A DNA stretch of 64,000 nucleotides from an uncultured Desulfatitalea sp. Its GTDB lineage: Bacteria > Desulfobacterota > Desulfobacteria > Desulfobacterales > Desulfosarcinaceae. The notes below the pieces were generated by a model, which worked only from the letters and a program-made list of their open reading frames with translations, was not told where the DNA came from and did no database searches. This document shows positions 1 to 64,000 of this stretch, piece after piece. The translations under genes were made by a program, and so were the position numbers. The stretch is taken from assembly GCA_937868765.1 (NCBI GenBank), contig CALMNL010000011.1, positions 62,001 to 126,000 on the forward strand. Direction: 5' to 3'. The stretch's first letter is position 1, and every line of letters starts with the position of its first letter.

Positions 1-1442
1 CCATCGCCTGCCTCCGGCCCGGGCAGATCCGGCAGCTCTGGGAATACGGCCGGCGCCTGGAAGCCCACTACCGCCACCCCCTGGATATCGAGTGGGCCAT
101 CGACGGCAAAGGCAAGCTGTTCATTTTGCAGGCCCGGCCCCTGCAGCCCGCCCAGACGGAGTGGGGTTCGCCCCGGGCCGCGGCGCCGGGCGGTACCGGG
201 CCGGTTGCCGGGCATGCGGTCCTGCTGCAAAGCGGCGCGCCGGCCTGCGAGGGCACGGCCTGCGGAGCGGCCTTCGTGATGGCCACGGATCACATGCTGC
301 CCCTGGTGCCCGAAGGGGCCATTGTGGTGGTGCGCGAGACCTCGCCGCGCTACGTGCCGCTGATGGGGCGCATCCAGGCCATGATCACCGACGTGGGCAG
401 CGTCACCGGGCACATGGCCTCGGTGGCGCGGGAGTTCCGCATCCCGACCCTGGTGGGCACCGGCGATGCCACGCGCACCATCGTCCATGGCCAGGAGATT
501 ACCGTGGATGCCACCCGCGGCATCGTCTATGCAGGACGGGTGGAAGAGATCCTGGCGACCGTTTGCCCCATCAATCCCATGAAGGACAGCCCGATTTACA
601 GGGCCGTGCGCACCGCCCTGCAACGCATCGCGCCGCTGAATCTCCTCGATCCCAAGAAGGAAAATTTTTCGGCCCAGGGTTGTCAGACCTTGCACGATAT
701 CATCCGTTTCTGCCACGAGATGGCCATGCAGGAGATGTTCCGCATCGGCGATCAAGTGCACCGCGAGCGGGCCATCGCCGTGCCCCTGCGCATTCAATTG
801 CCGCTGAACATTTACCTGGTCGACCTGGGGGGCGGATTGCGGCCCGATTTCGCCGCGCCGGCGGCCGGACGCGAGGATGTGGTCAGCCGGCCGCTCAACG
901 CGCTGCTCGACGGCATGTCCCACAAGGGGGTGAGCTGGTCCAACGACGTGGGCTTTCAGTGGTCGGGGCTGGCCTCGGTGCTGGCCCAGTCCATGATCCG
1001 CGACCCCCTGGCCGAGGGCGGCATGGGCGGCCCAAACTATACCCTGGTCTCCCGGCACTACATGAACTTCAGCTCCCGCCTGGGGTATCATTTCGCCACC
1101 ATCGACACCTACTGCGGGCCGGTGGTCAACGACAACTACATCACCTTCTCCTTCAAGGGCGGCGCCGCGGATATCGGCCGGCGCACCCGCCGGGCCGGCC
1201 TCATCGCCGGCATCCTCAAGGGGCTCGACTTCAAAGTGGAGCACAAGGTGGACATGGTGCGCGGCCAGATGAAGAAGTACGACGAACGGCTCACCGCCGA
1301 GAAGATCAACATGCTCGGCCGGCTGCTGGGCTCGGTGCGGCTGCTGGACATGGTGCTCACCGACGACCGCCAGGTGGAATGGTACAGCGAACAGTTCTTC
1401 AAGGGGAATTATACCTTCAAGATTCCGGGGGCAGGCGACTGA
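1..1442 (+). CDS. PEP-synthase/PPDK-like phosphotransferase, 3' part (5' end outside window)
   Basis: The reading frame is open from the first base, so the 5' part lies outside the window. The first visible residues are the end of a PPDK_N ATP-grasp domain (DIEWAIDGKGKLFILQARP). Next comes a PEP-utilizers swivelling domain with its catalytic His in the context GSVTGHMASVARE. The last ~290 residues are not the PEP-binding TIM barrel of true PEP synthase: no GTND-type motif is seen. They match the C-terminus of the 14321-16945 protein instead, sharing PLNLLxP, HDIxRFCHE, SRLGxHF and NYIxFxFKGG. The protein probably transfers phosphate from ATP through His to an unknown acceptor. It ends 13 bases before the convergent SprA-like gene. 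Family assignment is firm; the substrate is unknown. Confidence 0.85.
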   Translation, partial: IACLRPGQIRQLWEYGRRLEAHYRHPLDIEWAIDGKGKLFILQARPLQPAQTEWGSPRAAAPGGTGPVAGHAVLLQSGAPACEGTACGAAFVMATDHMLPLVPEGAIVVVRETSPRYVPLMGRIQAMITDVGSVTGHMASVAREFRIPTLVGTGDATRTIVHGQEITVDATRGIVYAGRVEEILATVCPINPMKDSPIYRAVRTALQRIAPLNLLDPKKENFSAQGCQTLHDIIRFCHEMAMQEMFRIGDQVHRERAIAVPLRIQLPLNIYLVDLGGGLRPDFAAPAAGREDVVSRPLNALLDGMSHKGVSWSNDVGFQWSGLASVLAQSMIRDPLAEGGMGGPNYTLVSRHYMNFSSRLGYHFATIDTYCGPVVNDNYITFSFKGGAADIGRRTRRAGLIAGILKGLDFKVEHKVDMVRGQMKKYDERLTAEKINMLGRLLGSVRLLDMVLTDDRQVEWYSEQFFKGNYTFKIPGAGD

Positions 1443-1455
1443 ACGGCGATTTGCT

Positions 1456-2208
1456 TCAGGCCTGCAGATCGATCTGGCGCCCCGTGCTTTTCCAGGATGG
1501 GCGCCGATCAGACCATTGCGGGTCATAGCCGCCCGAAAATCGAGGGGTGGTGGACTTATTGGTAGAAGTGGCACGCTCGCCGTGTTCCGTCGTCGATGCT
1601 TGCGCCGTTTCGGCTTTGCCGCTCTCTTGCGGCGGCGCTGCCGGGGCCGGTTCGGCGGTTTCGGCCGAGGGCGCACCGGCCTGGGTCTTTTCCGACCGGG
1701 CCCGGGCTTCGGCCTGGGCGGCGCGGGCCGCCACGGCCCGGTCGGTGCCCGAGGGCTGGGCCGGTGCCAGGGCCGCCCGCTGCACCTGCTGCATCTTGGC
1801 GATGGTGGCTTCGGGGGTGTTCTCGGCGCTCATATCGATCTGGACCTCGCCGCCCACCGCGTACGTCTTGCCGTCCGGTCCCCGCTGATACTCGTAGGCG
1901 GCGCCGCCCCGGACCACGCCGCCGCCGGCGGCCATGTGGGCCTGTTCGTGGGCCTTGACCTCGGCATCGCGCCGTTTCAGGTCGCTGACCTGCTGTTTTT
2001 GCTCGCTGCTGAGGTTCTCTTCGTCTTTAGATGCACCGGCGCCGTCGTCGTTCCTGGCATTCTGGGCCTCTTTGGAAAGGGTGACCCGATCCTGGGGTTC
2101 GGCCATGGCGATGGCCGGTTCTGACGCCTGGGCGGTGTTCGGGACGCCGCCGACGACGGCCTCTGTGCTTATGTATAACCGGCTGATACCATATACATTC
2201 TGAATCAT
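1456..2208 (-). CDS. SprA-related putative metalloprotease-like protein
   Basis: A 250-residue protein with a family-typical central block. An HEQAH motif (HExxH, residues 87-91) is followed by a Gly-rich stretch and a conserved segment around GPDGKTYAVGGEVQID. The flanks are low-complexity, rich in Ala, Glu, Gln and Thr, and predicted disordered. This pattern fits the SprA-related family (CJM1_0395-like), whose HExxH suggests a zinc peptidase but whose biochemistry is poorly known. There is no signal peptide or membrane segment. An AAAGGAGTG ribosome-binding site precedes the ATG at 2208. It lies convergent to the PEP-synthase-like gene and is probably monocistronic. Confidence 0.75.
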   Translation of the reverse strand: MIQNVYGISRLYISTEAVVGGVPNTAQASEPAIAMAEPQDRVTLSKEAQNARNDDGAGASKDEENLSSEQKQQVSDLKRRDAEVKAHEQAHMAAGGGVVRGGAAYEYQRGPDGKTYAVGGEVQIDMSAENTPEATIAKMQQVQRAALAPAQPSGTDRAVAARAAQAEARARSEKTQAGAPSAETAEPAPAAPPQESGKAETAQASTTEHGERATSTNKSTTPRFSGGYDPQWSDRRPSWKSTGRQIDLQA

Positions 2209-2368
2209 GGCCGCACTCCTTTACCCACCGCAGGACACTCCCTGCGATATCTCTATCGGCAGGGGCGGCGGAGAACTTTAATTCAATGTCTCGGAAAATT
2301 TGGTTTTCTGAAACGAGATGGCGGCCTTTACGGTGGCGACGGCCCCGATAGCGACGCGGCGAGGTCGT

Positions 2369-2983
2369 TCAGATCACCGCGGCGATTTCCCGCTGGAGGG
2401 TTTGAAAGTGGCCCCAGAAGGAGTGGTCCGCCCCCTGGATGACGTTGAGCCGCGCCTCGGCGTGCCAGTGCGGCAGGCAGAGGTTGATCCGGCTGGGCGG
2501 GGCCAGATCGTCCAGGCTGCCGGTGAAGACGCTGTGCAGCCCGGGGATGGCCATCTTGGTGAAATCGACGAAGGCCACCGGCGGCGCCACCAGAAAGATC
2601 CGGTGGGGATGGTCACCGGCGCTGCGGGACCAGTTCGTCAGAACCCACGCGCCGAAGGAGTACCCGGCCAGGTCGATGCGCTGGAAGCCGAGGTTCTGGA
2701 GGCAGGTGATCGCCGCCTGGACGTCGGCCTGCTCGCCGATGCCGTCTTCATGGTGGCCGCTGCTGCGGCCCGTGCCGCGGAAATTGAAACGCAGGGTGCT
2801 CCATCCTTCACGGTTGTAGGCCTCGGCGATGGCGGTGACCACTGCGTTGTCCATGTCACCGCCATAGAGGGGATGGGGGTGGGTGATGACCACGGCCTGT
2901 TTAGGCGATGCCATCAGCAAGCGGCCTTCCAGGCGGACTTCGGCGTCGTTGAAAAAAATGGTCTTTTCCATGGTGCTCGTCAC
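2369..2983 (-). CDS. alpha/beta hydrolase
   Basis: A 204-residue single-domain alpha/beta hydrolase of the short bacterial type related to dienelactone hydrolases. It has an HPHPLYGGDM oxyanion-loop segment (residues 35-44), the nucleophile elbow GYSFG with Ser109, a likely acid Asp near 158-159, and His187 in GADHSFWG. This gives a complete Ser-Asp-His triad. It is cytosolic and likely an esterase or hydrolase of unknown substrate. The longest start is GTG at 2983; an ATG at 2971 is an alternative, and neither has a strong ribosome-binding site. It lies 42 bases downstream of the CBS-ACT gene on the same strand and may be co-transcribed with it. Confidence 0.85.
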   Translation of the reverse strand: MTSTMEKTIFFNDAEVRLEGRLLMASPKQAVVITHPHPLYGGDMDNAVVTAIAEAYNREGWSTLRFNFRGTGRSSGHHEDGIGEQADVQAAITCLQNLGFQRIDLAGYSFGAWVLTNWSRSAGDHPHRIFLVAPPVAFVDFTKMAIPGLHSVFTGSLDDLAPPSRINLCLPHWHAEARLNVIQGADHSFWGHFQTLQREIAAVI

Positions 2984-3025
2984 CGTGCCTGTTGAGGCGC
3001 CCTGGGCGCGTTGGAGTGCGTCGTT

Positions 3026-3709
3026 TTATTCGCTGAATATTTTGCGCCGGTTCTCGCGGTGATCCACCATATACAACAACTGGGCCATGCGGCCGATCTG
3101 TTCCAGCAATCCATCGGTTTTTTCGCGGTCGATCTTATAGACGCGGAAGTATACCCGGCGATACCCCTCCGGGCAGCGCTTGTAGGAGGTCATGATGCTG
3201 GCCATCTTGCCGCCGATCTGCCGCACCAGGTTGGCCACCTCCATGATCGAACCAGGCCGGTCTTCGAGCATTATGGCGATGTGCAATCCGCGGTCCTGCA
3301 GGCCGGTCAGGGAGACCAGGGCGCTGAACAGATCGTGCTGGGTGATGATGCCCGCAAGATCGCCTTTGCCGTCGACCACCGGCAACGCCGCGATCTTGTT
3401 CTTCTGTAATACTTCGGCGGCCTCTTCGATGGTGTATTCCTGGGGAACCGTGATGGCCGGATGGCTCATGATGTCGGAGACTTTGATCTTGTCCAGCAGG
3501 TAGATCAACTCATGCACATCGAGCGTGGTGGCGTCCGAAGCCGAGGCGCGCTTCAAGTCGCCGTCGGTGAGCATGCCCACGAGCTTGTCTCCCTTCATCA
3601 CCGGCAGTTGGTGGATCTGGTGTTTCTTGATCAGATCCATCGCCCGCTTCATGGAATCGGCGGGGGTTATGGTAACCACGTCTCTGCTCATCCAGTATTT
3701 GACCAGCAT
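3026..3709 (-). CDS. CBS-domain pair plus ACT domain protein (AcuB-like)
   Basis: A 227-residue cytosolic regulator. CBS repeat 1 (about residues 1-58) has the HQLPVMKGDKLVGMLTDGDL signature and CBS repeat 2 (about 76-132) has IAALPVVDGKGDLAGIITQHDL. A C-terminal ACT-like domain (about 140-215) follows. CBS pairs sense adenine nucleotides and ACT domains sense small ligands such as amino acids. The same architecture occurs in proteins annotated AcuB, although a role in acetoin use cannot be inferred here. An AAGGAGGAG ribosome-binding site supports the ATG at 3709. It follows the universal stress protein gene by 69 bases on the same strand, suggesting a shared energy- or stress-sensing unit. 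Confidence 0.85.
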   Translation of the reverse strand: MLVKYWMSRDVVTITPADSMKRAMDLIKKHQIHQLPVMKGDKLVGMLTDGDLKRASASDATTLDVHELIYLLDKIKVSDIMSHPAITVPQEYTIEEAAEVLQKNKIAALPVVDGKGDLAGIITQHDLFSALVSLTGLQDRGLHIAIMLEDRPGSIMEVANLVRQIGGKMASIMTSYKRCPEGYRRVYFRVYKIDREKTDGLLEQIGRMAQLLYMVDHRENRRKIFSE

Positions 3710-3778
3710 GGCCTCTCCTCCTTGGTTGGGTGGCTCGGGTTGATACGCTTTTCACGGGCATGCGGGAAGGAATTCTTC

Positions 3779-4249
3779 CTATTGATCGAAGAACTTGTCC
3801 CCGCGGATGCTCAGCAACGGGATGGGGCTGCGGCGGTACATGGCCCGGGCGCAGGACCCCATAACCACATCGGCCAGATCGGTGCGGCCCTTGGTGGCCA
3901 TGATCAGCAGATCCGGCGTCTCTTCATCGATTACTTCCAGCAGTTTCTGATAGGGCACGCCGATGCGCACGATGGTTCGGGTGGTGCCCGGATCGGCGTG
4001 ACAGCTTTGGATCAATTTGTTGAGCTCTTCATGCCGTTCGCGCAGGCGTTCATTGATGAACTGGTCAAATTGGAACGTGGCATAGGTCGCCATGATGCTT
4101 TGAACAGCGTCGATGTCCCGTTGATTGATGACGTTGACCATGAGCAGGTCGGCCCCCAGGTCGTCGGCCAGTTGGACGGCATACTGGGCCGTGGGGAGGG
4201 CGTATTTGGAAAAATCGACCGCTACCATGATGGTGTGGATGGTGGCCAT
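3779..4249 (-). CDS. universal stress protein (UspA family)
   Basis: A 156-residue single Usp domain. It starts with the usual beta-strand and acidic loop (HTIMVAVDFSKYA). It ends with the nucleotide-binding signature ATKGRTDLADVVMGSCA, close to the G-2x-G-9x-G(S/T) pattern of ATP-binding Usp proteins, so ATP binding is likely. It is cytosolic and induced by stress or growth arrest in other bacteria. AAGGAG lies just upstream of the ATG at 4249. The CBS-ACT gene follows on the same strand. Confidence 0.9.
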   Translation of the reverse strand: MATIHTIMVAVDFSKYALPTAQYAVQLADDLGADLLMVNVINQRDIDAVQSIMATYATFQFDQFINERLRERHEELNKLIQSCHADPGTTRTIVRIGVPYQKLLEVIDEETPDLLIMATKGRTDLADVVMGSCARAMYRRSPIPLLSIRGDKFFDQ

Positions 4250-4314
4250 GTCGCGCTCCTTTCATCGTTGCGTCAATTATGGGATTGATGCGCGTACTGC
4301 CTTGAATAGCAAGG

Positions 4315-4344
4315 AGCATACCATCCCGGCAGCGCTTCTGTCAG
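4315..4344 (-). promoter_or_regulatory. candidate sigma-70 promoter for the universal stress protein gene
   Basis: On the minus strand CTGACA (4344-4339) and TATGCT (4320-4315) are separated by 18 bases, about 65 bases upstream of the ATG at 4249. The -35 is one base from consensus; the -10 is weaker. Confidence 0.35.
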
Positions 4345-4466
4345 TCAATAATTTCCAGAAATAATTATAGGTTCTGCTTCGGCAAGCGGTTCGATGCGTT
4401 GGCGCTCGTGTCGGACTTCTTTACATGCTGTCAAGCGTGGAAAGAACCCTATGTGAAAATCGCCTG

Positions 4467-5129
4467 TCAGGATCCGGGGGAAACCAGCCCCTTCCCGATG
4501 GCGTAAGCCGTCAAGGCGGCCGCTGTGTGCAAATCGAGCTTTCTCATGATATTGGCGCGATGTTTGTCTACGGTTTTAGGGCTGATAGCCAACAGCGAGC
4601 CGATCTCGGGACTGGTATGCCCTTCGGCGACCAGTTTTAATACCTGCACCTCGCGGGATGTGAGATTGTCCCAGGTCATGGGGTCGCTTTGGGTTTTTCT
4701 TTCTCCCAGATACCCGTTCAAGATCTTGTCGGCGATTTCCGCACTGAAATATTTTTTGCCTTCGAGCACCCGGCGAACAGCGGTGAGCAACTCAACCCGC
4801 GTATCGTTTTTCAAACAATACCCGTCCGCACCTGCCATGAATGCGCTTAATATATGTTCATCGGAAGTGCGCAGCGTCAGCGCAATGATTTTGGGTTTAG
4901 CGCTGTTGCGTTTGATTTCACGGATGACCGAGGGGCCGTTCATCTTGGGCATCTGTAGATTTATCAATACAAGGTCGGGCTTTAATCTGTTGGCGTAACG
5001 CACGGCTTGCAGACCGTCGCCGGCCTCACCGATGACGCAATAGCGGTTATCGGCCGTCAACAGGGAGCGCAGTCCTTCACGCATCAGCGTCTGCTCTTCG
5101 GCAATGACGATGGTGTATTGTTTCCGCAT
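4467..5129 (-). CDS. LuxR/NarL-type response regulator with degenerate receiver
   Basis: A 220-residue regulator with an N-terminal receiver (about 1-122) and a C-terminal LuxR helix-turn-helix (about 155-215, LTSREVQVLKLVAEGHTSPEIG). Thr85 and Lys107 of the receiver are present. The phospho-acceptor position in LVLINLQMPKMNG is Asn57, not Asp, and the acidic pocket is Glu11-Glu12 rather than Asp-Asp. The codon reads AAT, so normal phosphorylation is not expected and activity may be constitutive or controlled another way. A longer open frame exists upstream, but the ATG at 5129 has a GGAG site and begins exactly at the receiver fold. It is divergent from the NAGGN operon; no kinase is adjacent. 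Confidence 0.88.
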   Translation of the reverse strand: MRKQYTIVIAEEQTLMREGLRSLLTADNRYCVIGEAGDGLQAVRYANRLKPDLVLINLQMPKMNGPSVIREIKRNSAKPKIIALTLRTSDEHILSAFMAGADGYCLKNDTRVELLTAVRRVLEGKKYFSAEIADKILNGYLGERKTQSDPMTWDNLTSREVQVLKLVAEGHTSPEIGSLLAISPKTVDKHRANIMRKLDLHTAAALTAYAIGKGLVSPGS

Positions 5130-5676
5130 GGTTCCAATCGCTCTCCGGAACTTCGATGGATGATGTCGCCACCCTGCCGCATGCATGTGGCTTGAAAGAC
5201 TCTGGTGCGCTCCGGCTCGAGGAGAAGTTCAATACAGCCATGGATCGTAATGTACTGTGAAAGTATTTACGGTCATAGGTGCGATATCTCCAAGAAATAT
5301 GTATTCGGCAATACATAGTACTAAGTAAAATACCATTCAACCTTTTCCCGGTAAAGCCGGCTCAGGCTCGATGCCTCGCAGTTAACCGCAGTGCGGATAC
5401 GCCGGTGATGCCGAGAAAGGGGCGCAGTAATTGAAAAAGCCTTTATCGGTAAGGTGTTGCCAGCGGTAGCATCCAAAATTTCATGGAAGGGGGCGGCCGC
5501 CTCGCGCAAAAACGCCGATTAGCGGCAATTCGCAAATACATGCATGGATTTACGCAAATACATAATGCCGACCATTTACGCGCGGCGCCCATAAAGGTAG
5601 ATGAAAACATTGCGTGATTTGAGCAGGGCGCAGCCACAGCGCAGCGTTCGGCCAAGGAAAGGAGCAGGAACTCAAA
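5130..5676. other. intergenic region between divergent LuxR regulator and NAGGN operon
   Basis: About 550 bases without a credible gene. It is visibly more AT-rich than its neighbours, especially 5230-5340 and 5520-5580. It must hold the promoters of both divergent units. The clearest feature is a pair of direct repeats at 5531-5563. A GGAGCAGGAACTC stretch supplies the ribosome-binding site for the ATG at 5677. Short frames here have no recognisable protein content. Confidence 0.6.
5531..5563. repeat. two 11-bp direct repeats, 22-bp period, upstream of NAGGN operon
   Basis: CGCAAATACAT occurs at 5531-5541 and again at 5553-5563, exactly 22 bp (two helical turns) apart. ATTTACGC occurs at 5548-5555 and 5574-5581. 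The position about 115-145 bases before the operon start suits an activator or repressor site. No regulator is identified. Confidence 0.5.
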
Positions 5677-7449
5677 ATGTGCGGCATTTGCGGGGTCGTC
5701 AACCTGAACGAACCTGCCATCGATGTGGAAGCAATCTCGCCCATGCTCTCCAGGCTTGAATCCAGGGGGCCGGATGCGGCCGGGGTGTACCTTCAGGGCA
5801 GGGCGCTGCTGGGCCATCGGCGGCTCAAGATCATCGACTTGAGTGAAAAGGCGCAGCAGCCGATGGTCGATGCCTTCCTCGGGCTGACGATTGTCTACAA
5901 CGGCGCCATATACAATTACAAAGAATTGCGAACCCAGCTGGAAGATAAAGGCTATCGATTCTTTTCAAACGGCGATACCGAAGTAATCCTGAAAGCCTAT
6001 CACCGTTGGGGGGCGGACTGCGTCGCGCGCTTCAACGGCATGTTCGCCTTCTGTATCCTGCATCGCGACGATGGGCGGCTTTTTTTGGCACGGGATCGGC
6101 TCGGCATCAAGCCGCTCTACTACATTCACAACTCTTCGTTTTTCGCGTTCGCTTCGACCCTGCCGGCGCTGCTTACCCTAAAAGGCGTTGACACCCGCAT
6201 CGATCCCATCGCCCTCAACTACTACCTGTCGTTTCACTCCGTCGTCCCGCCGCCGCACACCATCCTCCAGGGGGTTCGCAAACTGCCGCCGGCCACCACG
6301 ATGACCGTCGAGCCCGACGGGCACGTGCAGACCCATCGTTATTGGGAATTGAACTTCCGAAGGGAAGCTTGGGAACAAAGGCTCGAGGAAAGGGAGTGGC
6401 ACCGGCGGTTGCACGACGCCCTCATCGCCTCGGTCCGGCGACGGTTGACGGCCGATGTGCCCGTGGGGGTGCTTTTGTCCGGCGGCCTGGATTCGAGCCT
6501 GCTGGTCGGCCTGCTGGCCGATGCCGGACAATCGGGATTGAACACCTTTTCCATCGGCTTCGAGGCCGCCGGAGGGGAAGCGGGGGATGAATTCCACTAC
6601 TCGGATCTGATCGCCGAGCGTTTCGGTACGCGGCATCACAAGATCAAGGTGGTGACCCACGGCCTTCTGGCGGCCCTGGATCGATGCATCCAGGCCATGA
6701 GCGAGCCCATGGTGAGCCACGATTGCATCGGCTTTTATCTGCTCAGCCAGGAAGTGGCCCGGCACGTCAAGGTCGTCCAAAGCGGTCAGGGGGCCGATGA
6801 GGTATTTGGCGGCTACCACTGGTATCCCCCGATGATGACCAGCGCCGAACCCGTGCTTGATTACCAGCGGGTCTTTTTCGACTGCGATTACGATCGCTAC
6901 AAGACCATGGTACACCCCGATTACCGGCAGGGGGACTGGAGTTTCCGGCTAGTCCAGGCGTTTTTCGAACGGCATGGCGAGGTACCGGCCATCGACAATG
7001 TGCTTAAACTGGATACCACGGTCATGCTCGTGGACGATCCGGTCAAGCGGGTGGACAACATGACCATGGCCTGGGGGTTGGAAGCGCGGGTGCCGTTTCT
7101 CGACCACGAACTGGTGGAACTGGCGGCCCGCATCCCCCCGGACCTCAAGGTCGGACAGGGCGGCAAGCACATTCTGAAACAAGTGGCCCGGCACATTGTG
7201 CCCGCAGCGGTCATCGACCGCCCCAAGGGCTATTTTCCGGTGCCGGCGCTCAAATATATTCAGGACGAATATTTCGAATACGTGGCCGAGACACTTTGCA
7301 GCGAAGCCGCCCGCAAGCGCAATCTTTTCGACCCGGCCTATGTGGATCTGCTGCTCAGCGCACCGCTGGCCCATCATACCCCTTTGAGGGGGTCCAGGCT
7401 ATGGCAGATCGCCTTGCTGGAGCGCTGGTTGAGCATCCACCGCATTTGA
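5677..7449 (+). CDS. N-acetylglutaminylglutamine amidotransferase (AsnB-like)
   Basis: A 590-residue member of the glutamine-hydrolysing asparagine synthase family. Met is followed by the nucleophile Cys2 (MCGICGVV), which opens the Ntn glutaminase domain (about 1-210). The synthetase domain follows, with the PP-loop LLSGGLDSS near residue 268. Together with the next two genes it forms the known trio for N-acetylglutaminylglutamine amide (NAGGN), an osmoprotectant dipeptide described in rhizobia and pseudomonads. In that pathway this enzyme amidates the C-terminus using glutamine nitrogen and ATP. The gene order amidotransferase, ligase/acetyltransferase, M42 peptidase is what separates it from an ordinary AsnB. 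Start codon choice is fixed by Cys2. Confidence 0.92.
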   Translation: MCGICGVVNLNEPAIDVEAISPMLSRLESRGPDAAGVYLQGRALLGHRRLKIIDLSEKAQQPMVDAFLGLTIVYNGAIYNYKELRTQLEDKGYRFFSNGDTEVILKAYHRWGADCVARFNGMFAFCILHRDDGRLFLARDRLGIKPLYYIHNSSFFAFASTLPALLTLKGVDTRIDPIALNYYLSFHSVVPPPHTILQGVRKLPPATTMTVEPDGHVQTHRYWELNFRREAWEQRLEEREWHRRLHDALIASVRRRLTADVPVGVLLSGGLDSSLLVGLLADAGQSGLNTFSIGFEAAGGEAGDEFHYSDLIAERFGTRHHKIKVVTHGLLAALDRCIQAMSEPMVSHDCIGFYLLSQEVARHVKVVQSGQGADEVFGGYHWYPPMMTSAEPVLDYQRVFFDCDYDRYKTMVHPDYRQGDWSFRLVQAFFERHGEVPAIDNVLKLDTTVMLVDDPVKRVDNMTMAWGLEARVPFLDHELVELAARIPPDLKVGQGGKHILKQVARHIVPAAVIDRPKGYFPVPALKYIQDEYFEYVAETLCSEAARKRNLFDPAYVDLLLSAPLAHHTPLRGSRLWQIALLERWLSIHRI

Positions 7450-7476
7450 GGGCGGGCGAAGGTTTTGGAGGCTATC

Positions 7477-9240
7477 ATGGATAAGCATTCAAGCAGCTTT
7501 CGGCGCATGGATCGCATGCAGGCGCCGACGTTGAGAAATTGGGAAAAGCCCCGGATGCCGGCGTACAGCCAAATTCGATCCAATATGAGCGTGGAGATGG
7601 GATGGGGGCGCATCATCTTCGGCCAGACCTTCGACACCAATGATCGCCTGCTTGAAAGCATGCATCAGGAGGCTGAGGGCAAACGCGATATCACCTTTTA
7701 CCTGCGCGACCCCCATGTGCTGCTCTCGAAGGCGCCGGACCGCTTCTTCCTTGATCCTTCCCACACCTATCGTTTGTGGTCTCATGATTACCGGCCGGCC
7801 AAACGGCGCAATATCGCCTTCACCATTCGAAGGGCCTCGGACCGGCAGGATGCCGATGGCATGAACCAGATTTACCGCGCCCGGCACATGGTGACCAGCG
7901 ATCCTGATTTCATTCTCGACTATCGCGCCACCAAGCTGCGGACCTACCTGATCGCCGAAAGCAAGGCGGGCCAACGGGTCATCGGCACCGTCACCGGCGT
8001 CGACCACGTGGAGGCCTTCGATGACCCCGAGAAGGGCGCCAGCCTGTGGAGCCTGGCGGTCGACCCCGCGGCCAGGGCACCGGGCATCGGAGAAGCGCTG
8101 GTCCGGCAGCTGGTCGAGCACTATTTCACGCGCGGCCGCAATTATGTGGATCTGTCGGTGATGCACGACAACCGGGAAGCGATCCGCCTGTACAAGAAAA
8201 TCGGTTTCCAGAGAGTCCCCGTTTTTTGCGTCAAATGTAAAAACGCCATCAATGGGCGCCTTTACATGGCCAAGCCGCCCGAAGTCACGCTGAACCCGTA
8301 CGCCCGGATTATCATCGACGAGGCCCGACGCCGGGGGGTGGGGGTGCACGTGGTCGATGGCCAGGTGCCGTTGTTCACCTTGACGCTGGGCGGCCGGACC
8401 ATATTTTGCCATGAATCGCTGACCGACCTGACATCCGCCATTGCAAAGATGCGCTGCGACGACAAGCGGTTGACCCACAAGGCATTGCTGGGGGCCGGCT
8501 TGAACGTCCCCAGACAGTTCGAGGCGGGGGACGATACGAAAAATGTGGCCTTGCTCACACGGCTTGGGCGGGTGGTGGTCAAGCCGGCCCGCGGCGAACA
8601 GGGCCGGGGGGTCAGCGTGGATCTGCGCGCCCCCCGGGAAATGGCAGGGGCCATCGCCGCCGCCAGAGATATCTGCGACGACGTGATCATCGAGGAGTAT
8701 GTCGAGGGACAGGACCTGCGCGTCATCGTCATCGGGTTCAAATTCGTGGCCGCCGCCGTGCGGCGCCCGCCCCAGATCATCGGCAACGGGCAGCATACCG
8801 TTGCCCAACTCATCGAGAAGTACAATCGGCGTCGCATGGCGGCCACCGGGGGGGAGAGCCGCGTGCCGATGGATGATGAGACGCGCAGATGCCTCCGCGA
8901 AAACGGCCTGGCATTCGACCATGTGTTGCCCCGGGGGCGAGCCGTCGTGCTGCGCAAGGCTGCCAACCTGCACACCGGCGGAACGATTCAGGACGTGACC
9001 CATGCGATCCATCCGACGCTGGCCGACGTATCCGAAAAGGCCGCCGTGGCACTCAACATCCCGGTGACAGGGTTGGATCTGTGCGTGCCGGATCTGACCG
9101 CCCCCCACTACCATATCATCGAAGCCAATGAGCGCCCGGGCCTGGCCAACCACGAACCCCAACCGGTACCGGAGCGCTTTTTGGATCTGATGTTTCCTGA
9201 AACAGCGCTGCCCGGGCCCGTCAAATCGGAAACATCATGA
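7477..9240 (+). CDS. N-acetylglutaminylglutamine synthetase (GNAT plus ATP-grasp)
   Basis: A 587-residue bifunctional protein. The N-terminal half holds a GNAT acetyltransferase domain (about 115-265, with the acetyl-CoA loop around LAVDPAARAPGIGEALV). The C-terminal half is an ATP-grasp ligase (about 300-575, with VVVKPARGEQGRGVSVDL and a closing EANERPG). This matches the NAGGN enzyme that joins two glutamines and acetylates the N-terminus. The ATG at 7477 is chosen because GGAGG ends five bases upstream; a TTG at 7465 overlaps that site and is unlikely. It starts 27 bases after the amidotransferase and its stop overlaps the next start (ATGA). Confidence 0.9.
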   Translation: MDKHSSSFRRMDRMQAPTLRNWEKPRMPAYSQIRSNMSVEMGWGRIIFGQTFDTNDRLLESMHQEAEGKRDITFYLRDPHVLLSKAPDRFFLDPSHTYRLWSHDYRPAKRRNIAFTIRRASDRQDADGMNQIYRARHMVTSDPDFILDYRATKLRTYLIAESKAGQRVIGTVTGVDHVEAFDDPEKGASLWSLAVDPAARAPGIGEALVRQLVEHYFTRGRNYVDLSVMHDNREAIRLYKKIGFQRVPVFCVKCKNAINGRLYMAKPPEVTLNPYARIIIDEARRRGVGVHVVDGQVPLFTLTLGGRTIFCHESLTDLTSAIAKMRCDDKRLTHKALLGAGLNVPRQFEAGDDTKNVALLTRLGRVVVKPARGEQGRGVSVDLRAPREMAGAIAAARDICDDVIIEEYVEGQDLRVIVIGFKFVAAAVRRPPQIIGNGQHTVAQLIEKYNRRRMAATGGESRVPMDDETRRCLRENGLAFDHVLPRGRAVVLRKAANLHTGGTIQDVTHAIHPTLADVSEKAAVALNIPVTGLDLCVPDLTAPHYHIIEANERPGLANHEPQPVPERFLDLMFPETALPGPVKSETS

Positions 9241-10373
9241 CCCCCATCCAACTCGACACCGGCTACCTGCAAAAAACGCTGCTGGACTTGCTGAACATAC
9301 CAAGCCCGTCGGGCTATTCGGATCAAATCGTGCATTATGTCGGCCGGTCGCTCAAAGAAATGGATATCGAATTCAGCGTTACCCGCAGAGGCGCCATCCG
9401 GGCGTGCCTGACCGGCGCAGACCCCAAACCGGACCGCGCCATTTCAGTGCATCTCGATACCCTGGGGGCCATGACGCGCATGCTCAAGCCCAATGGTCGG
9501 CTGGCGATTGCCCCCGTGGGTACCTGGTCGGCTCGTTTCGCCGAGGGCGGCCGGGTTACTATTTTCAAAAGGAACAAGGAGGTGGCCCGCGGCACCGTCC
9601 TGCCGCTGAAAGCCTCGGGTCACGTCTACAGTCATGAAATCGATACCCAGCCGGTGAGTTGGGACCACGTCGAAGTGCGCGTGGATGAACAATGTATGAC
9701 CGCCACCGGTCTCAGAGAGGCCGGATATGGTGTCGGCGACTTCATCGCCTTCGACGCAACCCCCGAAATTACTTCCAACGGATACATCTGCGCGCGACAT
9801 CTGGACGACAAGGCCGGAGCGGCGGTTTTGCTGGCGGCCGCCAGGGCCATTCGCAGCCAAAAAGTGAATCTGCCCGCCAATTGTTACTTGTTGTTCACCA
9901 TCTTCGAGGAGGTGGGGTCCGGGGCATCTTCCATTTTCTTCGGCGATATTGCCGAAATGGTGGTGATCGATCACGCCCCGGTGGCGCAAGACCAGAATTC
10001 CACGGAGTATGGCGCCACCATCGGCATGATGGATCAAACCGGACCGTTCGACTACCATCTCAGCCGAAAATTGACCTCACTTTGCGAGACATATCGCATT
10101 CCCCACTGCACGGACCTCTTCCGCTATTATCGCTCCGACTCCGCTTCGGCTATCGAAGCGGGCAACGACACACGCACCGCACTGGTCGGCTTCGGACTGG
10201 ACGGGTCCCATGGGAACGAACGTACCCACATGGCTTCGCTGGAGGCGGTGGGTCAATTGATCGGGCTTTATGCGCAAAGCGAGCCGACTTTCATGCGCGA
10301 CAAGGACGATTTGGCATCATTGGATGGGTTCCCCCATCAGCCCAGCCGGGGCGTCATCAAAATCACCACCTGA
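9237..10373 (+). CDS. M42-family peptidase of the NAGGN system
   Basis: A 378-residue metallo-aminopeptidase-like protein with the expected ligand series: HLDTLG near residue 79, HLDDKAGAAV near 189, the catalytic pair FEEVGSG near 224, IDHAP near 245, and a late His in DGSHGNERTH. It is the third gene of the NAGGN trio, and its start overlaps the synthetase stop. Its role there is not settled. It could trim or recycle the dipeptide when osmotic stress ends, which is inference. It is cytosolic, with no signal peptide. Confidence 0.88.
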   Translation: MTPIQLDTGYLQKTLLDLLNIPSPSGYSDQIVHYVGRSLKEMDIEFSVTRRGAIRACLTGADPKPDRAISVHLDTLGAMTRMLKPNGRLAIAPVGTWSARFAEGGRVTIFKRNKEVARGTVLPLKASGHVYSHEIDTQPVSWDHVEVRVDEQCMTATGLREAGYGVGDFIAFDATPEITSNGYICARHLDDKAGAAVLLAAARAIRSQKVNLPANCYLLFTIFEEVGSGASSIFFGDIAEMVVIDHAPVAQDQNSTEYGATIGMMDQTGPFDYHLSRKLTSLCETYRIPHCTDLFRYYRSDSASAIEAGNDTRTALVGFGLDGSHGNERTHMASLEAVGQLIGLYAQSEPTFMRDKDDLASLDGFPHQPSRGVIKITT

Positions 10374-10438
10374 ACAGGCTGCGGTCTGCTTTGGAAGATC
10401 GCCGTTGAAGAAGCAAAAACAAGCGTGAAGGTAAAGCC

Positions 10439-11281
10439 ATGAACAAATTGCTGGTCGCCGCCAATATCCTTCTCCTTACCGTGTTCGCAGGGCTTGCCGT
10501 GGATCTTTTTTACAGCATCTTCAATTACCGTGTTCAGGCCGTTTCGGCTACCCGGCAGGAGGCGCTGCCAACGCCAACGCCCGTCCGGTCCCAGCCACCG
10601 CAGCGGAGCTCGCTGGCCATTTACCAACCGATCATCACACGAGATCTTTTCCATGTCGGGGGCAAAGAAAAAACGCAACCGCGAGTCGATCCTGCCAAGG
10701 ATCTGGAGGACACGGAATTGAACATCAAGCTGTGGGGGACGGTGACGGGCAACGATGCCTTGAAGTATGCGGTCATCGAAGCCACCGGCGCCAGTCAGCG
10801 CCGGGAGCAACACTTGTACCGGGAAGGCGACCGCGTCGAAACGGCCACCGTGGAGAAGATCCTGGACGACAAAATCATTCTCAGCAACCAGGGGCGGCGC
10901 CAGGTGCTGCAGATGGAGAAGTTCCTCCAGGGAGCGCGCCGCCCCGCGCCGCGGACGGCCGCCACGACCCGCCCCGTCTACCGCCGCACCATCAGCCGCA
11001 GCATGATCGACAAAGCCACGCAGAACTTCGATCAGCTCATGGGCCAGGCCCGAATCGAGCCGGTTGCCGACGGCATGAAGATCGCGTCGCTCCAGCCGGC
11101 TTCTATTCTCAGAAGATTGGGATTGCGCAATGGCGATGTCGTCACCAGCGTCAACGAGCGTCCGATTCGGAGCATGGACGACGCCCTGAACATTTACCGG
11201 GATCTTCAAAATGGGCGCAACATCTCCATCCAGCTGCTGCGCCGGAACCGGGCGTACACCTACCAATACAACGTGAAATAA
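10439..11281 (+). CDS. gspC: type II secretion protein GspC (isolated)
   Basis: A 280-residue inner-membrane protein with one N-terminal membrane segment (about residues 5-25). A Pro-rich linker is followed by the HR domain (about 60-160, beginning ITRDLFHVGG and containing LWGTVTGND). A C-terminal PDZ domain (about 205-280) contains IASLQPASILRRLGLRNGD. GspC links the inner-membrane platform to the GspD secretin. No other general-secretion gsp gene is adjacent. It follows the NAGGN peptidase by 65 bases on the same strand, so it may be transcribed from the osmolyte promoter. A GTGAAGGTAAAGCC stretch precedes the ATG. The pilus genes 18 kb away are MSHA-type, so partner Gsp proteins are probably encoded elsewhere. 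Confidence 0.82.
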   Translation: MNKLLVAANILLLTVFAGLAVDLFYSIFNYRVQAVSATRQEALPTPTPVRSQPPQRSSLAIYQPIITRDLFHVGGKEKTQPRVDPAKDLEDTELNIKLWGTVTGNDALKYAVIEATGASQRREQHLYREGDRVETATVEKILDDKIILSNQGRRQVLQMEKFLQGARRPAPRTAATTRPVYRRTISRSMIDKATQNFDQLMGQARIEPVADGMKIASLQPASILRRLGLRNGDVVTSVNERPIRSMDDALNIYRDLQNGRNISIQLLRRNRAYTYQYNVK

Positions 11282-11385
11282 TTCGGACGTGCCAACGAAA
11301 ACCTTGGGATGGATCACAAGGGGGCTGGGCGCAAGAAAAACGATCCGAAAGATCGGGGACCGAGCGCATCATGGGCGGGGACGGC

Positions 11386-12825
11386 TCAAGAATCGCTCGT
11401 GGTTTTCACCGAGGTTTGGATCTTCAGGTTGTATTTCTCAATCTTGGAGTGCAGCGTGGGTCTGGAAAGGCCCAATATCTTGGCCGCCCGCGAGCGGTTG
11501 CCGTCGGTGACGTTGAGCGCTTCGGTGATCAGCAGGCTGGCGAAATGGTCCATGCAAGCCTCAAAGACATTGCCGTCCGTCTGGTCCAGAATCTGCCCGC
11601 GCACCCATTGGCGGATGACCTCTTCGGTGGAGGCGCCGGCTCTGGGCCCCTGGCGGTTTTCCTGGCCGGTGACCTGGGCGATATCGGAGGTACTGATGGG
11701 TGTGCCCCGGTTGAAGATCAGGGCTTTTTGCAGGGTGTTGGCCAACTCGCGCACGTTGCCGGGCCATTCGCGCTGCCGCAGATCCTGCAGCACGCCTTTG
11801 GCCAGACCAGGATTGTCCATCCCCAGCTCGGCGGAGTAGCGTGAGAGAAAATAGTCGGCCAGCAGGGGAATGTCCTCGGTCCGTTCGCTCAGGGGCGGCA
11901 GCCAGATGGTGATCACCTTCAGCCGGTAGTAAAGATCTTCGCGGAACTGCCCCTGGGTGATGAGGGTCTCCAGGTCGCGGTTGGTGGCGGCGATGATGCG
12001 CACATCCACCGGGATGGTTTCCCGGCCGCCCAGGCGTTCGATGCTTTTCTCCTGGAGCAGCCGCAGCATTTTGGCCTGCAGGTTCATGGGCATGTCGCCG
12101 ATCTCGTCCAGGAAGATGGTCCCGCCCGAGGCCTGCTCGATCTTGCCCACCCGACGGTGGTTGGCACCGGTGAAGGCGCCCTTCTCGTAGCCGAACAGTT
12201 CACTTTCCAGCAGCGTGTCGGGGATGGCCACACAGTTGATCACCAGGAAGGGCCGGTTGGCCCGCAGGCTGTGCTGGAAGATGGCCCGGGCCGCCAGTTC
12301 TTTGCCCGTGCCCGATTCACCCCGGATGAGCACGGTGGCATCGGTGGCCGCCACGCGCCCGATGGCCTTGTAGACTTTCTGCATGGCCGGGCTGCGACCG
12401 ATAATGGCGTCCTGGGCCGCCTCGTCGGGGGTGCCGTTCACGGCCACCGTCGAGCGCATGAAACGTCCCGCTTCCAGCGCCTGTTTGATGGTGGAGAGCA
12501 TGTCCGGTACGTCGAAGGGTTTGAGGACGTAGTCGAAAGCCCCCATTTTGGTGGCTTCGATGGCTGTCTCGGTGGTGCCGTAGGCGGTCATGATGATGGC
12601 CGGCACCCTGGGGTCGATGGCGTGGATGGTTTTGAAGGTCTCCAGGCCGCTCATGCCGGGCAGGCGCACATCCAGGATCACCAGGTCCGGCATTTTCTCG
12701 CGCGCGATGCGCAGGCCGGCCTCGCCCGAAGCGGCACTCTGGACCGAATACCCCTCCTCGGTGAGCAGTTTATTGAAGCTTTTGCGCAAAGGATCGTCAT
12801 CGTCGATAATCAGAATGGTCGTCAC
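11386..12825 (-). CDS. NtrC-family sigma-54 response regulator
   Basis: A 479-residue activator. The receiver (1-120) has phospho-acceptor Asp52 and acidic pocket Asp8-Asp9. The AAA+ domain (about 143-380) has Walker A GESGTGKE and the sigma-54 contact loop GAFTGA. The C-terminal Fis-type helix-turn-helix (about 440-468) contains NRSRAAKILGLSRPTLHSKI. It acts as a phosphorylation-dependent activator of sigma-54 promoters. It lies 38 bases downstream of the histidine kinase gene, which is its likely partner, and is the last gene of the PEP-synthase-like, kinase, regulator unit. No convincing -24/-12 promoter was seen locally, so its targets are unknown. Confidence 0.93.
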   Translation of the reverse strand: MTTILIIDDDDPLRKSFNKLLTEEGYSVQSAASGEAGLRIAREKMPDLVILDVRLPGMSGLETFKTIHAIDPRVPAIIMTAYGTTETAIEATKMGAFDYVLKPFDVPDMLSTIKQALEAGRFMRSTVAVNGTPDEAAQDAIIGRSPAMQKVYKAIGRVAATDATVLIRGESGTGKELAARAIFQHSLRANRPFLVINCVAIPDTLLESELFGYEKGAFTGANHRRVGKIEQASGGTIFLDEIGDMPMNLQAKMLRLLQEKSIERLGGRETIPVDVRIIAATNRDLETLITQGQFREDLYYRLKVITIWLPPLSERTEDIPLLADYFLSRYSAELGMDNPGLAKGVLQDLRQREWPGNVRELANTLQKALIFNRGTPISTSDIAQVTGQENRQGPRAGASTEEVIRQWVRGQILDQTDGNVFEACMDHFASLLITEALNVTDGNRSRAAKILGLSRPTLHSKIEKYNLKIQTSVKTTSDS

Positions 12826-12863
12826 CGTTCGCTCCTTTAGATGCTTTCCGCCCGCTGTTTATC

Positions 12864-14324
12864 CTACTTTATCACCGGCAGCGTAATGACGAAAGAGGCC
12901 CCCATCCCTTCTTTCGGGTCCAGTCGAATCCGGCCGCCGTGCTCGTTGATGATGCGCCCTACGATGCTCAAGCCAAGGCCGGTGCCCTCCTCCTTGGTGG
13001 TGAAAAAAGGCTGGAAAACCTTGACGGCCAGATGTTCCGGTATGCCCGGTCCATTGTCCGAAACCTGGATCACGGCCGCTTCGCCGGCGGCTTCCGTTGC
13101 CACCGTCTCGCGGATGGTGATGCGGCCACCGTTGCCCATGGCTTCGCAGGCATTGATGATCAGGTTGACGAGGACCTCCTTGAGCTGTTCCGGGTCCACC
13201 GAGACATCCGGCAGGGGCTGACCGCGCTCCAGGTGGACGGTGACATCATAGGATTTGAGACGGTGCCGGAGCAATTGCAGCGCCATGTCGACCACCGCGG
13301 AGGGGCTCAGGCGCTGCATCTTCAGTTTGGGCGGACGGGAGAATTCCAGGAAGTTTTGCACGATGGTGTCGATGTGGCGGATCTCTTCGGAGATCACCTG
13401 AAAGTCTTCCTTCTGCTCGCTGTCCAGCTTCAGGGACCGGCTCAACGAAAAAAGCCGCATTTGCACGGAGGTGAAGGGATTGCGGATGCTGTGCGCCATG
13501 CCGGCGGCCAGCTTGCCCACCATGGCCATCTTTTCGGCTTGGAGCAAGCTTTCGCGGCTGCGTTCGAGGGCCAGGTGGGTCTGGTCCACGTCTTCCAGCA
13601 AACCGTGAACCCGCTGGCTCAGGGCGTCCACGATATTATCGGTGGGCAGCGGTGGAATGCTGCCGCTGGTGGCTTCGAACAAACGGTTGACCGGTTGGAG
13701 GATCTGGCCCACCAGAATGGCCAGCAGGCCGATGGCCAGCACCATGCCGCCGACCATGGCAACCAGGGCCGTCATGCGCAAGCGGGAGGCCTGCATCAGC
13801 GTGTGGGTTTTGGCCTCCATGATCTGCCGGGTATGGATCTCCTTATACTTCTCGCACAAGTCGATCAGGCTGAAAAAGTGCTTGCGGACCTGTTTGTGCA
13901 GTTCGGCGCCTTTGGCGCGCTCGCCGTTCTGGTAATAGGCGATGACCTGGTCCTTGCCCTGGATGTAGCTCAGATACTCGCGCTCGATTTCCTCCAATAT
14001 GTTGCCATGATTGCCGTTGCCGTCCATCTGGGAGGCTTCCTGCAGCCGCCTGGTGAAGAGCTGACGGTATTCGTTCAGTTGCCGCAGCCAATCGAGGTCC
14101 CCGTCCAGGAAGTAGTAGGTCAGGAACCCTTTTTGTTTGATCAGGGCCACCTCCAGGGACTGCGCGGATTGATAGGCGGCCAGATGCTTGTCGATGATTT
14201 CGTTCAAAACATTTTCGATGCGCTGGGTGTACCAGATCATCACGATGCCGCCGATGACGGTGATGCTGACGAGGGCCGTGATGACGAGAAAGATGCGGGT
14301 GCGTAAGGAGATCATGATCTTCAT
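12864..14324 (-). CDS. membrane sensor histidine kinase
   Basis: A 486-residue kinase with an N-terminal membrane segment (about 8-28), a mostly helical extracytoplasmic sensor of about 160 residues (four-helix-bundle type), and a second membrane segment (about 187-210). A linker, a HisKA domain with His278 in AAGMAHSIRNPF, and an HATPase domain ending in the G2 box GTGLGLSIVGRII follow. It is likely the partner of the NtrC-type regulator 38 bases downstream. Its start overlaps the stop of the PEP-synthase-like gene (ATGA), so the two are translationally coupled. The ligand is unknown. Confidence 0.92.
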   Translation of the reverse strand: MKIMISLRTRIFLVITALVSITVIGGIVMIWYTQRIENVLNEIIDKHLAAYQSAQSLEVALIKQKGFLTYYFLDGDLDWLRQLNEYRQLFTRRLQEASQMDGNGNHGNILEEIEREYLSYIQGKDQVIAYYQNGERAKGAELHKQVRKHFFSLIDLCEKYKEIHTRQIMEAKTHTLMQASRLRMTALVAMVGGMVLAIGLLAILVGQILQPVNRLFEATSGSIPPLPTDNIVDALSQRVHGLLEDVDQTHLALERSRESLLQAEKMAMVGKLAAGMAHSIRNPFTSVQMRLFSLSRSLKLDSEQKEDFQVISEEIRHIDTIVQNFLEFSRPPKLKMQRLSPSAVVDMALQLLRHRLKSYDVTVHLERGQPLPDVSVDPEQLKEVLVNLIINACEAMGNGGRITIRETVATEAAGEAAVIQVSDNGPGIPEHLAVKVFQPFFTTKEEGTGLGLSIVGRIINEHGGRIRLDPKEGMGASFVITLPVIK

Positions 14325-16945
14325 GCGGGCAATACCTCTTCCGTGGTCGTCGCCTTGGCGGCCAGCATGGTGTCGATATCGGTCAGAATTTTCTGGCGAT
14401 AATGGGCCAGGACGGCTGGATTGGCCATGATCATGTCCAGCTGGCGCGTGTGAATGGTCAGGAATCCGAGAATCTTCAGGTACTGGATCATGGTGCTCAT
14501 GATATATTGCTCGATGCGGGCGTTGAGATGATCTTCCTTGATGGTGATGCGGAAACCGTAGGGCTCCAGAAGATCCCGGATGAACTGGACCCGTTTGAGA
14601 CGCCGCGCAAAATCGGCGCCGCCGCCCTTGAAGTGAAAATTGATGTAATTCTCAGCGGTGCGCTCGCTCACCAAGGCCTCTACAATGGAGAAGTGAAAGC
14701 CGAGCCTGGATTGCAGACTGCAGTAGTTTTGGGAGATCATGAAGTAGTTGCGATTGGCCATGGTGGTGCGCACCGTGGGCAGCAGGGCCTGATTGGTCGT
14801 GGCCTGGAACATCACGGACATGAAACCTTTGCCGTCCACGGGCGGCGGCCCCTCCCATGGCTGGGCGGTGATGCCGGCCCACAGTGCCCGCATGGGGATG
14901 GAGATGATGTTCTCCAGTTCGACGAAGTGGCCCTCCACTTCGGTCTTGAAGCCGTCATCCAGGTTCAGAATCCACCACTGCATGGGCACTTTGGCGCGCA
15001 ATTGTTTGCTGGAGCGTTCTGGAAAGTGGTGGGCCTTGCCGAAGCGGAACATCTCGTGCACCGCTTTTTCATGACAGAAGCGGGTGATGTCATGAAAAGT
15101 GCGGCAGCGGTCGGGCTTGAAATCGGGGCTGTCCGGGTTGAGCAGGTTCAGGGGCACGATCATCTGGGCCGCGCCGTCGAGCATTTGCCATATCCGGCTG
15201 CCGGCCATCAGGTTGCGGGGGGCATCGCGGTGGGCCAGCAGCGCCTCGATGCGTCCCTCATAAATCCTGCAGCCGTCGGCATCCACCGTCACCGCCTGCA
15301 GGGAGGAGAGGCGCGTGGTCGCCTCGGGCATGCCGAAAATGGCCGGTATTTGAAATTCCCGGGCCACATTGGCCAGATGGCCCGCCAGGCCGCCCTGCTC
15401 GGTAATCACGGCCGCGGCGCGGTCGAGCAGCATGGCCCAACGCGGCAGGGCCTGGACCGTGACCAGGATGGCCCCTTTGGGGAATTGGAGTGCGTCGGCC
15501 TCCTTGGTCACGATGAATACTTTGCCGGCCGCCACGCCGTTGCTGGCGGTCTGCCCGCCCTGCAGGCATACCGGCCAGCGGCTATCGACCGGGGTCATGT
15601 CGGTGGTGCGAGCGGTGCTTTGCTGCAGCGGGCGGCACTGGAGCAGGACCAATTGGTCGTCACCATCCAGGGCCCACTCCACATCCTGGGGTTGGCCATA
15701 GTAATTTTCGATGCGCATGCCCATTTCCGCCAGCGCCAATGCCTGGGCATCGGTCAGGCACGGGCGGTCGGCCTGATCGCCGGTGGTGGTCAAACGGCAG
15801 ACGCCTTCCTCCGCGTAGCATACATACCGCTGGGGTTTGTGGGGGATGCGACGGTCCGCGATAGTCGGCGGCGAGCCGCGCCGAATGTTGAACTGGTCGG
15901 TGGGCGCCGTGCCGTCGACCACCGTTTTGGGCAGCCCCCAGGTAGCGTGGACGATCAAGGCGTCGTCGCGGATGTCCACCGGATTGCGGGTGTAAAGCAC
16001 GCCGCCGGCCTTGGCATTCACCATCTGCAGGCAACCCACGCACATGGGCACATCTTCGTCCCGGATGCCCCGGCGCAGACGATAGGTCATGGCCGGTTGT
16101 CCATACTTGCTGGCCACCACCTCCTTGAAAGCCTCCCCAAGGGTCTCGCGTCCCACATTGAGCACCGAGCGGTATTGGCCGGCAAAAGAGGCGCCCGACA
16201 AATCCTCACCGATGGCGCTGCTGCGCACGGCCAGAGGGACTTGTCTGCCGGCGGCCGTTTCCATCTTCTGGCAGGCTTCGGCGATGGCCAGGGCCAGTTC
16301 ATCCGGCAGCGGAGATTGGATGATCAACTGCTGGATGGCCGTGCTCAAGGCATAGAGGTGATCGGGCCGTTCGATTTCCGCGGCCTGGGTGCGGCGGTTG
16401 ATTTCGGCCTGCAGTTCGCCGCTTTTCATGAAGCACTCGAAGCCGGCCGAGGTCACCACGAAGCCATGGGGAATCGTGAGGCCCAATTGCCGGGCCAGTT
16501 CCGCCAGATTGGCCATTTTGGGCCCGGTGAGATCGGCGCTGGCACGGTCCACATTGCTCAGCGGCATCACCAGGGGTCCTCGGGGCTCGGCCGCCTGGGG
16601 ATGCACAAAAGGATTGATCCGGCTCTGGATCTCTTTGAAACGAGCCAGCAGGGATTCGTATTTCTTAGGGGCCAGGGCGTTGATGTGCTGGACGATCTGG
16701 AAGACATCGGTGGAGACGCGGGTACAGCGGGAGCGGACAAATTGCATGCCGAAGGGGGCCCTTCCCCGCAGGGCCTGTTCGATTTCGCCCATCACCTCCA
16801 GGGCCCGGTTGTTGGCGTTGAGCAGCAGCTTGAAGTGATGATAGCGATCCTTGAAGGCGATGCGCAACGCCTCGGCTTCGGCAGCGCTGGGTTGCTGACC
16901 GCTATCCTGGAATTTGCTGAAAAAGGAGCGCAGGCGTTTGATCAT
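14321..16945 (-). CDS. PEP-synthase-like ATP/His phosphotransferase with novel C-terminal domain
   Basis: An 874-residue protein. A helical N-terminal extension (about 1-125) precedes a PPDK_N ATP-grasp domain (about 130-455, with AVRSSAIGEDLSGASFAGQY near 238-257). The swivelling PEP-utilizers domain (about 480-570) has catalytic His523 in GGLAGHLANVARE. The last ~290 residues do not resemble the PEP/pyruvate TIM barrel but match the paralogue at the window start: PLNLLNP, FHDITRFCHE, SRLGFHF and NYINFHFKGG are shared. By analogy with rifampin phosphotransferase and phenylphosphate synthase, it probably moves phosphate from ATP through His523 to a non-pyruvate acceptor. A terminator upstream makes it the first gene of its own unit with the kinase and NtrC regulator. 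A role in sensing is inference. Confidence 0.85.
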   Translation of the reverse strand: MIKRLRSFFSKFQDSGQQPSAAEAEALRIAFKDRYHHFKLLLNANNRALEVMGEIEQALRGRAPFGMQFVRSRCTRVSTDVFQIVQHINALAPKKYESLLARFKEIQSRINPFVHPQAAEPRGPLVMPLSNVDRASADLTGPKMANLAELARQLGLTIPHGFVVTSAGFECFMKSGELQAEINRRTQAAEIERPDHLYALSTAIQQLIIQSPLPDELALAIAEACQKMETAAGRQVPLAVRSSAIGEDLSGASFAGQYRSVLNVGRETLGEAFKEVVASKYGQPAMTYRLRRGIRDEDVPMCVGCLQMVNAKAGGVLYTRNPVDIRDDALIVHATWGLPKTVVDGTAPTDQFNIRRGSPPTIADRRIPHKPQRYVCYAEEGVCRLTTTGDQADRPCLTDAQALALAEMGMRIENYYGQPQDVEWALDGDDQLVLLQCRPLQQSTARTTDMTPVDSRWPVCLQGGQTASNGVAAGKVFIVTKEADALQFPKGAILVTVQALPRWAMLLDRAAAVITEQGGLAGHLANVAREFQIPAIFGMPEATTRLSSLQAVTVDADGCRIYEGRIEALLAHRDAPRNLMAGSRIWQMLDGAAQMIVPLNLLNPDSPDFKPDRCRTFHDITRFCHEKAVHEMFRFGKAHHFPERSSKQLRAKVPMQWWILNLDDGFKTEVEGHFVELENIISIPMRALWAGITAQPWEGPPPVDGKGFMSVMFQATTNQALLPTVRTTMANRNYFMISQNYCSLQSRLGFHFSIVEALVSERTAENYINFHFKGGGADFARRLKRVQFIRDLLEPYGFRITIKEDHLNARIEQYIMSTMIQYLKILGFLTIHTRQLDMIMANPAVLAHYRQKILTDIDTMLAAKATTTEEVLPA

Positions 16946-17035
16946 GACAGTCCGTACACCTCGATCGGAGCGCTGTCCAGTGTGTGGCTTTGCACACCCC
17001 TACCCAGTGTCCATGCCTGGATGGAGACTACCTAT

Positions 17036-17083
17036 AAAAATTACAGGCCAAAGGCAAGGTCAACCCTATGGCCTTTGGCCTGT
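17036..17083 (-). terminator. Rho-independent terminator after the TauE/membrane-protein unit
   Basis: A perfect 13-bp inverted repeat (17071-17083 with 17043-17055) and a 15-base loop are followed on the minus strand by an AATTTTTA run at about 17042-17035. It lies 33 bases past the stop of the 228-residue membrane protein gene, so it separates that unit from the PEP-synthase-like gene. The remaining 90 bases before the ATG at 16945 must hold the next promoter; a GTGTG-N6-CACAC inverted repeat lies at 16982-16997. Confidence 0.85.
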
Positions 17084-17115
17084 TTTGAATGGTTTACGAG
17101 CAGGACGGCGGCGGA

Positions 17116-17802
17116 TCAGTGCTCCAGCTGCAAACCCCATCCCTCGAAAAGATACATGATGCCGAATCCGTACCACAGCGTGTAGATCACGTAGAACACC
17201 AGGGAGAAAATCACCACCCACAAACGATCCTTGATGTTCTGGGCCTCGATGCCGAAGTAGTTGTAAGCCGGCTCCACCGCCTTGGTCAGGGCCGTGTGCA
17301 CCGCATTGGCCGCCTTGAACTGTTCCTGCTTGTTCAATTCCTCTTCCAGCAAGGTAAGGGCATGCCACCAGTTGTACGTCGCCCGGCGCGGTTCTATGCC
17401 GTATTTGGACTGAATGGCATCGCCGTTGTTCTCGTACATCAGCTTGGCATCGGCCAGACAATTGGCCAGCATCCGCCCCAGGTCGCCGGATACTTTCAGG
17501 GTCCCGCCGCTGACATTGATCATGGCGCCGCCGGCATTGAGCTGCTTGGCCATCTGGTCCGCCTGTTCGGCGGATTCAAAGGCCAGCGTCACGTCGATGG
17601 ACTGCCCGTTAAACTTCTCGGCGGCCTTGACGGCCTTTGAAATATAATTGGCCGATCCCTTGGAGATGGAATTGTACAGGCTGTCCATGTACTGCAATCC
17701 GTTGTGGCCATTGAACAGGGGCATGAAAATGCCTACGAATACGATGCCGAAGGTGATCATGAGCACCAGGCCGGTGCCGAAGAGTTTCTTATTGGCGATC
17801 AT
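17116..17802 (-). CDS. membrane protein of unknown function paired with TauE
   Basis: A 228-residue protein with a membrane segment near the N-terminus (about 8-30) and another near the C-terminus (about 187-212). An extracytoplasmic domain of about 155 residues lies between them. The middle is helical and charged, with no motif I recognise. Its start overlaps the TauE gene stop (ATGA), so the products are probably made in fixed ratio and may form a complex. I do not recognise a named family; the pairing with TauE is the only functional clue. A strong terminator follows. Confidence 0.7.
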   Translation of the reverse strand: MIANKKLFGTGLVLMITFGIVFVGIFMPLFNGHNGLQYMDSLYNSISKGSANYISKAVKAAEKFNGQSIDVTLAFESAEQADQMAKQLNAGGAMINVSGGTLKVSGDLGRMLANCLADAKLMYENNGDAIQSKYGIEPRRATYNWWHALTLLEEELNKQEQFKAANAVHTALTKAVEPAYNYFGIEAQNIKDRLWVVIFSLVFYVIYTLWYGFGIMYLFEGWGLQLEH

Positions 17803-19103
17803 GGATGGCCCTCCTCTCCCTTAAGCACGCCGATGTTCTTTATGAACGTGCCGATGACCCATACGGCGAAGGCGCCGATGACGATGAAAAACGCGTAGAT
17901 GCCGATTTGGTTGAGCAGGTTGCCCATGGCGGGCGACAGGGGGATGACTTTCATGGCCGCCAGTTTGGAGGGCAGGGCAAAGAAGCGGTTGACGAAGCCG
18001 GAGAGCACCGCCAGGGCATAGAAGCCGCGGATGGTGATGCCGGGCACCACCTTGGTCACCATGGCGCCGATCTGGATGCCGATCAGGCTGCCCAGCAGCA
18101 TGCCCATGGCCAGGGTGTAGAAGATGAAGCCGTAGATGGCATACTGGGTGATGGCCGAATACCCGGCGGTGAAGATGATCTGGAAGATGTCGGTGCCCAC
18201 CGTGGTCATGGACGAGACGCCCAGCATGTAGACGAAGATGGGAAAGGTCAGGAAGCCGCCGCCCACGCCCATGATGCCGGCTGCCAGGCCCACCAGGGCA
18301 CCGGAAAGCACCAGGAAGACCCAGGAGATGCCACGGCCGCCGGGGGTGAAATCGTGGTCGAATTTGACCATGGGCGGTATTTTTACAGCCTGGAGCTTAC
18401 GGGGCAGCCCGCCCAGGTCCGCGCCTTCCGATTTTCCGCCATGGGCGCCGCCGCCGTGGGCGTCGGCATCGCCGGCCATGGCCTTGCGCGACCGGATATA
18501 ATCGAGCAGGGCATAGGCGCCCAGGAAGCCCAGCATCAACACGTAGATGGTGGTGATGAAGGCGTCGCTGAGCACCGGGTTCTTTTCGTACAGCACCCGG
18601 TTGACCACGCCGCCGCCCGTGGCCCCGATCATGGAGCCGATCAAGAAGACCACGGCCAGCGGCACCGAGACGTTCCCGAGCTTGCGATGGATCACGCTGC
18701 CCATGATGGCCTTGGCGAAAATGTGGAACAGGTCGGTACCCACCGCCAGGATGCCCTTGATGCCTGCGCTCATCAGGGCCGGGGCGATGATGAAGCCGCC
18801 GCCCGCGCCGATGGCCCCGGTGATCAGACCGGCGCAAACGCCGATCAGGATCGAGGCGATGAAGATGAAATTGGAATAAAACGCCGGGCTGTAGGCTTTC
18901 TTTCCCCCCAGCACTCCCGGCAGCGCCTGGCTGATATCGCCGGCAAAGACGATCCCTCCCAAGATAACCGGCAGCAACATGAGCCCCAGCACGATCAACC
19001 GCTTGCGATCGCCCAGGATGGTTCTGGCCGTATCGAGCTCCCATTGGGCGTGCATGCGGGCGCCATGCATCATCAAAGCTCCCCATTGTTTGAAGAAACC
19101 CAT
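17799..19103 (-). CDS. TauE/SafE-family sulfite exporter-like permease
   Basis: A 434-residue polytopic membrane protein with two TauE/SafE half-repeats, each carrying the Gly-rich signature (GAIGAGGGFIIAPAL and IMGVGGGFLTFPIFV). A cytosolic linker rich in His, Gly and Asp (DADAHGGGAHGGKSEG) sits between the halves. Family members export sulfite, sulfoacetate or related organosulfonates; the anion here is unproven, though a sulfur substrate fits a sulfate reducer. The ATG at 19103 is chosen because AAGGAGTGG lies just upstream; the frame extends 36 codons further without support. It follows the single-domain receiver gene and overlaps the 228-residue membrane protein gene. Confidence 0.85.
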   Translation of the reverse strand: MGFFKQWGALMMHGARMHAQWELDTARTILGDRKRLIVLGLMLLPVILGGIVFAGDISQALPGVLGGKKAYSPAFYSNFIFIASILIGVCAGLITGAIGAGGGFIIAPALMSAGIKGILAVGTDLFHIFAKAIMGSVIHRKLGNVSVPLAVVFLIGSMIGATGGGVVNRVLYEKNPVLSDAFITTIYVLMLGFLGAYALLDYIRSRKAMAGDADAHGGGAHGGKSEGADLGGLPRKLQAVKIPPMVKFDHDFTPGGRGISWVFLVLSGALVGLAAGIMGVGGGFLTFPIFVYMLGVSSMTTVGTDIFQIIFTAGYSAITQYAIYGFIFYTLAMGMLLGSLIGIQIGAMVTKVVPGITIRGFYALAVLSGFVNRFFALPSKLAAMKVIPLSPAMGNLLNQIGIYAFFIVIGAFAVWVIGTFIKNIGVLKGEEGHP

Positions 19104-19207
19104 TGCGGTATCCACTCCTTGTCGATTTTGTTCAAAGCCTTTTTGCCGTGAAGCCACGGCAAATCCCCTTAACTTCTTCCTTGAGAAATCCAAAAAAAAT
19201 GTGACGA

Positions 19208-19621
19208 TCACCTCCTCATCTTTTCCATGGTTTCGATTTTTTTTATCTGCAACTGACGCTTTTGAAAGGCGTCTTGAATTTTGTAGATCAACTCGTCGAT
19301 GTCGATGGGCTTCATCAGGTAGTCGAACGCACCCAGTTCCATGCCCTGGATCGCTGCCTCCATGCTGGCATGGCCGGTGAGCATGATCACTTCCACCAGC
19401 GGATAACGCTGTTTGATCTCCCGCAGGGCCTGGATGCCGTCCATGCCCGGCATGCGCATGTCCATGACGACCACATCCATGGCTTGCTCGGACAAAATCG
19501 CCAGCGCCTCGGACCCGCTGGAAACGCCGGTGACATCCATGCCGCGCTTCTTCATGCGCTTGATCGCGGTTTGCAGGTATTCGGTCTCGTCATCTACGAA
19601 TAGAGCTCTTAAAGATTCCAT
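19208..19621 (-). CDS. single-domain response regulator
   Basis: A protein of about 137 residues made of one receiver domain: an acidic pocket near residue 10 (FVDDE), phospho-acceptor Asp in VVVMDMRMPGMDG, and Lys in YLMKPID. A short Lys-rich helical tail follows, with no output domain. Two ATGs sit side by side at 19624 and 19621; the second has better spacing from GGAGG. Stand-alone receivers often relay phosphate or bind a partner protein. Here the gene precedes the TauE exporter by about 100 bases, so it may be part of the exporter unit or of the two-component pathway further downstream. Confidence 0.9.
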   Translation of the reverse strand: MESLRALFVDDETEYLQTAIKRMKKRGMDVTGVSSGSEALAILSEQAMDVVVMDMRMPGMDGIQALREIKQRYPLVEVIMLTGHASMEAAIQGMELGAFDYLMKPIDIDELIYKIQDAFQKRQLQIKKIETMEKMRR

Positions 19622-19714
19622 CATGGGCCTCCTGTGGATGCGTCCAGACAGCGATAAATAGTGAATCGGAGGAGGACGCTTCTGATGGGTTTTTCGAAAG
19701 GGCAGGCGGAAAAG

Positions 19715-19734
19715 AGCCTCACGGGAATGAGGCT
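19715..19734 (-). terminator. possible weak terminator
   Basis: AGCCTCA and TGAGGCT (7 bp, 6-base loop) are followed on the minus strand by CTTTTCC. It could end transcripts from the 20090-20878 gene, but it lies about 360 bases past that stop and the U-tract is short. Confidence 0.3.
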
Positions 19735-19996
19735 AGGGGATCGAGCTGCAAGTTCGGTTGCAGGAGCTTTCAATCCAGGGGGGCTGGTGCCGCTGGAAGG
19801 CGCTGCCCGCTGAGCTGCCGTTATCGTCGAGGCATTTTTCATGGCCCGGTTCGTCAGTACCCTCATTTCGCCTGTCCGTCACCAATTCCGTCCGGGGATG
19901 GGCCCTTTGGCATGCAGGAAACCCCGGCAACCATCTGCGCCTCGGGACTGGCGGCGAACAAGGCCGTATTGAATATCATGTTGGCGGCCGCTGAAT

Positions 19997-20048
19997 CAAT
20001 TAAATTTCAATTTAATTGCATGGTTGTAATTTTAACTGAGTGCTCAGT
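19997..20048. promoter_or_regulatory. two adjacent palindromes, candidate operators
   Basis: CAATTAAAT-N4-ATTTAATTG (19997-20018) is a perfect 9-bp inverted repeat. ACTGAG-TG-CTCAGT (20035-20048) is a perfect 6-bp palindrome 17 bases away. The symmetry and 2-base spacer of the second resemble TetR-type operators. They lie just past the stop of the 20090-20878 gene and about 400 bases ahead of the receiver gene. Confidence 0.4.
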
Positions 20049-20089
20049 CGGTATTTCGGCGGCGACTTGCCGCCCGCCTTGGGTTCACG

Positions 20090-20878
20090 TTATCCGCGCG
20101 ACAATATCCTCTTTTTCATTTCGGCCAGCACCGTCTCCCCCTCTAATTCGGCCGGTTCTTCCCCTTTGGCCGTTTGGTGGAATTGTCGCAGGGCTGCATT
20201 GTCGAGAGTGCTGACGGTGCTGCGGATCAGCTTCAAGCGACTGTGCATGAGGTTGAAAACCACGCTCGGCCCCACTTCCATGGCGCCGCCCACGGCATCC
20301 TTCGTTGCACCCCAGGCACGACAATGGGGCGTTTCCATGATTTTGGGCACAGGCGCCCAGCCCATCAGTTCGGCGATCAACGTGAGCACCTCGATGATGC
20401 CGTCCGCATAGTTGTTTTTCAGCGCTTCACGACCCTCCTGGACCAGGGCTTCGATATCCTCGGTCGTATAGGAGAGATCTAGCGAGGCGATGATCTCCTC
20501 CTGGAGGTGTTGCAAGGTATCCGCTTTGGCGCTCACCACCACATCCTTGTCGTTGAGAATCTTGATGGCATTGCGGATGCTGATCATCTCTTTGAGCGTG
20601 GGGCTTTTGCGCAGGACCACATCGTCCACCGTGGTGTGATAGCGTTTGAGTTCGTTGTCCAGCACGATGATGAAGGGCGGGCCACCCGGGGCATCTTCCC
20701 GGCAGAAGAGTTCCAGATCGCGCTCCTGGCGCGGTGCATAGCGGCTCATCGCGAACAAGGTGCGCAGGGCTTCGCGATCGATGCGCGGGGGCGGATCGGC
20801 TGGTTTCATGGATCTGCGGATCTGCTCGGCCAGACGGTTGACCTGAACTTTTTTGCTTAGATTCTCTCTGAAGCCCAT
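20090..20878 (-). CDS. conserved-looking protein of unknown function
   Basis: A 262-residue soluble protein with no signal peptide or membrane segment. A basic N-terminus (KKVQVNRLAEQIRRSMKP) and a mixed alpha/beta middle (FIIVLDNELKRYHTTVDDVVLRK) precede a long helical region (about 95-160) and a Met/Leu-rich C-terminus. I recognise no family or catalytic motif. CAGGAGGCACCG precedes the ATG at 20878, so the start is well supported. It is divergent from citrate synthase, with 166 bases between their starts. Codon use and GC match the neighbours, so it is probably a resident gene. Confidence 0.7.
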   Translation of the reverse strand: MGFRENLSKKVQVNRLAEQIRRSMKPADPPPRIDREALRTLFAMSRYAPRQERDLELFCREDAPGGPPFIIVLDNELKRYHTTVDDVVLRKSPTLKEMISIRNAIKILNDKDVVVSAKADTLQHLQEEIIASLDLSYTTEDIEALVQEGREALKNNYADGIIEVLTLIAELMGWAPVPKIMETPHCRAWGATKDAVGGAMEVGPSVVFNLMHSRLKLIRSTVSTLDNAALRQFHQTAKGEEPAELEGETVLAEMKKRILSRG

Positions 20879-20970
20879 CGGTGCCTCCTGCGCCGGCCAT
20901 GGCCTTAAGGCGCTCTATTGATAGATAACATGCTGAAAAATATAATATTGAAGGTTATTCGAGGTAACGT

Positions 20971-21001
20971 TTGACCCCGGTTAACAATTTCTGTATATGA
21001 T
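20971..21001 (+). promoter_or_regulatory. candidate sigma-70 promoter for citrate synthase
   Basis: TTGACC (20971-20976) is followed after 17 bases by TATATG (20994-20999), or after 19 bases by TATGAT (20996-21001). It ends about 44 bases before the ATG at 21045, and GTTAAC lies in the spacer. Confidence 0.5.
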
Positions 21002-21044
21002 CCCCTCTATTTCGGCAAACCGTTTTTATCCAAAGGAAAAAGCC

Positions 21045-22334
21045 ATGGACGATCTTGTGACCATTACCTACAAAGGTAAATCGTATCAACTGCCGGTGAT
21101 CATCGGCACCGAAAACGAACGCGCGGTCGATATCCTTCGCCTGCGCAACGAGACGGGCTTCATCACCTATGATCCCGGCTTCGCCAACACCGGTGCTTGC
21201 AAGAGCAGCATTACCTATATGGACGGAGAGAAAGGCATTCTGCGCTACCGCGGTATTCCCGTGGAGGAGCTGGCCGAGAAATCTTCCTTCAAGGAGACCG
21301 CCTATCTATTGATCAATGGTCAATTGCCCACTGAAACCGAGTTGCGCAAGTTTTCCATCATGCTCAACGATAACTCTCTCGTCCACGAGGACATGAAGAC
21401 CTTTTTCCAGAATTTCCCACGAGCTTCCCATCCCATGGGGATTCTCTCGGCAATGGTCAATGCGCTGCGCAGCTTCTACCCGGAATTGCAGACCAGTGAA
21501 GAGGAGATCAACCTCACCGTGACCCGCCTGCTGGCCAAGGTGCGCACCATGGCGGCGATGTCTTACAAGATATCCCGCGGGCATACGGTTGTCTACCCCC
21601 GTCCGGACCTGGCCTATTGCGAGAATTTTCTCAACATGATGTTCAATACGCCGGTTACGCCTTATGTGCTCGTCAAGGAGGTGGTGCGGGCCCTGGAGGT
21701 CTTCTGGATCCTGCACGCCGACCACGAGCAAAACTGCTCCACTACGGCCGTGCGGGTGGTGGGCAGTGGGCGGGTCAATCTCTATGCGGCCATTTCCGCC
21801 GGCATTTCGGCCCTCTGGGGGCCGCTGCACGGCGGCGCCAACCAGGCGGTGATCGAAATGCTCAACGAGATCTATCGCGGCGGCGGCGACTACCGCAAGG
21901 CGGTGACGCGGGCCAAAGACAAGAATGATCCCTTCCGGCTGATGGGGTTCGGTCATCGCGTTTACAAAACATATGATCCGCGCGCCAAGATCATGAAGCG
22001 CATGTGCGACAATTTGCTCAAGACCTTGAACCTCAAGGACCCGCTGCTGGATATTGCCAAGGAGCTGGAGGAGGTGGCGCTGAAGGACGCTTATTTCATC
22101 GACCACAACCTTTATCCCAACGTGGACTTTTACAGTGGCATCGTGCTGCGCGCTATCGGCATTCCCACCAATATGTTCACCGTGATGTTCGCCATCGGCC
22201 GACTGCCGGGGTGGATTGCGCAGTGGAAGGAGAGCATGGACGATCCGGCGTGGCGCATCAGCCGGCCCCGCCAGATTTACACGGGCCCGACCGAAACCCA
22301 CTATGTGCCCATGTCCGAACGCCAGACGGCCTGA
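21045..22334 (+). CDS. gltA: citrate synthase
   Basis: A 429-residue citrate synthase of the hexameric bacterial type. The catalytic residues fall where expected: His262 in GPLHGGANQ, His304 in GFGHRVYK and Asp361 in NVDFYSG, almost the same numbering as the E. coli enzyme. It condenses oxaloacetate and acetyl-CoA to citrate in the cytosol. The ATG at 21045 is preferred because CAAAGGAAAAAGCC precedes it; the frame extends 16 codons upstream into the promoter. It has its own candidate promoter and a strong terminator, so it is monocistronic. In a sulfate reducer it would feed a complete or biosynthetic TCA cycle. Confidence 0.95.
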   Translation: MDDLVTITYKGKSYQLPVIIGTENERAVDILRLRNETGFITYDPGFANTGACKSSITYMDGEKGILRYRGIPVEELAEKSSFKETAYLLINGQLPTETELRKFSIMLNDNSLVHEDMKTFFQNFPRASHPMGILSAMVNALRSFYPELQTSEEEINLTVTRLLAKVRTMAAMSYKISRGHTVVYPRPDLAYCENFLNMMFNTPVTPYVLVKEVVRALEVFWILHADHEQNCSTTAVRVVGSGRVNLYAAISAGISALWGPLHGGANQAVIEMLNEIYRGGGDYRKAVTRAKDKNDPFRLMGFGHRVYKTYDPRAKIMKRMCDNLLKTLNLKDPLLDIAKELEEVALKDAYFIDHNLYPNVDFYSGIVLRAIGIPTNMFTVMFAIGRLPGWIAQWKESMDDPAWRISRPRQIYTGPTETHYVPMSERQTA

Positions 22335-22369
22335 CACGGCCTGGGACTGCGAAGGCGTCGTCAAAAAAG

Positions 22370-22402
22370 AAGAGGGGGGCGGGCTCAGCCCGACCCCCTC
22401 TT
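22370..22402. terminator. bidirectional Rho-independent terminator
   Basis: AGAGGGGG pairs with CCCCCTCT and CGGGC-TCA-GCCCG extends the stem inside it. A-rich sequence on the left and TTTATATTTT on the right give a U-tract in both directions. It serves citrate synthase (plus) and the small exported protein gene (minus). Confidence 0.85.
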
Positions 22403-22436
22403 TATATTTTCCATCTGGATGCTTGGTATCGCAGGT

Positions 22437-22739
22437 TTAATCGAAATCGCCCAGTGGACGGACGAAAGTCCATTTGGCCGGCCATTCCACCAGCGTACCC
22501 CAGGCTTCACCGACATTGCCTCCCAAGGCCGAGAAGGGTACCGATACCACGAAAATGCAGAATCCGCCGATCGTGGCGACGATACCCAGGGGGCGGCACA
22601 GCAGGCCATCGGCGGTCATGCTGCCGGCCGCGATCTGCTTGTCGGTCACCGTTTCATCTTGGGCCATGGCAGCCCAGGGCGTGAGGAGCATCGCCGCGAT
22701 CAGCAAAAGAACGATGGAATGTTTGCCTAAACTGTGCAT
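22437..22739 (-). CDS. small exported protein of unknown function
   Basis: A 100-residue protein with a signal peptide (about 1-26, cleavage after AMA). A short mature part contains a hydrophobic Gly-rich segment (about 50-75, LGIVATIGGFCIFVVSVPFSALGG) that may be a membrane helix. It ends with a Trp/Pro-rich tail. Similar small proteins occur in delta-proteobacteria without assigned function. GAAAGGAGACTAT precedes the ATG. It converges with citrate synthase on a shared terminator and is divergent from priA. Confidence 0.7.
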   Translation of the reverse strand: MHSLGKHSIVLLLIAAMLLTPWAAMAQDETVTDKQIAAGSMTADGLLCRPLGIVATIGGFCIFVVSVPFSALGGNVGEAWGTLVEWPAKWTFVRPLGDFD

Positions 22740-22949
22740 ATAGTCTCCTTTCCTGAACGGATCGCCCGTGGGGCGTCGTAACTTAAGTATTTTCGGCTTG
22801 CCGCCATGGCACCATCTTTATCGTAAAACCATAGCAGTTCTTTTAACCGGCCGCAATCTTTTGCTAAGACGTTATCGGCAATTCATTCCGCAACTTTAAC
22901 CGAATGATGGGATGACTCGAAACCTGGTCGAGAAGGTGGTTTACTGGAA

Positions 22950-25430
22950 TTGAATTCGGCAATCTCTTCAGAGACGGCTGCGACCAGCGGCGTATCTTCT
23001 CATCTGATCGAGGTGGCGGTTTGCTTGCCGATCTTTTCGACCTTTACGTACGAGGTTCCTTCCGACCTGTGGCCGGAAGTAACACCGGGAAAGCGTGTCC
23101 TGGTTCCCTTCGGCCGGCGCCGGGTGACCGGCTATGTACTGGGCTCGGTGGATCAGGCCCCGGCAGCCGGGCTGAAAAGCATCTGCGCCATTCTGGACGA
23201 CCAGCCCCTCTTCCCGGAAGTGATGTCCCCCTTTTTCGGCTGGATCGCCGACTACTACATGCATCCCCTGGGAGAGGTGCTGCAGACCGCGCTGCCGTCG
23301 GGCATCAATTTGGCCGATCAAGCCTGCTACGAGCTGACTGAAAGCGGGCAGGCGGCCATGGCCGGCATCTGCCAAAACATGTCGGCCTGGGAGCAGCGCA
23401 TATTTTGCCGTCTGGTACAGGGGCCCTGCAGCCGTGGTGCATTGCGCCGCCTGGCCGGCCGCGCTTTTTCACCCGCTGTTTTGACCGCATGGGAAAAAAA
23501 AGGCTGGCTCGATCGCCGGGAGCGTCTGGCCGGCGGCCATACTCAACCCAAAACGATTCGATATGTCCGAACCCATCCAGGCTTCAACGACGTGCAACGG
23601 CTATCGCCGGCGCGCCGGGCTGTCTGGCAGATCTTGCAGGCCGAAGGCCCCGTTGCCATGGAAGCGCTGCGCGCCGTCCTTCCCACCGCGGCCGCCCTGG
23701 TACGTGCCATGGTGCGTGACGGCCAGGTACAGCTCGAACGACGGTCGGTCTATCGAGATCCCCTGGGGGACCCCATCGCGCCTGACCGGCCGCCGCCGTT
23801 GACGCCGGAGCAGCAGGTGGCCGTGGAAACCATGGGGGACCGTCTGGGAAAGGGGTATCAAACCTTTTTGCTGGCCGGCGTCACCGGCTCGGGCAAGACC
23901 GAAGTCTATCTGCAGATGGCGGCCCGGGCACTTGCCCGGGGGCTCTCGGTGCTGGTGCTGGTGCCCGAAATTTCCCTGATCTCCCAGACCGAACGGGCTT
24001 TTCGGGCCCGCTTCGGCGATCAGGTGGCCCTTTTACACAGCGGCCTGTCCGATGGCGAGCGACTGGACCAGTGGCAGCGCATCCGGCGTGGCGCGGCGGC
24101 CATCGCCGTAGGGGCCCGGTCGGCCATCTTCGCGCCTTTTGCCAAGGTCGGCCTGATCATCGTGGATGAAGAGCATGACGACTCCTACAAGCAGGAGGGG
24201 GCACTGCGCTACCACGCCCGCGACCTGGCTGTCATGCGTGCCCGCCAACAGGAAGCCGTGGCCATCCTCGGCTCGGCTACGCCCTCTTTGCAGTCGGCCT
24301 ACAATGCCCAGTGCGGTAAATTTCTGAAGATCAGCCTTTGCGACCGAGTGGACCAGCGGGCCTTGCCCGAGATCTTTGTCGAGGATCTGACCGCCGTGCG
24401 CGAAGAGCGCGGCGTCCGTCGCCACCTGACACCCGCATTGCTGAAAGCCCTGGGGGAAACCCTGGCGCATAACGAACAGGCGCTGATCTTCCTGAACCGC
24501 CGGGGATTTGCCGGCGCCGTGATATGCGGGGTTTGCGGGCAGATGGTCCGTTGCCGGCGTTGCGATATTTCCCTGACCTATCATCAGCAGGCCGATGTCT
24601 ATCAGTGCCACTACTGCGGCTTCAGCCAGCCGGCAATTGCGCGCTGCGGCCGCTGCGGGTCGGACCGCCTCCGGCGCATGGGCATGGGCACCGAGCGTTT
24701 GGAAGAAGATCTGCGCAAACTCTTCCCCGCTGCCCGGGTGGCCCGCATGGATCGAGACACCACCCGCCGCAAGGGAGCGTTGCGCAAGATCCTGAAGGAT
24801 CTGCACGACCGCAAGATCGACATTCTGGTGGGGACCCAGATGGTGGCCAAGGGCCACGACTATCCCCACATCACCCTGGTGGGCATCATCTGCGCCGACC
24901 TTTCCTTGAGCATGCCCGACTTCCGTTCGGGCGAGCGCACCTTCCAACTGCTCGCCCAGGTGGCCGGCCGTGCCGGAAGGGGAAAAGTGCCGGGACGTGT
25001 GATTCTGCAGACCTACAACCCGCTTCATTTCAGCATCACCGCAGCGCGCCAGCAGGATTTCGACGCCTTTTACAGGCAAGAGATCGAGTTCCGCAAGTTG
25101 CTGGGATATCCGCCGGTCACCCGCATGATCCAACTGCGGATCAGCGGCCGGGACAGTGTCCGGGTGGCCGAATTCGCCCAGCGTCTGGGCACCCGTTGCC
25201 GCCAGCTCCTGGCACACGGCACCGCAGACAACGGACTGGAGGTGCTGGGACCCATCGAAGCCCCCTTGCAGCGCATCGCCGATCAATTCCGTTGGCAGCT
25301 CCTGATCAAAGGGCCCCGGGTCGGACCGTTGCACCATTTCGTGCGTCGGCTGGTCTTCGGACCCGATGCCGTCGGCGCCAAGGGCGATGTGAGCATTGCC
25401 GTGGACGTGGACCCGGTGTTCTTGATGTGA
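22950..25430 (+). CDS. priA: primosomal replication protein N' (PriA helicase)
   Basis: An 826-residue protein with all PriA parts: an N-terminal DNA-binding domain (about 20-120), a superfamily 2 helicase with Walker A GVTGSGKTEVYL near residue 310 and DEEH box IIVDEEHDDSYKQE near 405, and a zinc-binding insert with Cys pairs (CGVCG, CRRCD, CHYCG, CGRCG; about 526-567). Helicase motifs V and VI (GTQMVAKGHDYP, QVAGRAGRG) and the C-terminal domain follow. It restarts stalled forks by loading the primosome. The start is a TTG at 22950 without a strong ribosome-binding site, which may keep levels low. Start position is the least certain part. Confidence 0.95.
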   Translation: MNSAISSETAATSGVSSHLIEVAVCLPIFSTFTYEVPSDLWPEVTPGKRVLVPFGRRRVTGYVLGSVDQAPAAGLKSICAILDDQPLFPEVMSPFFGWIADYYMHPLGEVLQTALPSGINLADQACYELTESGQAAMAGICQNMSAWEQRIFCRLVQGPCSRGALRRLAGRAFSPAVLTAWEKKGWLDRRERLAGGHTQPKTIRYVRTHPGFNDVQRLSPARRAVWQILQAEGPVAMEALRAVLPTAAALVRAMVRDGQVQLERRSVYRDPLGDPIAPDRPPPLTPEQQVAVETMGDRLGKGYQTFLLAGVTGSGKTEVYLQMAARALARGLSVLVLVPEISLISQTERAFRARFGDQVALLHSGLSDGERLDQWQRIRRGAAAIAVGARSAIFAPFAKVGLIIVDEEHDDSYKQEGALRYHARDLAVMRARQQEAVAILGSATPSLQSAYNAQCGKFLKISLCDRVDQRALPEIFVEDLTAVREERGVRRHLTPALLKALGETLAHNEQALIFLNRRGFAGAVICGVCGQMVRCRRCDISLTYHQQADVYQCHYCGFSQPAIARCGRCGSDRLRRMGMGTERLEEDLRKLFPAARVARMDRDTTRRKGALRKILKDLHDRKIDILVGTQMVAKGHDYPHITLVGIICADLSLSMPDFRSGERTFQLLAQVAGRAGRGKVPGRVILQTYNPLHFSITAARQQDFDAFYRQEIEFRKLLGYPPVTRMIQLRISGRDSVRVAEFAQRLGTRCRQLLAHGTADNGLEVLGPIEAPLQRIADQFRWQLLIKGPRVGPLHHFVRRLVFGPDAVGAKGDVSIAVDVDPVFLM

Positions 25431-25499
25431 GGGCGAAAGCGAAAGCCCGATTTATGGAAATATGAAATAATAGAGGCCTTCATGGAAGGAAGCGGTGGC

Positions 25500-25529
25500 T
25501 TGACATCCCGTATGGCTCACCATTATAGA
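25500..25529 (+). promoter_or_regulatory. candidate sigma-70 promoter for the DUF1573 gene
   Basis: A perfect TTGACA (25500-25505) and TATAGA (25524-25529) are 18 bases apart, ending about 46 bases before the ATG at 25576. The spacer holds a small palindrome, ATGG-CTCA-CCAT. Confidence 0.5.
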
Positions 25530-25575
25530 TGTATGGTCTTTAATGATTTTATTCCAACCATCGAGGAGAAAGTTC

Positions 25576-26364
25576 ATGCCAAGCAGGATCTGGCGTAACA
25601 TACTGGGGGCCATCGTCGTACTCACCTTGCTGACGGGTTTCGGTTTCACGGATAGGGCCCGGGCCGAAGGCGACAAGGCGCAGGTGAAGGCCGGCGCTCC
25701 CAAAGCCCATTGGACCGAGAGGCGCTTCGAATTCGCGCCGCTGCTGGAAGGCACGGATGTCACGCATGATTTTTTTGTTGAAAATAAAGGCAATGCCCCG
25801 TTGGAGATTCTCAAGGTGCAACCTGGCTGAGGGTGTTCGGTTGCCTCGAACCCGGGGCAGATTCCTGCCGGCGGCAGGGATAAAATCGGCGTGGTGGTTC
25901 ATACCGCGGGCAGGGGCGGACAAACGCTTACCAAGAGCTTCAGCGTCTACACCAACGATCCCAAAGAGCCCAACCTGGAGCTGGTGGTTACCGGCAAGGT
26001 CGAAGGATATGCAGAGGTCGATCCGCCCCGGGTTTCGCTCATGGGCAAGGTGGGCGAAACCCTGAAACAGGAGGTACGCGTCACGCCCAATGCCAAGTTC
26101 CCCTTCGCCATCAAGGAGGCCAAGGCTTCCACCGACCGGAATATCCGTCTGGATCTCAAGCCGCTCGGCAAGAATGGCGCCAAGGAGGGATATCTGCTGA
26201 CGGTCACGGTGATCAAACCGAACGCGGGGGGGTTCTCTGATTACATTCAGCTCCAGACCGATTTAAAAGAGAAACCCACCATCGGCATTCCCGTGCATGG
26301 ACGGCTGATGGCGCCGCCGGCGGAAAGCGATGGAAAAACGTCATCAGATCGATCCAGGGAATAA
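25576..26364 (+). CDS. DUF1573-like exported protein with in-frame UGA, probable selenoprotein (Sec85)
   Basis: One frame runs from ATG 25576 to TAA 26362, interrupted only by TGA at 25828-25830. Read through, it gives 262 residues: a signal peptide (about 1-30), a DUF1573-type beta-sandwich (about 42-140) and a second Ig-like domain (about 145-250). The family carries a conserved CGC motif after the strand here reading LEILKVQPG. In this protein TGA takes the place of the first Cys, giving U-G-C (Sec85-Gly-Cys87). Similarity continues on both sides without a frameshift, so Sec insertion is more likely than decay. GAGGAG supports the start. The HAD phosphatase gene starts right after its stop. 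A redox or assembly role outside the cytoplasm is inference. Confidence 0.78.
25831..25881 (+). promoter_or_regulatory. candidate bacterial SECIS region after the UGA
   Basis: Two hairpins directly follow the UGA. One (25832-25853) has GTTCG/CGAAC plus two GC pairs, a single bulged U and a 7-base loop starting GU, features reminiscent of the fdhF SECIS; its loop is only 9 bases from the UGA. The other (25861-25881) is a 9-bp stem with loop GGC, 39 bases from the UGA. Neither fits the usual spacing perfectly. Confidence 0.45.
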
Positions 26365-26988
26365 GTGATCACGAATAATATCAAAGTGGTGGCATTCGAC
26401 TGCGATGGGGTGCTCTTCGATTCCTCCCTCTCCAACCGGTCCTATTACAACCGGCTTTTGCAGCACCTCGGTCGACCGCCCATGACGGACCAGCAGTTCG
26501 CGTATGTCCACATGCACACCGTGCATGAAGCGCTCGCGTATCTGTTCGACAATCCGGAGGACCTGGCGGCCGTGCAAAGCTACCAGCGTCAGATGAGCTA
26601 TCTGCCCTTTATCCGTGAAATGGTGGTGGAGCCCTATCTGCGTGAGCTGCTGACACGGTTGCGGCCGGCGTATAAAACCGCCATCGCCACCAATCGCACC
26701 GATACAATGGCACGGGTGCTGGAAGAGCACGACCTGCAACCTTTTTTCGACAAAGTGGTGACCGCCTCCGATGTATGCCAACCCAAGCCCTATCCGGATC
26801 AGTTGCTGGTTTTGTTGGCATATTTCGGCATCGAACCGCATGAAATGATCTATGTGGGCGATTCCGAGCTGGATGCTGCGGCATCCCATCAGGCCGGCGT
26901 TCCCTTTATTGCTTTTGACAATCCTCGGCTGACAGCCAAGGCGCATATTCAAAACCTGAAACAGCTTCTATCGATTCTGGGCCACTGA
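26365..26988 (+). CDS. HAD-family phosphatase (phosphoglycolate phosphatase-like)
   Basis: A 207-residue HAD hydrolase. Motif I is FDCDGVLFDSS (nucleophile Asp near residue 12), a helical cap follows, motif II is IATNRTD, the Lys of motif III lies in QPKPYPDQ, and motif IV is YVGDSELD. The order and length match phosphoglycolate phosphatase-like and beta-phosphoglucomutase-like members; the substrate cannot be assigned. The GTG start at 26365 directly abuts the TAA of the DUF1573 gene, with GGGA inside the preceding codons, so translation is probably coupled. It is cytosolic. Confidence 0.88.
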   Translation: MITNNIKVVAFDCDGVLFDSSLSNRSYYNRLLQHLGRPPMTDQQFAYVHMHTVHEALAYLFDNPEDLAAVQSYQRQMSYLPFIREMVVEPYLRELLTRLRPAYKTAIATNRTDTMARVLEEHDLQPFFDKVVTASDVCQPKPYPDQLLVLLAYFGIEPHEMIYVGDSELDAAASHQAGVPFIAFDNPRLTAKAHIQNLKQLLSILGH

Positions 26989-27036
26989 AAATTTCCAGAA
27001 CTCGATACGCAGGGACTTGTTGTGGGGTAGCCCGGT

Positions 27037-29538
<2,502 letters not shown>

Positions 29539-29625
29539 TCCCACCCGTCCACTCTCGCATTCAAGTAATTTCAAACGACTGCCGATAATCTTGGCGATAA
29601 TCGCAATGCGAGGAAAAGCGACCCT

Positions 29626-31023
29626 ATGTTCGCCAAAAAGCTAAAATCCATCGTCGTGGTCCATAACGACAAGGTATTCTGGGTAACCTGCGGCGGTTCT
29701 GAAAAGAGCTGTCCGGGCGTGGCCCAGCTGCCCTTGGAGAAACTGCTGGCCGAACCGGACGCCATCGACCAGCTCCGGCCGGAAGCCAAAGGAAATCACC
29801 AGAGTCTCTGGATCGTTCCCGATCACTGGTTCGGCATGGAACGCTATCCCTTCCAATCCGACAAATCTTCTCTGATCGTCCCCTTCCTGGAGCGCAAACT
29901 CACTGCAGCCCACCCCGAATGCAAGGAGGTGAGCCATTTTTTCAACTACCTGCGCGCGGCGGCACCCACCGGCGGCAACGAACTGCTGGCATATTTTCTT
30001 CAGGAAGAAAAGGCCTACGCGCTGTACAAGGTGCTGGCGCAGGCCCACCTGGCGCCCCGCTATATCACCACCCCCGCCTTCCTGTGGGTGGACCGATTGC
30101 GTCAGGTTTCGCCGGAATTCTCCCAGGAAGGCACCCTCTTGATGCATGTGGGCGCGGGGGAGTGCCTGCTCTATTTCTATTTCAAAGGGAACTACCTCTT
30201 TTCGCGCAATGTGATCCTGTCGGACGGGCCCGACCGGATGGAGGCCCTGACCTTCGAGATCAACCAGTCCCAGTATATGTTCTCCCAGAAGACCAAGAGT
30301 GAATTGAACCGGGTTTTCATTTTAGTGGCCGCATCCGACAGCCCGGAAGCCTTCAGTCAGGCGATAGGGCGCGAAGTGGTCGATCTGGCGCCCTTGCTGG
30401 CCGAACGTCCCACCATCGAAATCGAGGCGATGCCCCTGCTCAAAGGGTTGCTGCCGGAAGCCGACACGTTCTCCCGGCCGCCGTTTTTCAGCATCACCCA
30501 GCGTCAGGTGCGGCGTGAGCTGGCCTGGGAGCCGGTGCAGCGCGCCGGCATCGCCCTCGGCGGGGCGCTGCTCGTGCTTCTGGTGGGGTTGAACTTGATG
30601 TTGGGATCCCTGCTGGGGGCCGATGCCGAGGATCGGGCCAATATCAAGCGGCAGGCGATCTCCGCGGCGATGGGCCTCGCGCAGTATCAGTCGGCCCTGG
30701 ATCAGGTGCTGCAAACCCGGCAGGGGCCGGAAAGCGCCGAGATGGTGCGGCGGGTGCTGGCCTGCATTCCCCCGGGCATGCGGGTCCGGGAGCTGGGATT
30801 GACTTTAGCGTCGCCGCCGGCGCTGACCCTCAAGGCAGCCGTCCCGGCCCAGGATGCCGAACAGCTCAAGGCCGCCCTGGCGCAATTGGTGGCAGCCTTG
30901 AAAACCCGTTTCGAGCTGCCGGCCGAATTCAGCCTCAACAACATCGAGATCAGCACGGACCCCCAGGCCGAAGGGGACGCGGCATCGCGCTACCTGATCG
31001 CTTTCCGATTGGAGCTGACATGA
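29626..31023 (+). CDS. mshI: MSHA pilus biogenesis protein MshI-like (GspL/PilM type)
   Basis: A 465-residue protein. The first ~290 residues form an actin-like ATPase-fold cytoplasmic domain of the PilM/GspL type (MHVGAGECLLYFYFKGNYLFSR). A membrane segment (about 307-327) and a periplasmic ferredoxin-like tail follow, as in fused PilM-PilN proteins. It belongs to the inner-membrane alignment complex of the pilus machine. It heads the order I-J-K-L seen in Vibrio MSHA loci, which is why MSHA rather than general secretion is preferred. GAGGAAAAGCGACCCT precedes the ATG. Its stop overlaps the next gene's start by four bases. Sequence match to MshI is inferred mainly from architecture and order. 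Confidence 0.75.
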   Translation: MFAKKLKSIVVVHNDKVFWVTCGGSEKSCPGVAQLPLEKLLAEPDAIDQLRPEAKGNHQSLWIVPDHWFGMERYPFQSDKSSLIVPFLERKLTAAHPECKEVSHFFNYLRAAAPTGGNELLAYFLQEEKAYALYKVLAQAHLAPRYITTPAFLWVDRLRQVSPEFSQEGTLLMHVGAGECLLYFYFKGNYLFSRNVILSDGPDRMEALTFEINQSQYMFSQKTKSELNRVFILVAASDSPEAFSQAIGREVVDLAPLLAERPTIEIEAMPLLKGLLPEADTFSRPPFFSITQRQVRRELAWEPVQRAGIALGGALLVLLVGLNLMLGSLLGADAEDRANIKRQAISAAMGLAQYQSALDQVLQTRQGPESAEMVRRVLACIPPGMRVRELGLTLASPPALTLKAAVPAQDAEQLKAALAQLVAALKTRFELPAEFSLNNIEISTDPQAEGDAASRYLIAFRLELT

Positions 31024-31592
31024 AATCCAAATTGCGTATCCGCTGGGCGATCGCCGGCTGCATCTGGCTTACGGCAACAGGGGTCACCGGTTGGAACCTT
31101 GCCAAGATCGAGGAGGTGGCCGCGGCCCGCCACGCCACTGAAAGCATGCGCAGGGAGATTCACTTTCAGCGTCACAATGCCGAGCGGCTGGCGCAGTTGG
31201 TGGCGGATCAGGAGGCGCTTTATCTGGGTGTGGAATCGTTGGACCTGGGGATGGTGGAGTTGCGCGAACGGGTGCGGGGCCTGGCAGCCGCCTTTGGTTT
31301 GGAGGATCTGTCCCTCGAAGCCGAAATGAACCAGGCCGTGGAAGGGGAGATGGCTTGCCGGCTCTCGCTGACAGGGGCATTCGAAAACACCGTGGGCTTC
31401 TTGACCGCCCTGAAGGAGTACCCCTATCTGGCCCCGCGCCAAATCGTGATCGGCGCGGTGGCCGACGCCCAGACCGTGCGCCTGGAAATTTCTTTCTCCG
31501 TTCAATACAAGCTCGTGGCTCCGGCGACGCCTGCAGTTCCTCTGCCGAAGGTGACGTCGCAGCCTCTGGAACTGGAGGGGCGGCCCCTATGA
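31020..31592 (+). CDS. mshJ: MshJ-like pilus protein (PilO/GspM type)
   Basis: A 190-residue bitopic protein with one N-terminal membrane helix (about 8-28). A coiled coil (about 35-80) precedes a compact ferredoxin-like domain typical of PilO/GspM. Its start overlaps mshI (ATGA), and its stop overlaps the next start, so all three are coupled. It would pair with MshI in the inner-membrane platform. The tail after residue 165 is Pro-rich and probably extended. Confidence 0.7.
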   Translation: MKSKLRIRWAIAGCIWLTATGVTGWNLAKIEEVAAARHATESMRREIHFQRHNAERLAQLVADQEALYLGVESLDLGMVELRERVRGLAAAFGLEDLSLEAEMNQAVEGEMACRLSLTGAFENTVGFLTALKEYPYLAPRQIVIGAVADAQTVRLEISFSVQYKLVAPATPAVPLPKVTSQPLELEGRPL

Positions 31593-32128
31593 AACAGCTG
31601 GGTTTGTTGAAACAACAACTGTGCATGGCCGGCTGGCTCCTGGCCGCAATCCTTCTGGTATCGATCAACGGCCTTGCCTTCATTTCCCTGGAAGACACCG
31701 CCCTGGATGGCGAGCCGGCCAACCTGCGGTTGTTGCGCTCGCAACTGGCGATGCTGGAAAGCATCTCCGCCGCCAAAGCCCACGATGTGACCGACATGCG
31801 TGCGCTGCAGCGGTTTTTTGCCGCTTACCATCCATCCCGGTCTTCCTCCCCGGCGCCAGAGGCCAAGCCAGCCATCGGCAGCCCGGTTACAGAAGCCGGG
31901 GAGAACGCTGCGCTGCCGGGTTTGGCAGGGGTCTTGCAGAAGTTGGATAATCAGGGCCTGCCTTTCTTTCTGGCGGTTCTGGGCGGTCGGGTATGCTCGG
32001 AAAAAGACCAGGTAGGCCATTTTACGGTGGGCGCCATTTCCGCCGAAGGGGTGGTGCTGCAGCGGGCCGGTATGCGCTGGTTCCTGCCCAGCCCGCAGGC
32101 TTACTACAACAGCGACCAGGGCAGGTGA
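31589..32128 (+). CDS. MshK-like pilus accessory protein
   Basis: A 179-residue protein with an N-terminal membrane anchor (about 11-32), a variable Ser/Pro-rich linker (about 85-110) and a small C-terminal domain ending in VVLQRAGMRWFLPSPQAYYN. It resembles the position and layout of MshK/PilP/GspC-type linkers, which connect the inner-membrane complex to the secretin. Sequence alone does not prove this. A longer upstream frame has no support; the ATG at 31589 overlaps the mshJ stop and follows CTGGAGGGG. The identification rests on order (I-J-K-L) and topology. Confidence 0.6.
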   Translation: MKQLGLLKQQLCMAGWLLAAILLVSINGLAFISLEDTALDGEPANLRLLRSQLAMLESISAAKAHDVTDMRALQRFFAAYHPSRSSSPAPEAKPAIGSPVTEAGENAALPGLAGVLQKLDNQGLPFFLAVLGGRVCSEKDQVGHFTVGAISAEGVVLQRAGMRWFLPSPQAYYNSDQGR

Positions 32129-32186
32129 AGGCACAGGATTCGTGAGAGCGCGCCATCATAATGGAATGAAGAGGAAATCAGCCCCC

Positions 32187-33689
32187 ATGAAACAATTACC
32201 TGGTAAAGCGATGCGATCGGCGCTGCTTGCGACGGCGTTCTGGGCCTTGTGCAGCGGGTGTGCGGCCCACGCCCCCCAGGCGCCGCCCCAGAACGACGGT
32301 TACGCATTGGACCGCATGCAGCCCCGGGCCATGCTGGATCGACCCAAGCAGGCCAGACGTCCCGGACCGCCGCCCTTCAGCGAAAAGATGGCGCCTCTGG
32401 CGGAACCGGCCGTCGCGCCGGCCCTCTACACCATGGTCTTCGACAAGGCCCCCCTGGGGGAGGTGCTCGCAGCCCTGACCAAGGATGCCGATTTCAATCT
32501 TTCGATCGAAGCGGAGGTCGATCTCTCCAGGCCGGTGACCGTTCACCTGAAGAACGTGATCCTGGAAGAAGCCCTGGATATGATCGTGGTCAACGGTGCG
32601 GGGTATGCCTGGCACATGGAAAAGGGCACCTTGGCCATCCGGCGTTTCGCCGAACGGGTATACTACTTCGAAGGCCTCGATATGGTAGGTGAAACCAGCG
32701 TCGATGTGGGCGGCGACATGCTCGGTTCCGGGGTGGAGAGTTCCGGGGTGGCCGGCAAGTACCAGGTCAAGGCCCAGAAGCCCCAGCAGAGTTCCGATCT
32801 GTGGGCCGCCGTGGAGCAGGCCCTGGGCGGGCTGAGGTCCGAAGAGGGCATCCTGCGGCTCAACCGCAATAGCGGCATCATCTACATGGCCGACACGCCG
32901 CGGCGGGTGGCCGCCATGGTCCAGTTGCTGGACGCGCTGTCCGGGTCGCTCAAGCGCCAGGTGTTCGTCGAGGCGCGCATCATGGAAGTCACGCTCAATG
33001 ACGAGAGCAAGTACGGCATCGACTGGACCCAGCTGGGGGTGATGTTCACCGACAGCAACGGTTCCCTGCCCGACATTTTCGAACTGGGCTTCAACAGCAA
33101 CGGCGCCATCGTCAAGGGCAGCCAGACCCAGTTTGTCGCCATGCTCGACTTCCTGCGGACCCAGGGCGATGTCAAGGTGCTCTCCAGTCCCCACTTGACG
33201 GTGATGAACCGCCAGTCGGCCCTGCTCACGGTGGGCTACCAGTTCCCCTACGCCGACATCGACGGGGTGGACCGCGACGCCGATACCAATACGATCACCA
33301 TCGGCACCTCCATCCGGCGTGCCATCCTCGGCCTGCAACTGGGGTTGACCACCGATATCACCGCCGACGGCATGATCACCTTCCACATCGTGCCCACCTT
33401 GACCCGCATCCAGCGGGAGGTGGACATCGACATCCCCCTGGGCGATGTCACCCAGACCATCTCCAACCCGGTCATCGACCTGCAGGAACTGGCCACCACC
33501 GTGCGGGTGCGCGAAGGCAACTCTTTCGTGCTGGCCGGACTGATCAGCAAGATCCGCACTGTCGATCACAAGGGGCTGCCCTACATCAGCCAACTGCCCT
33601 GGATCGGCCAACTGTTCAAACACATGCAAGAGAGCGAGCAGAGCACCGAACTGGTGATTCTCGTAACGCCCTATATCAGGGAGGGGTGA
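32187..33689 (+). CDS. mshL: MshL-like outer-membrane secretin lipoprotein
   Basis: A 500-residue secretin. A lipoprotein signal ends in ALCSGC (Cys25). A Pro-rich stretch and an STN/N0-type domain (about 90-155, VFDKAPLGEVLAALTKDADF) follow, then an N1-like domain (about 205-255). The secretin core (about 265-500) contains VFVEARIMEV, GDVKVLSSPHLTVMNRQSALLTVG and the closing FVLAGLISKI. It forms the outer-membrane pore for the pilus. The lipobox and domain layout fit MshL better than GspD, which has more N domains. The ATG at 32187 is chosen to give an intact lipoprotein signal; longer in-frame starts at 32142 and 32166 are possible. Confidence 0.85.
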   Translation: MKQLPGKAMRSALLATAFWALCSGCAAHAPQAPPQNDGYALDRMQPRAMLDRPKQARRPGPPPFSEKMAPLAEPAVAPALYTMVFDKAPLGEVLAALTKDADFNLSIEAEVDLSRPVTVHLKNVILEEALDMIVVNGAGYAWHMEKGTLAIRRFAERVYYFEGLDMVGETSVDVGGDMLGSGVESSGVAGKYQVKAQKPQQSSDLWAAVEQALGGLRSEEGILRLNRNSGIIYMADTPRRVAAMVQLLDALSGSLKRQVFVEARIMEVTLNDESKYGIDWTQLGVMFTDSNGSLPDIFELGFNSNGAIVKGSQTQFVAMLDFLRTQGDVKVLSSPHLTVMNRQSALLTVGYQFPYADIDGVDRDADTNTITIGTSIRRAILGLQLGLTTDITADGMITFHIVPTLTRIQREVDIDIPLGDVTQTISNPVIDLQELATTVRVREGNSFVLAGLISKIRTVDHKGLPYISQLPWIGQLFKHMQESEQSTELVILVTPYIREG

Positions 33690-33804
33690 AGAAGGCTGCG
33701 GGGAAGGATTAAAGTCTGCGAATAATCGAACCGATAGAGCGGGCAGAGGGGTTTTTATTCAAACCATTCAGGAAATGCCAATGCCGAGACATGGAGGAGC
33801 AGGG

Positions 33805-34389
33805 ATGTTGAACTTGAAAAGAGTGAAAAGGGACCAGGCCGGTTTCACCCTGGTGGAGATTGCCATCGTGATGGTGATCATCGGTTTGCTGATCGGCGGC
33901 GTGCTCAAGGGGCAGGCCATGATCGAAAACGCCAAGGTCAAACGGGTGGTCAAGCAGGCCGATGAGATCCGCGCCGCCGTGATGACCTTCTACGATAAAT
34001 ACGGCGTCTACCCGGGCGACGAAAACCTGGCCAATGTGCCGCCGGTGGGCGGCGATGGCTCCGGCAATGGCAACGGGCAGATCACCGGGACCGAGATCTA
34101 CGAAGTTTATCGGGATTTGAGCCTGGCCGGCATGATCGGCGGCACCTACAACGGCACCTCCGATCTGCCCAAACACGCTTTCGGCGGAAACATGGACCTG
34201 ATCTGGGTCAATGCACCCGGCGCCACCACGCCGCCGGCCCACTATCTGCGGTTCTACAACCTGCCGGCCGAGGTGTGCCAGGAGATCGATACCAAACATG
34301 ACGACGGCAACTATGCCGCCGGCAGCATCGTGGGCAGCGCCGGTTACACCGCGGGCACTACGGTGGCGATCCTTTACATGCAGTTCTAG
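33805..34389 (+). CDS. type IV pilin-like protein, probable major pilin of the MSHA-type locus
   Basis: A 194-residue prepilin. A short basic leader ends in Gly, followed by the N-methylated helix signature FTLVEIAIVMVIIGLLIGG with Glu at position 5 of the mature protein. The prepilin peptidase would cut before Phe. The helix continues to about residue 55, then a globular domain with a Gly/Asn-rich loop (GGDGSGNGNGQ). GGAGGAG precedes the ATG at 33805. Its place just after mshL and the hairpin after its stop suggest an abundant product. Only one Cys is seen, so the usual C-terminal disulfide loop is absent. Confidence 0.82.
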   Translation: MLNLKRVKRDQAGFTLVEIAIVMVIIGLLIGGVLKGQAMIENAKVKRVVKQADEIRAAVMTFYDKYGVYPGDENLANVPPVGGDGSGNGNGQITGTEIYEVYRDLSLAGMIGGTYNGTSDLPKHAFGGNMDLIWVNAPGATTPPAHYLRFYNLPAEVCQEIDTKHDDGNYAAGSIVGSAGYTAGTTVAILYMQF

Positions 34390-34414
34390 CCCAATGGCGG
34401 GCATTGCCATGGCA

Positions 34415-34436
34415 GGGGCACGGTGGACCGTGCCCC
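34415..34436 (+). terminator. intercistronic hairpin between the two pilin-like genes
   Basis: GGGGCACGG (34415-34423) and CCGTGCCCC (34428-34436) form a perfect 9-bp stem with a 4-base loop, 26 bases after the pilin stop. There is no U-tract, so it is more likely a partial terminator or a 3'-end stabiliser than a full stop. Confidence 0.6.
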
Positions 34437-34458
34437 GCTCGCTATTGGAGGCCGCACC

Positions 34459-35466
34459 ATGATCCGCCGCCCAATGCGTCTGTCGAATACCCACGGATTC
34501 ACTCTGCTGGAGATCGCCATCGTGATGGTGATCATCGGCATTTTGACCGGCGGCGGCATCTCGCTCATGAAAATCCTCACCGAGCGCAAGGCCCGCAACG
34601 AGACTGTCGAATATCTCCAGCAGGTGCGTTCGGCCCTGGCCAGTTTCGCGGCCAGCCAGGGGCGGCTGCCCTGGGCCGATAGCGATGGCGACGGTCTGGA
34701 GAACAACGGCAGCACCATCGGCGCTTTTCCTTACATGACGCTTCAGATGGCGCCGGCCGATGCGTATCGAAGGATTCCTCGTTACGAAATCAATACCAAT
34801 CTGGCCAGCAATCGCGCCGCCACCTGCTCGGCCCTCAGAAGCGGCCTGACGACGCGGCCCATGGTTATGGACGGCGATGGCGCCGGAACCGCTTTTCACG
34901 TGGCAGTGGTGTTGGTCAGCGGCGGCCCCATGGATGCCGATGGGAACGGCAATGTACTGGATGCTTACAACAGCGGCACGCACCAGGGCAACAACGCCAC
35001 CGGCACCCCCAACTACCTGCGGCACGCCCCGGTCCAGACCTTCGACGACCTGACGGCCTACATCGGCGGCAACGAACTCTTCGGCCAGGTGTGCGAGTAC
35101 CTCAATCTCGCGGTGAACAACGCCTCGGGCAGCAGCGTCTATGTCCGGGACGTAAGCCAGGCATTGGACCTGGGGCGTATCGCCACCGGCGATTCCGCTG
35201 TTTACCCCATCATCTCCGGCACCCGCATCGAGGTGCGTACCGCAGCCAACGGCGGTGGATCCATTGTCTCCACCTCCTCTCCCGCCACTCCCCTGGTGCT
35301 GGCCGGCACAGGGGCCACGATCAATATCGAAACCGGCGGCGGCGGGGGCGGCGGCAATAACGGTGGCGGCAACGGCGGCAACAACGGCGGCAACAACGGC
35401 GGCGGTAACGGGGGCGGCAACGGCGGCGGAATCGGCGGCGGGGTGGGCGGCGGCCGGAATCATTGA
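34459..35466 (+). CDS. pseudopilin-like protein with Gly/Asn-rich tail
   Basis: A 335-residue prepilin-like protein. The leader ends in Gly before FTLLEIAIVMVIIGILTGG, giving the peptidase site and Glu5. A large globular part (about 60-290) has several Asp/Gly/Asn loops (ADSDGDGLENNG, DADGNGNVLDAYN) that could bind calcium. The last 43 residues (about 293-335) are almost only Gly and Asn in short repeats, unusual for a pilin. It is much larger than the preceding pilin, so it may be a minor tip pilin or adhesin; that is inference. GGAGG sits eight bases before the ATG at 34459. Its stop is six bases from the convergent mshG stop. Confidence 0.75.
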   Translation: MIRRPMRLSNTHGFTLLEIAIVMVIIGILTGGGISLMKILTERKARNETVEYLQQVRSALASFAASQGRLPWADSDGDGLENNGSTIGAFPYMTLQMAPADAYRRIPRYEINTNLASNRAATCSALRSGLTTRPMVMDGDGAGTAFHVAVVLVSGGPMDADGNGNVLDAYNSGTHQGNNATGTPNYLRHAPVQTFDDLTAYIGGNELFGQVCEYLNLAVNNASGSSVYVRDVSQALDLGRIATGDSAVYPIISGTRIEVRTAANGGGSIVSTSSPATPLVLAGTGATINIETGGGGGGGNNGGGNGGNNGGNNGGGNGGGNGGGIGGGVGGGRNH

Positions 35467-35472
35467 TCCGGT

Positions 35473-36679
35473 CTAATACGCCTTGCCCATCGACCCCATC
35501 ACATCGTACAACGGCAGCAGGATCGAGAGCACGATGAGCCCGAAGACCGCCCCCAGGCTGATGATGGCCATGGGCTCGATGGCGGCCAGAAGCGCCTGCA
35601 CCGTGCGCTTGACTTCGCCGTCGAAGTAATCTCCCAGGCGTTTGAACGACTGGTCCAGTGTGCCGGTGGCCTCGCCGTTGCGGATAGCCCCCAACAGCAG
35701 GCTGGGATAACCGCCGGTGGCTTCGAAGGCGGCGGCGATGGTCTCGCCGCTTTCGATCTCCTTGTAGATCGCCTTGAGGCGTTCTTCCAGAAAGCGGTTA
35801 CCCAGGCCGTGATCGGCCAGGGTGGAGAATATCTGCTGAATGGCCATGCCGGCACCGAACATGGTGGCGAAATTGTGGCACAGCCGCGCCAGGGCGATGT
35901 TGCCGAGCACGGCCCCGAAAAGCGGCATCTTCAGGAGCAGCCGGTCGAAGCGGATGCCGCCTTTTTCGCTGCGCTGGTAGAGATAGACGAATGCTGTCAG
36001 CAGCAAAGCCCCCAAGCCGAAGAAAAGCCAGTTGGCCTTGACGAACTCGCTCACCGCCAGGACCGTGAGCGTGGCCTGGGGGATTTTGACCTGCATCTCC
36101 GCCAGTACTTTGACCATCTGGGGCAGCACGTAGCCCACCCACACACCCAGCACGGCCACGATGGCCGCCATGACAAACGACGGGTAGATGGTGGCCTTGT
36201 GCACGTGGGCGCGCAGGTCCTCTTTCCACTGCAGGAAGGTGGCCAATTGCTTCAGGCAGGCGGGCAGCACGCCGGTCTGCTCGCCCATGCGGATGATGGC
36301 CAGGTCCAGTTTCTGGAAGATCCGGGCATGGAAGCCCATGGCTTCATAGAGGGTGCGCCCGCCTTCCACCGCCACCTTGAGTTCGCCGGAGATTCGGCGC
36401 ATGGGGCGGGAAGGCAGGTAGAGCCTGTTCTCCTCCAGGGCCGAGAGGATCGGCAGGCCGATCTCCAGGGTCTGGGCCAGGCGGTGGTAGAACTCCACCA
36501 CGGTGCGCAGCTTGATGCCGCCGCCCATGTGCCGGCCCCAGAAACTCTCCTTGACCTGGCGGCAGTCGATCAGCGAAAGCCCGGAACGGCTCAACTGCCG
36601 TTCCACCTCGCTTTCGTCCAGGGCGATGGCGGTCCCTTTGACCGCCTTGCCCTCGGCATCCACGGCGCTGTAACGGTAA

Positions 36680-36687
<8 letters not shown>
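35473..36687 (-). CDS. mshG: MshG-like inner-membrane platform protein (GspF/PilC family)
   Basis: A 404-residue polytopic protein with two GspF domains (about 70-195 and 270-395). Signature segments are FYHRLAQTLEIGLPILSALE and LCHNFATMFGAGMAIQQIF, and three membrane helices fall near 168-190, 220-240 and 375-398. It anchors the assembly ATPase in the inner membrane. It is the last gene of the minus-strand order M-N-E-G, the same as in Vibrio MSHA loci. Its start overlaps the mshE stop by eight bases. It converges almost end to end with the second pilin-like gene. Confidence 0.88.
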
Positions 36688-38328
<1,641 letters not shown>

Positions 38329-38332
<4 letters not shown>

Positions 38333-39447
38333 TGGGTGTTCTCTCCATTGGCTACCGCCGCGAGTTCAGCCTGCAATGTCCGCACGCGGGCCTGGACCTG
38401 CGCCCGGCCGGCGGCATCCATCTGCTTGCCGGCCGCATTGAGATATTTCGAATAGTAGGCCACCGCCTGCCCATAGGACTGGTTTTGATCGAAAGCCAGG
38501 GCCAGATTGAACAGCAGGCGGGGATCGCCGGGGTTCAGGGACTCGGCTTTCCGGTACCAGTCGATGGCTGCCTCGGTGCGGCCCATCTGCCGCAGGGCCA
38601 CCCCTTGGTGAAAATAGATTGTATAGAGGGGTGCCTGGGGCAGTGCGGCCGCCTGATCGAGCAGCGGCAGAGCCTCGGCGGCGCGGCCACAGCCGATCTG
38701 GGCGATGGCCAGGTTCAATATGGCTTGCAGGTGGGTCGGCGCCCGGCGATGCAGTTCGGCTGCCAGGGCATAAGCCTGGGTGAATTGATCGGTTTGCAGG
38801 TAGATCGAACTCATGTTCAGCCGCGCATCGAAATGGTCAGGGTCGAGCTTGAGCACCTCCCGGTACATGGCCAGGGCTTCGGCCGCGCGTCCCTGGCGCT
38901 GGAACATTCGGGCTTTCTCATAAAGAGGGGGGCTGGTGATGCGCCGGGCCGGCAAGGGCGAAGGCTGGGCGGCGGACATGTCATCTTTGTGTGGCCGCCG
39001 AACGGGCGCCGCCACCTTTTCATGCGAAGACCGGGGCGGCGTTGAGGTCCGGGGCAGGAGGGGGCTGGAGGTCGATTCCGGCGACTGGAAGAGGGGCGCT
39101 GCAGGGGCAGGCGGTGCAGGCGTCGCCATGTCGAGGGGGGGGGCGGTGGGGGCCGGCATCGGCGATGGCGTCGCCGGGCTTTCATCCGCGGCCGCCACCG
39201 GGAGCCCTTGTACGATAGCGGCCAATGGCGCCCGCTGGGTGGGGGGCTGTTCCGCATCTTCCCAAGGCCGCCAGGTCCAGGCGATCGCCGCGGAAACCAC
39301 CAGGAGCGCAAGGATGATCCCGGCCGCCCGGTGGCGATTGTGCAGGCGCCGGCCGCGCCTGTCCATATATGCGGCCGCCGCTCCAGGTGGTTCGGGCGGC
39401 CGGTGTTCGCTCTGTCTTTTACGCAGGGCGTCGTTGAGCAAACTCAT
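38329..39447 (-). CDS. mshN: MshN-like TPR protein
   Basis: A 372-residue bitopic protein. A short cytosolic N-terminus (MSLLNDALRKRQ, a motif typical of MshN and GspB-like proteins) precedes a membrane segment (about 40-60). A long Pro/Ala/Thr-rich periplasmic linker (about 65-180) leads to five or so TPR repeats (about 190-360, ARMFQRQGRAAEALAMYREV and similar). MshN helps secretin and pilus assembly in MSHA systems. A much longer upstream frame is spurious: the ATG at 39447 overlaps the previous stop (ATGA) and opens the family motif. It sits between mshM and mshE, as expected. Confidence 0.8.
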
Positions 39448-40532
39448 AGGGAGGGCCTGCTCTTGGCCGGCGCAGGGGGTAATTGCCCAGGGGCCGATGC
39501 CATCCGTACCGAGCCGCCGTTTCGAGTCCAATCGGCATAGACCCCATACCCCAACAAGGCCGCCAGGCCGATCAAAAGCGCGATGGTCAGGGCCAGGCGC
39601 CGTCGCGTCAAGCGCCATCCCGGAAACCACCGGCGCGCGCCGCTGCGCCGGGAGGTGGCTTCCACCAATTCTTCGAAGGCCGCCGTTACATGGCGCGGCT
39701 GCACGGTGCGGCTGTCGACGGTGTAGGCCGCGGTGAGCGCCAGGTCGCATATCTTGTTGATCATGCGCGGCACGCCGCCCGAATATTTGTGAATCCGGCG
39801 CACGGCCTTGGGGTCGAAACGCACCTGGCCTTTATTGCCGGCCACCGAAAGCCGGCGGGCAATATAGCCGGCGGTCTCGTCAGGGCTCAAGAAATCGAGC
39901 AGGCAATGAAGCGCCACCCGTTGCTTGAGCTGCCGCAGGCCGGAACCATTCAGCTGGTCGACCAGCTCCGGCTGTCCCACCAGCAGCAACTGCAGCAGTT
40001 TGGTCTTGTCTGTTTCCAGATTGGAGAGCAGGCGCATGTCCTCTAAGGTTTCCGGGGGCATGGTCTGGGCATCATCGATGATGATCACCACCGGTTCGGC
40101 ATGCCGCTGGGCGAGCAGGAAGCGATTGAGGCTGTCGATCAGCTCTTTTTTGGAGGCTTCCGGATGGCAGACCACTCCCAGATCCTCCAGGATACAGGCC
40201 AGCAGCTCGCGGCCATTCAGCGAGGGATTGATCACATAGACCGTGCGGGCCCTGTTTTGCAGCCGGTCCAGCATCGCCCGGCACAAGGTGGTCTTGCCGG
40301 TGCCCACTTCACCGGTGAGCAGCAAAAAGCCCAATCGACTCTCGATGCCGTATCGGATCTTTTCCATGACGCCCTGGTGGGTCTCTGAGAAGTAGAGAAA
40401 TTCGGGATCGGGGGTGATGGAAAAAGGCGTGCCGCTCAAATCGAAATAATCGTTGTAAATTCGATCGGGCAGGGCTTCGGGCACCCCTTGGGGCGGATCG
40501 GGCAAACTCCAGACCATACGGATGGGGTCCAT
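39444..40532 (-). CDS. mshM: MshM-like AAA ATPase (ExeA family)
   Basis: A 362-residue ATPase of the ExeA/MshM family. The N-terminus carries the family signature (FDLSGTPFSITPDPEFLYFS) and Walker A GEVGTGKTT near residue 75. Walker B is VVIIIDDAQ, and a sensor region ends about residue 270. One membrane segment lies near the C-terminus (about 308-330). Relatives help insert or assemble the secretin through the cell wall. AGGTGGAAGC precedes the ATG at 40532, which is preferred over the longer frame. It is the first gene of the minus-strand half of the pilus locus. Confidence 0.88.
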   Translation of the reverse strand: MDPIRMVWSLPDPPQGVPEALPDRIYNDYFDLSGTPFSITPDPEFLYFSETHQGVMEKIRYGIESRLGFLLLTGEVGTGKTTLCRAMLDRLQNRARTVYVINPSLNGRELLACILEDLGVVCHPEASKKELIDSLNRFLLAQRHAEPVVIIIDDAQTMPPETLEDMRLLSNLETDKTKLLQLLLVGQPELVDQLNGSGLRQLKQRVALHCLLDFLSPDETAGYIARRLSVAGNKGQVRFDPKAVRRIHKYSGGVPRMINKICDLALTAAYTVDSRTVQPRHVTAAFEELVEATSRRSGARRWFPGWRLTRRRLALTIALLIGLAALLGYGVYADWTRNGGSVRMASAPGQLPPAPAKSRPSL

Positions 40533-40760
40533 GCTTCCACCTATCTTTAAGCGTTTGCGCCTGACACGCGCCGGCGTCGGCATCAAAGCAAAAGCAATTT
40601 ATATGCCGCAGGGCGATTTGGTTTGGATATGTTTATGATTCAATGTGTTAATTTGCCAAATGGAGGGACGGCGAAGGCCCGAGCTTAAAATAGCCGGTGA
40701 CATTGACGCCTCCTGGCATTTGGTTGCGTCAAAAAAACAGTAGGGGAACGCTAAGGCGCT

Positions 40761-41960
40761 TCAGCCATTTCGAAGGGGATAGCCGATGCCATTGAACCCA
40801 GCAATCTGGGTCACTTTGTGGCTGATCCGGTTAGCGAACGATATGCATGGGCTGTCTATATATCGGGTTGACAAATAAGCCGCAAAACCGACGAACGCCA
40901 TTCCGGACAAAAAGACGATCACGAAAGAGGCAGCATGCCCCAGATGATCGCGCAGGACTACGAATATAGCTGAAGATAACGAGCCCAGCACAAGGAAGTG
41001 AACCACATACAATCCGTATGAGATGGCGCCCACGAATTGAAACATGGGGCCCTGCAAATACCGCTGAATGCGGCTGTTCGAAACGACCAGGATAAAACAT
41101 AACAGCGCAGAGAGCATGGGATAGCCACCACCGAAGCCTTGGTCGTCCGGAAGGAAGCCATAAATGGTTTTCTCGATGAAGCTGTGATCGACATAGTGTG
41201 GGTAGGACGAGAGAAAGATAAAAGCGACCAGCAGCAGGTAAAACCCGACGCCGGTGAGTTTGATCGGTAACCGATGACGATGATGTTTCATCACGTCTGC
41301 GATCAATAACCCGATCCAAAACCCCTGATACAGGCTGTCCTTGCACAGCAGGATGAGCACTGAAGCCACAACCAGCCTGTATTTGAAATTTCCCAGAAGC
41401 AGCAGGAAGAGAAAGACCAGAATCGATCCGTATAGCTCGATCTTGATGGACCAGAGCGGCGGATTGTAAATAGTTCCTTTGCTGAAGGCCGACGTGGTGA
41501 AATTGATGAAGAATTTATGAGGGTTGAATTCACCTGGCCAGAAACCTCTGAACCAGGGTCTGGAGCCGGTCAGGTCTGCCACCGCGCCATTCGAAAAATA
41601 TCCTACAGACCATAAAATCGCCGGGCAAAGGATCGTGAACCAGACAAGGCCCCCCAGGCGTATCGGCCTTTTGATGATCGCGGCGATGATCCGGACTCGC
41701 TGGGACGGCTCTCCCAGATAAGGATAGCTGAGGACGTAACCGCTCAAAATGAAAAACAAGCATACCGCAAAGTAGCCGGCGACCAAAAGCCCGAAGGGAG
41801 GGTAGAAAAAGATTTCTTCCAGAGGCAAATGCCTATGATAACTGGCCTTCGACCCGAAAACCGCATATGGAAAAAATGCACAACAGTAATGAACGAATAC
41901 GACAATCACCGCCGCCAGTCCACGCAGGGCATCGAGATGGGTTTGTCGGGATGTGGTCAT
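40761..41960 (-). CDS. acyltransferase 3 family membrane protein
   Basis: A protein of about 400 residues with about ten membrane helices, typical of acyltransferase 3 (O-acetylation of sugars or surface glycans). The N-terminus has THLDALRGLAAVIVVFVHY with the conserved Arg and His. Further family features are FILSGYVLSYP and a PLWSIKIELYGS block. The GC content and codon use are visibly lower than in the flanking genes, suggesting more recent acquisition. The ATG at 41960 fits the family start; ATGs a few codons upstream are possible. It is not clearly linked to the pilus genes or to the DUF748 gene upstream, though O-acetylation of a pilus-associated or surface glycan is conceivable. Confidence 0.85.
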   Translation of the reverse strand: MTTSRQTHLDALRGLAAVIVVFVHYCCAFFPYAVFGSKASYHRHLPLEEIFFYPPFGLLVAGYFAVCLFFILSGYVLSYPYLGEPSQRVRIIAAIIKRPIRLGGLVWFTILCPAILWSVGYFSNGAVADLTGSRPWFRGFWPGEFNPHKFFINFTTSAFSKGTIYNPPLWSIKIELYGSILVFLFLLLLGNFKYRLVVASVLILLCKDSLYQGFWIGLLIADVMKHHRHRLPIKLTGVGFYLLLVAFIFLSSYPHYVDHSFIEKTIYGFLPDDQGFGGGYPMLSALLCFILVVSNSRIQRYLQGPMFQFVGAISYGLYVVHFLVLGSLSSAIFVVLRDHLGHAASFVIVFLSGMAFVGFAAYLSTRYIDSPCISFANRISHKVTQIAGFNGIGYPLRNG

Positions 41961-42066
41961 GTGCCGTACCATTGAAGACGTTGCCGCGCTGTGCATCGGC
42001 CTTGGCCTTTTGGGGCTTCTATATCAGTGGCCGGAGAATGGCAAGGCGAGTAATCGTTTCATCCGG

Positions 42067-45000
42067 TCAGCGCTGCGCTTCAATGCTCAGGGCGACGCTG
42101 ATCTCCTCCGATGGTTTCAGGGCAACGGGGTCCGCTTGGCCCAGGCGGTCTGCGGGCAGGCCCTGGGGGCCGCTCAGCTCGGCGATGACGGCTTGAGCCC
42201 GGGCCCGGGCCAGGGCCACGAGTTGTTCGTCCGGCACCGTCTCCACCGCCTGCAAACGTGAGAAGAGCTCTTTGGCCCAGAAGCCCGGGTCGGTCGCTTC
42301 GGCCTCCTTGCGGGCTGCCTTGAGCTCAACCGCGAGAGCCTTCAGGTCGTCCTTGCCGAACCGTTCGGTGAACATCTCTTCCAGAACCTTGCGCGTTTCG
42401 GAACTGCTGAAATCCAGGGGGTTGGGGCCGTCGTCGGCCACCGTTTGACCCAGCCGGACGGTGACGGCTCTGCGCAGGCTCTGGCGCGCCAGAGCCTGGC
42501 GGTCCTTTTCCGGATGGTAGCGCCCTTGAACCACCAGCTTTAGTTGCGGCCGCTGGTGCAGGGCCTTGGCAAGGTTCAGCAGTTTTTCTTTTTCCGGCGG
42601 CGACACGGTCGCCCGGCCGGGATAGAAGGAGACCCGGTCGAGGGCATTTTCACTTCCGCCGGGAATCAGCGCCGCCAATGCCCGGAAGGGGCTGGTGACG
42701 ATTTTTTCCAAGACATTGACGAGGGTCTTGCCGACCAGTGCACCGAAGCTGAACTGGGGGTTGTTCAAATCCCCATGGACCGGAAGGCCCAGGTTGATGA
42801 CGCCGTTGGTGTCCTTCAGCAAGGCCACTGCCAGGTCGAGGGGCAGGTTCACGGCCTCCGGGCTGTCGACCTTTTCACCGAGCCTCAGCTGGTCCACCAC
42901 GATCTGGTTGGCTCCTTGGAGCCGGCCGTTATCGACTTGGTAAGCCAGGTCCACGGACAGTTTGCCGCCGTCGATTTTGCGGCCGGCAAACTGGCCCGAA
43001 TAGGGGGTGAGATTGGTCATTTCCAGGTTGCGGAAAGCCAGTTTGATATCGGTAAAACGTTTGGGGTTGGCGGTGTTGAGTTCCCCCTCGGCCCGGGCGG
43101 TTCCGAACTCATCCACGCTGCCCCTGAGCCGCAGTTCGGAGCGGGCCTCCGCTACCGAAGAGATGCCGGCCACGCTGCCCCGCAGTTCATGAATGTTGGT
43201 GGCGAAAGGAATCCGCAGCCTGAGATCGGCAAACTTGATCCGGCCGTCGTTGACCAGCACCCGGCGCACCCGGTAGGCAAACGGCTCGCTCCGGGATGGG
43301 GGCCCGGATGCATCGGTTCGGCCGACCGGTTCGCGCTTGATCAGATTGGCCAGGTTGAAGGTGCTGTTCTTTTCGATGATGGCTTTGCCGCGCAGGTCCT
43401 GCAGGCGCAAGTCTCCGATCTCGACGCTGTTGGGCTGCAGGAGCAGTTTGAGCTGTTCTGTGGATGCATTTTTCCAACCAAGGACCGTTTCGTTGACATC
43501 TTTTTCGACAACCTGAAGGTTTTCGAGTTTAAAGCCGCCCTGGTAGACTGTGCCCGCCCCGGCATCCGGGACGGCGTGGCGCAAGGTTCCGGCAGTGGAG
43601 AAAGCACCGGATCGGATCTCTACCGTCGCTACCTGCGCGACATAAGGCTGGAGTGCCGTCAGCGCCAGCGAAGCCGCATCGATTTTGGCCGTCAGGGCAC
43701 CGGTGGCAGGCGCCAGCGTACCTTCGGCCTTCAATCGGCCCCCCTCACGGACGCTGAGGGCCAGCTCGATGGGCATGGGGGAGCGGCCATCCACTTGTGC
43801 TGCCCCGGCTGAAATGTTGTCCAGATGCAGAATCGGCTGATCGTCGCGCACCGTGTGGTCCCAGAGGGTCGCCTGCACCCCGGCGACTGCGATTTTTTCC
43901 ACCAGGAATTGGAAGGCGGTCGTTTGGCCTCCTGCCGGCAATGGAGTGTTGTCCGGTTTTGGGGGGGGATTCGCCGCGGGGTTGGGGGCAGTTTCCGTTG
44001 CCGGCTGGCCGTCGGCCGTTTCGGGCTGGGTTGCCGCGGCAGGCTCCGAGGCGGGGGCGAACAGCTGCACCAGGTTGAGGCTGCCGTCGCGCCGCCTTTC
44101 GATTTGGATGGCGCCCCCCTCGACGGCGATCTTGGCCGCCTTCAACTGCTTCCGGCCGAGATCCGCGTTTCCGTTTTCCAGGACTACCGAGCCGATGTGC
44201 ACCTCCGGCTCCACGTTGGCAAAGCCTGCCTTTATTTCGGCGAGATCCAGCAGAACATCTTTTACCAGCAACGCGCCGCCTTTGTCGGTGGCGGCGGCCA
44301 GGCGCAGCTTGATGCCGCCGATGGCGCCTTTGAAACCCTCGACAAGGCTTTTATCCTCATAGGCGGCGGCAAAGCCGTCCACTTGCAGCGCGCCCAAATC
44401 GAAACCCCATGCCTGCTTGTTCTTTTCCCCGGCAGCCAGCGGCTCGGCCTTCGGGGAGCTCTTCTGGGGTGGTGCGACGATGCGTTCCAGGTTCAAAACG
44501 CCCTTTTCATTCATCGCCAGGCGCACGCTTCCCCCTTTGATGGAAATGGAACCGACATGAAGCTTGTGGCCGGTCAGATCCACTTGCGCGTCCCGCATGC
44601 CGGCATCCGGAAGCTTGAGGAACGGTGCTGCGGGTGCCTCCGCCGGTGCCAGGGCGAGATCCTTCAACAGGATCGATAGATTTGGAAAGACGATTCGGGA
44701 GGCGTTGCCGCCCAATTGGATGTCGCAATCGCTTTCGGCCGTCATGCTGCCGGCCGCCGGCGCCAGCCGCAGCCATTGGCTGGCAAAGGAAGTCAGCGTA
44801 GCGCTGCGAACATCCTGCACTTTGAGATGGCCTTTGACGATCAGCGGGTTGAGGCTCACCTGGCCCGACCATTTCAAGGCCTCTTTATTGGCGCTGACCG
44901 CTGTCAGGGTCGTTGTGCCTTCCCTGTTCGCCAGGGTCGCCAGTTGGCCGATAGCAGCGTCCACCGGGTCCAGCGTGATGGTGGCCGGTTGGGCCGAACG

Positions 45001-45510
45001 TCGATCGGTGAATATGAATTTGCCCTTTACTACCTGGATATCCTCGAAAATCAGTCGGGGCAGGTGCTTGTCGCCCGGAGCGTCACCCTGGCCGCCAGCC
45101 GGCGTCGATCGAAGCCTGGCAAGGTTCAAGTCGCCCTCTTTGTCAATCACAACCTGGACGGCCGGGGCCTCTATCCGAATCTCGCGGAAGACCCAGGCCC
45201 ACTTGAACAGGCTCTTCAACTCGAAATCCACCAAGAGCCGTTCAAAAGCCATGATCGCTTCACCTTCCCCATCGGTCATCTGAAACGCATGCAGTTTCAG
45301 CTTGAACAAGAATGGATTGAAGCGCACCTTTCCCAGGGTGGCTTCTGCGCGCAGATTTTCCCGGATGGCCTTGGGTAGATAGTGGCGGACGAGAACCGGG
45401 GTCAGGAAGAATCCGGCCAGCGTGTAGACCACAACCACCGCGGCTGCGACGATGAAGGTTTTGCTATGAACGATGCCTATCAGTTTTTCCTTACTTAAAG
45501 CGATCTTCAC
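42067..45510 (-). CDS. large DUF748 (AsmA-like) envelope protein
   Basis: A protein of about 1147 residues anchored by one N-terminal membrane helix (about 18-40). A very long beta-rich periplasmic region follows, with repeated AsmA/DUF748 patterns (LHAFQMTDGEGEAIMAFERLLVDFELKS, similar turns near 330, 560 and 800). A Pro/Ala/Thr-rich linker lies near 500-530. The C-terminal part (about 1010-1075) resembles an OmpA-like fold. AsmA-like proteins form bridges thought to move lipids between the membranes; that role is inferred from the family. The GTG at 45510 is preferred because AGGA lies upstream and the helix follows promptly. Confidence 0.8.
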   Translation of the reverse strand: MKIALSKEKLIGIVHSKTFIVAAAVVVVYTLAGFFLTPVLVRHYLPKAIRENLRAEATLGKVRFNPFLFKLKLHAFQMTDGEGEAIMAFERLLVDFELKSLFKWAWVFREIRIEAPAVQVVIDKEGDLNLARLRSTPAGGQGDAPGDKHLPRLIFEDIQVVKGKFIFTDRRSAQPATITLDPVDAAIGQLATLANREGTTTLTAVSANKEALKWSGQVSLNPLIVKGHLKVQDVRSATLTSFASQWLRLAPAAGSMTAESDCDIQLGGNASRIVFPNLSILLKDLALAPAEAPAAPFLKLPDAGMRDAQVDLTGHKLHVGSISIKGGSVRLAMNEKGVLNLERIVAPPQKSSPKAEPLAAGEKNKQAWGFDLGALQVDGFAAAYEDKSLVEGFKGAIGGIKLRLAAATDKGGALLVKDVLLDLAEIKAGFANVEPEVHIGSVVLENGNADLGRKQLKAAKIAVEGGAIQIERRRDGSLNLVQLFAPASEPAAATQPETADGQPATETAPNPAANPPPKPDNTPLPAGGQTTAFQFLVEKIAVAGVQATLWDHTVRDDQPILHLDNISAGAAQVDGRSPMPIELALSVREGGRLKAEGTLAPATGALTAKIDAASLALTALQPYVAQVATVEIRSGAFSTAGTLRHAVPDAGAGTVYQGGFKLENLQVVEKDVNETVLGWKNASTEQLKLLLQPNSVEIGDLRLQDLRGKAIIEKNSTFNLANLIKREPVGRTDASGPPSRSEPFAYRVRRVLVNDGRIKFADLRLRIPFATNIHELRGSVAGISSVAEARSELRLRGSVDEFGTARAEGELNTANPKRFTDIKLAFRNLEMTNLTPYSGQFAGRKIDGGKLSVDLAYQVDNGRLQGANQIVVDQLRLGEKVDSPEAVNLPLDLAVALLKDTNGVINLGLPVHGDLNNPQFSFGALVGKTLVNVLEKIVTSPFRALAALIPGGSENALDRVSFYPGRATVSPPEKEKLLNLAKALHQRPQLKLVVQGRYHPEKDRQALARQSLRRAVTVRLGQTVADDGPNPLDFSSSETRKVLEEMFTERFGKDDLKALAVELKAARKEAEATDPGFWAKELFSRLQAVETVPDEQLVALARARAQAVIAELSGPQGLPADRLGQADPVALKPSEEISVALSIEAQR

Positions 45511-45982
45511 GGATTCAATCCTGTTTTGGGCGGGTTTTGTGGATCGGTATGGTGGTGCAATCACAGTCCGGCGGAAGAATAAGCATGCCCGGCACCATTT
45601 CAAACTGGGCAGTCATAGCAAGGAAGGGGATGCCGCGCAAGCGCCACCGATGGCGAAGGCTGGCCCTGGTGATCGTCTGGAGCCGGAAAAATCGCCTGCA
45701 GCAGCGGTTGACCTTGAGATATGCCGGAGCCTGTAGGCGTCTTTCCATTGGTGGGAGATCCCCTGAACGCACTGTGCGCGCATCGGCCCCGAATGAATGC
45801 TGTTCAGCCAGAGTCCCTGTCGCCTGGGCTCTCTGCTTGACATTGGGGCCGTTTTGATTTTTATTTTTGCCAACTTGAGTGGCAATACTTCCAGAACCAT
45901 ACAAAGGCAGCGAATTCCTATCGCGGACGGTTGAAACCCATACTCATTCTGACCACCGAAAAATCCGAAATCGGAGGTATTC
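45511..45982. other. intergenic region between DUF748 protein and diguanylate cyclase
   Basis: About 470 bases between divergent genes. Short frames here (on both strands) show no family pattern. The only clear signal is a candidate promoter at 45837-45865 facing the cyclase gene. I see no repeat or RNA structure. Confidence 0.55.
45837..45865 (+). promoter_or_regulatory. candidate sigma-70 promoter for the diguanylate cyclase
   Basis: A perfect TTGACA (45837-45842), a 17-base spacer and TTTATT (45860-45865, four of six) lie about 120 bases before the start at 45983. Confidence 0.45.
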
Positions 45983-47005
45983 ATGATGGACCACCAACTC
46001 ATAGAGAGAACGCAAGGGTTCTTGAGGATAGCACTGCCGATGATGGCCAAGAACAGGGTGCCGATAACGCCCCGCAATTATGCCGTCTGGTATCAATACG
46101 TGTCGGGAGACAACGCCGCGCTGAGAGAAACGGTCGATGCCATTCTGAAAGCCAGCGAACCTTTCACCGAAGAGATCAACGACATGCTCTATCGGAAGTA
46201 TTGCCTGGAAACAAACGAAGGGGCCGTGAAGAAGTTGCGGGAAGATTTGAAAAAAATGCTAACGGCCGTGTTGGGCGAACTGGCGCTCATGACAGGGAAG
46301 GCGGAAAAATACAATGTGGTCTTGAACGATTCGGTTGAAAAGCTATCGGAGGACCTGTCCGCCGACACCATCCGGCGCATACTCGACGAGATCATCGGTG
46401 AGACCAGGGCCATCAAGGGTCACAATCTTGAGATTCAGCGCAAACTCCAGGAAACCACGGCCGAACTGGAAAACATGCAAAGAGAATTCGAACGCACCAA
46501 ACTGGAAGCCTCGATGGATTATTTGACCGGCGTGGCGAACCGCAAAGCCTTCAACGAGACCTTGGCGCAGTTGGCCCGCGATGCAGTCAGCGAAGATAAA
46601 CCCCTGAGCCTTCTAATGCTCGACATCGACTGCTTCAAGGCCTTCAATGATGCCCACGGGCATCTCGTCGGCGACGAGGTGCTGAAATTTGTCGCCAAAA
46701 TAATCAAAGACCACGTTCGCGGCAGGGACTGCATCGCCCGTTATGGCGGCGAAGAGTTTGTCGTCCTGTTGCCGTTTACCCCGTTGGGCGGAGCGAAAAT
46801 TCTGGCGGAAAACATACGCTTGTATTTTGAACAGGCCCGTCTCCAGACTGCCGACAAAGCCAAAGCGCTCGGTCGGATTACGCTGTCCATCGGTGTGGCG
46901 GGCTATAGGCCCGGCGAGGCCCTGGTCGATTTCGTCGCACGTGCCGACAAAGCCCTTTACCAAGCCAAAAGCGCCGGGCGCAACAGAGTGGTCCTCGACA
47001 CCTGA
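45983..47005 (+). CDS. diguanylate cyclase (GGDEF protein)
   Basis: A cytosolic protein of 340 residues. The helical N-terminal part (about 1-165) has no named sensor domain and ends in a coiled coil. The GGDEF domain (about 172-338) has the active-site motif GGEEF. An intact inhibitory I-site (RGRD) lies five residues before it, so product inhibition is expected. It makes c-di-GMP from two GTP. ATGs occur at 45983 and 45986; GGAGGT favours the second by spacing. It is probably monocistronic. The pilus ATPase with a c-di-GMP-binding N-terminus, about 8 kb away, is one possible target. Confidence 0.92.
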   Translation: MMDHQLIERTQGFLRIALPMMAKNRVPITPRNYAVWYQYVSGDNAALRETVDAILKASEPFTEEINDMLYRKYCLETNEGAVKKLREDLKKMLTAVLGELALMTGKAEKYNVVLNDSVEKLSEDLSADTIRRILDEIIGETRAIKGHNLEIQRKLQETTAELENMQREFERTKLEASMDYLTGVANRKAFNETLAQLARDAVSEDKPLSLLMLDIDCFKAFNDAHGHLVGDEVLKFVAKIIKDHVRGRDCIARYGGEEFVVLLPFTPLGGAKILAENIRLYFEQARLQTADKAKALGRITLSIGVAGYRPGEALVDFVARADKALYQAKSAGRNRVVLDT

Positions 47006-47038
47006 TGTCTGGAAATTGAGACGCCGCGCCCGAGGCCG

Positions 47039-47608
47039 TCACGAGGTCATGCCCTGCAGTCCCACGAAACTGCGGGCCAGTTCGATCTCCCCCATGTGCC
47101 GCAAGCCATGCTGGTAGATCCAGCATTCGATGCCGTCGAGCACGGTGATCCCCTGGGGCCCGGCCACCCGTGCGCTGAAGGTGCTGGCGATTTGGGGCGG
47201 GAACGGCCGCTGGATCACCACCCGCTCCAATTCTGCCGCCTCGATCCGTTTCAGCCAGGACTCGGTGTGGGCAAACACCGTTTGCATATAGGCGATGAAG
47301 GCCGGGTAGTCCCCGATCTGCTGGAACTGCATTTCGGCCACCGTGCGGTGCTTGCCGTGGTCGGCGATGACGGGCTGGATGCGTCCTTCCCAGGCCGCGT
47401 TCCAGACGGGCGGTTCCCCCGTGAGTGTCATCAACGCCGTGTCCAGCAAATGGATGTAGTGAAACAGGCTGAAGGCAATGGGTAGAATGCCTTCCCGCTC
47501 GCGATGGTTTACCTGGGCAACCGTCATGGTCGCCGTGGCCTCCTCGTAAAGCGAAAACATCGCCCGCATCCGCCGCCGTAAAGAGTCGAGGATCAGTTCG
47601 TGGCTCAT
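47039..47608 (-). CDS. DinB-family protein
   Basis: A 189-residue four-helix-bundle protein of the DinB/YfiT superfamily. Candidate metal ligands are His in SLFHYIHLLDTAL and the HxxxH pair in YQHGLRHMGEIE, the usual DinB triad layout. Relatives include thiol-dependent transferases and damage-induced proteins of unknown function; no substrate can be assigned. AAGGAGAATCGG precedes the ATG at 47608. It converges with the diguanylate cyclase, 33 bases between stops. Confidence 0.8.
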   Translation of the reverse strand: MSHELILDSLRRRMRAMFSLYEEATATMTVAQVNHREREGILPIAFSLFHYIHLLDTALMTLTGEPPVWNAAWEGRIQPVIADHGKHRTVAEMQFQQIGDYPAFIAYMQTVFAHTESWLKRIEAAELERVVIQRPFPPQIASTFSARVAGPQGITVLDGIECWIYQHGLRHMGEIELARSFVGLQGMTS

Positions 47609-48105
47609 CCGATTCTCCTTTCTGCCATTCAACCCAGGTTCTGGAACCCACATCAACCTATCTTACCCTTTTAGAGCGCAGTTTCAATAGCGCAGGTTCG
47701 TCCGATGGTGCCGCCCCTGGCCCCGGCCGCGTCCGGGGCCTGGGCGGAACTGCAACGCGCCGGTAGGCGTCATCATCAGCGGTATGCAAATTTCTCAGTT
47801 GACCCTGGGGCAGCAAATGGTATTTTAAATCCTGACCCACCTCAGGATTGTTCCAGATCCGCTTAACGCATTCAGGGGCCTGAAGCGCGAAGCCTCAGGT
47901 CCGTCCGCGCCAATGCATTCGTTCCATCGCTATGCCAACCCGCCCGGTTCGTTTAGCGCCGCATGAAGACCGATCGGCAACGGCATGGTCATTGACAAGA
48001 GGGATTGCAAAAAGAAAGGAGGTAAAAAGAGGTAAGGTTCTTGGGTTTGATAGGATAGAAGCACAACCACATCGAGCCATCTTTCTTTAACAGATTGGAG
48101 CTGCC
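47609..48105. other. intergenic region upstream of the acylase gene
   Basis: About 500 bases with no credible gene, between two divergent genes. It contains a long GC-rich inverted repeat at 47711-47747 and a purine-rich tract around 48012-48030 (AAAGGAGGTAAAAAGAGG). The acylase ribosome-binding site is TTGGAGCTGCC just before 48106. No promoter stands out. Confidence 0.55.
47711..47747. repeat. GC-rich 14-bp hairpin
   Basis: CCGCCC and GGCCCCGG on the left pair with CCGGGGCC and GGGCGG on the right, with a 6-base loop and a small bulge. There is no U-tract on either side, so it is not a typical terminator. Confidence 0.45.
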
Positions 48106-50550
48106 ATGAAAAAAAACATCCCGTTTTTAGTCGGCATTGTTCTTCTGTCCTGGATGATCAGCGGAGGCCATAATTGCTATGGCGCAAGCGCCTCACCGTG
48201 TGACCACCCAGGCGCATACGTCAAACAGCAACCCTGCAACAATCACGGAAAGCCTGGCAAACATCCCCTTTCCGCCAAAATCCGGTGGACCAGCTACGGA
48301 ATCCCTCACATCCTGGCGAAGAGCCTGCCCGATGCCTCTTTCGGGAGCGGCTACGCCTTCGCCAAGTTGAATGCCTGCGTCCTGGCCGATCAAATGCTGA
48401 TGGTGCGCAGCGAACGGTCCAAATACTACGGCCCGGACAAGGACGTGGCGGGGGACCGACAGAACCTGATCTCCGATCTTTTTTACATGGCCATGGACGT
48501 CCAGGGATCAGCGCAGACTCAATACCAACGGTTGCCCAAACAATACAAGGCGCTTCTGGACGCATACCTTGCCGGGTACAACAAGTACCTAATGGAAACC
48601 GGCGCGGAAAATCTGCCGTGCGCGGGAGAGCCGTTGGCGGAATTGTGCGCGGAACCCGCCGATATGAACGATTACATGGCCTACCTGGTGGATTTTACCT
48701 GGCTCGGCGGGCCCAAGCCGCTGATGGCGGCCATCGTCAATGCGCAACCGCCGGCCGTCACGGCCTCCCTCCAGGGGCTGGGACATCTTGCCAAGAAGGA
48801 ATTCGCCAGGCTTCAGACCGATCCGGTTTTCGGCGCCAGCAACGGCTGGGCCATCGGCCGGGACCGGACGGCCAACCGAACCGGCATGCTCCTGGGCAAT
48901 CCTCACTACCCATGGGAAGGCGAGCGGCGCTTCTTCGAAAGCCATGTGACCGTGCCGGGGGAGGTGAACGTTTATGGCGCAACCCTCCTGGGCATGCCGA
49001 CGCCCGGCATCTCTTTCAACGAAAATGTGGCCTGGACCCACACGGTCTGCACGTCGCGGCACTTTACCTTCTACCGGTTGGCTTTGAAACCGGGCGATCC
49101 GACCACCTACATCTATGACGGTCAGGAGCGCCCCATGGCCCGCCGGCAGGTGACCGTCCAGGTGCTGCAGCCCAATGGCTCGCTGATCCCGGTAACCATG
49201 ACCTTCTATCGATCCCATTTCGGGCCCATGGTGGAAATGCCCGGCCTGGATTGGACCACCACTTCCGCCTGGGCCATGCGCAGCGCCACGGATGAGGACC
49301 AGGGCATCCAGATGCGCTGGGAAATGGCCAAGGCCCGAAGCATTGCCGAGCTTAAGAAGGTGCTGGCCAAATACCAGTCGGTGAACTATCTGAACACCAT
49401 TGCCGTGGACAGCGCCGGGACCGCGTTCTATGCGGATACCGGCAACGTGCCCAACGTGACCCGGGAGATGCTCGACGCCGGCTGCGCCCTGGGGGGCAAT
49501 CCTCTTTATCTGGACGGGTCCCGCTCGGTTTGCGAGTGGGCCGACGACCCGGCCGCCGCCCAGGAGGGCATCGTTCCCTTTAAGTACGCGCCCCAGTTGA
49601 CCACTCGCACCTATGTCGCCAACTCCAACAACAGCTATTGGCTGGTCAACCCGGAAACCCCCATCTCCATGAGCATCCCCAACCAGCTGTGGGGAACCGA
49701 GCGCACCGACATCGGCCTCCGGCCGCGGATGGGCCTGACCATGCTGGCGGAGGTGGCCGGCCCGGGCAAGCGCGTGAATTGGGGGACTTTCCAGCAGCTG
49801 CTGTTCGGCGACCGGGTCCTGGGCGGTGAGCTTCTGGCGGACGATCTGGCGGCACTGTGCGCCACCGATGCGGAGCTGGCCGGCAGCGGCGCCTGCGACG
49901 CCCTGCTCGATTGGGACCAGACCTACCGCCTGGGCAGCACGGGCGGGCACGTCTTCCGGGAGTTCATGGCCGCTTTCAGGGCCGGCAATCCATATACTTC
50001 GCTTTGGGCCGTCCCCTTCGACCCCGATGATCCGGTGACGACCCCCAACACGCTGAACGCGGCCGGAAACAGCGAGGCGATTCTGGCGGCGCTGCGGGCG
50101 GGTGTCGCCAAGCTGCAGGATGCGGGCATCGACCCGGCCGCGCCTCTGGGCGATATCCAGTTCACACGCAAAGGCGACGAGGTGATTCCCATTCACGGCG
50201 GACCGGATCAGGACGGCGCGTTCAACATGCTCTACTACAATCCGACCATCAACGGCACGCTGTTACCGCCGGATGTCTCTCTGGGCGGCCTGCCGTCGGC
50301 TTCCCTGCAGGACCAGGGCGGCTACCTGATCAATTACGGCAGCAGCTATATGCAGCTGGTGGAATATCTCAAGCCGGGCAAGCTGCGCGCCAAGGTCTTG
50401 ATCAGCTACAGCCAGTCCACCGATCCGAACTCGCCCTACTTCAGCGATCAGACCCGCCTTTTCTCGATGAGCAAATGGCGCGATTGCCTCTTCACCGAAG
50501 CGCAGATCCACACCGATCCGAACCTGGAAATCGAAAAGGTGCGGGAATAG
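48106..50550 (+). CDS. penicillin-acylase family N-terminal nucleophile amidase
   Basis: An exported 814-residue protein with a signal peptide (about 1-27). The alpha-chain part is followed by the nucleophile Ser245 in VFGASNGWAIG, the point of self-cleavage in this family. The downstream beta chain has GNPHYPWEG and WTHTVCTSRHFTFY. These features resemble acylases acting on long-chain N-acyl substrates (aculeacin A acylase, PvdQ-type AHL acylases) more than classic penicillin G acylase. It would act in the periplasm or outside the cell on an N-acyl amide; the substrate is unknown. Its own terminator follows, so it is monocistronic. Confidence 0.88.
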   Translation: MKKNIPFLVGIVLLSWMISGGHNCYGASASPCDHPGAYVKQQPCNNHGKPGKHPLSAKIRWTSYGIPHILAKSLPDASFGSGYAFAKLNACVLADQMLMVRSERSKYYGPDKDVAGDRQNLISDLFYMAMDVQGSAQTQYQRLPKQYKALLDAYLAGYNKYLMETGAENLPCAGEPLAELCAEPADMNDYMAYLVDFTWLGGPKPLMAAIVNAQPPAVTASLQGLGHLAKKEFARLQTDPVFGASNGWAIGRDRTANRTGMLLGNPHYPWEGERRFFESHVTVPGEVNVYGATLLGMPTPGISFNENVAWTHTVCTSRHFTFYRLALKPGDPTTYIYDGQERPMARRQVTVQVLQPNGSLIPVTMTFYRSHFGPMVEMPGLDWTTTSAWAMRSATDEDQGIQMRWEMAKARSIAELKKVLAKYQSVNYLNTIAVDSAGTAFYADTGNVPNVTREMLDAGCALGGNPLYLDGSRSVCEWADDPAAAQEGIVPFKYAPQLTTRTYVANSNNSYWLVNPETPISMSIPNQLWGTERTDIGLRPRMGLTMLAEVAGPGKRVNWGTFQQLLFGDRVLGGELLADDLAALCATDAELAGSGACDALLDWDQTYRLGSTGGHVFREFMAAFRAGNPYTSLWAVPFDPDDPVTTPNTLNAAGNSEAILAALRAGVAKLQDAGIDPAAPLGDIQFTRKGDEVIPIHGGPDQDGAFNMLYYNPTINGTLLPPDVSLGGLPSASLQDQGGYLINYGSSYMQLVEYLKPGKLRAKVLISYSQSTDPNSPYFSDQTRLFSMSKWRDCLFTEAQIHTDPNLEIEKVRE

Positions 50551-50565
50551 TCTGACACCCTCCTC

Positions 50566-50607
50566 CGGGGCCGCCAGTATGAGACGGCGGCCCCGCAGCC
50601 CCTTTTC
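50566..50607 (+). terminator. Rho-independent terminator after the acylase gene
   Basis: A perfect 10-bp stem (50566-50575 with 50586-50595, CGGGGCCGCC) is followed after seven bases by CTTTTCTCTT. The gap before the T-rich tract is longer than usual. Confidence 0.6.
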
Positions 50608-50822
50608 TCTTCTGCCTGCCTCCGCCTGCCCATGGTTCCCCCAAGGAGCCCGTCGATCTATCATCTCTTACAGGATAGCCGGGCGCTGTGAGGGCACATT
50701 TCATTGACACGCCGCCACTCCTGCATAATCGTTGGTCTACTTTTGCTCGCCCCGCTCAGTCATTGCCAACCGGGGCGGCTCCATTTGAAAATAAAGCGGT
50801 TTTGAAACCTTAAGGAGATACC

Positions 50823-51806
50823 ATGAAAGCATTCGTGTGTACCGAATTCGGTCCGGCGGACAATTGCGATGTCCAGGAGGTGGACGTTCGTCCGCCAGAC
50901 AAGGACCAGGTCTTGATAGAAGTGAAGAGCGCGTCGCTCAACTTTCCCGATGCCCTGATGATCGAAGGGCGCTACCAGGTCAAACCGCCCCTGCCGTTCA
51001 GCCCGGGCATGGACCTGGCGGGTATCGTGCGGCAGGTGGGCGAAGGGGTCACCCATGTGGCGGTGGGGGACCGGGTGATCGCCTTTTCAGGAGTAGGCGC
51101 CTTTGCCGAAATGTGCCTGGCAGCCAAGGACAAGGTGGTGCCCATGCCTGCGGACATGTCGTTCGATGCGGCCGCAGCCTACGGGATCACCTATGCCACG
51201 GCCATTCACGGGTTCCGGGAGTGCGGCCGGCTGCAACCCCATGAAACCGCACTGGTTCTGGGGGCGGCCGGCGGCGTGGGCATCGCCGCCATCGAGGTGG
51301 CCAAGGCCATGGGCGCGCGGGTGATCGCGGCGGCGGCCACCGATGACAAGCTGGCCCTTTGCCGCAAGATGGGCGCCGACATGGTGATCAATTACACCAA
51401 GGAGGACCTGCGCCTGCGCACCATGGAACTGACCGGCGGCAAGGGGGCGGATGTGGTTTTCGATCCGGTGGGCGGCGATTACACCATGAATGCGTTCCGC
51501 GCCACGGCCTGGGGCGGTCGGTTGCTGGTGGTCGGGTTTGCCGCCGGGGACATTCCCAAGATTCCGATCAACTACGCCCTGCTCAGCGAGCGATCCATCG
51601 TCGGCGTCTTCTGGGGGGCCTGGGCCGCCCGCGACCCCGAAGGACAGCGCCGCAACATGGAGACCATGGCCCGCTGGTTCGCCGAAGGCAAGATCAATCC
51701 GGTCATCGATTCGACCATCTCGCTGTCGCAGATTCCGGACGCCATCAAACGCCTCACCGCCCGGCAGGTCAAGGGCAAGGTGGTGGTCAAGGTGCGCGCC
51801 GAGTAA
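50823..51806 (+). CDS. NADPH:quinone oxidoreductase-like MDR enzyme
   Basis: A 327-residue zinc-independent medium-chain dehydrogenase. The N-terminal GroES-like domain has FPDALMIEGRYQ and PFSPGMDLAGIV. The Rossmann domain has LGAAGGVGIAAIEVAKAMGA near residue 145. Zinc ligands of alcohol dehydrogenases are missing, as in quinone oxidoreductases and related NADPH oxidoreductases. It is cytosolic, and the physiological acceptor is unknown. TTAAGGAGATACC precedes the ATG. It lies convergent to an SDR gene in a neighbourhood of NAD(P)H and flavin oxidoreductases. Confidence 0.88.
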   Translation: MKAFVCTEFGPADNCDVQEVDVRPPDKDQVLIEVKSASLNFPDALMIEGRYQVKPPLPFSPGMDLAGIVRQVGEGVTHVAVGDRVIAFSGVGAFAEMCLAAKDKVVPMPADMSFDAAAAYGITYATAIHGFRECGRLQPHETALVLGAAGGVGIAAIEVAKAMGARVIAAAATDDKLALCRKMGADMVINYTKEDLRLRTMELTGGKGADVVFDPVGGDYTMNAFRATAWGGRLLVVGFAAGDIPKIPINYALLSERSIVGVFWGAWAARDPEGQRRNMETMARWFAEGKINPVIDSTISLSQIPDAIKRLTARQVKGKVVVKVRAE

Positions 51807-51816
51807 GAGGTGGCTG

Positions 51817-52629
51817 TTACAGGCCGGCCAGCCGGAGACTCAGCTCCCGCAGTTGCTTGCGCGCCTGCGGGTCGTACGCCTGGGCTTCGGCGCTGGCTTC
51901 GGCCTGAACATTGAAATATCGTCCGGTAATCCCTTCCACGGATGGCGAGACCGCGAGAAACACTTCGGCATCCGCGCCGCTCTCCGGTTCGCCCCAGGGG
52001 GTGATTTTGGCCTGGCGCACCATGTTGGTATTCAAATAGGTGCCGGGGTGCAGCGTATTGACGGTAACCTGCGCCGCTTTCAGTTCTTCGGCCAGGTCGA
52101 AGGTGAACATGATCAGGCTGAGCTTGCTCTGACGGTAGGCCCGCGTACCGTCGAACTGTTTTTCGAGCATCACATCATTGAAATCCACAGGATACTGGCC
52201 GGCCGAACTGACATTGACGATGCGCGCCGGAGCAGCCTTTTTCAGCGCCGGGAGCAAAAGCCGGGTGAGCAGGAAGGGGGCGAGATAGTTCACGGCAAAT
52301 CGAAGTTCGTGGCCGTCCCGGCTATATCTTTCGCCGGAGAAGCCCACCCCGGCGTTGTTGATCAGGACATCCAGGCGGGGGAATTTTGCCAGCATCTCTT
52401 GGGCCAGTCGACGCACCTCGGCCAAAGAAGAAAAATCGGCGCAAAACCCTTCAATCTTTAGATTGCCGGAAGCGTTCTTCAACTCCTCTACCACACCGGC
52501 CAGCTTTTTGGGGTCTCTGCCATGGAGCAGCACCTGCGCCTGTTGTCTGGCCAACCGCAGGGCGGCCAGTTTGCCGATGCCATCGGTCGACCCCGTGATC
52601 AGAATCGTCTGGTCATGGATTGGTTTCAT
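51817..52629 (-). CDS. short-chain dehydrogenase/reductase
   Basis: A 270-residue SDR. It has the cofactor motif TGSTDGIG near residue 11, NNAG near 87, the catalytic Ser in NVSSAGQYP and the Tyr-Lys pair in YRQSK near 165-169. The retinol-dehydrogenase-like layout suggests NADP use; the substrate is unknown. AAAAAAGGAGAAGTC precedes the ATG at 52629, so the longer upstream frame is rejected. It is divergent from an MDR gene across 239 bases, where ATTTGCC and GGCAAAT (52699-52739) form a spaced inverted repeat. Confidence 0.88.
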   Translation of the reverse strand: MKPIHDQTILITGSTDGIGKLAALRLARQQAQVLLHGRDPKKLAGVVEELKNASGNLKIEGFCADFSSLAEVRRLAQEMLAKFPRLDVLINNAGVGFSGERYSRDGHELRFAVNYLAPFLLTRLLLPALKKAAPARIVNVSSAGQYPVDFNDVMLEKQFDGTRAYRQSKLSLIMFTFDLAEELKAAQVTVNTLHPGTYLNTNMVRQAKITPWGEPESGADAEVFLAVSPSVEGITGRYFNVQAEASAEAQAYDPQARKQLRELSLRLAGL

Positions 52630-52868
52630 GACTTCTCCTTTTTTCGGAATGGTTTGGTGCTTCGCGTTGCGACCTGTTTCTTCGAAACGATAATGCCGAT
52701 TTGCCACAATTCCCTGGTGCCGAAGGTAAAAAGGCAAATTTTCCAGATGGCCGGTTCATTGACACACTGCCCATCCGGTCTCATTGTTCAGTTCACTTTA
52801 ACCGCTCCCTTGGGACCATCCCAATGGGCTGTTTCGAATTCACTTCCATGCAAAGGAAGGATATCCCA

Positions 52869-53870
52869 ATGACCGAAAAAAACATCCAGGTACGTCTGGC
52901 CCATCGCCCGGAAGGGGAGGTTCGGACCAGCGACTTCAACATCGCAGAAGCGCCCCTGCCCGAGATCGGCGACGGCCAGCTCCTGGTGCGCAACCACTAT
53001 CTTTCGCTGGACCCCTATATGCGCGGCCGCATGAGCGCCGCTAAATCCTATGCCCAATCCGTAAATATCGGCGATGTGATGGTCGGCGGCACGGTGGGTC
53101 GGGTGGTGGCCTCCCGGCACACAGGATTCCGCGAGGGCGACCACGTGGTGGGCTATCTGGGATGGCAGTTGTATGGGGTCAGCGACGGGACTGCCCTGAT
53201 GCGGGTCGACGAGCCGGATATACCCCTGACCGCCTACCTGGGGGTGATGGGCATGCCCGGGGCCACCGCTTACGTGGGTCTGATGGATATCGGCCAACCG
53301 AAGCAAGGCGAGACGGTGGTGGTGTCGGCTGCTTCGGGTGCGGTGGGCAGCGTGGTCGGGCAGATCGCCAAGATCAAAGGCTGCCGGTCAGTGGGCATTG
53401 CCGGTGGCCCGGAGAAGTGCGCTTATGTCACCGACGAATTGGGTTTCGATGCCTGCATCGATTACAAGCGCGGGCGCCTGGCCGAAGATCTGGCCGCCGC
53501 CGTCCCCAACGGCATCGACATTTACTTCGAGAATGTGGGCGGACGCATCCTCGACACGGTGCTGGCGCGCATGAACCCGTTCGGACGCATTCCCCTGTGC
53601 GGCCTGATCTCCCAGTACAACGCCATCGAACCGTACGGCGTTAAGAACTTCGGCAGTTTACTGATCAACCGCGTCAAGCTGCAAGGATTTATCGTCTCCG
53701 ATCACCTGGCCCGCTGGCCCGATGCTTTCAATGATATCGGCCAGTGGATTCGGCAAGGCCGCATCAAATACCGCGAAAGCATCGTCCAGGGCATCGAGAA
53801 CGCGCCCGCGGCTTTCATCGGCCTGTTGGCCGGGAAGAATTTCGGCAAGCAGCTGGTCAAGCTGATTTAG
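52869..53870 (+). CDS. NADP-dependent MDR oxidoreductase (PTGR/CurA-like)
   Basis: A 333-residue medium-chain reductase of the leukotriene B4 dehydrogenase/CurA group. Signature blocks are LSLDPYMRGRMS in the N-terminal domain, GMPGATAYVGL, and the nucleotide loop SAASGAVGSVVGQIAK. YFENVGGRILD follows later. Family members reduce the C=C bond of alpha,beta-unsaturated ketones with NADPH, often as detoxification. The ATG at 52869 is preferred (AAGGAAGGATATCCCA upstream); the frame runs 56 codons further up without support. The flavoredoxin gene converges 14 bases downstream. Confidence 0.9.
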   Translation: MTEKNIQVRLAHRPEGEVRTSDFNIAEAPLPEIGDGQLLVRNHYLSLDPYMRGRMSAAKSYAQSVNIGDVMVGGTVGRVVASRHTGFREGDHVVGYLGWQLYGVSDGTALMRVDEPDIPLTAYLGVMGMPGATAYVGLMDIGQPKQGETVVVSAASGAVGSVVGQIAKIKGCRSVGIAGGPEKCAYVTDELGFDACIDYKRGRLAEDLAAAVPNGIDIYFENVGGRILDTVLARMNPFGRIPLCGLISQYNAIEPYGVKNFGSLLINRVKLQGFIVSDHLARWPDAFNDIGQWIRQGRIKYRESIVQGIENAPAAFIGLLAGKNFGKQLVKLI

Positions 53871-53883
53871 CGGCCAAGGCGAC

Positions 53884-54444
53884 TCATTTCAGCGCTTTGC
53901 CCGCGCTCCAGGCCGAGCCGATGCGTTCGCCCACGGACCAGTAGCCGTTGTCCGGCATGGTCAGGGTGAAGGGCTTGATCTTGCGGATGTCCGGTTTGCC
54001 GTCGCTCAGGTATTTCTCTTCGGTGAAAATCTCCTTGGGTTCCCCGATGTAGAGCGTGTCGGCCGGCAGCGTCACCGACTGCACCACTTCGCAGGCCATG
54101 CTGACCGGGCATTCGGCGATCAGAGGGGCTTTGTCCAACTGGCCGAAGAAGACGTCGAAGATCTTGGATTTGTCGCGCTTGGCGCCCGTGACCAGGCCGC
54201 AGTAATCGGTTTTCTCCATCAGGGAGATGTCGGGGATGTTGATACTGAACTGCCGATGTTCTTCGATGCCCTGGTTGGTGTGGTGCCGGCCCAGGGCCAC
54301 CGCGAACATGGCGGGTTTGGCATTGACCCGCGACACCCAGGCCACAGCCATGAAATTGGCCCGTCCTGCCACCATCGCGCCCACCAGGACCATGGGCATG
54401 GGGTACAAAAAGGCCGCTCCATTGTCCAATTTGATCTTGCCCAT
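53884..54444 (-). CDS. flavin reductase family protein (flavoredoxin-like)
   Basis: A 186-residue FMN-binding split-barrel protein. The N-terminal PMPMVLVGAMVAGRANFMAVAW block and the SINIPD segment are typical of the flavin reductase/flavoredoxin family, known in Desulfovibrio as an electron carrier linked to sulfite or thiosulfate reduction. One Cys-containing segment is ECPVSMACEV. It is cytosolic; the redox partner is unknown. AAAAAGGAGGGCTCGGCG precedes the ATG at 54444. Confidence 0.88.
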   Translation of the reverse strand: MGKIKLDNGAAFLYPMPMVLVGAMVAGRANFMAVAWVSRVNAKPAMFAVALGRHHTNQGIEEHRQFSINIPDISLMEKTDYCGLVTGAKRDKSKIFDVFFGQLDKAPLIAECPVSMACEVVQSVTLPADTLYIGEPKEIFTEEKYLSDGKPDIRKIKPFTLTMPDNGYWSVGERIGSAWSAGKALK

Positions 54445-54518
54445 CGCCGAGCCCTCCTTTTTGGGATATGAATTCTGAGAGACAAGCCAGATCTCTTATA
54501 TCATGATAAGTCCAGGGA

Positions 54519-55412
54519 TCAATCCAGCCCCGCCTCGGCCCGTACCTCGGCGGCGATGGCCGTCCAGTCCTGGTCGCCGCGGCCGTGGGCCAGGGCTGCC
54601 AGGAAGCGGCTTTCGAGCACTTCGGCCAGCCGCATGGGGGCTGCGGCCTCGGCCGCGGTGGCCTTGATCAGGCGCACGTCCTTGAGCCCCAAGGGGAGTT
54701 TGAAGAGGGGCGGACTGAAGGTCCCCTCCAGGATCTGACGCCCGTAATTCTGATAGACCGGGCAGGCGAAGATCGTCTGGGTCAGCGCGTCCAGCATGAG
54801 TTTGGGGTCACCGCCGTTTTTACTTACGAAGGTGGCGGCCTCGGCCAGGCCCTCGATGGCGGCGGCGATGAGAAAGTTGGCGCCCAGCTTGGCCACGTTG
54901 GCCTGGGCCGGATCATCGCCGAAGTCGAAAACGCGCAGGCCCAGCCGATCGAGCAGCGGCACTGCGCGGGCCTTGCCTGCGGCCGGGCCGGCGACGAAGT
55001 AGGTCTGCTTGCGCACCCGCACCGCATCCGGCCGGCCCATGACCGGCGCCGCCACATAGTACCCGTTGAGGTCGGTGTGCTGCCGGGCCAGCCGTCCGGC
55101 CGTAGCCGGAAGAATGGTGCTCAGGCAGACATGTACGCCGCCCGAGCCCAGATGCCGGGGCAACTCCCCCTCCGGCCCCACCACGGCTTCCAGGGCCGCA
55201 TCGTCGGAGACGCAGCTGAACACCAGGCCGCTCGCTTCGGCCACATCCCAGGGCCGATCCACCGCCTGGGCGCCGGCTGCGACCAGCGGTGCGCACTTTT
55301 TTTTGTCCCGGTTGTAGATCCGCAGCGTAAAGCCGTCGGCCAGAAGGTTTTCGACCATGGGGGCGCCCAGCAGGCCGGTGCCGATGAATCCAATAGTTTG
55401 ATTGTCTTGCAT
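54519..55412 (-). CDS. 3-hydroxyisobutyrate dehydrogenase-family oxidoreductase
   Basis: A 297-residue beta-hydroxyacid dehydrogenase. The N-terminal Rossmann motif is GFIGTGLLGAPMVENLL, and the interdomain Lys lies in KLGANFLIAAAIEGLAEA near residue 170. The C-terminal helical domain completes the family length. It would oxidise or reduce a beta-hydroxyacid or aldehyde with NAD(P); glyoxylate/succinic-semialdehyde reductase is an alternative. AAAGGAGATGAC precedes the ATG at 55412. It sits between the flavoredoxin gene and the DGPF-protein operon, with 93 bases before it. Confidence 0.88.
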   Translation of the reverse strand: MQDNQTIGFIGTGLLGAPMVENLLADGFTLRIYNRDKKKCAPLVAAGAQAVDRPWDVAEASGLVFSCVSDDAALEAVVGPEGELPRHLGSGGVHVCLSTILPATAGRLARQHTDLNGYYVAAPVMGRPDAVRVRKQTYFVAGPAAGKARAVPLLDRLGLRVFDFGDDPAQANVAKLGANFLIAAAIEGLAEAATFVSKNGGDPKLMLDALTQTIFACPVYQNYGRQILEGTFSPPLFKLPLGLKDVRLIKATAAEAAAPMRLAEVLESRFLAALAHGRGDQDWTAIAAEVRAEAGLD

Positions 55413-55505
55413 GTCATCTCCTTTGATCCTATCCGCATAGGGTTATTTGCCCGTTCGAACCACCCTCGGCCGCTTGGCGATAGAATAGGGCGCCAAATGG
55501 AATGG

Positions 55506-55868
55506 TCAACCGATTTGAATCGCATGGGCTACCGGACGCACCTCGATGGTGCCGCCGTCCGGCAGCGTCGGAATGCGCAGGGCCATGGCGATGGCCTCGT
55601 CCAGGTCGCGGCACTCGACCAGATGGAACCCGCCGATCTGCTCCTTGGTCTCCGCGAAAGGGCCGTCGATGACGGAAGATCGGCCGTTTTTCAATCGGAC
55701 GCTCGTGGCAGCAGTACTTTGCATCAACTTGGCTCCGGCTCGGTAACGGCCGGTTTGTATGAGTTCCTGCTCCCATTCCTGGTAAGCACTCATGATCTCC
55801 GACCGCCGCGACGCAGGCAGCGCTTCCCAGCGCTCTTCCTCGAAACAGCACAACAGTAGATATTGCAT
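55506..55868 (-). CDS. DGPF/YCII-domain protein
   Basis: A 120-residue single YCII-related protein. It has YLLLCCFEEERWEAL at the N-terminus and the hallmark [16 protein letters not shown] near residue 58. DGPF proteins are a recurrent partner of ECF42-type sigma factors; their biochemical role is unknown. CTGGAGGACCAACC precedes the ATG at 55868. It is the third gene of a small unit behind a promoter that matches the one upstream of the DGPF-VOC fusion gene. Confidence 0.85.
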   Translation of the reverse strand: MQYLLLCCFEEERWEALPASRRSEIMSAYQEWEQELIQTGRYRAGAKLMQSTAATSVRLKNGRSSVIDGPFAETKEQIGGFHLVECRDLDEAIAMALRIPTLPDGGTIEVRPVAHAIQIG

Positions 55869-55888
55869 GGTTGGTCCTCCTGGAAGTG

Positions 55889-56362
55889 TCAAGCCTCCAT
55901 CAAAGTATCGATATCGAGCTTATGCATTTTCAGCAGCGCCTTCATGACCCGCTCGGCTCGCGCCGGGTCTTCATCGGCGACCAACTGCGCCAACACCTTG
56001 GGAACGATCTGCCAGGAGATGCCGTACTTGTCCCGGAGCCAGCCGCACGGTCCTTGCTCGCCGCCTTCCGAAAGCTTCTCCCACAAATCATCCAGTTCCT
56101 TCTGGTCCCGGCAATCGGCGATGAAAGAGATGGCCGGGGTGAAGGTGAACAGCGGCCCGCCGTTCAAGGCCAGGAAGGGCTGGCCGTCGAGTTCGAAGGA
56201 TACGGTCATCACCGATCCCGCGGGGCGCCCCGATGCCTCCGCGGCGGAGGGCCCGTAGCGTGCGATTCGGTTGATTTTCGAGTTTCTGAAAATGGCCGTG
56301 TAGAAACGCGCGGCCTCCTGGGCCTGATGGTCGAACCACAGACATGGTGTCAATTTGCTCAT
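55889..56362 (-). CDS. VOC-fold protein (PhnB/3-demethylubiquinone methyltransferase-like group)
   Basis: A 157-residue glyoxalase/bleomycin-resistance-fold protein. It has [22 protein letters not shown] at the N-terminus and [13 protein letters not shown] near the C-terminus, typical of the PhnB-like group often misnamed as 3-demethylubiquinone methyltransferase. Its function is unknown. Its start overlaps the upstream DGPF gene stop (ATGA), and the next DGPF gene starts 21 bases after its stop. The same VOC partner is fused to a DGPF domain in the 58484-59371 gene. Confidence 0.85.
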
Positions 56363-56751
56363 AAGGCCTCCTTTCGACGCCGTTCACTCTGGGCGACCAT
56401 GGCGGACAGGTCGTCGGCCGGCCGGATTTCGAAGGGGCCGACCTTCACCCCCGGGTGGGCGGAAATCAGTTGGATGGCGTGATTCAGATCCCGGGCTTCG
56501 AGCACGAGGATCCCACCGAGCTGTTCTTTGGTCTCGGCAAAGGGGCCGTCGGTGGTGATGACGTTGCCATCGCGTCGGCGCAGCGTCACGGCGTTACGAG
56601 CGCTCTGCAGTGCTTCGCCGCCGGCGAAGTGACCATTTCGGCGCAGCACCTCATCGTATTCGAAGCATTCGTCCATCAGAAGATTGCGTTCCTTTGCGGA
56701 CATCGCTTCCCATTTGGCTTCATCGATATATCCCAAGCAGATGTATTTCAT
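56359..56751 (-). CDS. DGPF/YCII-domain protein, first gene of the ECF-linked operon
   Basis: A 130-residue YCII-related protein with the hallmark [16 protein letters not shown] near residue 62. GAGGAGGTGGCC before the ATG at 56751 is a near-perfect ribosome-binding site; the longer frame upstream is rejected. It is followed, overlapping, by the VOC gene and then a second DGPF gene. The candidate ECF promoter lies 65-92 bases upstream, between it and the sigma factor gene. Confidence 0.87.
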
Positions 56752-56815
56752 GGCCACCTCCTCGCGATTCAGTCGAATCGCGATGCTATTTGTTTTTTTC
56801 AGGTCTTCACAGGGT

Positions 56816-56843
56816 AGTCGCCTGGCGGCGCACGAAATCGACA
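56816..56843 (-). promoter_or_regulatory. candidate ECF-dependent promoter of the DGPF-VOC-DGPF operon
   Basis: On the minus strand TGTCGA (56843-56838) is separated by 17 bases from CGACT (56820-56816). The identical pattern and spacing precede the DGPF-VOC fusion gene. As I recall it, the ECF42 consensus is TGTCGA at -35 and CGA/TC at -10. Confidence 0.65.
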
Positions 56844-56865
56844 CCGGTGGCCGGGACTGCGATTT

Positions 56866-58110
56866 TTATTCTGAAAGCTCCTCCATGCGCCGCAGAAGGA
56901 ACCTGCGCTCCGGCGCTTGCCGGGTCAAGGCCAGGGCGAGTGCGTACGCGGCGCGGGCCTGTGCATTTCTTCCGAGCCGCCTGCTCAGGTCCCCCCGGGC
57001 TGCATGCGCCAGGTGGTATTCGGTCAATTCACCTCCGGCCAGCAACCCATCGATCAGCGCCAGGCCGGCCTGGGGGCCGTCGCGCATGGCCACGGCCACG
57101 GCTCGGTTGAGGGCGACCACCGGCGATGGCGTCAGTTGCAGCAAGAGGTCATACCACCGCACAATCTGATTCCAATCGGTGGCGGCGGCTTCGGCTGCCC
57201 GGGCATGTTCCGCCGCGATGGCCGCCTGAAGACAGTAGGTGCCGATACGACCTCCGGCGAGTGCCTGTCCCGCAAGCTGCAAGCCTTCATCGATCTGCGC
57301 CCGGTGCCACAACCTGCGGTCCTGATCCTCGAGCAGGATGAGATCTCCGGTGGTCGAGGTGCGGGCCGTACGACGGGATTCCTGGAGGAGCATCAACGCC
57401 AGCAGCCCGATCACCTCCGGTTCGGGCAGCATTTGCGCCAGGAGACGCCCCAGTCGGATGGCTTCGCCCGAAAGGTCCGCACGGGTCAGGGAGGGACCCG
57501 AAGAGGCGAAGTAGCCTTCGTTGTATATCAGGTAGATTACGCGCAAGACGGCCTCGAGGCGCTCGGGCAGCTCGTCGGACGATGGCACCTGGTAGGGGAT
57601 GTGCGCATCGCGGATTTTGGCCTTGGCGCGTACGATGCGCTGGGCAAGGGTAGGCAGGGGCACCAGGAAGGCATGGGCGATCGCTTCGGTGGTCAGGCCA
57701 ACCATTTCGCGCAAGGTGAGGGCCACCTGGGCTTCCGGGGCCAGGGCCGGATGGCAGCAGGTGAAGATCAGTCGCAGAAGATCATCGCCGACACTATCGA
57801 TCTCATCGGCGGGGGCGCCGTGGTCGGTTGCGGTCAACATCCGGTTACCGTCTTCCATGGAATCCATACGGCCCCGTCGTCGCAGGCGATCGATGGCCTT
57901 GAAACGTCCCACCGTCACCAGCCAGGCCCTGGGGTTGGCGGGGACTCCCGCCGCAGGCCATTGCTCCAGGGCTGCCCGGAAGGCTTCGTGCAACGCCTCT
58001 TCAGCCAGGTCGAACTCACCGACCTTGCGGATCAGGGTAGCGAACACCCGGCGCGCTTCGGTCCGATAGAGCGTATCGACTATGGTTCGAATCTCGGCAA
58101 AGGTTTCCAT
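56866..58110 (-). CDS. ECF42-like sigma factor with C-terminal extension
   Basis: A 414-residue sigma-70-family factor. Region 2 (about 15-75) has FDLAEEALHEAFRAALEQW, and region 4 (about 120-175) has LTLREMVGLTTEAIAHAFLV. Unlike short ECF factors, it has a ~240-residue helical, TPR-like C-terminal extension, as in the ECF42 group, which usually sits with DGPF proteins and lacks an anti-sigma factor. No anti-sigma gene is present here. AGGAG precedes the ATG at 58110. Its own promoter looks like sigma-70, while the DGPF units carry the shared ECF-type element, so it probably drives them. Confidence 0.88.
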   Translation of the reverse strand: METFAEIRTIVDTLYRTEARRVFATLIRKVGEFDLAEEALHEAFRAALEQWPAAGVPANPRAWLVTVGRFKAIDRLRRRGRMDSMEDGNRMLTATDHGAPADEIDSVGDDLLRLIFTCCHPALAPEAQVALTLREMVGLTTEAIAHAFLVPLPTLAQRIVRAKAKIRDAHIPYQVPSSDELPERLEAVLRVIYLIYNEGYFASSGPSLTRADLSGEAIRLGRLLAQMLPEPEVIGLLALMLLQESRRTARTSTTGDLILLEDQDRRLWHRAQIDEGLQLAGQALAGGRIGTYCLQAAIAAEHARAAEAAATDWNQIVRWYDLLLQLTPSPVVALNRAVAVAMRDGPQAGLALIDGLLAGGELTEYHLAHAARGDLSRRLGRNAQARAAYALALALTRQAPERRFLLRRMEELSE

Positions 58111-58218
58111 GGCAGCAACTCCTGGGATCCAATTCCAATCCTTCGCACGGTGACGGCCTCCATCGCCGGGTCGGGAGGACATCAGATGAATCTTTCCCGG
58201 CAATGCGTGTCATTCGAG

Positions 58219-58246
58219 AGGATAACAAAGGTTCCACCTTTGGCAA
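58219..58246 (-). promoter_or_regulatory. candidate sigma-70 promoter of the ECF gene with central palindrome
   Basis: On the minus strand TTGCCA (58246-58241) and TATCCT (58224-58219) are 16 bases apart. A perfect palindrome AAAGGT-N3-ACCTTT (58227-58241) fills the spacer, a typical place for a repressor. Confidence 0.5.
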
Positions 58247-58381
58247 GAATGACGTTGTGCCCTAGCAACCATTGCGGATTCTGTTCCGCTCCATAGCTTG
58301 TGTCCATCCAGGAACGGCGGCTTTCGCCGATTTCGATGTTGCGCAAAAATCTTGATCCTCGGAAATAATTGCGACGGATGG

Positions 58382-58409
58382 TGTCGAATCCGGCGCTTTC
58401 GGTTCGACT
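58382..58409 (+). promoter_or_regulatory. candidate ECF-dependent promoter of the DGPF-VOC fusion gene
   Basis: TGTCGA (58382-58387), 17 bases, CGACT (58405-58409), about 75 bases before the ATG at 58484. It is identical in both hexamer and spacing to the element at 56816-56843. Confidence 0.65.
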
Positions 58410-58483
58410 GATAGACAAGACCGCAGCGAACCGCTGTCGGAGAGAACCCGTTATTTGACGATACGTATAGAAAGGAGCACGCC

Positions 58484-59371
58484 ATGCGTTTCATGATAAT
58501 CGTAAAGGCCACCAAAGACTCGGAGGCCGGTCTGATGCCGGCCGATGCCCTGATAACCGAAATGGCCAGGTTTCACGAGGAGTTGGCCGCCGCCGGCGTC
58601 CTGCGCGATGCCTCCGGATTGCAGCCCAGCGCCAAAGGCTGGCGCGTCCAGTACGCGGGCCAGGAGCGTACCGTCGTCGATGGCCCGTTCACTGAGACCA
58701 AAGAGCTCGTGGCTGGGTACACCATCATTGACGTCAAATCCAGGGAAGAGGCCCTCCAGTGGGCCCGGCGTTTCCCCAATCCGGCCATGGACGGCCAGCG
58801 GGGTGAAATCGAAGTGCGGCAGATGTTCGAATTGGAAGATTTCGAGCCCGGCGCAGGGGTCGAGCGTTTCCGGCAATTGGGAGTTGGAAACAACCTCCAG
58901 CAAGTTCAACCCATTCCATGCGGCATGCACACGGTGACACCCCACCTGATATGCGCCGGCGCGATCGAGGCCCTTGAATTCTACAAAAAGGCGTTCAATG
59001 CCGTGGAGGTGTCGCGGATTCCGGGGCCGGGAGGCAAGCTGGTGCATGCCCAGATCCGCATCGGCGACTCGGCCGTGATGCTGATCGACGAATTCCCCGC
59101 GTGGGAATCTTTCGGCCCCAAGACCCTCAAGGGCACCTCGGTCACCATTCACCTGTACGTGCCGGATGCGGATCGTTTCGCGGCCCGGGCCGTAGAGGCC
59201 GGCGCCAGGATCGTCATGCCGCTGGAGAACACTTTCTGGGGCGATCGTTACGGCGTCCTGGAAGATCCCTTCGGCCATCGCTGGTCAGTGGCCACCCACG
59301 TGCGCGATGTGAGCCCCGAAGAACTTCGGGCGGCAGCCGAAAAGATGTTTTGCGATTCAAAAAGTTGTTGA
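58484..59371 (+). CDS. DGPF (YCII) - VOC fusion protein
   Basis: A 295-residue fusion. The N-terminal DGPF domain (about 1-115) has MRFMIIVKATKDSEAG and VVDGPFTETKELVAGY. The C-terminal VOC domain (about 148-285) has TPHLICAGAIEALEFYKKAF and ENTFWGDRYGVLEDPFGHRW, close to PhnB-like proteins. Both domains exist as separate genes in the nearby operon, so the fusion supports a joint role. The C-terminus ends in Cys. An AAAGGAG site precedes the ATG. It has its own ECF-type promoter and a hairpin after its stop. Function is unknown; detoxification has been proposed for related VOC proteins, which is inference here. Confidence 0.87.
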   Translation: MRFMIIVKATKDSEAGLMPADALITEMARFHEELAAAGVLRDASGLQPSAKGWRVQYAGQERTVVDGPFTETKELVAGYTIIDVKSREEALQWARRFPNPAMDGQRGEIEVRQMFELEDFEPGAGVERFRQLGVGNNLQQVQPIPCGMHTVTPHLICAGAIEALEFYKKAFNAVEVSRIPGPGGKLVHAQIRIGDSAVMLIDEFPAWESFGPKTLKGTSVTIHLYVPDADRFAARAVEAGARIVMPLENTFWGDRYGVLEDPFGHRWSVATHVRDVSPEELRAAAEKMFCDSKSC

Positions 59372-59379
59372 GCGGCCAA

Positions 59380-59417
59380 CGCCCGGGCCCGATGCCGATC
59401 GGCAGAAGGCCCGGGCG
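59380..59417. terminator. convergent hairpin terminator without clear U-tract
   Basis: CGCCCGGGCC (59380-59389) pairs with GGCCCGGGCG (59408-59417), a perfect 10-bp stem. A second palindrome, GCCG-AT-CGGC (59394-59403), sits in its loop. It fills the space between the convergent fusion and helicase genes. Confidence 0.55.
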
Positions 59418-59418
59418 C

Positions 59419-61887
59419 TCATTGTCCGGCCCGGTATTCGAGGTGAGCCAGCACCATTCGGATGTCCGCGTAGGTGCACGCCTCGCCCAGAGCCGTTTTC
59501 AGCGCCTTTAAGGATCGGGTGCCCAGAGCGGCGATCTTCTTCTCGATGATCCGCCGCTTGGCTTCATCTACTACCCGGTCGATTTTCAACTGCCCTTGGG
59601 CTACGAAGAATGCCAAGTGTTTTTCAATAGTTTGATAGCTCAATCCGCGACGGGCTGCAATCTGAGACAGGGTCAGACCGGATTGGAACAAATCCAGGCT
59701 GGCCTGTTTGGTGCCCTCTGTGGTGGCGCTTGCAGTCTTTGGGAACTGGGGAGGCGCCGGGGCGACGGGTTCGGGCAGGGCCACCGTTTCGATGCCGTGC
59801 CGGCGGCGGTAGTCGGCGACCAGGCCGGTCAGTTCATCGCCGAACCGGGCGGCCAGGCGCTTGCCGATGCCCTTGATCTGCTTGAGGGCCGTCAGGGTGT
59901 CGGGCAGGTGCACCGCGATCTGGATCAAGGTCTTCTGGTGCAGGATCTGGTAATGGGCCACGCCTTGCTCGGCGGCTTTCTCTGCGCGCCACTGCCGCAA
60001 GGCTTCGAACAGCTCCGGATGGCCCACATCGGCCTGTGAGTAGGTGACAGCCGGAGCTTTGGTTTTAGGCTGCGCAGCCGACATGGCGGCCGTGGCCAGC
60101 GCTTGCAGGTACTCGCCGGGCGAGAAACCCTTCCGACATGAGACGATGCCGGCCCGTTTGAGGGCACTTTCTTCGCGCAGCTGTTTGATGAGCTCGATGA
60201 TGTTTTTGCAGATCTCTTTATTGTCCGATTCGACGGCGATGTTCTCGATCCAAGGGGTGAGGATGGTGGTGAATTTGCCCTCGAAGTAGACCACGGCCTT
60301 GCGCAACCGGTCCACAATGGCCGGATCGTCCGAGGGCAATACGCTTGCGTTGAACATGCCCTGCAACTGCCGCTTGAATTTTTCGCCCACTTCGCAGATC
60401 TGTGCCGTGGTCCCCTGCTGCACCGCGTCGAGATCGCCGGCGTTGGACACCTGGATGACCTTGGCATTGCCGCGCAGCAGACCGGCCAGGCGGCCGAGCA
60501 GCCATTTCAACCGGTCGAAACCGAAGCATTCCAGCAGCAGTCGTTGCTGGTAGCGGTTCCTGGCGTCCGCCAGGTCTCGGGCCGAAGGGGTCCGCGCGCC
60601 GATTCCGGCCACAAAGCGCTGCACCACGGGGTCGCTTCTGACACCGAGGGAAGTCAACGGCGCGCTGAGCACCAGGCCCTCCAGGGTGCGGCAACGGCTC
60701 AAGGCCACGTAGACCTGGCCGTGGGCGAAAGCCGCCTGGGCGTCGATGACGGCTTTGTCGAAGGTGAGGCCCTGGCTTTTATGGATGGTGATGGCCCAGG
60801 CCAGTTTGAGCGGGTACTGGCGAAAGGTGCCGATGACCTTCTGGGAGATCTCGGTCGTTTCCGGGTCGATGCTGTACGCGATATTCTCCCAGGTGCTCTT
60901 CTCCACGGTGATCGGTTCTCGGTCGCCCGGGCAGAGCACTTCGATGCTGCCGCTTCCAATGCCGGTGACTTCGCCGATCTTGCCGTTGAAATAACGCTTG
61001 TCGACCGACATGTCGTTGCGGATGAACATCACCTGGGCACCGGTCTTTACTTCCAGCGTGGCCGCGGCGGGAAAGGCCTGCTCGGGGAAATCCCCCTCGG
61101 CCTCGGCGTCGAACAGGCGGCTGCGGCCCCTGAGGGCCTTGAGCTTGGCCTCGTTGATGGCGTCGGCGCTGCGGTTGTGGGTGCACAGGGTGATGGTGCC
61201 GTCGCCGTCCCGGGGAGTATAATCGGGAAGGTGACGGGCGTTGAGCTGCCGGAGCGTTTCTGCGTCCAGCCGGTTGTCGCGGACCCGGTTGAGCAGCTCG
61301 ATGAAGCGCTGGTCCGACTGGCGGTAGATGTGTTTGAGCTCGATGGGAATCAGCTCGGTGCGGCCCAGGGCGGCGCTGCTGAAGAAATAGGGAGAGGCGT
61401 AGTACTCCTTGAGCAGTTGCCACTCCGCCTGCTTGACTACCGGCGAGAGCTGGTGCAGGTCGCCGATCATCAGCAGCTGCACGCCGCCGAAGGGCAGGTC
61501 CGAGCGGCGGTAACGCCGCAGCACACTGTCCACCCCGTCGAGCAGATCGGCGCGCACCATGCTGATCTCGTCGATCACCAGCAGGTCCAGGCTGCGGATG
61601 ATGTTCTGCTTCTCCCGACGGATGCGGTGCTGGCCGGCGTGCACGTCGCTGCCCGGCAGAAAGGGGCCGAAGGGCAGCTGGAAGAAAGAGTGCAGGGTGA
61701 CACCACCGGCATTGATGGCCGCCACGCCGGTGGGTGCCGTCACCACCATACGCTTGGGGCTCTTGGCCTTGATGGCGTGCAGAAAGGTGGTCTTGCCCGT
61801 ACCGGCCTTGCCGGTCAGGAAGATGTGGCAGTCGGTGTGCCGGACGAACGCTTCGGCCAGCAGGAGTTCTGGATTGGGCCTGGTCAT
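59419..61887 (-). CDS. Pif1-like helicase with HRDC-like and helix-turn-helix C-terminus
   Basis: An 822-residue superfamily 1 helicase of the Pif1/RecD2 group. Walker A is GKAGTGKTTFL near residue 26, Walker B is LVIDEISM, and GDLHQLSPV is motif III. The helicase half ends with IHKSQGLTFDKAVID and VALSRCRTLEGLVL (motifs V and VI). The C-terminal half holds an HRDC-like domain (about 625-700) and a helix-turn-helix (about 730-780, LSQIAARRGLSYQTIEKHL). This layout occurs in bacterial helicases of unknown role, probably genome maintenance. The start codon and ribosome-binding region lie inside a TGGAA-N4-TTCCA element that recurs, inverted, 112 bases upstream. Confidence 0.87.
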   Translation of the reverse strand: MTRPNPELLLAEAFVRHTDCHIFLTGKAGTGKTTFLHAIKAKSPKRMVVTAPTGVAAINAGGVTLHSFFQLPFGPFLPGSDVHAGQHRIRREKQNIIRSLDLLVIDEISMVRADLLDGVDSVLRRYRRSDLPFGGVQLLMIGDLHQLSPVVKQAEWQLLKEYYASPYFFSSAALGRTELIPIELKHIYRQSDQRFIELLNRVRDNRLDAETLRQLNARHLPDYTPRDGDGTITLCTHNRSADAINEAKLKALRGRSRLFDAEAEGDFPEQAFPAAATLEVKTGAQVMFIRNDMSVDKRYFNGKIGEVTGIGSGSIEVLCPGDREPITVEKSTWENIAYSIDPETTEISQKVIGTFRQYPLKLAWAITIHKSQGLTFDKAVIDAQAAFAHGQVYVALSRCRTLEGLVLSAPLTSLGVRSDPVVQRFVAGIGARTPSARDLADARNRYQQRLLLECFGFDRLKWLLGRLAGLLRGNAKVIQVSNAGDLDAVQQGTTAQICEVGEKFKRQLQGMFNASVLPSDDPAIVDRLRKAVVYFEGKFTTILTPWIENIAVESDNKEICKNIIELIKQLREESALKRAGIVSCRKGFSPGEYLQALATAAMSAAQPKTKAPAVTYSQADVGHPELFEALRQWRAEKAAEQGVAHYQILHQKTLIQIAVHLPDTLTALKQIKGIGKRLAARFGDELTGLVADYRRRHGIETVALPEPVAPAPPQFPKTASATTEGTKQASLDLFQSGLTLSQIAARRGLSYQTIEKHLAFFVAQGQLKIDRVVDEAKRRIIEKKIAALGTRSLKALKTALGEACTYADIRMVLAHLEYRAGQ

Positions 61888-61900
61888 GGAACGCTTTCCA
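61887..61900. repeat. TGGAA-N4-TTCCA element overlapping the helicase start
   Basis: A 14-base near-palindrome covering the start codon edge and ribosome-binding region of the helicase gene. Its exact reverse complement occurs at 61999-62012. Confidence 0.5.
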
Positions 61901-61998
61901 ATTTCTGGACGGACACAGACGAAGGAATGGAAGCGAAGGAGACGCTCGCCTGTTCAACGCGAGCGACCATATCGAACCATCCCCGGGGTGTCAACGCC

Positions 61999-62012
61999 TG
62001 GAAAGCGTTCCA
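61999..62012. repeat. second TGGAA-N4-TTCCA element upstream of the helicase
   Basis: Reverse complement of the 61887-61900 element, 112 bases away. The pair could be two operator sites for one dimeric regulator, or the arms of a long-range stem. Confidence 0.5.
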
Positions 62013-62042
62013 GCGCGGCCGTGGATCAGGGCAATGGCCCTG

Positions 62043-62645
62043 TTATTTCGCGGCGTGCTCGCCCAGCAGCGCTTGGGCCAGTTTTTTGAGGGCGTCTTCG
62101 CTGCGCTCGCCCAGCCAGATGCCGAACAAGGCTTTTTTGAGCGGCATGCCCGGGATGGTGACGGTCGACTCCTTGGCGCCGTTCTTGAAGACCTGCACTC
62201 CGACCTCCTTGGTATAGACGATCTCGAACAGATCTCCCTCTTTGATCTTGTCCGAGAAGGCGTTCAGAAAAAGATCGATCTCTTTCTGGATGGGGGCCGT
62301 ATTGCCTTTGGTGGATTCGGCGAAGCCGGTAAGGGTGGCCTCCTTGAAGCGTTCCGCGGTGAGCAGCGATGAGACGATCTGGATGCGCAGCATCATGGTT
62401 TCGTCCGCATCGACGATCTGCTGGGCATCGGCGCTCTTGTTCTTCAGGTAGAGACCGGCCACGTAGAGGTCCTTTTTGATGAGCCCGGCTATTTTTTTGA
62501 CCCGGACGCCTGCGCCGTTGAGCACCAGGGTCTCATCACCAACCGTGAGCGAATCGGGCAGATCCACGCCTTTGATCGTGAGTGCATGGGAGAAAGTAAC
62601 GGTCGCCAACACCATCAAGAGACCCAGGGTGACAGCCTTCAACAT
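62043..62645 (-). CDS. chalcone-isomerase-like exported protein
   Basis: A 200-residue protein with a signal peptide (about 1-21, cleaved after SHA). A chalcone-isomerase-like fold follows, with LTIKGVDLPDSLTVGDETLVLNGAG, KKDLYVAGLYLKNKS and a C-terminal PGMPLKKALFGIWLGE. Bacterial members of this family are usually periplasmic and may bind fatty acids or other hydrophobic ligands rather than act on flavonoids. The ATG at 62645 is preferred, because the upstream ATG lies inside the GAGGAGGT ribosome-binding site. It is 155 bases upstream of the helicase gene, on the same strand. Confidence 0.85.
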   Translation of the reverse strand: MLKAVTLGLLMVLATVTFSHALTIKGVDLPDSLTVGDETLVLNGAGVRVKKIAGLIKKDLYVAGLYLKNKSADAQQIVDADETMMLRIQIVSSLLTAERFKEATLTGFAESTKGNTAPIQKEIDLFLNAFSDKIKEGDLFEIVYTKEVGVQVFKNGAKESTVTIPGMPLKKALFGIWLGERSEDALKKLAQALLGEHAAK

Positions 62646-62848
62646 TGCATACCTCCTCATTGTTTTCCGGAATCACGGCATGGCGGGATGCATTGCCATG
62701 ACGCTTCCCGACGTTATTCCAACGGAATACGGCGGGGGTTATTTTTTTGCCGGGAATGTAAGCCTAACGGAAAAACAAACTCGATAAGTGTAAACTGCTG
62801 TAACGTTTTTAGGCGTGACGATTTCAATTGTCAAACGCTTTTTGGGTT

Positions 62849-62878
62849 TCACAGGGCTCCTGGCTGAACACCCTGTGA
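62849..62878. repeat. 8-bp inverted repeat downstream of the transporter gene
   Basis: TCACAGGG (62849-62856) and CCCTGTGA (62871-62878) are separated by 14 bases. It lies 27 bases past the transporter stop without a U-tract, so it may be a weak terminator or a protein site. Confidence 0.4.
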
Positions 62879-62904
62879 CGCTTCACCGAAAATTGCTGAG
62901 GGTT

Positions 62905-64000
62905 TCATCGCATGGACTTCAAGGCCTCCGGCCAGCGACGGGTAATCCAGTAAAGCGCGCCGAGCATCAGCAAGCCACTGCCCGAAGCGAGCAGGCCGAT
63001 GACCCGGATGCGACTGTGCCAGTCCAGGGAGATGACCGCCATGGCCCCGGCGCCGGCGACAAAGTAGAGGAAGATCATGAAAGAGGAGGCCGTGCCCACG
63101 TCGTGGGTCACTTGCTCGAGGACCAGGTTGTTGCTCAACGGCCGGGTCAGGCCGAGGCAGTAAGTGACCAGGAACATGGAGGCCGCAAAGAACAGGGGGC
63201 CTCTAGGGCCGATGAGCCAGATGCCAAGGCCGCCGCCGGCAAGTCCGGCAAAGCCTGCCATCAGCAGGGGCCAGCCCGGCCGGTGGCGGGTCAATCGGCT
63301 GCAGGTGAAGGCGCCGAGCATCATGGCCAGCGCATTGCCGCCGAAATAAAAGCCGAAGCGCTGGGCATCCACCTGAAAATCGGAGATGTAGATGGCAGGG
63401 GAGCTGGCGATAAAGGCGAAGATGGGGGTCATGACCAGCGCCATCAGGAAGTTTAGGGTGATGAACCGCAAATTTCGGATCAACCCCAAATACCGGCCCA
63501 TGATCTGGCCGATGCCGGCCGGGACTTTGATCTGCAGGGGTTCGGGCATCCGCAGGACGCCGACCCAGGCCAGCACCGCCCAGGCGGCCTGGCTGAAGAA
63601 GATCCAGCGCCAACCCAGCCATTGGAGCACCCATCCGCCCAGTACCGGCGCCAGCATGGGGGCCAGGGCCACGACGACCCCCAGGTGGGCCAGCAGCTGC
63701 TGCCGCTCCCGGGCGAGAAAAAGGTCCTTGGCGATGGCCATGCAAAGGGCCGAACCCGAAGCGGCGCCCAGGGCCTGGAGGATGCGAAAGGAGATCAGGT
63801 GCCCGACCCCCTGGGAAAAGCCGCACAAGAGGCTGCCCAGGATATAGACTGCAATGCCGATCAAAAGCAGCGGCCGGCGGCCATGGCTGTCCGACACCGG
63901 GCCGTAGACCAGCAGCGAGACACTGAAGCAGACGAAGAAAAGGACCAGGGTCAGGTTGATGGTGGCCAGCTCCACGCCCCAGGCGCTCTGGAGCCTCGGC
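62905..64000 (-). CDS. Bcr/CflA-type MFS drug transporter, 5' end outside window
   Basis: The frame is open at the window edge, so the N-terminus is missing. The 365 visible residues cover about eleven membrane helices. The conserved loop between helices 2 and 3 reads YGPVSDSHGRRPLLL, which is typical of the Bcr/CflA subfamily of proton-driven drug exporters, and RILQALGAASGSALCMAIAKD follows. The inner-membrane substrate range cannot be told. No neighbour beyond the window edge is known; downstream on the same strand lies the chalcone-isomerase-like gene after about 260 bases. Confidence 0.85.
   Translation of the reverse strand, partial: PRLQSAWGVELATINLTLVLFFVCFSVSLLVYGPVSDSHGRRPLLLIGIAVYILGSLLCGFSQGVGHLISFRILQALGAASGSALCMAIAKDLFLARERQQLLAHLGVVVALAPMLAPVLGGWVLQWLGWRWIFFSQAAWAVLAWVGVLRMPEPLQIKVPAGIGQIMGRYLGLIRNLRFITLNFLMALVMTPIFAFIASSPAIYISDFQVDAQRFGFYFGGNALAMMLGAFTCSRLTRHRPGWPLLMAGFAGLAGGGLGIWLIGPRGPLFFAASMFLVTYCLGLTRPLSNNLVLEQVTHDVGTASSFMIFLYFVAGAGAMAVISLDWHSRIRVIGLLASGSGLLMLGALYWITRRWPEALKSMR

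Follow-up and report, generated by a model that had tools for sequence, protein, structure and literature searches.

DUF1573 domain-containing proteins (pfam07610) with a UGC motif appear as a selenoprotein family in the family lists of two reviews (PMC9312934, PMC13188914), both of which credit the family to Zhang & Gladyshev 2007, a study on the deltaproteobacterial symbiont of Olavius algarvensis. In the GOS paper, the entry OS_HP2 is given as pfam07610 with the motif UxC (PMC2398784). The window analysed here, a stretch of 64,000 nucleotides from an uncultured Desulfatitalea sp., encodes a protein that scored 122.5 bits with the NCBIfam model NF041425 ('OS_HP2 family (seleno)protein'; curated cut-off 100) and 57.9 bits with Pfam DUF1573 (PF07610, residues 46-142; gathering cut-off 26.1). 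The motif belonging to NF041425, either U-G-C or C-G-C, is present as U85-G-C87. When compared to OS_HP2, the gene product falls into the same family above the curated cut-off, carries the same UGC motif in DUF1573 and stems from the same broad taxonomic group; no essential difference was found, making it another member. The gene is very probably an ordinary selenoprotein gene and not a new kind; its family is widespread, has been known since 2007 and occurs in most related sulfate-reducing bacteria. The earlier note, in which a probable new selenoprotein was proposed and no described DUF1573 selenoprotein was known, has to be corrected in this point, since the UGC-type DUF1573 family is already published and the NF041425 model is passed. 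Among 192 sampled genomes of the class to which the window belongs, 169 encode a family match above the NF041425 cut-off, and one internal TGA is present in most of these class-wide matches, among the matches listed. The window gene opens no new category; what it adds to the OS_HP2 family is modest, namely a SECIS examined for covariation and the conserved gene context priA - OS_HP2 - HAD phosphatase. The features of the locus are compiled in Table 1.

Table 1. Features of the OS_HP2 locus (positions refer to the window)
Feature	Position	Strand	Basis and remarks
priA (primosomal helicase), conserved upstream neighbour	22950..25430	+	neighbourhood of window and relatives
OS_HP2/DUF1573 selenoprotein gene	25576..26364	+	262 aa, Sec is residue 85; frame translation, family profiles, relatives
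Probable signal peptide (hydrophobic stretch at the N-terminus)	25576..25665	+	hydropathy only; residues 1-36 with low pLDDT
TGA codon read as selenocysteine	25828..25830	+	first position of the U/C-G-C motif; translation and relatives
SECIS-like stem-loop	25843..25858	+	alignment columns 16-20 pair with 27-31 (numbering starts at the T of the TGA); 6-nt loop; covariation
HAD-superfamily phosphatase, conserved downstream neighbour	26365..26988	+	GTG directly after the TAA of the selenoprotein gene

The earlier note had described a frame open on either side of a single TGA, family similarity continuing through this codon, its position at the first Cys of a conserved CGC motif and a signal peptide, and these four statements agree with the present data. 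The translation has the TGA at codon 85 as its sole internal stop and terminates with TAA, and the DUF1573 match extends across the TGA. The local sequence, LEILKVQPG-U-GCSVASNPG, places the TGA where the CGC motif of DUF1573 has its first Cys, resulting in Sec85-Gly-Cys87, and relatives have either TGA or a Cys codon at this position. The start codon ATG is preceded by GAGGAGAAA, a purine-rich, ribosome-binding-like stretch, and the N-terminus is strongly hydrophobic at about residues 8-22 according to hydropathy, the only basis used here. Translation starting at 25576 and the presence of a signal peptide fit with these features; judged from the hydrophobic N-terminus, the gene product is likely to be exported.

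The TGA was found at the same codon and in the same U-G-C context in all of the 30 closest relatives (matches with locus sequence). A scan of genome contigs with a single protein as query gave no matches, and an alignment used as query yielded 80 named loci, a second collection that partly overlaps with the first, as some genomes are represented in both. One of the two search patterns applied had Cys codons at the motif position, and any bias of this pattern is therefore towards the Cys forms and not towards TGA. The motif codon is TGA in 76 of the 80 loci, TGC in three and TGT in one; the third motif residue is Cys in all 80. Based on these sequence comparisons, the occurrence of TGA at this codon of the window gene is far beyond chance. 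Cys-containing DUF1573 proteins (PF07610), e.g. those encoded by loci L114 and L118, share the domain, the CGC at the same column and the neighbouring priA and HAD genes, but have TGC where the window gene has TGA.

All four genes to be expected for a bacterial selenoprotein, selA, selB, selC and selD, the presence of which the earlier note had left to be checked, are found in the genome. SelA was matched with an E-value of 3e-156, SelB via its winged helix and the tRNA-Sec with 72.4 bits and the anticodon TCA (UCA). The selD gene (L041, G000:C6:34183-35190) harbors one in-frame TGA of its own and thus probably encodes a selenoprotein as well. SelD proteins which are themselves selenoproteins are a known type.

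A bacterial SECIS is described as a stem-loop downstream of the UGA with the apical loop 16-37 nt away (PMC13188914). In the OS_HP2 gene, a 5-bp stem is located 13-28 nt past the TGA, with 17 nt between the UGA and the loop, which lies within this range. Among 59 TGA-containing sequences, the stem columns form standard pairs in 95.9% of the cells, and four of the five pairs show compensation with both sides changed (36 compensated cells). None of 500 shuffles, which ignore relatedness, reached the observed stem compensation or covariation score, and in shifted controls, which retain relatedness, at most 47.5% of the cells were paired. RNAalifold, when provided with the 59-sequence set and no structure, selected four of the five pairs of the covarying stem. 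With the first 26 sequences only, it returned another stem, in which columns 2-5 pair with 17-20; these columns are nearly invariant, and the stem was not retained. A further alternative (10-13/27-30) was dropped, being paired in only 43% and showing zero compensation. The stem was not predicted in three of four Cys homologues (L114, L118 and L087) and was predicted in the fourth (L122). The stability of the 41-nt single-sequence fold was not unusual (z -0.43), and an Rfam search over 25000-26800 returned nothing relevant. In the consensus bSECIS model, G is found in the first two loop positions, and some elements do not fit this model (PMC13188914). Only 14 of the 59 sequences, the window included, have G there, so that the loop would mostly depart from the consensus bacterial model, which is to be taken as a lead only. 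An OS_HP2 variant of the SECIS, with a short covarying stem (5 bp, loop from 17 nt past the UGA) and a loop mostly lacking the consensus G, so that SelB of these bacteria would recognise a loop other than that of the consensus bacterial model, is conceivable, if rather doubtful.

Selenocysteine incorporation is supported by the presence of the sel genes, the alternation of TGA and Cys in relatives and the covarying SECIS-like stem. The other explanations considered for the TGA itself account for these data poorly. A single substitution would be enough to produce one TGA in an otherwise open frame, either by decay to a pseudogene or by a sequencing error turning TGC or TGT into TGA, but TGA occupies this position in 30/30 and in 76/80 of the relatives, the frame staying open beyond it, and a downstream stem is maintained by compensatory changes. 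Random decay, already regarded as unlikely in the earlier note, and sequencing error are refuted by these comparative data and have a vanishingly small probability. Furthermore, the UGA might act as a real stop or be translated as some other amino acid, with a second, downstream ORF being translated separately from GTG 25891 to 26364; an ORF of 157 aa is indeed called mechanically from this GTG. However, both flanks of the TGA lie within one DUF1573 domain, the Cys homologues L114 and L118 have a sense codon in its place in the same gene context, and the whole Sec machinery is encoded in the genome, making this explanation very improbable. Decoding of the UGA at codon 85 as selenocysteine in a member of OS_HP2 (DUF1573) is regarded as very probable. 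The UGA would be decoded by SelB and tRNA-Sec, directed by the stem-loop just downstream, inside the coding sequence. The case supports the view that genes with in-frame TGA in this group are selenoproteins which standard gene callers would split.

The structure predicted for the protein by AlphaFold, with a mean pLDDT of 84.8, consists almost entirely of beta strands, and Sec85 is positioned between the strands 76-83 and 87-91. The first Ig-like domain is also matched by PF22544 (HYDIN/CFA65/VesB-like Ig-like domain; 31.2 bits, cut-off 25.5). Neither Sec nor a CGC motif is, to our knowledge, a feature of the PF22544 family. The top Foldseek matches were ciliary central-apparatus proteins, and a Porphyromonas gingivalis protein of unknown function (2qsv) was also listed; since the whole-chain TM-scores were low (about 0.35), the fold assignment relies on local matches and the Pfam hits. 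A search by sequence for a relative with a solved structure found none. The all-beta model and the Pfam matches fit with two Ig-like (ASH/HYDIN-type) domains, in which the product, probably exported, would be folded. Sec85-Gly-Cys87, which is flanked by two strands in the first domain, would most likely act outside the cytoplasm as a selenenylsulfide redox pair or as a metal site. For the redox pair, the chances are put at about even. A structural or metal-binding Sec-Gly-Cys without redox catalysis, which would leave the decoding unchanged, is given a somewhat less than even chance, with metal binding as the main functional rival: the Ig-like fold and the absence of a thioredoxin fold from the AlphaFold, Pfam and Foldseek results are in its favour, whereas, according to one of the reviews (PMC9312934), selenoproteins are mostly assumed to have redox functions. 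The best guess is an exported selenoprotein with two Ig domains and a Sec-Gly-Cys pair for redox reactions or metal binding, in which both export and role are inferred.

The gene neighbourhood is conserved. Of 29 relatives with flanks of up to 1.5 kb, 24 have priA beside the gene and 28 have the HAD gene there. Among the 76 TGA loci, 34 have both neighbours and 22 more have the HAD gene but not priA; contig ends cut some of these loci short. The locus is likely to be old and mainly vertically inherited, with Sec kept for long. Scanning the window for further TGA-interrupted genes did not reveal a convincing second selenoprotein. The gene order priA - OS_HP2 - HAD phosphatase (22950-26988 in the window) is kept among relatives of the same order. 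Several relatives encode a second DUF1573 paralogue without in-frame TGA, e.g. at G023:C1:3109545-3110180, G017:C148:20074-20718 and G042:C41:24435-25037.
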